DNA from: a virus
Direction: 5' to 3' (one strand)
DNA length: 25,760 bases
IMG/VR virus record: IMGVR_UViG_3300043437_000641
Location: 1 to 25,760 of that record
The notes beneath the pieces are model-generated. The model was not told where the DNA came from, made no database searches, and saw nothing but the letters and a program-made list of their open reading frames with translations. Shown piece after piece: positions 1 to 25,760 of this stretch (positions are counted from its first letter, which is position 1; every line of letters begins with the position of its first letter). A program made the translations under genes and the position numbers.

Positions 1-159
1 TTGGAGTTTTTCGATTGTCGCGCTCTGGGCGTTGATCACTCGATCCTGCGCTTCGAGGCGGCTCTTCATGAAGTTCCACATGAGCGCGGCCAAGGTTGCG
101 ACTGCGCCCGAAAGCGTGCCGATCGTGGCGAGTATCCATGCGATGGGGAGTTCGATCAT
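1..159 (-). CDS. Small membrane protein, holin-like, C-terminus cut by window edge
   Basis: Fifty-three residues are visible, starting MIELPIAWILATIGTL and running open off the left edge. Residues 4-29 form one hydrophobic segment rich in Ala, Leu and Ile, followed by a charged helical stretch (from about residue 31) that looks like the start of a coiled coil. The ATG overlaps the stop of the preceding 97-residue gene as ATGA, so translation is probably coupled. One membrane segment plus a coiled coil directly downstream of the tail-fibre genes is typical of phage holin or lysis-accessory proteins, but no lysin is in the window to confirm this. It could equally be a small virion or exclusion membrane protein. 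The reading frame is well supported; the holin role is inference. Confidence 0.6.
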   Translation of the reverse strand, partial: MIELPIAWILATIGTLSGAVATLAALMWNFMKSRLEAQDRVINAQSATIEKLQ

Positions 160-449
160 GCCCAGAAAATGTTAGGTGTGGATTCGTCCGTGGGGCGTTG
201 TTCGCCGGAGGCAGATGACCACGCGATGAACTGCTCGCCGCCTGCGGGAATCGGGATGCCGACGAGATCTCTGAACAGGACCCACCATTGCCCATCGCCG
301 TTGTGCTCGCCAATGATGCAAAGCGCGTATTCGTGTGACGCAAGTGTGATCTGCTCGTTGCCATCCTCGTCGATTACAGCAAATCCGTTGGCTAGTCCGA
401 ACTGGACTGCGGTGGCGCGGTCTGGGAATTTCAGCAAATAGTCGGTCAT
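156..449 (-). CDS. Small phage protein between tail spike and holin-like gene, function unknown
   Basis: A 97-residue protein beginning MTDYLLKFPDRATAVQFGLA. It has no membrane segment; it contains a compact mixed alpha/beta pattern and a WWVLFRDLVG core around residues 54-63. Short proteins opening with a similar YLLKFPD...A..FG pattern are commonly found just after tail-fibre genes in other phages, with no firm function. It overlaps both neighbours by four bases (ATGA type), which places it in a tightly coupled run of spike, this protein and the holin-like gene. A fibre-assembly or lysis-timing role would be a guess. Confidence 0.7.
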   Translation of the reverse strand: MTDYLLKFPDRATAVQFGLANGFAVIDEDGNEQITLASHEYALCIIGEHNGDGQWWVLFRDLVGIPIPAGGEQFIAWSSASGEQRPTDESTPNIFWA

Positions 450-1951
450 ACTGTAAGGGCTTGGAGTTTTGCGTTGGGGAGGCGTTTTTTGTAAAAGCGG
501 ACGGCGGCGATGTGGATTCCAATTGAGCCGAATCTAATTGTGTTAGCTCCAATGTTCACATTGGATGGCGGAGTATCGGCGGCTAACAAGTTACCATTAA
601 GAGATCCTCTTACATTGTCTGTCGCATAGGCGATAGCGGCAGTGTAACCAGAAGAAGTGGATGTGGTAGCGGTTTGGTATTGAGCGGGTCCACCTGAAAA
701 CAAGGAAATCTCCACTGGCGAAGTCACCCCTGATCTTAAGCCACCAAAAACCACTCCAAGGCGATTGCCAGAGTAAGATAGGCCATTAAATATTTCAACA
801 ACAGTGTTATATGATGTTCCTCTCCTAAATTCCTCAACCTTAACGGTCAACGTCCCCTCGCTCTGATTATAGAACCCACTAAAATCATCTCCCGTAATGT
901 TGCACACATCCGCGCTACGGGCCAATGTGCCAGTCGTCGTCGGGATGTAGGAGGTCGGGAAGGAGCCTGCTTCTACCTGTGCGCCCCAGAGGAGGGACGA
1001 TTGAACCCCGTCTCCTAAATAAGACCTGTTAGCCCAAGTCCCATCTCTCGATAATCTTATATCAAGAGTAATGGATGCGGCAGAGGTTGCGACAACTGAA
1101 AACTGAACTCTATACCAACCATCTGGATAGGCTGTGGAACTAACATTTATAGGAGACCCCGGAGATCCAATACCAGTCGATGTTCCTCCGTTGGTTAAAT
1201 TCACGGATATAAAGGAAGCTACAACTAAATTTGTTGCTCCAATCAATAAAAACTGGTTACTTGATGGTTTTCTTTTTACAAATACTGAAAATGTATATGT
1301 TGTCCCAATGGTTGCGGTTGCGGCGTTCTGGACGCAAGTATGTGCAGCATTCAGAGAATCCTCTACCAGTTCGTTCGCAGTTGATGCTCCAGTTGGTGCG
1401 GTGTATAGGGTTCCAGAAATGGATGAGTTTGCTTTAGTCCAAGTTGCATTTCCGAAATCTTCACTTCTCTGAAGCAAATTCGTCCTCGACTCCTCGATCA
1501 GCAAGCCACGGCAGTCGCCAGCAGTGGTGTGGTCGAAGCGGGGGCCGCGATAGCCGATACGCCATGATGTGAATGTTCCGCTGCCACCGATGCTGGTCAT
1601 GTTGCAAACCAGCGACTGCGTGGCTGCATCGTAACTGGTGACAGTTCCGACCATGAAGTTCGACCCATTCGATGCCTCGACGGCATCGCCAACGCGCCAG
1701 AGTTGATCTTGCCCGGCGGTCGCTGCCAGAGTGAATGTCCGGCTGCCTGTGCCGATCGTGTTCGAGGTGGTTGAGGTATCGACCCCGTGGATCAGACCAT
1801 CGCTCCCGATGTAGGTTGCGCCACTTCCTCGCGTAAAGGTCGGTGTCGGGCCGACGCGAGCGGTCAGCGATTTGGTCGCCGCAAACGGCAGGTCGAGCGA
1901 CAACTGGTCGTTGCTCGATAGGTTCGACCGCGATGTCTTGAGGATCATCAT
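446..1951 (-). CDS. Tail spike/fibre protein with carbohydrate-binding-like and LamG-like domains
   Basis: A 501-residue, Thr/Ser/Gly-rich protein. A short N-terminal arm (1-35) is followed by a beta-rich region and the block RGPRFDHTT...GLLIEESRTNLLQ at about 135-161, a pattern seen in many phage spike proteins. Residues about 160-345 look like a carbohydrate-binding beta-sandwich that ends in WGAQVEAGSFPTSYIPT. Residues about 355-500 resemble a LamG/concanavalin-like domain, ending with IAAVRFYKKRLPNAKLQAL. The probable role is binding a surface glycan on the host. The DNA for the central part (about 580-1480) is clearly AT-richer than the two ends, suggesting a swapped module. The start overlaps the stop of the collagen-like gene (TGATG/ATGA type), so the two fibre subunits are translationally linked. 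Confidence 0.82.
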   Translation of the reverse strand: MMILKTSRSNLSSNDQLSLDLPFAATKSLTARVGPTPTFTRGSGATYIGSDGLIHGVDTSTTSNTIGTGSRTFTLAATAGQDQLWRVGDAVEASNGSNFMVGTVTSYDAATQSLVCNMTSIGGSGTFTSWRIGYRGPRFDHTTAGDCRGLLIEESRTNLLQRSEDFGNATWTKANSSISGTLYTAPTGASTANELVEDSLNAAHTCVQNAATATIGTTYTFSVFVKRKPSSNQFLLIGATNLVVASFISVNLTNGGTSTGIGSPGSPINVSSTAYPDGWYRVQFSVVATSAASITLDIRLSRDGTWANRSYLGDGVQSSLLWGAQVEAGSFPTSYIPTTTGTLARSADVCNITGDDFSGFYNQSEGTLTVKVEEFRRGTSYNTVVEIFNGLSYSGNRLGVVFGGLRSGVTSPVEISLFSGGPAQYQTATTSTSSGYTAAIAYATDNVRGSLNGNLLAADTPPSNVNIGANTIRFGSIGIHIAAVRFYKKRLPNAKLQALTV

Positions 1952-2745
1952 ATCAGGTTGCCGCTCAGGTTGTAGACTCCGCTTGCGACGCGCATGAGCG
2001 AGGCCGGTGCGTGCTGGCCTGCGGTGGCGAGTAGATTTCCGAAGCTATTGATCGTTGCGCCGGAGCCAGCGACGAAGGTCACGCGGCCAGTGCCTGCTTG
2101 GATGATCATGCAGCTAAACCCAGCCGCGAGCGTCGATGGCACGGTGATCGTCACGGCGGATGATGCTGTGCAGCGCACCACGCGGTTGTTGTCGGTATCG
2201 GCGAGCGTGATCGATGTCGCTGCGTTGTCGGCGATCGTCAGCGAGGGCTCTGGGCCGGTGTTTCCGATGTCTCCTTTGTCACCTTTGTCACCGCGTGGGA
2301 TCGCGAAGTTGAATACAGCGGCACCGCTTGTGCCTGTGTTCGTAATCGATGCGTTTGATCCCGCCGCTCCAGTGCTGACTGCGCCGAGCGAGATGGTGGC
2401 GGCGTTTCCTGTGTCGCCTTTGAGTCCTGTCTCCCCCTTGTCACCGCGCGGGATTGTGAAGGTGAGAGTCTGTGACGGCGCGTCACCACCGACACTTACG
2501 CTTGCGGTCGATCCCGCTTCGCCGGTGGTGACGCTAGCGATGGAGAGGGTGTTGGCTGGGCCAGTGTTTCCGACTTCACCTTTGTCGCCGCGTGGGATGG
2601 TGAAGTTGAAGGTTGCGGCACCTGCGGTGCCGGTATTGGTGATGGCTGCATTCGAGCCTGCTGCGCCGGTCGACACGGTGCCGAGCGATAGCGTCGCGGC
2701 ATCGCCTTTGTCGCCTTTGACTCTGCCTAAGTTAATGGTGGCCAT
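1948..2745 (-). CDS. Collagen-like tail fibre protein with three repeated modules
   Basis: A 265-residue fibre protein. Short collagen-type Gly-X-Y runs (GDKGD, PRGDKGEVGNTGP, PRGDKGETGLKGDTG, PRGDKGDKGDIGNTGP) separate three copies of a beta-rich module of about 35 residues at 16-51, 65-99 and 116-150, the first and third almost identical (LSLGTVSTGAAGSNAAITNT-like). Residues 165-265 form a distinct C-terminal domain likely to trimerise. Gly-X-Y repeats are known to make trimeric stalks in phage fibres. The start is an ATG after a CA-rich leader with no Shine-Dalgarno sequence. It sits between a smaller relative of the same module (next gene upstream) and the spike, and probably forms the stalk or side fibre. 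Confidence 0.85.
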   Translation of the reverse strand: MATINLGRVKGDKGDAATLSLGTVSTGAAGSNAAITNTGTAGAATFNFTIPRGDKGEVGNTGPANTLSIASVTTGEAGSTASVSVGGDAPSQTLTFTIPRGDKGETGLKGDTGNAATISLGAVSTGAAGSNASITNTGTSGAAVFNFAIPRGDKGDKGDIGNTGPEPSLTIADNAATSITLADTDNNRVVRCTASSAVTITVPSTLAAGFSCMIIQAGTGRVTFVAGSGATINSFGNLLATAGQHAPASLMRVASGVYNLSGNLI

Positions 2746-2763
2746 GGTGTGGGTGTGCGTGTG

Positions 2764-3072
2764 TTAATTAAGGTCGAGTATCAAATCCCCGGAGGTGTTG
2801 ATCGAGAGGCTGGGCGGGATGTCGTCGTCGTAGTGGACGAGCAGGTCTGCATCGGAGAGGCTGAAAGTGTATCTGCCGGGGCCGCGTTGAAGGACGAGGT
2901 TGAGCGTCTGCTGTGGCGCCGAGCCGGTGATGGTCGCCGATGGTGCGTTGCCAGAAGTGACGCTGCCGATCGCGAGCGTGTTCGGTGGACCCGGCAGGCC
3001 TTGCTGAAGCTCAATCTCGGTGACGAGCTGGCCGCTTGGAGTTTGGACGATGTCGATTTCGTTGATGGGCAT
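2764..3072 (-). CDS. Small collagen/fibre-module protein
   Basis: A 102-residue protein, MPINEIDIVQTPSGQLVTEI at the N-terminus. Residues 24-66 (GLPGPPNTLAIGSVTSGNAP and onward) match the second beta module of the neighbouring collagen-like fibre (NTLSIASVTTGEAGSTASVS), with a single short Gly-Pro-Pro stretch in place of a long collagen run. The C-terminal 35 residues (YTFSLSDADLLVHYDDDIPP) form a different small domain. The shared module suggests duplication within the fibre operon. It is likely a short fibre or adaptor subunit. The exact position in the virion is unknown. Confidence 0.7.
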   Translation of the reverse strand: MPINEIDIVQTPSGQLVTEIELQQGLPGPPNTLAIGSVTSGNAPSATITGSAPQQTLNLVLQRGPGRYTFSLSDADLLVHYDDDIPPSLSINTSGDLILDLN

Positions 3073-3078
3073 GGCTCG

Positions 3079-3396
3079 TTAGCGGGGGCTGTAAGGGGTG
3101 ACGGTGCGATCGATCACGACCTTGATCGTTTGACTCCATTGGTCGCGGCTCTCGGGATTCGTGAACCGAATGTCCATGACATGCGTGCCGGGCTTGAGGT
3201 CGGCGGTGTCGAAGTCGATCGAGACTTTGCCCAGGACGATCGACGCGGCCATGTCGACCGGCGATGACTGACCATTGGGCATGATAGCGGCACCGACCAA
3301 CCACGACGAATCGAGCGTGATCGCTGTGCCGTTTTGCTTGGCAGTCGCGAGCAAGGAAAGCCGCTCGCCTTGCGATAATGTGATGGTGCCGGGCAT
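3079..3396 (-). CDS. Small beta-rich tail protein, unknown
   Basis: The probable product is 105 residues from MPGTITLSQGERLSLLATAK. The open frame extends further upstream to 3573, but that extension lies antisense-style inside the Ig-like gene and is low in plausibility. The ATG at 3396 shares one base with the upstream stop (TGATG), which fixes the start. The protein looks like one immunoglobulin-like or bacterial phage-fibre beta-sandwich (ITLDSSWLVGA, VDMAASIVLGKVSIDFDTAD, KPGTHVMDIRFTNPESRDQW). It is probably a baseplate or fibre accessory, coupled to the Ig-like protein upstream. No family was recognised. Confidence 0.65.
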   Translation of the reverse strand: MPGTITLSQGERLSLLATAKQNGTAITLDSSWLVGAAIMPNGQSSPVDMAASIVLGKVSIDFDTADLKPGTHVMDIRFTNPESRDQWSQTIKVVIDRTVTPYSPR

Positions 3397-4946
3397 CAGG
3401 TGACAGTGAAGGTGACGGGTTTGGTGACGGTGGTCGTTTCGGTGGAGTTGATTTTGCGGCAGGACAGCGTGACCGTGGAAGTGGATGTGCCTGGCGTGGT
3501 AGGTGTTCCGGTGATCGCTGCGCTTGTGCCAGTGCCGCAGACCAGTCCCGCAGGCAGGCCGGTGGCGCTCCATGCAAGGACGGCTGAGACATCGGAAGCG
3601 CGGAGCGCGATGTTTACACTAGTGCCGACAGTCAAATTTTGGTTCGAGAGTAGGATGGCTGGATCACCCGCTTCGTTGACGGTGTAGACAATGGTTTTGG
3701 TGGTGTTGATGGTTTCGCTGGTCTCTGAGGTTTTGTAAGAGGTCGCGATCGTGACATTGTAAGTGCCGCTTGCCAGAGGTGTGCCGCCGATGAAACCGGA
3801 GAGGAATCCATCGGGTGAGCCGGTGTATCGCATGCCTGCGGGGAGTCCGGTGACGCGGGTGTAAATAGTCTGGTAGACTGAGTTGAATGTGACCTTTATG
3901 TTTTGAGTGACTCCCACATCCATCAGGAGATCACCATTGCGGATGACGGCGGACGGTGCGGCGGCTGCTGTGACTATGAAGCTCGTGGTCACTTCTGCTG
4001 CTGCATGATAATTGGTGTTACCCGCTTGGTTGGCGGCCAGTACCACCGTGCCTGCTCCAGTGATTGTCACGGTGTTGCCGGAAATCGTTGCCGGGCCAGA
4101 CTTGACGCTCAAAGACACTGGCAAGCCACTGCTGGCCGTTGGCGCTGTGACCGTGAACTGGACGTCGTTTGTGGTTTTGTTGCTGATGCTGGAAAAAAGC
4201 CCGATCGTCTGCGGTAACTTGTCGATCGTGCTCGATATAGTCGCAAGCGTTTTCGATGTTGCGCCAGTACTAGTAATGTTAATATTTCCGCTGTAAGTTG
4301 CAGGTGCTGCGCTTGGAGAAAGCCTTAAATAAAGCGTGGTTTCAGCGAGTTCACCGACGGTTACACTTCCCCCAAAATTACTTGATGAATTTCTAGAGAC
4401 TTGGAATCCGTTTGGTACTGTGACCGTGATCGGTGCGTTCAAATATTCGCCCCCCACTTTAAAGCTCGTGGTATCCGAGGCTGTGCCGAAAACTGTGGTC
4501 AACTCTCCCAGATCACCAGAGATATAAATTTTAGGGCCAAATGTCGGCGCATTTTCGACGATGATTTTTAATGGAAAGTAGGTGGCGGCTACTATATAAT
4601 CGAAATCACCACCACCATCATTCAAGCTCCTGAATTTCCGGTATTTAACAAGTATTATTGTACTATAAACCCCAAGTGCTGAAGAGTTTGAAAAAATAGC
4701 CGAATATCCTAAACTTTGCGAAACATTATCTATTGTGAAGCCCCCAGGTTGTCCTGCGGTAAAACTAAACTCCAAAAAATTGGCATAGCCTTGTTGATTA
4801 CTATAATAAAATGGCACTAATTCACCCTCCGGCCCGTAGACATCAAGAATATCATCAAGGGCCAAACTCAGTGGTGTGCTATTATAAAAAACAATACCAT
4901 TCTTGTAGGCGTCGTTGAGGCGAACGGTGAGCGGTGCTTGGGGCAT
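3396..4946 (-). CDS. Multi-domain Ig-like tail/receptor-binding protein
   Basis: A 516-residue protein. After a phage-specific N-terminal part (1-135) come at least four beta-sandwich modules: about 140-240 (APITVTVPNGFQVS..., LYLRLSPSAAPATYSGNINI), 243-327 (an MBG-like module ending VVLAANQAGNTNYHAAAEVT), 328-425 (RVTGLPAGMRYTGSPDGFLS, putative-Ig type) and 426-516 (WSATGLPAGLVCGTGTSAAI, putative-Ig type). Such modules are widespread in surface adhesins of Verrucomicrobiota and Bacteroidota, and Ig-like domains on virions are known to aid surface attachment. The start follows a leader with CCCACCAACC and an upstream TTTTGACA box. DNA for residues 1-230 is AT-richer than for the C-terminal half, suggesting a mosaic gene. 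Confidence 0.78.
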   Translation of the reverse strand: MPQAPLTVRLNDAYKNGIVFYNSTPLSLALDDILDVYGPEGELVPFYYSNQQGYANFLEFSFTAGQPGGFTIDNVSQSLGYSAIFSNSSALGVYSTIILVKYRKFRSLNDGGGDFDYIVAATYFPLKIIVENAPTFGPKIYISGDLGELTTVFGTASDTTSFKVGGEYLNAPITVTVPNGFQVSRNSSSNFGGSVTVGELAETTLYLRLSPSAAPATYSGNINITSTGATSKTLATISSTIDKLPQTIGLFSSISNKTTNDVQFTVTAPTASSGLPVSLSVKSGPATISGNTVTITGAGTVVLAANQAGNTNYHAAAEVTTSFIVTAAAAPSAVIRNGDLLMDVGVTQNIKVTFNSVYQTIYTRVTGLPAGMRYTGSPDGFLSGFIGGTPLASGTYNVTIATSYKTSETSETINTTKTIVYTVNEAGDPAILLSNQNLTVGTSVNIALRASDVSAVLAWSATGLPAGLVCGTGTSAAITGTPTTPGTSTSTVTLSCRKINSTETTTVTKPVTFTVT

Positions 4947-4993
4947 GATTTCGCTTGGTTGGTGGGTCCAAGCTGAAAGGCTTTGTCAAAATC

Positions 4994-5341
4994 TCACCAC
5001 TTGCCGATCGGGCATTTTTCCGAGGCCATTCGCAGCTTCGCCTGCGTCGAACACCCGCACTTCCGGCAGCGTCCAGTTCCCGCCATGCCGGCAGCGTCCC
5101 ACAGGTCACAGGCTTTGCAGGTATCCATGCGGCTGGCGAGCGTGTCGGGATCGGTGGTGGTGAAGCCAGAGCCCGCCCATTTGACGAGCGATGAGCCGAG
5201 GTTTGCCATCATTTGCCCGGTGCTCAGTTCCGGGTTGAGACAGGCAGCACATTGCCCCGGCCACGGCTTGCCGCCATGCTTGCCGACCGCGCAGGTGTAT
5301 TGCCCTCGGTCTGCGGCTCTGGACTGATGGGGGCAGATCAT
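4994..5341 (-). CDS. Cys-rich zinc-ribbon phage protein (DUF6171-like)
   Basis: A 115-residue protein with two groups of Cys: an N-terminal set (C3, C16, CAAC around 31-34) and a C-terminal CKACDLWD ... CRKCGCS ... MASEKCPIGKW ending. The tail, with two CxxC knuckles and a closing KCPIGKW, is a recognisable small phage family, often annotated as DUF6171 and found among tail genes. Probable metal-binding structural protein. It overlaps the upstream gene's stop by four bases (ATGA). A GAGG about ten bases before the ATG is one of the few Shine-Dalgarno-like signals in the tail block. Function is unproven. Confidence 0.7.
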   Translation of the reverse strand: MICPHQSRAADRGQYTCAVGKHGGKPWPGQCAACLNPELSTGQMMANLGSSLVKWAGSGFTTTDPDTLASRMDTCKACDLWDAAGMAGTGRCRKCGCSTQAKLRMASEKCPIGKW

Positions 5342-5976
5342 GAAATGGCAACCTCAATCCATGTTCCAGTTGGGTCATTTTGCGGGTAGTCTGGGTATTT
5401 TCCATCTCCATATCCATAACATGGGCCGCCACCTGAGGTTAGCGAGATAGCAGAAAAACTCCATCCAAGATCTGTGATTTCTAATTCAGCACCACCAGCA
5501 CCGCACCCATCCGCAATGAATGGAGCACTCCAAGTGCAGCTATCAAAGCGAACCAAGGTGACGGTATAGTTTTCGGTTTCGTCGGATTTCGGCCAAGTCG
5601 CGGTATACTGATCCAAAAACAAATCTTTGATTCCGCCCGAAATCAAATGGTCTTTTTCGGTTCTTACTCCGTTGCGGTAAACCGCCCACTTTTCACCCTC
5701 AAGAAAAACGCCATTGGTTGTGTTGCCGTAACTTGTGCCGCTCTTAGATAGCGTAGTGCCAAAGAAATTGATTGAGTCAGGAAGGTTCGCTGAATCGGCA
5801 GTCCATTGGTCAAATGTCGGATTGCCATTCTCATCGTTTCCAACCTCGACTAGGTAAGCAGGGTAAGCAAGACACGAAGAACAGCATTCGCAACTAGCCT
5901 TGGTTTCGCTACCGACAACCGAAACGATCACCTTCTTGTTCCCCTGCGCATCCTCTTGGTATTTGATCGTGGGCAT
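5338..5976 (-). CDS. Unknown tail-tip region protein with Cys cluster
   Basis: A 212-residue protein that I do not recognise. Near the N-terminus is CECCSSCLAYPAYLVEVGN (about residues 29-47), a tight Cys cluster. The remainder is beta-rich and aromatic (WAVYRNGVRTEKDHLISGGI, CTWSAPFIADGCGAGGAELE), ending in a GGGPCYGYGDGKYPDYP stretch. It lies between the tape measure and the fibres, where lambda carries tail-tip genes M, L, K, I and J, so a tail-tip or baseplate role is likely from position alone. Its DNA is AT-richer than the head genes. Confidence 0.65.
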   Translation of the reverse strand: MPTIKYQEDAQGNKKVIVSVVGSETKASCECCSSCLAYPAYLVEVGNDENGNPTFDQWTADSANLPDSINFFGTTLSKSGTSYGNTTNGVFLEGEKWAVYRNGVRTEKDHLISGGIKDLFLDQYTATWPKSDETENYTVTLVRFDSCTWSAPFIADGCGAGGAELEITDLGWSFSAISLTSGGGPCYGYGDGKYPDYPQNDPTGTWIEVAIS

Positions 5977-5979
5977 GGA

Positions 5980-6255
5980 TTAACAGGATTCCGTTCCGAT
6001 CCATTGGATTTCACCGTCGATGCAGCCGAGCACATGCGTGCCAGATCCGGGTACTTGAGGCAGCTTGAGCTTTCGACCTGTGTATTGGGAAACTCCAACA
6101 TCTTCAATCCAGTCCTCATGGGCGTCGAGCGCAGCGTAGGTGAAGTTCTTCATCAAATCCGACGCCGAGATCCGGTACGGATAGCCCGTGCCATTCGCCG
6201 AGGGCGCGGCCTTGACTTTCTGTTCGAAATCGATGGGTAGTTTGATGTCAGCCAT
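5980..6255 (-). CDS. Small unknown tail-region protein
   Basis: A 91-residue soluble protein, MADIKLPIDFEQKVKAAPSA at the N-terminus, with a GYPYRISASDLMKNFTYAAL core and a VPGSGTHVLGCIDGEIQWIG C-terminal beta hairpin. It ends three bases before the next gene starts and begins four bases after the previous one ends, so it is firmly inside the tail operon. The C-terminal part resembles short fibre or baseplate beta repeats, but no family could be named. Confidence 0.6.
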   Translation of the reverse strand: MADIKLPIDFEQKVKAAPSANGTGYPYRISASDLMKNFTYAALDAHEDWIEDVGVSQYTGRKLKLPQVPGSGTHVLGCIDGEIQWIGTESC

Positions 6256-6259
6256 GGGG

Positions 6260-6967
6260 CTATAATGCTGTTATTTCTCTTCCAGTAACTGTTAGAATTT
6301 CTAGATCATTCGCCTCGAATGATATTGTTGCTTCTTTATAGAAGCCGAAATTGTTTTCTTGATACGATTTCATCTCTGAATACAAAGACCCGCCCAGTAA
6401 GTAAAACAAGCCATAGCGATAAAACACGAACATCAAAGAATTCATGTATCTTGTAATGGTTGGATTGTCTTGGTTTCCAGACTGCACTTCAATCATTGCG
6501 TTTTCATATCGCTGTATACGCACTGATGAATTGATCGAAGTTTCAAGAAATTTTATATTCGATGGGTAATTCTGATAAATCGCAGGGTTTTCTTGAGTGA
6601 ATGTGTGATTGTATGAAATCGAATCCGAGGAATAACGAAGGCCCAAAATTGTGCTAAGCTTTTTGGTTTTGGTCTCAATCCCCGTCATGTTCACTCTGCC
6701 GTACGCGCTCACGATGAACTCGGTGAAGCCATTGTCTCGTTTCTTCTCTTGCGGCTCGGGAAATATCTTGAGGCCGTCCGTTGCGGGGTAACTGCCACCG
6801 GGCATTTCGCTGCCGACCGCGAGTGCATTGCGATTCGTTGCGGCGTCTGATGTCGGGCAGACGAATGACTGGTCGACGCGGATGAGGCCGCTGGGGAATG
6901 TCGAGACCGTGCGCTCGCCGGTCGCGAAGAGCCCGCCCGGTGTTTTCTGGTAGATGATCGCTGGCAT
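6260..6967 (-). CDS. Candidate distal-tail / tail-tip protein, unknown family
   Basis: A 235-residue protein directly downstream of the tape measure gene. It starts MPAIIYQKTPGGLFATGERT and is rich in Tyr, Asn and Ser, with likely beta strands throughout (GFTEFIVSAYGRVNMTGIET, GLFYLLGGSLYSEMKSYQEN). The gene after the tape measure in siphophages usually encodes the distal tail protein or its lambda equivalent gpM, so that is the leading guess. I see no motif that proves it. The ATG follows an AACACCCACCACATTACCAA leader with no Shine-Dalgarno sequence. Confidence 0.6.
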   Translation of the reverse strand: MPAIIYQKTPGGLFATGERTVSTFPSGLIRVDQSFVCPTSDAATNRNALAVGSEMPGGSYPATDGLKIFPEPQEKKRDNGFTEFIVSAYGRVNMTGIETKTKKLSTILGLRYSSDSISYNHTFTQENPAIYQNYPSNIKFLETSINSSVRIQRYENAMIEVQSGNQDNPTITRYMNSLMFVFYRYGLFYLLGGSLYSEMKSYQENNFGFYKEATISFEANDLEILTVTGREITAL

Positions 6968-6985
6968 TTGGTAATGTGGTGGGTG

Positions 6986-9661
6986 TTAGTATCCGAGGGC
7001 TGACTGCGGGAGTTTCTTTTCAAGTTTGGTGACAAGGTCGCGGATTGCTTCGATTACTGGCTTTATCTGATTCAGAATATCTGTGCCTTTCGAACTGCTG
7101 AGGCCAAGATCAATTTCTTTCGAGAGCTGCGAGCGAATTTTTTCGACGCTGCCGCTGGCGTTAAGATTTACCTCCACAGCCTCGGAGCCTAGTTTTTTGA
7201 TGCTATTATCAAGCTCTTTGACCTTGGCGTCCGCTGACGATGTGTTGGCGTCGATCTTGGCTGTTCCGTCTTGGATCAGATCGATGGCTTTCTTGAGGTC
7301 TTCGACGCTTTTCAATCCACTCGCTTCGACAGCCAGTTTGGTTTGCTTTTCGTTGGGAATACCATCGAGCATCTTTCTTACCTCCGTTACGGATGAAAGG
7401 CCTGAAGTCTCAATCAGTAACCTTGCATCTTTTGTGCCTGGGAATGATTCGAGCGCTTTGGCCGCTTCTTCAATGCTATCCTTGCCCGTGATCTTCATCG
7501 CGAGCTCAGCCGTTTTTTGATCTGGCACACCATTGAGCCTGCTTTCCAGCTCAGCTATATCGTCGACACCTATGGCTTTTGCGGCGGCCTCGATCGATTT
7601 GTCTTCAATGGCATTGAGGATGTCGCGAGCTTTCCCAAGGTCATCAATGCCGGTTGCCTCGATTGCGATTTTAGCTCTTTTTTCTTCAGGGATTCCGTTG
7701 ATCTGCTCCTTTAACTCCTCAAGACTGAGCCCGGTTTTTTCCAAAACCAGTTTTATCTGTTTGGAATCTGGGAAAAAATCGAGCTCTTTTTTGAGTTCTG
7801 CGAGGTTGTTGAAAGAACCTGCATCAAGTGCAAGTTCCACGGTTTTCTGATTGGGCATTCCGTCCAGCGCATTGCTTACTCTTTTGATCTCAGCTTCCGC
7901 TTTATCAGCGCCATTCATTTTGATCCCGATGTTTTTTTCATCTGGAACCGCTCGGATATTATTTCCGAGGTTGAGCATTGCATCGGAGAAGTTTTTAGCT
8001 GTGCCTCCGACTGCCGCAAAAACCTGCTGCAATGGAGACAATGACTCATCCTGCATTTCCTTGAGCGATGTGCGAAGCTCTTGGGTTGTTTTGACGGCTT
8101 CTTCGCCGAAAATTTGTTGCTCTGCAAGTTTCGATGTGAGGTCAGAGACTTTCTGGATGTCTTGCTGTACATCAAAGATCGGATTTATTTCACCGTATGC
8201 ACGCTTAAACTCTTCAGGGAATGCTGAAGCTGCGTTTTTGAAGTCGGTTTTTATGGTTCCGGCGCTGGCCTTCATTAGATACTCGAGACTGCTAATGCTG
8301 TCTGAGGTTACATCTATGCTTTCTTGGATCGCCTTGATGGTATCAGTGCTAAAAAGCCCTGTGGCTTCCATGATCGATTTCACGGAGCGCTTGAACGAAA
8401 GTTCGACACCTAGGCCGAGTTTTTCGAATTGCATCGAGATCATCGACCAAATGGTGCTATCCGGTCCTAACACTTCGACGATGAACCCGCCGACGGCTTT
8501 TAGTGAGGCGACGAAATTCTTGTAAATCTCGTTGGCTGTTTGCTTTGTTTGAAGAAGCACCGAAGCAAAAGCTATTTCAAAAGCAAGAGATAGGTTTCCA
8601 ACCTTGAGAGCCTCCAGTGCTTTAGAAAATCCATTCATCGCCTCCCTGCCACCAATGAACGCATCAGCAAGGCGTTGACCGAAACCTGCGGCATCGAATT
8701 TTGAGAAGGCGGTGGTGAAGAGCTCGAGTGCTGGGAGCGCTCTCGACATCACGCCTGCGGCGAACTCCATGAGCTTGCCTTTAATGATCTCGAACTTGTC
8801 GCCGATGGTATCGAATACATCGCTGTTTTGATCCATGATCTTGGTCATCGATCCAAGTTCATCCTGTGCGTTTCTGAGCTCCCCTGAAAAACTGGTGAGA
8901 ATCGGAAGAAGCGAGCCACCTAGTTTCGTGCCAAACACATCGGAAGCGACTGCGACTCTTTGTGTGGGATCTTCAATCGCTGCGATCCTCTCTGCAAATA
9001 TCCGCATCTGCTCGATCGGTGTTTTGCCTTGAAGCTCTTGCAATGTGATCCCCAGCTGAGCCATTGCTGCTGTTTGCTTATCACCGCCATTGGCAGCGTC
9101 CTGCATGAAGTTTTGCAGTTTGTTGATGACGGTGCCAACCTTCTCCGCCCCGACGCCTGTATTATCAAAGGCGCGCTCGAGGAGAAGGAGTTGCCCAGCC
9201 GTTTCGCCGGTGCGGGCTTTGAGGTCCGAGAGCCTGCCGCCGAGGTCGAGTGCTTCCCCGAAGCTATCGATGACGGCTCTTGTCGCTGCGGCTGCCAACT
9301 CCATCACCTTCATGCCAGCGGCGAACGCAGCGCCTGCCACGCCTGCCGCTGCACCGATCTTGCCGAGACTCAAGTGACCGCGTTCTCCAGCGTCCTCGGC
9401 TTTCTTGCCCATGGTCCTTGCTTGATCGCCAAGCTCGTTGATCTTTGGTGATGTCTGAGCCGCCTCACCGCCCATGCCTTTGAGGCGCTTCTCAAGCGAC
9501 TCGACCTGTCCGATGCGCTTCATGGTGCTCTCGAGCTCCGACATCGATAGGTCACCGGACTTCACCTTGTCTTGGAGGCCTCCGAGCTCTTCCTGAAGCT
9601 TCTTCAGGGTTTTCTCGAGCCCGACATCCTCTGCTCCAAATTTTACTGTGGAATCGCTCAT
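6986..9661 (-). CDS. Tail tape measure protein with tandem 28-residue repeats
   Basis: An 891-residue protein, the longest in the window, in the tape-measure position after the G/GT frameshift pair. Residues 1-95 are coiled coil (KTLKKLQEELGGLQDKVKSG). Residues 100-130 are Ala/Gly-rich and hydrophobic (AAAGVAGAAFAAGMKVMELA). Residues 140-300 resemble the conserved tape-measure core with GGRLSDLKARTGETAGQLL and FGTKLGGSLLPIL. Residues about 350-560 are helical. Residues 571-795 are tandem repeats of 27-28 residues (see the repeat entry), followed by two degenerate copies. The protein sets tail length and is ejected with DNA in known siphophages. A four-base overlap couples it to the 283-residue gene upstream. 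Confidence 0.92.
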   Translation of the reverse strand: MSDSTVKFGAEDVGLEKTLKKLQEELGGLQDKVKSGDLSMSELESTMKRIGQVESLEKRLKGMGGEAAQTSPKINELGDQARTMGKKAEDAGERGHLSLGKIGAAAGVAGAAFAAGMKVMELAAAATRAVIDSFGEALDLGGRLSDLKARTGETAGQLLLLERAFDNTGVGAEKVGTVINKLQNFMQDAANGGDKQTAAMAQLGITLQELQGKTPIEQMRIFAERIAAIEDPTQRVAVASDVFGTKLGGSLLPILTSFSGELRNAQDELGSMTKIMDQNSDVFDTIGDKFEIIKGKLMEFAAGVMSRALPALELFTTAFSKFDAAGFGQRLADAFIGGREAMNGFSKALEALKVGNLSLAFEIAFASVLLQTKQTANEIYKNFVASLKAVGGFIVEVLGPDSTIWSMISMQFEKLGLGVELSFKRSVKSIMEATGLFSTDTIKAIQESIDVTSDSISSLEYLMKASAGTIKTDFKNAASAFPEEFKRAYGEINPIFDVQQDIQKVSDLTSKLAEQQIFGEEAVKTTQELRTSLKEMQDESLSPLQQVFAAVGGTAKNFSDAMLNLGNNIRAVPDEKNIGIKMNGADKAEAEIKRVSNALDGMPNQKTVELALDAGSFNNLAELKKELDFFPDSKQIKLVLEKTGLSLEELKEQINGIPEEKRAKIAIEATGIDDLGKARDILNAIEDKSIEAAAKAIGVDDIAELESRLNGVPDQKTAELAMKITGKDSIEEAAKALESFPGTKDARLLIETSGLSSVTEVRKMLDGIPNEKQTKLAVEASGLKSVEDLKKAIDLIQDGTAKIDANTSSADAKVKELDNSIKKLGSEAVEVNLNASGSVEKIRSQLSKEIDLGLSSSKGTDILNQIKPVIEAIRDLVTKLEKKLPQSALGY
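7280..7951 (-). repeat. Tandem 27-28 residue coding repeat in the tape measure
   Basis: Eight units start at residues 571, 601, 629, 656, 684, 711, 739 and 767, with spacings of 30, 28, 27, 28, 27, 28 and 28; a degenerate unit starts at 795 and another near 824. Consensus: Gly-Ile/Val-Pro-Asp/Asn-Glu/Gln-Lys, then a short strand (KLAVEASG-like), then a helix (LEELKKALD-like). Examples are GIPNEKQTKLAVEASGL and GVPDQKTAELAMKITGK. The units are diverged at DNA level, so this is an old, protein-level repeat. Confidence 0.85.
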
Positions 9662-10509
9662 ACGGCTGAATCAGTTTCTTTTTTTGTGGTGGCTGGAATG
9701 TCAGAGCCTTTCTTGGCGGCTGCTTGGAAAATCTTCTCAAGTGACTTGATCATGCGCTCACGGGCGATGTTCATCGCCGCCATTTCTTGCCTCTGGTCCA
9801 ATAGCTTGCGGATGTAGGGGGTGGAGTTGGTCATTGTGAAATGCGGCTCATCCTTGTCGTTCGAACGGTCGCTGACGCTGAAATTCTTGCCCTTGTGCCG
9901 TTTGGCATAGGCGGGGATTCCGCGAGCACCATCGCCGCTAATGCCACCGATCTCACGCGCACACTCTGCCCATCCGCCCTTAGCGTAGCCGATGCGCTTT
10001 GAGACCTCTTCGATGTAGCTCTCGAGCTCGCCGGTGCTCAGGTAGACTTTGCCGGGTGGTAAGTTCGTTCGACCGCTTTTTCTTTTGATGTGCTGCGTGT
10101 GCGCGGTTTTCGCTGATGAAACACCTGCGATCTTGATGAAATCCGACTCACTGTGAATCATGCCGATATTGACCATGATCTTGGCTAGGATGTCATAACG
10201 GCCTGCGTTCAACACCTTGACCAATCGATCTCGGATTTTTTCATCTTGAACCGATTTCTCAAAACGCTCGCGCAGGCTTTCTTTGTCCTTGATGACTTTC
10301 TTGATGTCGAAAGATACCGTCTTCGACTGGCGATCCAGAGCGGCAGGCCCATCGCTCGGGCCGGTCGTGAACGCCTGTGTTCGATTGGCGAGTTGAACGC
10401 AAGCCAGGCGAGCGTAGGCCCGCACGAGATCGCGCACCGAGCGACCGCTGACCTGCTGGTATTTATCCAGCATATCCTCGATGTCATTCGTGTAGGCGGT
10501 CATTGGCAT
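9658..10509 (-). CDS. Unknown structural protein between GT and tape measure, possible tail-completion protein
   Basis: A 283-residue protein from the ATG at 10509. A second ATG two codons later (10503) overlaps the T-frame stop as ATGA and may be the real start, giving 281 residues. N-terminal half: helical, basic (LVRAYARLACVQLANRTQAF). C-terminal half: STGELESYIEEVSKRIGYAK, GWAECAREIGG and FTMTNSTPYIRKLLDQRQEM. The last block, a beta strand with Asn then Pro-Tyr, followed by a helix, resembles the end of HK97 gp10/lambda gpZ-type tail-completion proteins, and no other gpZ candidate is visible in its usual place near the connector genes. That role is inference. In lambda nothing lies between T and the tape measure, so the position is unusual. 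Confidence 0.68.
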   Translation of the reverse strand: MPMTAYTNDIEDMLDKYQQVSGRSVRDLVRAYARLACVQLANRTQAFTTGPSDGPAALDRQSKTVSFDIKKVIKDKESLRERFEKSVQDEKIRDRLVKVLNAGRYDILAKIMVNIGMIHSESDFIKIAGVSSAKTAHTQHIKRKSGRTNLPPGKVYLSTGELESYIEEVSKRIGYAKGGWAECAREIGGISGDGARGIPAYAKRHKGKNFSVSDRSNDKDEPHFTMTNSTPYIRKLLDQRQEMAAMNIARERMIKSLEKIFQAAAKKGSDIPATTKKETDSAV

Positions 10510-11128
10510 GGCGTTAATTTCTCGAATGCGTCTTCAATTAACTGCAGTGAGTCAAATTCGGACACAGCCTTGTTTCTCGACCAGATTCGCTGACGATTGT
10601 GGGCGTAGTCCTCCGCATGGAGGATCTGCAAGCCTGCCGCGAACGGCAGGTCTTCCATGATCTCGCGGTATCCCCAGCCGGTGATCGAGGCGATGCGCCA
10701 AGCATAGCCAGCGAGCCAACCGGGGCTGTTCAGTTTCCCGGCGCTGAGGCTGAGTTTTCTTGCTCGCTTGAGCTGGCGAACCATTCCTCGATGCGTGAGT
10801 TCATGAGCGTCGCGAGCTCCTTGATCTCGTTTGAGGATGGGTCGTTTTTGTCCATCCATCGGTCGACAGCTTCGATGAAGGTGTCGTGGTCGTTGATCAC
10901 CTTGCGGATCTCGACGCGGGGTGCTTCGTGGATGTAGGCGAAGGCGCTGGCGCGCCAGAGGATGTCCATCTCCGGTTGCAACACCTTGTTGCGCTGCATC
11001 CAACTCACCTCGGTGGCGGCGGTGGTGCGTAGCTCCCAGCGGCTTGCCTTAGCAGGCCCACTGGTCATGCCCTGCTCGCGCAGGACTTCGTCATCTTTTA
11101 CTAGTTCAATTTTCGTGTCTTTTTTCAT
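10500..11128 (-). CDS. Tail assembly chaperone GT fusion made by -1 frameshift
   Basis: This entry is the joined product: 132 codons of the G frame, then a -1 slip, then 77 codons (LNSPGWLAGYAWRIASITGW ... FEKLTPCQ) ending at 10500, about 209 residues in all. The slip site GGGAAAC (10733-10739) lies in the correct phase, directly before the G stop. The T-frame segment is open through the slip site, has no ATG of its own near its beginning, and is directly followed by the next gene with an ATGA overlap. This matches lambda gpG/gpGT, in which the minor fusion product loads tape measure during tail-tube assembly. The T segment contains Trp, Tyr and Leu-rich helices (GYREIMEDLPFAAGLQILHA). Efficiency cannot be read from sequence. 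Confidence 0.85.
10730..11128 (-). CDS. Tail assembly chaperone G
   Basis: A 132-residue protein, MKKDTKIELVKDDEVLREQG at the N-terminus, mostly helical, with an acidic/polar C-terminus ending SSSEQENSASAPGN. It lies between the tail-tube candidate and the tape measure, exactly where siphophages carry the first chaperone frame. The ATG follows CCAACCCCCACACATAT, a good example of the CA/C-rich leader used in this phage, and has no Shine-Dalgarno sequence. It ends at a TGA immediately after the slippery heptamer; most ribosomes should stop here and make this short form. Confidence 0.85.
   Translation of the reverse strand: MKKDTKIELVKDDEVLREQGMTSGPAKASRWELRTTAATEVSWMQRNKVLQPEMDILWRASAFAYIHEAPRVEIRKVINDHDTFIEAVDRWMDKNDPSSNEIKELATLMNSRIEEWFASSSEQENSASAPGN
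10733..10739 (-). promoter_or_regulatory. Programmed -1 ribosomal frameshift site GGGAAAC
   Basis: In the G reading frame the heptamer splits as G GGA AAC, the X XXY YYZ arrangement needed for tandem slippage, and TGA follows directly. Lambda uses GGGAAAG at the same point of the same gene. A small stem AGCC/GGCT with a six-base loop starts five bases downstream and may help, but it is weak. Confidence 0.87.
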
Positions 11129-11148
11129 ATATGTGTGGGGGTTGGAGA

Positions 11149-11544
11149 TCAGAGCAGCGCGGCGAACTTCTTCTTCGTCTCTTCCGAGGCGGTTTCGCGG
11201 ATCGCGATGCGGCGGCCATTGCGCTCGATGACGACATCGCGCGGTGTGTTGCGGATCAGATCGATGAACTCGTCGCGGTTCTGAAGGACCGCGCGCATGT
11301 AGTTGATCGGGTGCTCGGGATCGCTCTCGGCGAAAAACTCGGCACGCTTGGTGAACTTCTGGAAAACATCGAAGGCGCTCTCTCCGTTGTGCGGGTGCGA
11401 GGCCTTGAACCAGAAGATGGTGGTCTCGTTGCCGTCGCTGCGGACTTGTCGCGTGACGGGTGCTTCGTGCGGATCAAAGCCAAGGGTTGCGAGCGTCGCA
11501 GCGAGCTTGAGGTTGCTAGTGTGGAATAGTTCTGTGTGGTCCAT
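11149..11544 (-). CDS. Unknown tail-module protein between tail tube and chaperone
   Basis: A 131-residue soluble protein, MDHTELFHTSNLKLAATLAT at the start, a central TTIFWFKASHPHNGESAFDV stretch and a basic-acidic helical C-terminus (RETASEETKKKFAALL). No membrane segment or known motif. It is preceded by an intrinsic terminator whose T-run is only seven bases upstream of the ATG, so its expression depends on readthrough or antitermination. In lambda V is followed directly by G, so this is an extra gene. Some phages place a tail-assembly accessory here; nothing in the sequence proves it. Confidence 0.68.
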   Translation of the reverse strand: MDHTELFHTSNLKLAATLATLGFDPHEAPVTRQVRSDGNETTIFWFKASHPHNGESAFDVFQKFTKRAEFFAESDPEHPINYMRAVLQNRDEFIDLIRNTPRDVVIERNGRRIAIRETASEETKKKFAALL

Positions 11545-11551
11545 AATGTGT

Positions 11552-11582
11552 AAAAAAATTGGCTCCCATTAGCCGGGGAGCC
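11552..11582 (-). terminator. Intrinsic terminator after tail-tube gene
   Basis: On the minus strand GGCTCCC and GGGAGCC pair perfectly (7 bp, eight-base loop), followed by AA and a run of seven T. It lies between the tail-tube stop (11608) and the next ATG (11544). Confidence 0.82.
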
Positions 11583-11607
11583 GTCGGCGGGTAGAGGCGC
11601 GGGGCAC

Positions 11608-11979
11608 TTAGTCGTCCATGGTTGCGCCGTACTGAGTGGCGCTAACCGAGATGGTCTTGAACTCCCCGGCGGCGGACTTCTCTTGGACGCTGTTGACGAT
11701 CACGGTGCCGTCTGCGAGGCCGTACTTGTCGATGTCGTTGGACAGCGTGAGGAGGTTGCCGACTTGCATCGTCGCGCTGCCGTTGAGCGTGCCTTCGAGG
11801 GTGATCTCGGCTTGCTTGCCGGTGATGGCGACGGCGACAACTTCACCTTCCGCGTCGCGAAGCTCGGACTTGTTGGCGGTGACATTGCGGGAAAACGAGC
11901 TGAGCAAGATGCCGGTCTCGTTGGTGATGCCGAACTCCACGGAAGAGACGGACGATGCTTTGTAGATGGTGGCGGGCAT
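11608..11979 (-). CDS. Major tail tube protein candidate
   Basis: A 123-residue beta-rich protein from MPATIYKASSVSSVEFGITN. A GTG at 12000 would add seven residues (MGDPHNT) but runs through the leader, whose ACCCCCACA just before the ATG matches other starts, so I prefer 11979. Strands such as GKQAEITLEGTLNGSATMQV and AGEFKTISVSATQYG suit the simple beta-barrel fold of siphophage tail tubes. Position supports this: after the tail-terminator candidate and before the chaperones. A strong terminator directly follows, as expected for a gene made in excess. Family membership is by fold impression and order, not by a clear signature. Confidence 0.72.
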   Translation of the reverse strand: MPATIYKASSVSSVEFGITNETGILLSSFSRNVTANKSELRDAEGEVVAVAITGKQAEITLEGTLNGSATMQVGNLLTLSNDIDKYGLADGTVIVNSVQEKSAAGEFKTISVSATQYGATMDD

Positions 11980-12028
11980 GGTATTGTGGGGGTCTCCCAC
12001 TGCCCGCGTGTCAAATCGCGTTGCGCGC

Positions 12029-12430
12029 TTAACTCTCCACCATGCCTAGTGTGAGGTTCACTTGCGACATCCAGCGGTCATTGCTCTGCGACTCATTCCA
12101 TGTGTTGATGGATGCACCGGCGCAGTTGATACCTTCGGGAAAAAAGCCTGCCATGGTCTCGGCGTCGTTGAGGGTGCCGCGCAGGCTCGCAACAAGGTTG
12201 CGGTGATCGGTGAGGGCATCGGCCATGACGGATGGCGTGCTGACGATCAGCCGCACGGTGGCGATGTAGAGCGTAGGTGCCGGTGCGTTGATGTCCTCGC
12301 AGGCGACCATGATGAGCGGCGCGTCATTGGGGATTTCTTCATCACTCTGGCCGCAATGAATGGCGATGCCTTCGAAGGCCTCGAGGTCGGCGAGCCAGTC
12401 GCGCACGGATTGCTCAATCAAAAGGTTCAT
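12029..12430 (-). CDS. Candidate tail terminator / minor tail protein (gpU position)
   Basis: A 133-residue alpha/beta protein. The N-terminus (MNLLIEQSVRDWLADLEAFE), a central strand (TLYIATVRLIVSTPS) and the C-terminal TWNESQSNDRWMSQVNLTLG fit the general look of lambda gpU/tail-terminator proteins: an N-terminal helix, then strands with a late helix and a closing strand. It overlaps the preceding connector gene by four bases (ATGA), and the tail-tube gene follows. Function is inferred mainly from order. Confidence 0.66.
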   Translation of the reverse strand: MNLLIEQSVRDWLADLEAFEGIAIHCGQSDEEIPNDAPLIMVACEDINAPAPTLYIATVRLIVSTPSVMADALTDHRNLVASLRGTLNDAETMAGFFPEGINCAGASINTWNESQSNDRWMSQVNLTLGMVES

Positions 12431-12756
12431 AGGTTGGAAATTGAGCCAGGGTGAATCGTCACGACATGCTCGCCCGGCGTGCTGATGGCATCGCGGACCT
12501 CGGTGATGGTGTACTTGCGGCCACCGAAGGTGAGTTGCTCGCCGCGTGTGGGTGCGGTGGTGAGAGTGGAACCGAGAAAACGCACGGTGTACTCACCGCC
12601 CTGGGCATTGCCGCCAAGCTCGAGCGAGAGCGAAAGCCGCACGGTGGAAATCACGACCTTGATGTCGGCATTGCGAAAACGAACCGTGACGCCGTGTGCC
12701 TCGTTTTGTACTGCCGCCGATTTGAGGCGGAAGGCGTTGATCGCGGCGGGGGTCAT
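12427..12756 (-). CDS. Candidate head-tail joining protein (gpFII-like position)
   Basis: A 109-residue protein beginning MTPAAINAFRLKSAAVQNEA. After an N-terminal helix it is all beta, with a RGEQLTFGGRKYTITEVRDA hairpin near 75-94, a pattern common in lambda FII-type and related small connector proteins. It is the first gene after the capsid terminator and couples to the gpU-like gene by ATGA overlap. The leader carries TTTTGACATACACACG, 16 bases from TTGACA to the ATG, and no Shine-Dalgarno sequence. Confidence 0.68.
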   Translation of the reverse strand: MTPAAINAFRLKSAAVQNEAHGVTVRFRNADIKVVISTVRLSLSLELGGNAQGGEYTVRFLGSTLTTAPTRGEQLTFGGRKYTITEVRDAISTPGEHVVTIHPGSISNL

Positions 12757-12774
12757 TCTGAATGCGTGTGTATG

Positions 12775-12817
12775 TCAAAAGAAGAACTCCCCACCGACGC
12801 TTGGCCGATGGGGAGTT
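12775..12817 (-). terminator. Strong intrinsic terminator after the capsid gene
   Basis: On the minus strand AACTCCCCA pairs with TGGGGAGTT (9 bp), and the stem can extend about five more pairs with two G-T wobbles over a tiny loop. CTTCTTTT follows. The stem begins 27 bases after the capsid stop. The T-tract merges with the TTTTGACA box of the next gene. Confidence 0.85.
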
Positions 12818-12843
12818 GAACGCTACCGATGAGAATCCGAACC

Positions 12844-13701
12844 TTATGCGGACTTGATGATCGCCATGGTGCCGTCGGTGAGGCCTTTGGCTGCGCCGAA
12901 CATAAGCTCGAGCGAAGCGTTGACCTGACGGTTGGCGGTCGAGCCCCAGACATTGTATTGCACCGAGAGACCGAGTTGGTCGAGGGTGACAACATCGCTG
13001 ACTGCGAACTGAGCGCGCACTGCGTCGTCGATCGCAGGAGCGGCGGCGGCCATCACAAGGGCTTCTGGCGAGCAGCCGAAACCGATCATGTTGGTTTCAC
13101 CACCGAAGCTCGAGGCGTAGTGGACACCATTATCGAAGCCGTAGGCACCGGCACCGAGGTTGATGGCGGTCGTGCTGGTCGGGATCAACTGCGAGTAGAT
13201 CGTCGGGGAAACGACGAGGCCTTTGCGGGCGCTCTTGCTGATCGCGGCCCAGACCTTTGGCAGATCGCCAGAGGTGGCGGTGATGCCGGTGGCAGCCTTC
13301 GTCACAGCGGCTGCGCCGAAGTTGGCAACAGTAACCGGAGTGGTGGCGAGCGCCCAGATCTTGTCGGCGAGTGCGTCGAGCGAGATTTGGATCAAGCGCT
13401 CAAGGCGGTGGCCGTTTGCCAACTCTGCCGCAGTGATTGCGAAGGGTTGGAAGATGTGGTCGAGGGTGACGGTGCCTTTGCCCACGGTGGCGCTGCCGCC
13501 GGGCTCAAAGTTGGTCGGGTTGACAACAGTCGCGCCGGTCGCGGAAACGATCGGGACTTGGATGGTGTCCTTGGCCTTCTTGGCATCCGACGAGAAGTCG
13601 GTGGCGAAAAGGTTAAGGGCGGCGAGACGGTTGCTGAGAACCGTCTGTGCTTGTTGCGCGATTGAATCGGCAACAAGGGCGGAGTCGAATGTGTTTGGCA
13701 T
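12844..13701 (-). CDS. Major capsid protein
   Basis: A 285-residue protein, MPNTFDSALVADSIAQQAQT at the N-terminus. It follows protease-scaffold and portal and precedes the connector genes, the standard capsid position. The sequence has the expected mix: an N-terminal helix, TIQVPIVSATGATVVNPTNF, a QPFAITAAELANGHRLERLI helix (the spine helix is a guess), KGLVVSPTIYSQLIPTSTTA, and a C-terminal domain ending VNASLELMFGAAKGLTDGTM. It most likely has the HK97 fold. At 285 residues it is close to many capsid proteins. The leader is AACCCCAAACACACCCCCGC before the ATG, and a strong terminator follows, consistent with a large dose of this mRNA. Confidence 0.87.
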   Translation of the reverse strand: MPNTFDSALVADSIAQQAQTVLSNRLAALNLFATDFSSDAKKAKDTIQVPIVSATGATVVNPTNFEPGGSATVGKGTVTLDHIFQPFAITAAELANGHRLERLIQISLDALADKIWALATTPVTVANFGAAAVTKAATGITATSGDLPKVWAAISKSARKGLVVSPTIYSQLIPTSTTAINLGAGAYGFDNGVHYASSFGGETNMIGFGCSPEALVMAAAAPAIDDAVRAQFAVSDVVTLDQLGLSVQYNVWGSTANRQVNASLELMFGAAKGLTDGTMAIIKSA

Positions 13702-13743
13702 TGCGGGGGTGTGTTTGGGGTTGGTTTCGTGGTTCTCTCCGGC

Positions 13744-14247
13744 TCACGCCTTCGAAAGGGATGCGCGGTGTTTCCAGATCGCGGCCTTGTGCGACTCGAA
13801 GAGCGCGGATGCGGCTTTGCGGTCGCCTGCCTCAACGGCGGCGAGGTACTCGGCGACTGGGTCGCTCACTTCTGGCGCGGAATTTTCGATCACCGGCACG
13901 ACGCGTGCGGCGGCGAGGCCAAGCGAACGCTCGAGGCTCGCGAGTGCGCTGCGCTCTGCATCGAGCTCGGCTTTGACTGCGGTCAGATCGCTCTCGGCTT
14001 TTTCAGCGCGGGCGAGCACGGCGTTGTACTTGGCGAAGATCGCGTCGGCGTGTGGCACGGATGCGACCGGCGCGGCAGGTGCAGGTGCTTCTTCTTCTTG
14101 AACTTCTTCTTCGGTAGCTTCGCTTTCGATGACCGCGTCTTCCGTGATGGCGACGGGTGTTTCTTCGGAAGCGGCAGGCTCGACGATGGTCTCATCGGCA
14201 GGGGCGATGATGACTTCCTCTTCGGAGGGTTTGACTTCTTGGTCCAT
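13744..14247 (-). CDS. Possible internally initiated scaffold protein
   Basis: In lambda, scaffold Nu3 is made from an in-frame internal start in the protease gene. Here Met207 (ATG ending at 14247) lies at the exact junction between protease and acidic scaffold part and would give 167 residues. Fifteen bases before it, DNA reads GATTTGACAGCGCGG, close to the TTTTGACAC box found before the real starts. No Shine-Dalgarno sequence is present. The match could be chance inside a coding sequence. Confidence 0.35.
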   Translation of the reverse strand: MDQEVKPSEEEVIIAPADETIVEPAASEETPVAITEDAVIESEATEEEVQEEEAPAPAAPVASVPHADAIFAKYNAVLARAEKAESDLTAVKAELDAERSALASLERSLGLAAARVVPVIENSAPEVSDPVAEYLAAVEAGDRKAASALFESHKAAIWKHRASLSKA

Positions 14248-14865
14248 ATCCACGGACCGCGCTGTCAAATCGGATGGCGCGTTGCGGAACTTTCCGAGGC
14301 GCGAGAACTTGTTGGCGCTGGCAGCGATCGCGAGTGAGTCGGTGACTTCATCGACGAAGCCAGCGGCCTGCGCTTCTTCGGCGGAGAACCATGTCTCGGC
14401 ATCCATCCACGCGGCGATCTGCTCTGGCTCTTGACCGCTCTTCGATGCGTAGGCGGCGATCATGCCTTCGCGGATCTTCTCGAGGAGTGCGGCTTGATCG
14501 CGCATCTCGTCGGCATCGCCCATCGCGACGCCCCACGGGTTGTGGATCATGTAGAATCCATTCGCCGCCATCTTGACCGGAGCGCCGGCGAGGCTGATGA
14601 CGGTGGCCATCGAGGCTGCTAGGCCTTCGATCTGGACGGTGACGCCGCCGGGGTGACGCTTCAGCGCGTTGAAGATCGCGTTGCCATCGAAGACTTCACC
14701 GCCGGGGCTGTGGATCTTGAGGACGATCTCATGATCGGCAGGGACGCGCTTAAGGTCACCGATGAACTGCTTGGCCGAGACGCCGTAATAACCGATCTCG
14801 TCGAAGATGGAGATTTCGGTTTGGCGAACTTCAGCGCGGGCAGATAGGGCATACCAGGTCTTCAC
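13744..14865 (-). CDS. Prohead protease (ClpP/S49-like) fused to scaffold domain
   Basis: A 373-residue protein from a GTG. Residues 1-180 are a ClpP-type serine peptidase: HSPGGEVFDG at 52-61, the nucleophile Ser85 in GLAASMATVI, His108 in MIHNPWG, and a probable Asp155 in MDAETWFSAEEAQAAGFVD. Residues 207-275 are a very acidic low-complexity linker (EEEV, TEEEVQEEEAPAPA), and 275-320 form a coiled coil (ARAEKAESDLTAVKAELDAE), followed by a basic helical end. This is the protease-plus-scaffold layout of lambda C/Nu3. It matures the prohead and guides capsid assembly. The start is fixed by GTG 13 bases after the TTGACA of an ATTTTGACAC box shared with the two preceding genes. Confidence 0.88.
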   Translation of the reverse strand: MKTWYALSARAEVRQTEISIFDEIGYYGVSAKQFIGDLKRVPADHEIVLKIHSPGGEVFDGNAIFNALKRHPGGVTVQIEGLAASMATVISLAGAPVKMAANGFYMIHNPWGVAMGDADEMRDQAALLEKIREGMIAAYASKSGQEPEQIAAWMDAETWFSAEEAQAAGFVDEVTDSLAIAASANKFSRLGKFRNAPSDLTARSVDMDQEVKPSEEEVIIAPADETIVEPAASEETPVAITEDAVIESEATEEEVQEEEAPAPAAPVASVPHADAIFAKYNAVLARAEKAESDLTAVKAELDAERSALASLERSLGLAAARVVPVIENSAPEVSDPVAEYLAAVEAGDRKAASALFESHKAAIWKHRASLSKA

Positions 14866-14877
14866 GCCGCAGCGGGC

Positions 14878-14887
14878 GTGTCAAAAT
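14878..14887 (-). promoter_or_regulatory. ATTTTGACAC box before protease GTG
   Basis: The TTGACA core ends 13 bases before the GTG at 14865. The same box and the same spacing occur before the portal and gpW-position genes. Too close to the start codon to be a normal promoter -35 for this gene unless the mRNA starts inside the gene. Confidence 0.5.
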
Positions 14888-14888
14888 T

Positions 14889-16313
14889 TCAGAGGTCGCC
14901 TTGACTGGGGAAAACATCGCCAACCTCGAGGCCTAGCTTGTCGCATTTCGCTTTGCGGCGAAGGTAGGTTTGCAGGATGTCGTCCTCCTCGGCTTCGGCA
15001 TCGAGGCCGTGGAGGTTGCAGTAGCGCTCCCAGCTCATGTAGCCCTTGTCCATGAGGTCGCTGTACAGGCGGCCATCGCGGCCGTTGTCGACGGTGATTT
15101 TCTTCGGCGGGATGAACTCACAGCGCCACCAATCGTCGCCGGGGTATGGCAGGCGACCGGCTTGGATCTCTTGATAGATCCAGAACTTCCAGAATGGTCG
15201 GCAGAATTGGTCGACCAGCATTTGCTGGAGGCGCTCGAGGAAGTTCTGCGCGACTTCGAGCAGACCGCGGAACTCGGTGCCGCTCGCGCCGACAAAGATC
15301 ATGAGTGCCTCGGGTGGCAGGCCGATGCCGCGCGCGACCTCGGAAATGACATAGCGGACGAACGGCTCGAACGATTGCCCTGGGTGTTCGTTCTTGAAGC
15401 TCTGGATCGACTCGCCCGGCTTGAGCTTGGGAATCAAGGTGCCGTTGTAGAGGCGCTCGGTGCTGAGGTCTTCGCCCTCGCTGGTGGTGATTTTTGCACC
15501 GAGGCCGATCTTGGCCGCTTCGTTGCTGGTGATCGAAAAGCCAATCTGCGCTCCGGCTTTGAATGCGCCCTTGGTGTAGGAGAGAATTTCCGAGAGGTCT
15601 TGCAGGTTGATCGCTGCGTTGTGCAGCCATGAAGCGCCGCGTGGGTAGCCTGCCCGGCGGATGTGGCGGAAGTGGAGCATGTCCTGCGCTGGAACATCGG
15701 TGTACTTGCCATTCGCGCGGTCGGTAATAACGCGGTAGGATATGGGTGCGCCAAACTGATCAAGCAGCACGCCGTCGAATGAACGGTCGGATGAGTCGGC
15801 GGTTGATCCGACTGCCTCGCCGCCGATGAAGCGGACGCGTGCGCCGCCGGTCTGGGTGGTGAGGAACTGTGCGAAGAAGTCACCATCGCAGGCGACTTGG
15901 CGGAGGATGAGGGATTGGGCGCCGTAGAAGTTGACTTGAGATGACGCATCGAATGCCCATGCCTCGGCGCAGGCGCGATCCTCGAAAGCGCGCTCGGCCA
16001 TGCGGTTCCACTCGGCGTTCGCGGTGCGGGCCTTCGGGACAATGCCGGTGCCGACGGCACGCTGGGCAAGGTGCTCGATGAGGTAGGCGGCGACGCCGAC
16101 ATTATTGTACAGCCAGCGGGCTTTCTTCAGTAGCTCGAGGCGAGTCTGCGCGGGGAGCTCGCGGCGGGGTTCGACGGTGTTGAGAATGACGAGGCCGCGG
16201 TTGATTGAGTGCTCGGCAGCTTCAAAGGCAGCAGCCTTGGGCGTGGCGTTTTTCTTCGGGCGTCCTGCTCCGGCGCGCTTGCCGCCACGATTTGATTTTT
16301 TGATTTCGCTCAC
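14889..16313 (-). CDS. Portal protein, lambda family
   Basis: A 474-residue protein from a GTG. The N-terminus is very basic (KKSNRGGKRAGAGRPKKN). Then come features of lambda-type portals: TRLELLKKARWLYNNVGVAA near 57-76, SWLHNAAINLQDLSEILSYT around 230-249, an aromatic C-terminal core (CRPFWKFWIYQEIQAG, WWRCEFIPPKKITVDNGRDG), and KGYMSWERYCNLHGLDAEAE near the end. It lies between the gpW-position gene and the protease, matching lambda W-B-C order. It forms the dodecameric vertex through which DNA is packaged. The Lys/Arg-rich first 25 residues are longer than in many relatives and could touch DNA. Confidence 0.9.
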   Translation of the reverse strand: MSEIKKSNRGGKRAGAGRPKKNATPKAAAFEAAEHSINRGLVILNTVEPRRELPAQTRLELLKKARWLYNNVGVAAYLIEHLAQRAVGTGIVPKARTANAEWNRMAERAFEDRACAEAWAFDASSQVNFYGAQSLILRQVACDGDFFAQFLTTQTGGARVRFIGGEAVGSTADSSDRSFDGVLLDQFGAPISYRVITDRANGKYTDVPAQDMLHFRHIRRAGYPRGASWLHNAAINLQDLSEILSYTKGAFKAGAQIGFSITSNEAAKIGLGAKITTSEGEDLSTERLYNGTLIPKLKPGESIQSFKNEHPGQSFEPFVRYVISEVARGIGLPPEALMIFVGASGTEFRGLLEVAQNFLERLQQMLVDQFCRPFWKFWIYQEIQAGRLPYPGDDWWRCEFIPPKKITVDNGRDGRLYSDLMDKGYMSWERYCNLHGLDAEAEEDDILQTYLRRKAKCDKLGLEVGDVFPSQGDL

Positions 16314-16325
16314 GATTGATTTCGG

Positions 16326-16335
16326 GTGTCAAAAT
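16326..16335 (-). promoter_or_regulatory. ATTTTGACAC box before portal GTG
   Basis: Shares its first bases with the stop codon of the gpW-position gene. TTGACA ends 13 bases before the GTG at 16313. See the boxes at 14878 and 16623. Confidence 0.5.
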
Positions 16336-16610
16336 CAAAGCGGCGATGAGTAGCGCGAGCGGTCGATGATCGCGGCAAGCTGACGCTCACGGCCTCCGTC
16401 GGTGAGCAGTTCTTCGATCGCTTGGAGTAAAAGCCACTTGGGGAAACTCACCTGCCCGGACGAGCTTGAGCCCTCGGTGCCGATGCTGGTGATGACGACT
16501 TCCTCGGTGGCGCTTGAAAAGACGGTGTCGGCCAAGGCCTCGAGCTCTTCGTTGGTCTTGGTCCGGCGGAGGTAGGACTTCACGCCGCTGATTTTCATGG
16601 ATTCGCTCAC
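16335..16610 (-). CDS. Small protein at the gpW (head-tail joining) position
   Basis: Ninety-one residues, from a GTG (MSESMKISGVKSYLRRTKTN); an ATG at codon 5 is an alternative. Helical with a beta hairpin (EVVITSIGTE, then SSSSGQVSFPKWLLLQAIEE). It lies between large terminase and portal, the gene W slot in lambda-like phages. Lambda gpW is 68 residues with a helix-hairpin-helix plan, so the layout is compatible, but I see no clear sequence match. It starts 13 bases after TTGACA of the ATTTTGACAC box. Confidence 0.62.
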   Translation of the reverse strand: MSESMKISGVKSYLRRTKTNEELEALADTVFSSATEEVVITSIGTEGSSSSGQVSFPKWLLLQAIEELLTDGGRERQLAAIIDRSRYSSPL

Positions 16611-16622
16611 GCCGACGGGCGG

Positions 16623-16632
16623 GTGTCAAAAT
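16623..16632 (-). promoter_or_regulatory. ATTTTGACAC box before gpW-position GTG
   Basis: It directly follows the terminator T-run and ends 13 bases before the GTG at 16610. This copy does not include a stop codon, which argues that the box is not just a stop-codon by-product. Confidence 0.5.
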
Positions 16633-16637
16633 GGCAT

Positions 16638-16669
16638 AAAAAAACCCACCGGCGTTTCCGCGTGGTGGG
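16638..16669 (-). terminator. Intrinsic terminator after large terminase
   Basis: On the minus strand CCCACC and GGTGGG form the outer stem; an inner GCG-GAAA-CGC tetraloop hairpin closes it, followed by seven T. It lies 32 bases after the terL stop and separates packaging from head genes. Confidence 0.85.
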
Positions 16670-16700
16670 TGGTGGGTTTCCGAAATGCTATGCAGTCCGA

Positions 16701-18410
16701 TCAGGCGTTTTTCAAAATGTGCCATGCGATGTGGCACAGCTTGAGCGCGTCCATGAAGTGGTCGTCTCGGACATCCTTCCAGACATAGACTTGACCGGAT
16801 GGCGTTTTGCGCGGGACTAGCTTTTGCCCGCTCAGTCCTGCGATGAACTCGGTGGTGACTTTCTTCGGGATCTTGAGCTCGGGCTTTTGGTCCTTGATTT
16901 TGTCGATGAACAGCTCGGTTTTGATCGCGTGGTCGACATAGGTGTAGAGCACGACGCCGGGGAAGTTGTCGATCGTGGTGCGGCTGATCCGCGTGCCGAA
17001 GGTGACATTCGCGCCCTTTGCAGGGTGAAAGAATCCGCCGGACTCTTGGCAGGTCGCATAGACGCGGAAGGTCGCAAAGCCGGAGTCGATCAAGCCGCAC
17101 TCGGGCTTCACGATACCGCCGCTCGGTGTAGCATAGGACCGCAGTGGCGGATCGCGGAGAAGATCCTCGACTGAAAGCGTGGTGCCGTAGTCCAAGACAT
17201 AGGATGATCCATCGGAAGCGAATGCGGTAGTGACCCAGTGCTGCTTGTCTTGCCCGACATCGGCGCAGGTGACGACATGCGCGGGTTCGTCGATCGGGCA
17301 GGTGCCGACTTCGTAGCTGCCGGAAAGGCCGAGGATCTTGGCGTCGCCGATGCTGGTCTCGACCTGCTCCCACGGCAGGGCCATGGTCGAGTTGGTGAAA
17401 TCTTGCAGACCGTTGAGGGTTTCCGAATCGCGCAGGAACTTGACCGCCAGCGCGCCGAAGGTACAGGACCGCCATGGTGCGTAGAGTGAATTGAGGTGGA
17501 ATGAGCGGAAGCCTTTTTGCGCCGATTCATTGGTGCATTGCCATTTCCCCTGCTGGAGCATTTCCATTTTCTGCCCGTCGTTGATCGAGCCGTGGCAGTG
17601 CTGGCATTCGTAGCGCGCGGATTCTTCGACCTGCGCCATGTTCCACTTGCCGTCGGCCTTGGCCTCGCGGTCCCACTTCACCTGCTCCCACAAAAGCTCG
17701 ATGCGTTCCGCGCAATTCGGGCATGGCAGCATGAACTTTTCCTGCGTGCCTTTGAGGTATTCCTTCCAGATCGGTCCCTCGGGCGTGGTCGGTGTGCTGG
17801 TCTTTACGCGGAGGGCGCCGACGAAAGATTTCGTGCGGTTTTCGGCGAGGTGAAGGGCGCTGGTTTCCTTGTCGGTCTCGGTGGCGAACTTGTCGACCTC
17901 GTCGAGTAGTAGAAGACCGGCGGGGCGGCTGGCAAGGTTGGCCGGTGAGTTGGACCCGACAAAGACGAGCGAGCATCGGCTGAAGTGTTGCTCGAGGGTT
18001 TTGAATTTGTGGCGATCGGCGGGCTTTTGAGCCGAGAGCGTGGCGCTGTCATCGAACAGCGGCATCCATCGCGTTTCGGAAAATGATCGAGCAAGGCCTT
18101 CTGTCGGCATGACCCACACCATCGGCTGCGGCTTGTTGCAAATTCTCCACGCGGTCCCTGCTTGGATCATGGTGGTCTTTCCCGTTTGCGTTCCAAAGAC
18201 GAGCACGACATCCGTCACATCGATGTCACCGAAGCACTCGAGCGGTTCGCGCAGGTACGGCGTCATCGAGACGGAAAAAGCGCCAGGCATTTGCGTCTGA
18301 CGCTCGGAGAGAATCACCTCATCACTGCACCAATCGACCACCGACCGGCGATCGATCGGCGCGTAGATCGAGCGGATGTGCTCGCGCAGGGCTTCGGCGG
18401 CGGGGGTCAT
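16701..18410 (-). CDS. Terminase large subunit, GpA family
   Basis: A 569-residue packaging motor and nuclease. Walker A is GTQTGKTT at 73-80 and Walker B is LLLLDEVD at 166-173. A zinc-finger-like insertion has C230, C233, C269 and C272. The C-terminal nuclease carries likely metal-binding acids at D384 (TCADVGQDKQHW), D442 (IDSGFAT) and D554 (HFMDALKL). All are expected for lambda gpA-type terminases, which cut concatemers and translocate DNA into the prohead. It overlaps the preceding 85-residue gene by four bases (ATGA), so the small cassette gene is coupled to it. The family often makes cos ends; the sequence alone does not show cos. Confidence 0.93.
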   Translation of the reverse strand: MTPAAEALREHIRSIYAPIDRRSVVDWCSDEVILSERQTQMPGAFSVSMTPYLREPLECFGDIDVTDVVLVFGTQTGKTTMIQAGTAWRICNKPQPMVWVMPTEGLARSFSETRWMPLFDDSATLSAQKPADRHKFKTLEQHFSRCSLVFVGSNSPANLASRPAGLLLLDEVDKFATETDKETSALHLAENRTKSFVGALRVKTSTPTTPEGPIWKEYLKGTQEKFMLPCPNCAERIELLWEQVKWDREAKADGKWNMAQVEESARYECQHCHGSINDGQKMEMLQQGKWQCTNESAQKGFRSFHLNSLYAPWRSCTFGALAVKFLRDSETLNGLQDFTNSTMALPWEQVETSIGDAKILGLSGSYEVGTCPIDEPAHVVTCADVGQDKQHWVTTAFASDGSSYVLDYGTTLSVEDLLRDPPLRSYATPSGGIVKPECGLIDSGFATFRVYATCQESGGFFHPAKGANVTFGTRISRTTIDNFPGVVLYTYVDHAIKTELFIDKIKDQKPELKIPKKVTTEFIAGLSGQKLVPRKTPSGQVYVWKDVRDDHFMDALKLCHIAWHILKNA

Positions 18411-18664
18411 AGGGCACTCAAATCGAAGTCACTAGTTCTCCGACCATGCTTATCGATTATTTTTAGGAGAATTTCCGAAACGGTTTTTTGAACCGATAAA
18501 GACGGGTGCTCGACAACACATCCTCGCAAATCGCGAACCACTTGGCCCTCTTCACTAATTCGTTTCTTAGACTCCCTGAAATGCGACAAATTCTCATCAA
18601 AAATTTCAATGATAGCATCGGGGACTCCTTCATTGAGTAAATCTTTAGCCTTTTTTGAGCTCAT
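18407..18664 (-). CDS. Unknown 85-residue helical protein coupled to terL
   Basis: MSSKKAKDLLNEGVPDAIIE at the start, helical and charged throughout, one Cys (C49), no membrane segment. It overlaps the end of the PLD-like gene by 20 bases and the start of terL by four. It is in the AT-richer cassette between the terminase subunits. Not recognised. It could be a partner of the PLD-like protein, because the tight overlap implies co-translation, or a small terminase accessory. Confidence 0.7.
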   Translation of the reverse strand: MSSKKAKDLLNEGVPDAIIEIFDENLSHFRESKKRISEEGQVVRDLRGCVVEHPSLSVQKTVSEILLKIIDKHGRRTSDFDLSAL

Positions 18665-19322
18665 GGCTTACCTGTATTGTTTGGGTGTTTTTGATGTGGT
18701 CGGCTTTTACCTCATTATATGGGCTTTGCTGTTCGATGTTAAGAAGTTCTAGCATTGGGCTATGATTGGCGCCTTCTGGAACCTCGTTAAATATCTCGTC
18801 AACAATAGTCGTCATAAAATCTGATAATGAATCATCTGTTGAAATCTCGATGTTTTCAAGTCTTGGGTTTTCGTTAAGATTCATTGAGGTGCGAGCGACC
18901 ACTGACCAGTTTTCATTTCTAACAACAAAAAACTTCGCATGTGTTCTGATTGCACGAATTGAATCTTGTCCAAAACGCTTGCGCATGTGGTAGCAGTATT
19001 CCGGTTGGCGACTCTCAAATGATCTATCAATAACCATGCGGAGTCTTTTTATTTCCGCAGAGTCGAGAAGTGCTTTTGCTTTTTCCAAATGCGCATCAGC
19101 GGCTGTCCATGTTGAAAGATCAACATAGGCTGGGCCGGTCTGTTTAAGAACATGAACAAGCGCATCGATAAGACTAAATTGTCCAAATGTTAAGATGTAG
19201 ATATCTTGGTTTTTTTTGAGATCGCCGATTGATTGCTCAGCTGTCAATGATTTGCTCAGACGAATATCTCTAGACGCTGTTTTTTTATGAACCCTGGCGG
19301 TTGCTGCGTTTGTTTTTTTCAC
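18645..19322 (-). CDS. Phospholipase D-like (PLDc) superfamily protein, possible nuclease
   Basis: A 225-residue protein from a GTG. The core HAKFFVVRNENWSVVARTSM at 128-147 followed by NLNENPRLENIEIS fits the single HKD module of PLD-like nucleases: H128 and K130 spaced H-x-K, then a strand, Ser/Asn-rich turn and N-x-E. The Asp usually seven residues after the His is Arg here (R135, then Asn136), so activity is uncertain. One-module PLD proteins normally dimerise to make an active site. An earlier FGQFSLIDALVHVLKQ helix matches the first half of the fold. The gene is AT-richer than terminase genes on both sides, overlaps both cassette neighbours, and its role is unknown (packaging-associated nuclease, defence or anti-defence). 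Confidence 0.75.
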   Translation of the reverse strand: MKKTNAATARVHKKTASRDIRLSKSLTAEQSIGDLKKNQDIYILTFGQFSLIDALVHVLKQTGPAYVDLSTWTAADAHLEKAKALLDSAEIKRLRMVIDRSFESRQPEYCYHMRKRFGQDSIRAIRTHAKFFVVRNENWSVVARTSMNLNENPRLENIEISTDDSLSDFMTTIVDEIFNEVPEGANHSPMLELLNIEQQSPYNEVKADHIKNTQTIQVSHELKKG

Positions 19323-19455
19323 TGTTTTTAATTCCTTTCTTTCTTCTATTAGACATTTCTGTCGCTCTTTGTGCTGCTGATAATTTTGACCAGCGTGAAA
19401 GAGCAGCTTTGCTTTGTTGCGTTTTTATTTCATGGCCACACTTGGGACATTTCAT
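19285..19455 (-). CDS. 56-residue protein with CPKCG knuckle
   Basis: MKCPKCGHEIKTQQSKAALS at the start, then SRWSKLSAAQRATEMSNRRK and a very basic tail. The single CPKCGHE knuckle suggests half a zinc ribbon. The middle (RW..L....R...MS.RR) is reminiscent of short NUMOD-type DNA-binding motifs that accompany homing or mobile genes, but this is weak. It overlaps the PLD-like gene by 38 bases. Its ATG sits in the arm of an inverted repeat just after a candidate promoter. It is the first gene of the cassette. Confidence 0.6.
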   Translation of the reverse strand: MKCPKCGHEIKTQQSKAALSRWSKLSAAQRATEMSNRRKKGIKNSEKNKRSNRQGS

Positions 19456-19466
19456 GTGTGAAATGT
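19447..19466. promoter_or_regulatory. Inverted repeat over start codon, candidate operator
   Basis: ACATTTCA-TGTG-TGAAATGT: two perfect 8-bp arms with a four-base spacer. On the minus strand the left arm covers the candidate -10 and the right arm covers codons 1-3 of the zinc-knuckle gene, so a bound repressor could block transcription. Part of the symmetry is coding, so chance is possible. Confidence 0.45.
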
Positions 19467-19489
19467 ATCACGACACACGCGCATGTCAA
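19462..19489 (-). promoter_or_regulatory. Candidate promoter for the PLD cassette
   Basis: Minus strand TTGACA (19489-19484), 16-base spacer, TACATT (19467-19462). The -35 is consensus and the -10 matches four of six. Transcription would start near the ATG at 19455, giving an almost leaderless mRNA. Confidence 0.45.
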
Positions 19490-19506
19490 AAGGAAAAGGA
19501 AGTTTT

Positions 19507-20115
19507 TTATAGGGTTTTTCGAATCATTTCTGTGAGATTGTCGATCCATTCAGCGAGCGCGTTTTCGATCGCTTTCTGGGGTTGGCCGTAGAGCCGAGGT
19601 GCGAGGGTCTTGGCTGCGATTTCGAGAGTCTGCTTCACCGCCACATGCGGGCGACCGGCGATCTCCTTGGCCTCGTCGAAGTAGAGCAGAATCCCCTCAG
19701 CGCGTTGCCACTCCTTGAAGTCGCGCTCGGCTTTGTGGCGGTTGTTCCTGGCGGCGATGTAGATCGAGTTGGCCTTTCGAATGTCCTCGATCGATCCGCC
19801 GTTCCGTTTGCAGAGCACCAGTTCGTTGTAGCCGACCTTTTCCGCCAACCTCGCCCGGCGAAGTGACTGGCGCGGGGTGTTGTCATCGTCATCCGGTTCG
19901 GGCGCGTCATGCGCTTGGGCTGTGACCGGCTGGGGCTTGGCGACCGGCGGCGGGGCGTCCATCACCTTTTTGTTCTTCCGGGGCTTTGGCTTCGCGTTCA
20001 CCTCACGCCACGCCTGCGCTGCATCCACCGAAGTGGTCGGCATCCCCTTCTTCACGAACCGCGAAACGAGACCTTTGTCGATCTCGAGGGCTTTGCTCAG
20101 TTCCGTGATCCCCAT
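19507..20115 (-). CDS. Terminase small subunit (Nu1-like)
   Basis: A 202-residue protein. N-terminal helix-turn-helix (MGITELSKALEIDKGLVSRF, then VKKGMP) matches the winged HTH start of Nu1-type small terminases and of excisionase-like proteins. Residues 40-80 are a Pro/Lys-rich linker (KPKPRKNKKV, APPPVAKPQP). The C-terminal half is helical and basic (SIYIAARNNRHKAERDFKEW, ENALAEWIDNLTEMIRKTL), suited to oligomerisation and TerL contact. It is the first packaging gene, but it is separated from terL by the three-gene cassette. Its upstream gap carries paired TGTTGACTT repeats. Confidence 0.8.
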   Translation of the reverse strand: MGITELSKALEIDKGLVSRFVKKGMPTTSVDAAQAWREVNAKPKPRKNKKVMDAPPPVAKPQPVTAQAHDAPEPDDDDNTPRQSLRRARLAEKVGYNELVLCKRNGGSIEDIRKANSIYIAARNNRHKAERDFKEWQRAEGILLYFDEAKEIAGRPHVAVKQTLEIAAKTLAPRLYGQPQKAIENALAEWIDNLTEMIRKTL

Positions 20116-20119
20116 GGCG

Positions 20120-20146
20120 AAGTCAACAAAGGCTCAAAAGTCAACA
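20120..20146 (-). promoter_or_regulatory. Direct repeat TGTTGACTT x2 before terS, possible operator or promoter
   Basis: Identical 9-bp copies lie 18 bp apart (20120-20128 and 20138-20146) directly upstream of the terS ATG. Each has a TTGACT resembling a -35. No good -10 follows, so an operator for phased binding is at least as likely. Confidence 0.4.
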
Positions 20147-20218
20147 CTCAGACAACTGACGAGAGTGGCCCAACACCAAATGAGCGCTCGCGCGTAGGAG
20201 ACTCCCTAAATTTTTTCG

Positions 20219-20228
20219 AACGATCGTT
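20219..20228. other. Short palindrome in gap upstream of terS
   Basis: AACGATCGTT, a perfect 10-bp palindrome just after the stop of the 142-residue gene. The 114-base gap holds no convincing gene; it also has a GAGCGCTC palindrome. Possible protein site or weak RNA structure. Confidence 0.35.
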
Positions 20229-20229
20229 T

Positions 20230-20658
20230 TCATTTCCCGAGAAGTTCGCGGATGCGTTTCGCTTGTTGCTCCATCGGCTCGAGAAGATCCAACGCTCGTT
20301 TGAGTCGGTCGTCATCCCATGTCTCGACCTCGCCGCTCATCTTGCGCTGCCAGAGCACGAAGGACTGATGGACGCCTTCGATGGTGACGATCGCCCTCGA
20401 CTTGTCGGCAGGGTTTAGCGGCTCGGGCTTCACCGGTTCGGGTAGGCCGAGGCCAAGCTCGAGCTGCACCTCGGTCTCTGCCACATAGTCGACGCCCCAG
20501 CGATCGGAGGCGAACGATCGGGACTGGCTGAGCCAGCGGGCTGCGGACTTCTTGCAGACCAGCAGACTGCGGTGGATCTCCTCCCATTGTGACTGGGTGG
20601 TGTCGGTTGGGATGCTCAGCTCCTTGAGGCCGAGCATGTTGGTGTCGATGATGTTCAT
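20230..20658 (-). CDS. Unknown 142-residue phage protein
   Basis: Starts MNIIDTNMLGLKELSIPTDT and is mostly helical: SQWEEIHRSLLVCKKSAARW may be an HTH-like or coiled segment, and the C-terminus (RLKRALDLLEPMEQQAKRIR) is a strong amphipathic helix. A Pro-rich stretch (LPEPVKPEPLNPAD) links the halves. The leader AAACCACAC before the ATG lacks a Shine-Dalgarno sequence. It lies between the HTH gene and packaging. It may be regulatory or replication-related; no family recognised. Confidence 0.65.
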   Translation of the reverse strand: MNIIDTNMLGLKELSIPTDTTQSQWEEIHRSLLVCKKSAARWLSQSRSFASDRWGVDYVAETEVQLELGLGLPEPVKPEPLNPADKSRAIVTIEGVHQSFVLWQRKMSGEVETWDDDRLKRALDLLEPMEQQAKRIRELLGK

Positions 20659-20667
20659 GTGTGGTTT

Positions 20668-21147
20668 CTACTTTGTGGATGTGAGCCGGGCGCGGGCTGC
20701 GGCCTTGGCTTTGGTGAAAGGGTCGGTTGCTTTGGCTTTGTAGGTCTCGCGGGTTGAGTTCGCTTTGCGGTACTTGGTACAGTCGAAGTTCGTGTCATTG
20801 CCGCTCAGGATGTCGCGGATGCCGACGACATAGTGGCTGATCAGCGCGCGGGTGACGCCAAGCTCTCGGGCGATTTCGGCCTGCGATTTCTTGCCGTTGA
20901 GTTGATCAAGGCCGGATGCCAGGGCAAGGGCGTGAATGGTGGCGGGTAAATTATTGGATTGGAGGAGCAGGCCGATGACTCGGGCGAGGATGAGCGACTG
21001 GTTCCTGATGACCGCATCCTCCCGCATCGCGATGATCTTGCGCGCCTGATAGATCGAGACACCGAGGTCGTCTGCAATGATCTCCTCTTCGGTATCGATC
21101 TCAGCAGCGAAGTCGGGCGTGTAGCTCGCTTGGTTCTCGTGCAGCAT
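20668..21147 (-). CDS. Helix-turn-helix DNA-binding protein
   Basis: A 159-residue protein. Residues 85-113 (KKSQAEIARELGVTRALISH) are a clear HTH of the sigma-region-4 or Xre type. The C-terminal 40 residues are very basic (KAKATDPFTKAKAAARARLT). An earlier helical domain includes EEEIIADDLGVSIYQARKII, possibly a second HTH. It sits just before the packaging operon and could switch late genes on, in the way a late regulator does, although that is an inference from position. The leader is AACAAACCCCACAAATGGGA. Confidence 0.75.
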   Translation of the reverse strand: MLHENQASYTPDFAAEIDTEEEIIADDLGVSIYQARKIIAMREDAVIRNQSLILARVIGLLLQSNNLPATIHALALASGLDQLNGKKSQAEIARELGVTRALISHYVVGIRDILSGNDTNFDCTKYRKANSTRETYKAKATDPFTKAKAAARARLTSTK

Positions 21148-21201
21148 TCACATCCCATTTGTGGGGTTTGTTTGAAATCGGCAAAAGGTTTCATCCTATT
21201 T

Positions 21202-22122
21202 TTACATTTTCTGTTTTTTGATAGGATCGAAGAACTGGGCGAGCTCCTCCCGGCTGATGGTTGGCCTCGATGACACCGGCATCGGGATCGTGTTAGGCGG
21301 CGGTCGTGATGCCTCTTGCTTCTTCCTCCAAGCGGAGGCGTGAGTCCAAACATCCGATGGCTTCTCAAGGAACTTTGATCGGCTTCGAGGTTGCCATGCT
21401 GGGACTCCATCAGGAATGCGAGCGTGCATGTAATCCTTCATCGTCTGCCATTGGGCCGCTGTTAGCTCAGAAAGGCACCGTGACGCCTCCGCAAGAAGTT
21501 TTTGCTCCGTGTATGCCAAAGGAAGCTCCCAGCCGCTCCTGAGCGATCTGACGCGCTTTTCAAGATCGAGCATCGATTGAGCGTTTGCGGTGGGCATGTT
21601 GTCCTCGTAAAAATCCTCCGCGCTCTCGCTCTCCTCCCCTTGGGGGGTAGGGGGGAGAGTTCCATTCCTTTCCTCTTCCTTTCCTTTCCTTTCCGTTGGG
21701 TTTTCGCTTGGGTTTCGCTTGGGTTTCGCTTGGGTTTCCGCTTGGGTTTTGGGTCTTCCACCCTTGCTGCCGTTTGCTTTCGCGGCCTCGATTTTGGCTT
21801 CAGATCTAGCTTTTCCGCCCCTGTGTCCACTCTCACGGTTGCGTTGAATCTCTTCCTCCTTCTCCGCCGGGTAGCCCCAGATGGTTAGATTTTCGCCATC
21901 GAATGACCAGAGATCACATTGGTCGTCCACCTCGGGTTTGGTGACGCCGCAGGTTTGTTGCCAGCGGCGATCCTTCCAGCTCGCGCAGTCCGGTATCACT
22001 CCCCCGTTCTCCTGCTCAGCGCAGTAGATCATGAGGTTGAGCCATGTGGCACGCTGGACAGGATCGCAGCCGACATACTCCGGCGAACGAATCACTGATG
22101 TTTGTAGGTTCAGCCAGTTCAT
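21202..22122 (-). CDS. Putative phage replication initiator
   Basis: A 306-residue protein. Residues 1-92 (MNWLNLQTSVIRSPEYVGCD ... LTIWGYPAEKEEE) look like the winged-helix N-terminal domain of phage replication initiators, in which residues around GGVIPDCASWKDRRWQQTCG form the recognition part. Residues 95-160 are a Lys/Arg/Gln-rich flexible linker. The C-terminal part (RSGWELPLAYTEQKLLAEAS, LTAAQWQTMKDYMHARIPDG) may bind helicase. Its position beside the SSB-like and HTH genes supports replication. Its gene contains direct DNA repeats, as lambda O contains ori iterons. No helicase gene is visible in the window. Confidence 0.68.
   Translation of the reverse strand: MNWLNLQTSVIRSPEYVGCDPVQRATWLNLMIYCAEQENGGVIPDCASWKDRRWQQTCGVTKPEVDDQCDLWSFDGENLTIWGYPAEKEEEIQRNRESGHRGGKARSEAKIEAAKANGSKGGRPKTQAETQAKPKRNPSENPTERKGKEEERNGTLPPTPQGEESESAEDFYEDNMPTANAQSMLDLEKRVRSLRSGWELPLAYTEQKLLAEASRCLSELTAAQWQTMKDYMHARIPDGVPAWQPRSRSKFLEKPSDVWTHASAWRKKQEASRPPPNTIPMPVSSRPTISREELAQFFDPIKKQKM
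21657..21694 (-). repeat. Homopurine tract beside iteron-like repeats
   Basis: On the minus strand this is almost pure purine, GGAAAGG-type units repeated (sense GGAAAGGAAAGGAAAGGAAG). Such mirror-like tracts can form triplex or open easily. It encodes ERKGKEEER inside the replication gene, directly adjoining the repeats. Confidence 0.6.
21696..21750. repeat. Iteron-like direct repeats, candidate replication origin
   Basis: Five copies of TTGGGTTT plus C/T and CGC: units at 21696-21707 (12 bp), 21708-21718 (11), 21719-21729 (11), 21730-21741 (12) and a partial at 21742-21750. Eleven- and twelve-base units do not keep a codon phase, and the encoded residues 125-143 are not repetitive, so the repeat is maintained at DNA level. 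One unit per helical turn inside the initiator gene matches the lambda ori design. Confidence 0.6.
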
Positions 22123-22128
22123 GTTGGA

Positions 22129-22422
22129 TCAGAATGGGATGTCGTCTTCTTCATCGCTGATCACCGGTGCCATCGCTTGACGGCTCGGGCCGCTTTGCTG
22201 TGGTGCTGGGCGTTGCTGGTATGCACCATCCTGCTGCTTCGGCTCGTAGAAAGCGATCCAGCCGCTCCACTCGGGATTGGTAGGAAGTGCATCGAGCTTG
22301 AGCGCCATGCGCCCGTCGTTGCCTTCCATCACCGCTCCCACGGTGAGGTATCGCTTTTTCTTTTCGCCTTGCTTGTTAGTGTATTCGCCGATGGTGGCGA
22401 CTGCGTCGTATCGTTTTGTCAT
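22129..22422 (-). CDS. Small OB-like single-strand-binding protein with SSB acidic tip
   Basis: Ninety-seven residues. The body (KRYDAVATIGEYTNKQGEKK, KRYLTVGAVME, SGWIAFYEPK) suits a small OB-type fold. A Gln/Pro-rich linker (QQRPAPQQSGPSRQAMAPV) leads to the C-terminus SDEEDDIPF, nearly identical to the acidic tip of bacterial SSB that docks repair and replication partners. It probably coats or remodels single-stranded DNA and recruits host proteins. The start follows CACCCCAACCCCACAACAAC with no Shine-Dalgarno sequence. It is too short for a canonical SSB (about 150-180). Confidence 0.7.
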   Translation of the reverse strand: MTKRYDAVATIGEYTNKQGEKKKRYLTVGAVMEGNDGRMALKLDALPTNPEWSGWIAFYEPKQQDGAYQQRPAPQQSGPSRQAMAPVISDEEDDIPF

Positions 22423-22639
22423 GTTGTTGTGGGGTTGGGGTGAGTGTTGAATGGTGAATGGCGGGACGATGTGGCCACATCTTTACGGCGTCCGGGTTTC
22501 CAAGGTTGCGGGGCTCGCCCATGGCATCTGCCATCGCTTGCGATTTTATCCCCTCCCGACCTCGATGTGCTGGCGGCTGGAAAATCCTACCCAAACCAGT
22601 CATCCGTGTCGCGACGCCGCCGCCATTCACCAAAGGTTT
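22423..22639. other. 217-base non-coding gap with three palindromes
   Basis: No convincing gene: an 85-codon frame crosses it but overlaps the start of the next gene out of frame and has poor composition. It holds a perfect 14-bp palindrome GATGTGGCCACATC (22468-22481) and adjacent hairpins ATGGCA-TC-TGCCAT (22521-22534) and ATCGC-TT-GCGAT (22533-22544). It could be a repeat element, an operator region or an RNA. Confidence 0.55.
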
Positions 22640-22828
22640 TCAGTGCAGCGTCGGGATGTCGTCCTCGAAGTCGAAGTACTCGCTGATCTCCTGCATGATC
22701 GCATTGTGAACAGCGCCTTGGATCTGGATTTGATCTGGATCTTCGTCGTGCTTGTGGGCGCGGTGCCAGCCGTATTTGATGCCGTTCTCGACGGCTTCGC
22801 TGAGGACTCGATATGTTTTCGGTTTCAT
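22640..22828 (-). CDS. 62-residue conserved-type phage protein
   Basis: The start at 22828 gives MKPKTYRVLSEAVENGIKYG; the open frame upstream (to 22984) overlaps RusA out of frame and is rejected. The protein is helical and acidic at the end (MQEISEYFDFEDDIPT). Small phage proteins with the pattern YRVL.EA.E.G..YG..RAHKH and EI.EYFDFED are very common in replication regions and have no known function. The C-terminal DFEDDIP resembles the SSB tip of the next gene. The start has a CCAACCCCATAAACAC leader. Confidence 0.75.
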   Translation of the reverse strand: MKPKTYRVLSEAVENGIKYGWHRAHKHDEDPDQIQIQGAVHNAIMQEISEYFDFEDDIPTLH

Positions 22829-22832
22829 GTGT

Positions 22833-23252
22833 TTATGGGGTTGGTATGGGTGAGATGAGAATCTTGATGCCGGGTTCATTGCCCCAGTACTTCGCGACTC
22901 GGAGGTCAGCGACCTGTCCGTCATCGGCGTAGAAGTTCGCCTTGGTGAGAACATCGCCGACGAGCTTGACGAGGTTGTCGGCATCGGGGCGCTTGTCGTT
23001 CGGGATGCGCCCCCATTGCTTCCGGCGTTTGCCTTCGGTCTTGCGCCAGGGGAATGTAAAATCGACTTGCAGCAGGATCGGGCCGTCGAGAGGCTCGGTT
23101 GGTGCGTTCGGTTTGATGAGTGTCATGAGATCGGCCTCGGCCTTGGCGTGCTCCTTCTTCGGAAAAAACCTCGGCTTGCCTCCGACCATGACCAATCGCT
23201 TGGTCTGCGAGGTCGCTGTCGGTGGAATCATGGGCAGGAAAAATTCGATCAT
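22833..23252 (-). CDS. rusA: Holliday-junction resolvase RusA family
   Basis: A 139-residue protein from MIEFFLPMIPPTATSQTKRL. The RusA signature is clear: KRPDADNLVKLVGDVLTKA at 87-105 followed by FYADDGQVADLRVAKYW at 107-123. Likely metal-binding residues are D90, D92 and D110/D111. RusA cuts four-way junctions at recombination intermediates, here useful for phage recombination and branch-free packaging. A TTG start at 23276 would add eight residues, but the ATG overlaps the stop of a 31-residue ORF (ATGA) and fixes 23252. The exonuclease upstream in the block completes a recombination set. Confidence 0.92.
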   Translation of the reverse strand: MIEFFLPMIPPTATSQTKRLVMVGGKPRFFPKKEHAKAEADLMTLIKPNAPTEPLDGPILLQVDFTFPWRKTEGKRRKQWGRIPNDKRPDADNLVKLVGDVLTKANFYADDGQVADLRVAKYWGNEPGIKILISPIPTP

Positions 23253-23344
23253 TTGTTGAGTTTCTTTCTGAGCCAAAACACGGCGGCGTAATACGCGATG
23301 ATGAGGCCGAGGGTGATGCTCTTGGGTGTGCGTTTAGGTTTCAT
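23249..23344 (-). CDS. 31-residue membrane peptide nested between two genes
   Basis: Short ORF: MKPKRTPKSITLGLIIAYYA then AVFWLRKKLNK. A basic N-terminus, a hydrophobic segment (about 11-25) and a basic C-terminus make a single-pass peptide. It overlaps the preceding gene by 11 bases and the RusA start by four (ATGA), leaving no free sequence, so it looks like a real coupled gene. Function unknown; candidates are a membrane regulator or an accidental but translated spacer. Confidence 0.55.
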   Translation of the reverse strand: MKPKRTPKSITLGLIIAYYAAVFWLRKKLNK

Positions 23345-23939
23345 CGTTCAGCATCTTGAGGTGAGTGATAGCTTCGCCGATTTTCTGAAGGTCGAATGAC
23401 CGGCAGGATCGTATGTAGTTCGGGGAGAATTGCCGTCCCTCATCGGTTTCTTCGACGATCTCCAGCAGGGTGATGATCGTGTCGGTGTGTCGCCGGTATT
23501 GTTCGAGCTTGTCCTTGAGCTCGCGGCACACGCTCGACACCCGGCAGGCGTAGGTGATGCAGTTGTTGCGCTCCTGATAGACGGATGCGACCGCCTCGTC
23601 ATAGACCGATGAGTCATTGTCGTGGTCCGGCGACATGAACGGATTGTCGTCGTGCGGCCACTTGGACTCGCGGCGGTACAGGCCGTTGCGCACGCGTTGC
23701 TCTTGCCAGTGAGTGAGGTAGATCTTCTCCCACTTGTTGTTTCCCACATAAACCTCGTCACCATCTTGGAGTCGCTCGCCGCTCCGCAGCATGCGGCCAT
23801 AGCCGGGCTTCCACTCGACGCCCTTCGGGTGCCATTCTTCCGGCTCGGTGGTTTCCTTTTTGCGAAACGCGGCTTCGTAGTTGTCGCGGTAGGCATCGCC
23901 GTCCACCGGGCGCGGGGCGTCTCCTTTACCTGCGCTCAC
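23334..23939 (-). CDS. Unknown phage protein with GKGDAPRPV N-terminus
   Basis: A 201-residue protein from a GTG with a good Shine-Dalgarno AGGAGG six bases upstream. It starts MSAGKGDAPRPVDGDAYRDN YEAAF, a pattern shared by many short phage proteins of unknown role. The middle is aromatic and basic (KWEKIYLTHWQEQRVRNGLY). The C-terminal half is helical (CRVSSVCRELKDKLEQYRRH). The first 25 residues probably belong to a widespread conserved domain and the rest is lineage-specific. It overlaps the preceding gene by four bases (23936-23939). Confidence 0.68.
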   Translation of the reverse strand: MSAGKGDAPRPVDGDAYRDNYEAAFRKKETTEPEEWHPKGVEWKPGYGRMLRSGERLQDGDEVYVGNNKWEKIYLTHWQEQRVRNGLYRRESKWPHDDNPFMSPDHDNDSSVYDEAVASVYQERNNCITYACRVSSVCRELKDKLEQYRRHTDTIITLLEIVEETDEGRQFSPNYIRSCRSFDLQKIGEAITHLKMLNDET

Positions 23940-24208
23940 TGCGGGCCTCCTTTCACTTCCTCGACCGCTTTGCGTAGCGCGGCGATGTAAACTCCGGTGT
24001 GTTCCACCTGTTTCCAGAATGGCGTTTTCCAGCGATCAACCACGGCAAGCGCAGCGTCTGTTAGTCTCCCCAGCTTTTCCATGGCCTCAATCGCTTCGTC
24101 GATGGCTTCTCCTATTCCCCGCGGATCGGGTTGTTCCATATCCTCATCTGACCTTCGCCATAAGTTGAAATCACGCAGGGTTTGGATGGTTTTTTGAATG
24201 TCACTCAT
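23936..24208 (-). CDS. Small helical protein, unknown
   Basis: Ninety residues, MSDIQKTIQTLRDFNLWRRS at the start, strongly helical and acidic (GEAIDEAIEAMEKLGRLTDA). The ATG has the Shine-Dalgarno GGAGG in AAGGAGGGAGCG and overlaps the previous gene by eight bases. The same leader precedes the next gene upstream, so the two genes are regulated alike. No known family. Confidence 0.6.
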   Translation of the reverse strand: MSDIQKTIQTLRDFNLWRRSDEDMEQPDPRGIGEAIDEAIEAMEKLGRLTDAALAVVDRWKTPFWKQVEHTGVYIAALRKAVEEVKGGPQ

Positions 24209-24524
24209 CGCTCCCTCCTTTCCATTTCTTAATTGTTTTTAGAAATGCTTCAGCGCGTTGGGCTGCGGTTGCCATATACATACAGTTTCTCCCTTTAATT
24301 GTTAGATCGCAAAGCTCGTTAATATATCGACAATACAGTGCAGTATCAAATACCTTCTCCGCTTCGTGCATTGCGTTGAGGTCGTTGCAGTAGTTGGGGA
24401 GGTGATAAGCATCACGGTCTTCTTGTGGCTGTGTTCCCATCCATTTACCGTGGATAGAATTGTAGCGAATAGAGGTCCACCCACACACTTCCGCAATTGC
24501 TATGTTTATTTGTTCGTTAGTCAT
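24201..24524 (-). CDS. Unknown 107-residue early protein
   Basis: The start at 24524 (MTNEQINIAIAEVCGWTSIR) is chosen over the longer frame because AAGGAGGGAGCG sits just before it and it overlaps the preceding stop by eight bases. It has a TSIRYNSIHGKWMGTQPQED stretch, then YHLPNYCNDLNAMHEAEKVF and a basic helical end. The opening INIAIAEVCGW followed later by YxxDLNAMHEAE is seen in many small phage proteins of unknown function. Its DNA is AT-richer than its neighbours. Confidence 0.68.
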   Translation of the reverse strand: MTNEQINIAIAEVCGWTSIRYNSIHGKWMGTQPQEDRDAYHLPNYCNDLNAMHEAEKVFDTALYCRYINELCDLTIKGRNCMYMATAAQRAEAFLKTIKKWKGGSDE

Positions 24525-25248
24525 CGCTCCCTCCTTCCACGGCTTCGAGGGTGTTCCATAAAATCCTGTCAACAGAATCACCAGAAGTCAGTTTAAGCTC
24601 ATCTCTGTGTTTTCGTATTGCCTCAGCCAGCCTGTCGCGTTGCTCTGTGACCCGCATTGCCGCCAAAAGCGGTCCTTCATGTGCAGTCGCGCCCAATGCT
24701 CTCCTAGCATCTTCGATAGTCGCCCTGCATTCGTTATATCCGATGAGGGCGGCATCACGCTCTTCTCTTGTCTTTTTCCAAGTGGCAATAGCTTCGTTTG
24801 CAAGTGCGCGCTCGCGTTCCACCTCGCGTTTGAGTTGGACATTCTCCCGCTGCGTTGCGCTTGCGTAGTCCCAGATCGTTCCCGCTGGGTCCATCATCTC
24901 GCATCCGAGATCCTTGTTTTGTTGGATTTGCTTTGCCTTCCACTCGTCGCGTTCAGCCCTCACATCATTGAGTTGCTGCTCTTGAACTTGGAAAAGCCCA
25001 CGGCGAAATTCCAAGTCAGCTCGCACCTCATCGAGGGCGGAGTTGAGTCGATTGACCTCCACCTTCAGCGCCGTCTCGCGGTCCAAAACGGATCGCATGA
25101 TCTTGCACATCGATGTGATCGAGATGTGATGGCTCGCGCGACCGCCGCAGCACCCGCAGTCATAGTCCCTCTCCACGGGCATCGGGCGCAGGCAGGTAGG
25201 GCAGTCCCAGTAGTCGTCATCAGGCTGCTGATTTTCCTCTTCGTACAT
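24517..25248 (-). CDS. Zinc-ribbon coiled-coil protein next to exonuclease
   Basis: A 243-residue protein. N-terminal Cys set: CPTC at 16-19 and CGCC at 31-34, a compact zinc ribbon. The rest is long coiled coil (DRETALKVEVNRLNSALDEV, then REVERERALANEAIATWKKT and RVTEQRDRLAEAIRKHRDEL). It overlaps the exonuclease by 29 bases, so co-translation is likely. Zinc ribbon plus coiled coil suggests a bridging or regulatory partner, perhaps in recombination, but this is inference. It begins with an AAGAAACAAAAAC leader without a Shine-Dalgarno sequence. Confidence 0.68.
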   Translation of the reverse strand: MYEEENQQPDDDYWDCPTCLRPMPVERDYDCGCCGGRASHHISITSMCKIMRSVLDRETALKVEVNRLNSALDEVRADLEFRRGLFQVQEQQLNDVRAERDEWKAKQIQQNKDLGCEMMDPAGTIWDYASATQRENVQLKREVERERALANEAIATWKKTREERDAALIGYNECRATIEDARRALGATAHEGPLLAAMRVTEQRDRLAEAIRKHRDELKLTSGDSVDRILWNTLEAVEGGSDD

Positions 25249-25760
25249 GTTTTTGTTTCTTGGTTAGCTTGTGCAAAACCTCCGAGCGTATCGGCGCGTA
25301 CTTCGTCACGAACTCGTCGAGCGCCTCGGCTACCTTGTCGGTGTACTCATCCCATTTCTGGCAATGGACGAATGGCTCGGTGCCTTCGTTGTAGGAAACG
25401 AACCACCACTCCCGCAGGCCGGTCACAACCATCGAGCCATGGACTTGCGCCCGGTACTGCTCCGGCACGCCGCCCTCGTAATGGTAGAGCGCATGGTTTT
25501 CTATCAGCGGACACTTGATCTCGACGCCGCAGATAGGCTTCGGTTCGACGACATAATAAGAGTCGCCGTTTTCATCCGTACCAAGCTCGCCTTCGTCAAA
25601 AATCAGCGCATCGGGTGAGCAGCCGAGTACCGGGTTTTCGTCCTTGGTCACAAATCCGACGGTTCGGACATCGAGGCCGCTCCACTCGGCAAACCAATCA
25701 CGCGCCACCGGCTCCAGCTCATGGCCGCGATCGGTGTGGATGTTGCCGAGGAAGGCTGGG
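25220..25760 (-). CDS. YqaJ/lambda-exonuclease type recombination nuclease, N-terminus beyond window
   Basis: The frame is open to the right edge (179 residues visible), so the true start is outside. Visible motifs: NIHTDRGHELEPVARDW near residues 6-22, GCSPDALI with the catalytic Asp, VEIKCP with the E-x-K pair, then GGVPEQYRAQVHGSMVVTGL with a Gln in the expected helix. This is the PD-(D/E)XK order of lambda Exo/YqaJ enzymes, which resect double-stranded DNA 5' to 3' and work with an annealing protein. No Bet/RecT-like partner is in the window. It continues rightward, so the partner may lie there. Confidence 0.88.
   Translation of the reverse strand, partial: PAFLGNIHTDRGHELEPVARDWFAEWSGLDVRTVGFVTKDENPVLGCSPDALIFDEGELGTDENGDSYYVVEPKPICGVEIKCPLIENHALYHYEGGVPEQYRAQVHGSMVVTGLREWWFVSYNEGTEPFVHCQKWDEYTDKVAEALDEFVTKYAPIRSEVLHKLTKKQKHVRRGKSAA

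What the first reader, a model, noticed from the sequence alone, without database searches (positions are those of the whole stretch)
18407..19489. AT-richer three-gene PLD cassette inserted between the terminase subunits
Between small and large terminase, usually neighbours, sit a zinc-knuckle protein (56 aa), a PLD-superfamily protein (225 aa) and an 85-aa protein, overlapping each other by 38 and 20 bases and overlapping terL by four. The DNA is visibly AT-richer than either terminase gene. A consensus TTGACA with a 16-base spacer to TACATT and an 8-bp inverted repeat over the first start codon look like private control. Two explanations fit: a moron for defence or anti-defence, or a packaging nuclease in the slot that HNH enzymes take in other phages. 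The tight coupling to terL favours a packaging link; the promoter and base composition favour a moron.
Basis: partly seen in the sequence, partly recalled or inferred. Interest (0 to 1): 0.7.

Follow-up and report, generated by a model that had tools for sequence, protein, structure and literature searches.

The report
Mobile nuclease cassette between phage terminases
Between the two DNA-packaging genes of this phage sits a 1.1 kb swappable gene cassette that carries a PLD-type nuclease and a miniature copy of a different phage's DNA-recognition packaging protein; close relatives lack it or carry other cargo there, so it is probably an optional, mobile DNA-cutting module and not part of the core packaging machine.

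Summary
In detail: 56-, 225- and 85-codon ORFs at 41% GC lie between TerS and TerL (about 59%), with the stated overlaps, promoter-like site and inverted repeat. Two labels change. ORF1 is not a zinc knuckle. The 85-aa protein is a miniature small terminase of the P27/Terminase_4 family, unrelated to the phage's own 202-aa TerS.

The cassette is an accessory insertion. In 28 contigs with nearly the same TerL, TerS and TerL overlap directly (CCCT|ATGA); the window carries 1,100 bp more, flanked by CCCTAT repeats. Ten other relatives hold ParB-like/methyltransferase or Mom-like cargo in the same slot, one with a second, distant PLD. Two related phages share the whole cassette at 88-93% DNA identity although their TerS and TerL are 50% and 65% identical, so it moved as a unit into the same slot.

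PLD plus mini-TerS is conserved in 27 other fetched loci closest to it, usually near TerL, in either orientation, and alongside packaging HNH genes. Best reading: a mobile two-gene nuclease whose TerS-like partner targets DNA, used for inter-phage competition or homing-like spread. A packaging-helper role is the main rival. Cleavage, targeting and benefit are inferred, not shown.

The parts
18411..19510 (-). inserted unit, net 1,100 bp, absent from 28 close relatives
   Evidence: empty junction ...CCCT|ATGA in relatives
19507..19514 (-). left copy of the junction sequence, CCCTATAA
   Evidence: 6-bp direct repeat CCCTAT with the right copy
18407..18414 (-). right copy of the junction sequence, CCCTATGA, containing the TerL start
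19462..19489 (-). promoter-like site TTGACA-16-TACATT, extended -10 TG
   Evidence: TTGACA also lies just after the TerS stop in related cassettes L010/L011
19447..19466 (.). operator-like inverted repeat over the ORF1 start codon
   Evidence: L010/L011 carry a different 7-8 bp inverted repeat beside their TTGACA
19285..19455 (-). ORF1, 56 aa small basic protein with one CPxCG; probably a DNA-binding regulator (inference)
   Evidence: HTH, RHH-like or basic small ORFs precede PLD in several other loci
18645..19322 (-). PLD-superfamily nuclease, NucT-like, phrog_16945
18933..18941 (-). codons of the catalytic-type H128-x-K130
   Evidence: invariant in 57 of 57 homologs
18855..18881 (-). codons N148 to E156, both invariant
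18407..18664 (-). mini small terminase, P27/Terminase_4 core, 85 aa
19507..20115 (-). the phage's own TerS (202 aa, HTH-like N-terminus), upstream flank
   Evidence: phrog_57 E=0.011 only; directly abuts TerL in 28 relatives
16701..18410 (-). TerL, GpA type, downstream flank
   Evidence: PF05876 E=7e-62, PF20454 4e-21

Best explanation
An accessory, horizontally mobile cassette occupies a variable slot between TerS and TerL. Its unit is a private promoter, a small basic gene (probable regulator), a PLD nuclease and a mini P27-type TerS. Shown: its boundaries, patchy presence, transfer as a unit into the same slot, and conserved pairing of the nuclease with the TerS-like protein. Inferred: the mini-TerS, perhaps as an oligomer, binds DNA near a packaging site or terminase genes and positions the PLD nuclease there. 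The cut acts on DNA of competing phages or satellites that lack the cassette, and repair may copy the cassette and its flanks into them (free-standing homing), which would explain why it collects near terminase genes in any orientation.
For: Empty site: 28 of 40 contigs with TerL 79-99% identical have TerS overlapping TerL at CCCT|ATGA; the window has net +1,100 bp with CCCTAT at both ends. Same slot, other cargo: ten relatives carry ParB-like plus methyltransferase, Mom-like or other genes. L105, with TerL 99% identical, has a distant second PLD there (phrog_16945, 2.3e-12). Transfer as a unit: L010 vs L011 DNA identity is TerS 50%, leader+ORF1 93%, PLD 92%, P27 88%, TerL 65%, breaking at the gene junctions. 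Conserved pair: all 25 fetched viral loci closest in PLD sequence (L010-L033, L059) plus genome loci L088 and L089 have a P27-like ORF overlapping or abutting the PLD 3' end, and 28 of 28 P27 proteins tested match Terminase_4. Autonomy: the cassette is inverted between TerS and TerL in L015, convergent after TerL in L025/L032, and 32 kb from terL in Arthrobacter phage Orcanus, which has its own terS. Location bias: 12 of 18 contigs of at least 20 kb have it within 2.5 kb of TerL, 3.1 expected, P=4e-6. Active-site H, K, N, E invariant in 57 of 57; fold like Nuc, NucT and the NgoAVII R protein.
Against: No cleavage, binding or transfer has been observed. PLD is not among the homing-endonuclease families listed in PMC6083498. 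PLD genes occur in whole groups of Gordonia and Arthrobacter phages, which looks more like a stable function than a selfish one. In other lineages the PLD gene precedes other TerS types or TerL itself, which points to packaging. The window's flanking TerS is mosaic, so co-conversion cannot be read cleanly. Location bias was measured on incomplete contigs.
Confidence: 0.45

Rival explanations
1. Packaging helper: the PLD enzyme cuts or trims DNA with the terminase (cos nicking, removal of branches), as HNH gp74 stimulates cos cleavage in HK97, with the mini-TerS guiding it.
For: PLD lies next to TerS of several unrelated types and TerL across phage groups. Cos phage phi16 carries it as ORF1 beside its cohesive end and BetterKatz as gp1 four genes before terS. 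HK97 gp74 precedent: PMC9410871, PMC11331095. Location bias P=4e-6.
Against: Absent from 28 near-identical phages, inverted in L015, far from terL in some phages, and coexists with HNH genes near terminases in L036, L038, L043, L051 and Orcanus. In Skunavirus the packaging HNH is present in all 89 genomes at one place whereas the other HNH genes are patchy (PMC12724721); this cassette behaves like the patchy class.
Confidence: 0.27
2. Anti-satellite, anti-competitor or anti-host moron without homing: the nuclease destroys foreign DNA bearing a TerS-recognised site, and the slot is simply a tolerated cargo site.
For: The slot also holds methyltransferase and Mom-like modification genes, probably anti-restriction cargo; own promoter and operator-like repeat; AT-rich DNA, 15 points below the contig against a family mean of 5.
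Against: No PADLOC match, no match on plasmids, no immunity partner identified. A P27 partner is not explained by general defence.
Confidence: 0.2
3. The mini-P27 is an alternative TerS that changes packaging specificity, and the PLD is its nuclease helper.
For: P27 homologs are the annotated TerS in BetterKatz and Popper.
Against: The window, L010, L011, L015 and L030 each also have an unrelated own TerS-like gene next to TerL. The mini form lacks the C-terminal extension of several full P27 proteins and the TerL here is GpA type.
Confidence: 0.05

Closest known systems
NucT-like phage nucleases (phrog_16945; Gordonia BetterKatz gp1, Arthrobacter Orcanus gp55)
   Same: same protein family, 30-39% identity over most of the length; also followed by, or near, a P27-type gene
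   Different: there at the genome left end or among other genes, apparently fixed in their phage groups; the annotated records do not describe the P27 pairing or mobility
Nuc / H. pylori NucT / PLD-type restriction nucleases (NgoAVII R, SauUSI; BfiI from own knowledge)
   Same: predicted fold matches 1byr, 6ehi, 4rct, 7clg; H, K, N, E of the active site
   Different: lacks the Asp of the HKD motif (position 135 variable); no fused DNA-recognition domain, possibly replaced by the separate mini-TerS
P27-family small terminases (Terminase_4, TIGR01558)
   Same: sequence and predicted fold
   Different: 85 aa core only, supernumerary beside an unrelated TerS, coupled to a nuclease gene
Free-standing homing endonucleases of T4 and Skunavirus (PMC2988022, PMC12724721)
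   Same: intergenic nuclease gene, patchy among close relatives, same site reused, empty alleles known
   Different: PLD fold instead of GIY-YIG or HNH; a separate TerS-like partner; homing not demonstrated
Packaging HNH proteins (HK97 gp74)
   Same: small nuclease gene near TerS/TerL
   Different: different fold; fixed rather than patchy; coexists with PLD in several phages

Membership tests
PLD-superfamily nuclease | HxK and downstream N, E catalytic residues | tested here: met
   H128, K130, N148, E156 invariant in 57 of 57
PLD-superfamily nuclease | full HKD motif with Asp and GSxN | tested here: not met
   position 135 is R/T/K/S/E; [ST]SxNxN instead of GSxN
PLD-superfamily nuclease | PLD fold | tested here: met
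   model pLDDT 84.8; Foldseek prob 1.00 to Nuc, NucT, Zucchini
PLD-superfamily nuclease | dimeric active site and DNA cleavage | not testable with these tools
   single-chain model only
P27 small terminase | Terminase_4 profile match | tested here: met
   28 of 28 family members at E<=0.01; the window copy alone is below the curated cut-off (18.5 vs 24.7 bits)
P27 small terminase | fold shared with P27 TerS | tested here: met
   Foldseek to viral P27 TerS models, rmsd 0.8 A over 54 columns, prob 1.00; no PDB match
P27 small terminase | is the phage's TerS | tested here: not met
   a separate unrelated 202-aa TerS abuts TerL in relatives without the cassette
free-standing homing endonuclease | patchy presence with an empty allele at the same site | tested here: met
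   28 empty, window and L005 filled
free-standing homing endonuclease | transfer into the same site in diverged genomes | tested here: met
   L010/L011 identity profile
free-standing homing endonuclease | flanking co-conversion tract | tested here: inconclusive
   TerS 3' haplotype tracks a filled slot (9 of 9 vs 0 of 24) whatever the cargo; related contigs are not independent
free-standing homing endonuclease | catalytic domain of a known homing family | tested here: not met
   PLD is not in the list of PMC6083498 (abstract)
free-standing homing endonuclease | cuts the cassette-free allele | not testable with these tools
   needs biochemistry
packaging HNH protein | HNH domain | tested here: not met
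   no PF01844 in the window
packaging HNH protein | fixed next to terminase in all close relatives | tested here: not met
known anti-phage defence system | match to PADLOC models | tested here: not met

The most novel reading that the evidence does not exclude
A two-component homing or exclusion nuclease in which a captured small-terminase core replaces the usual DNA-binding domain: the mini-TerS recognises packaging or terminase-gene DNA and directs a PLD nuclease to rival genomes lacking the cassette, spreading it into the TerS/TerL junction. To my knowledge this would be the first PLD-fold homing system and the first use of a terminase subunit as a targeting module.
Probability: 0.25. Interest if true: 0.85.

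Novelty: new variant of a known kind. Interest (0 to 1): 0.6.

Why it matters
It identifies a conserved gene pair, a PLD nuclease plus a TerS-like protein, that moves between phages as a cassette and reuses the TerS/TerL junction. That junction is a cargo slot in this phage group that also accepts ParB-like/methyltransferase and Mom-like modules. If the TerS-like partner targets the nuclease, packaging-site recognition has been reused for competition between phages, which is directly testable with two small proteins. It also gives 'NucT-like nuclease' and short 'hypothetical' genes in many phage genomes a concrete hypothesis.

Tried and rejected
Zinc-knuckle label for ORF1: one CxxC only, weak matches, no cysteines in the equivalent ORF of relatives. 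PLD as an HNH replacement: both coexist. Core packaging gene of this lineage: 28 empty relatives. Plasmid or defence-island origin: no plasmid match, no PADLOC match. Low GC as proof of recent import: PLD genes are on average 5 points below their contigs (Wilcoxon 3e-6, loci partly related), so only the remaining 10 points are unusual. PDB comparison of the mini-P27: no match. HK97 TerS does not match the mini-P27 profile, so the HK97 structure was not used as a template argument. Literature on NucT with terminase: no paper held; phospholipase D with small terminase: one unrelated paper. Searches were script errors or input refusals and were repeated in proper form or dropped; an HMM step failed and was repeated.

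Full report
WHAT IS THERE. The window is an IMG/VR virus contig of 25,760 bp. On the minus strand the order is TerS (19507-20115), ORF1 (19285-19455, 56 aa), PLD (18645-19322, 225 aa, GTG start), an 85-aa ORF (18407-18664) and TerL (16701-18410), with overlaps of 38, 20 and 4 bases. TerL is GpA type (PF05876 E=7e-62, PF20454 4e-21). The three inserted genes have GC 0.39-0.42 against 0.59-0.60 for the flanks, and the segment is the most AT-rich kilobase of the contig. The promoter-like site TTGACA-16-TACATT (10 of 12, extended -10) and the inverted repeat ACATTTCA-CACA-TGAAATGT over the ORF1 start are present.

IDENTITIES. The PLD protein matches phrog_16945 'endonuclease' (3.6e-51) and 58 phage records, mostly annotated NucT-like nuclease. 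Its model (pLDDT 84.8) matches Nuc 1byr, H. pylori NucT 6ehi, Zucchini and PLD-type restriction nucleases 4rct and 7clg. H128, K130, N148 and E156 are invariant in 57 of 57 homologs, while the Asp of the classical HKD motif is absent, so an active nuclease is likely but unproven. The 85-aa protein matches Terminase_4 weakly alone (E=0.0027), but all 28 members of its family alignment match that model. By tblastn it hits annotated TerS genes of Arthrobacter phages (7e-6). A profile of the PLD-linked short proteins hits Popper gp3 (4e-25), BetterKatz gp5 and Orcanus gp56 but not the window's own TerS. Its model superposes on predicted viral P27 TerS at 0.8 A over 54 columns. It is therefore a mini P27-type TerS. 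ORF1 is a small basic protein with one CPxCG; small HTH, RHH-like or basic ORFs precede PLD in several other loci, so a regulatory role is inferred.

THE SLOT. Forty contigs encode a TerL 79-99% identical to the window's. Twenty-eight have TerS running straight into TerL at CCCT|ATGA. One (L136, same contig as L005) has the PLD cassette, one is truncated, and ten carry other cargo: ParB-like plus DNA methyltransferase (L105, L123, L128, L129, L135), ParB-like plus Mom-like protein (L126 by phrog_1384, 4.6e-59; L137 and L138 read by eye), ParB-like plus a cytosine-methyltransferase-like gene (L139), and ParB-like with a phosphoribosyltransferase-like region and a SLOG-like gene (L104) (only the L105 and L126 proteins were scanned against a family library, the others are named from sequence reading). 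L105 also has a diverged PLD of the same PHROG (2.3e-12). The window differs from the empty allele by a net 1,100 bp, with CCCTAT at both ends. The filled alleles share a TerS 3' haplotype not seen in the empty ones (9 of 9 against 0 of 24), but the contigs are related, and the last 24 bases of the window's TerS resemble the empty type, so the history is a mosaic.

MOBILITY. L010 and L011 are related phages with the same gene order. Their DNA identity runs TerS 50%, leader plus ORF1 93%, PLD 92%, P27 88%, TerL 65%. The breaks at the TerS stop and the TerL start show that promoter region, ORF1, PLD and P27 moved together into the same slot. TTGACA directly after the TerS stop is present in both and in the window, although the -10 of L010/L011 is weak (none scored in L011).

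WIDER DISTRIBUTION. Scans gave 174 relatives in viral contigs (80 kept) and 14 in genome contigs. In the 27 fetched loci most similar to the window's PLD (L010-L033, L059, L088, L089; a few are near-duplicates) a P27-like ORF overlaps or abuts the PLD 3' end (in L010 and L025/L059 the ORF caller picks a start further upstream). More distant PLD genes precede other TerS-like genes or TerL directly. The pair is inverted between TerS and TerL in L015, convergent behind TerL in L025 and L032, and far away in L017, L018, L021 and Orcanus; Orcanus has its own terS and terL at the left end. Among 18 contigs of at least 20 kb, 12 have it within 2.5 kb of TerL, 3.1 expected, P=4e-6 (rough, contigs incomplete). 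HNH genes lie near the terminase genes in L036, L038, L043, L051 and Orcanus as well, so PLD does not simply replace HNH.

INTERPRETATION. A fixed packaging part should be present in near-identical phages; this one is not. In Skunavirus the packaging-linked HNH is in all 89 genomes at one place, while homing-type HNH genes are patchy (PMC12724721). By that criterion the window's cassette behaves like mobile cargo. What sets it apart is the TerS-like partner. Small terminases recognise cos or pac DNA (PMC11331095), and free-standing homing nucleases may cut hundreds or thousands of bases from where they sit (PMC2988022). A mini-TerS guiding a PLD nuclease to rival packaging or terminase regions would explain the pairing, the location bias, the indifference to orientation and the patchiness in one step. 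That is inference. The rival, a helper of the phage's own packaging similar to gp74 in HK97 (PMC9410871), is kept alive by phi16, a cos phage with 14-nt 3' ends whose ORF1 is this nuclease, and by PLD genes next to unrelated TerS types.

VERDICT. Observation confirmed with two relabelled proteins; accessory mobile cassette well supported (about 0.85); targeted nuclease for competition or homing about 0.45; packaging helper about 0.27.

Noticed in passing
L104, L105, L123, L126, L128, L129, L135, L137, L138, L139 (TerS/TerL junction): In relatives the TerS/TerL junction is a cargo slot holding ParB-like/methyltransferase, Mom-like and other genes that run up to the TerL ATG.
   Followed up: partly
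window 19530-19710 and the equivalent part of TerS in L102-L141: The TerS 3' third exists as two alleles: all cargo-bearing phages share one, all empty ones another.
   Followed up: partly
L108:4282-5295 and L127:4276-5271: HNH-type gene of about 330 aa, low GC, inserted one gene upstream of TerS in two relatives, a second cargo site.
   Followed up: partly
L002:1149-1379 (corynephage phi16 gp2): The annotated 76-aa 'terminase small subunit' looks like the first part of a frameshifted P27 gene; the conserved C-terminal part lies in another frame just downstream.
   Followed up: partly
L034, L036, L046, L072: PLD and P27-like genes lie in opposite orientations close to each other, so the pairing does not need co-transcription.
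   Followed up: no
L043 (L093), Corynebacterium prophage: HNH, PLD, P27-like, ParB-like and methyltransferase-like genes lie together upstream of TerL, combining the cargo types seen separately in the window's relatives.
   Followed up: no
window 6201-6600 and 24201-24581: Two further AT-rich stretches (GC 0.385 and 0.45) in otherwise GC-richer DNA.
   Followed up: no
window TerL 16701-18410: The nearest TerL in the annotated phage collection is Akkermansia phage Moulinsart at 35% identity, which hints at a Verrucomicrobiota host.
   Followed up: no
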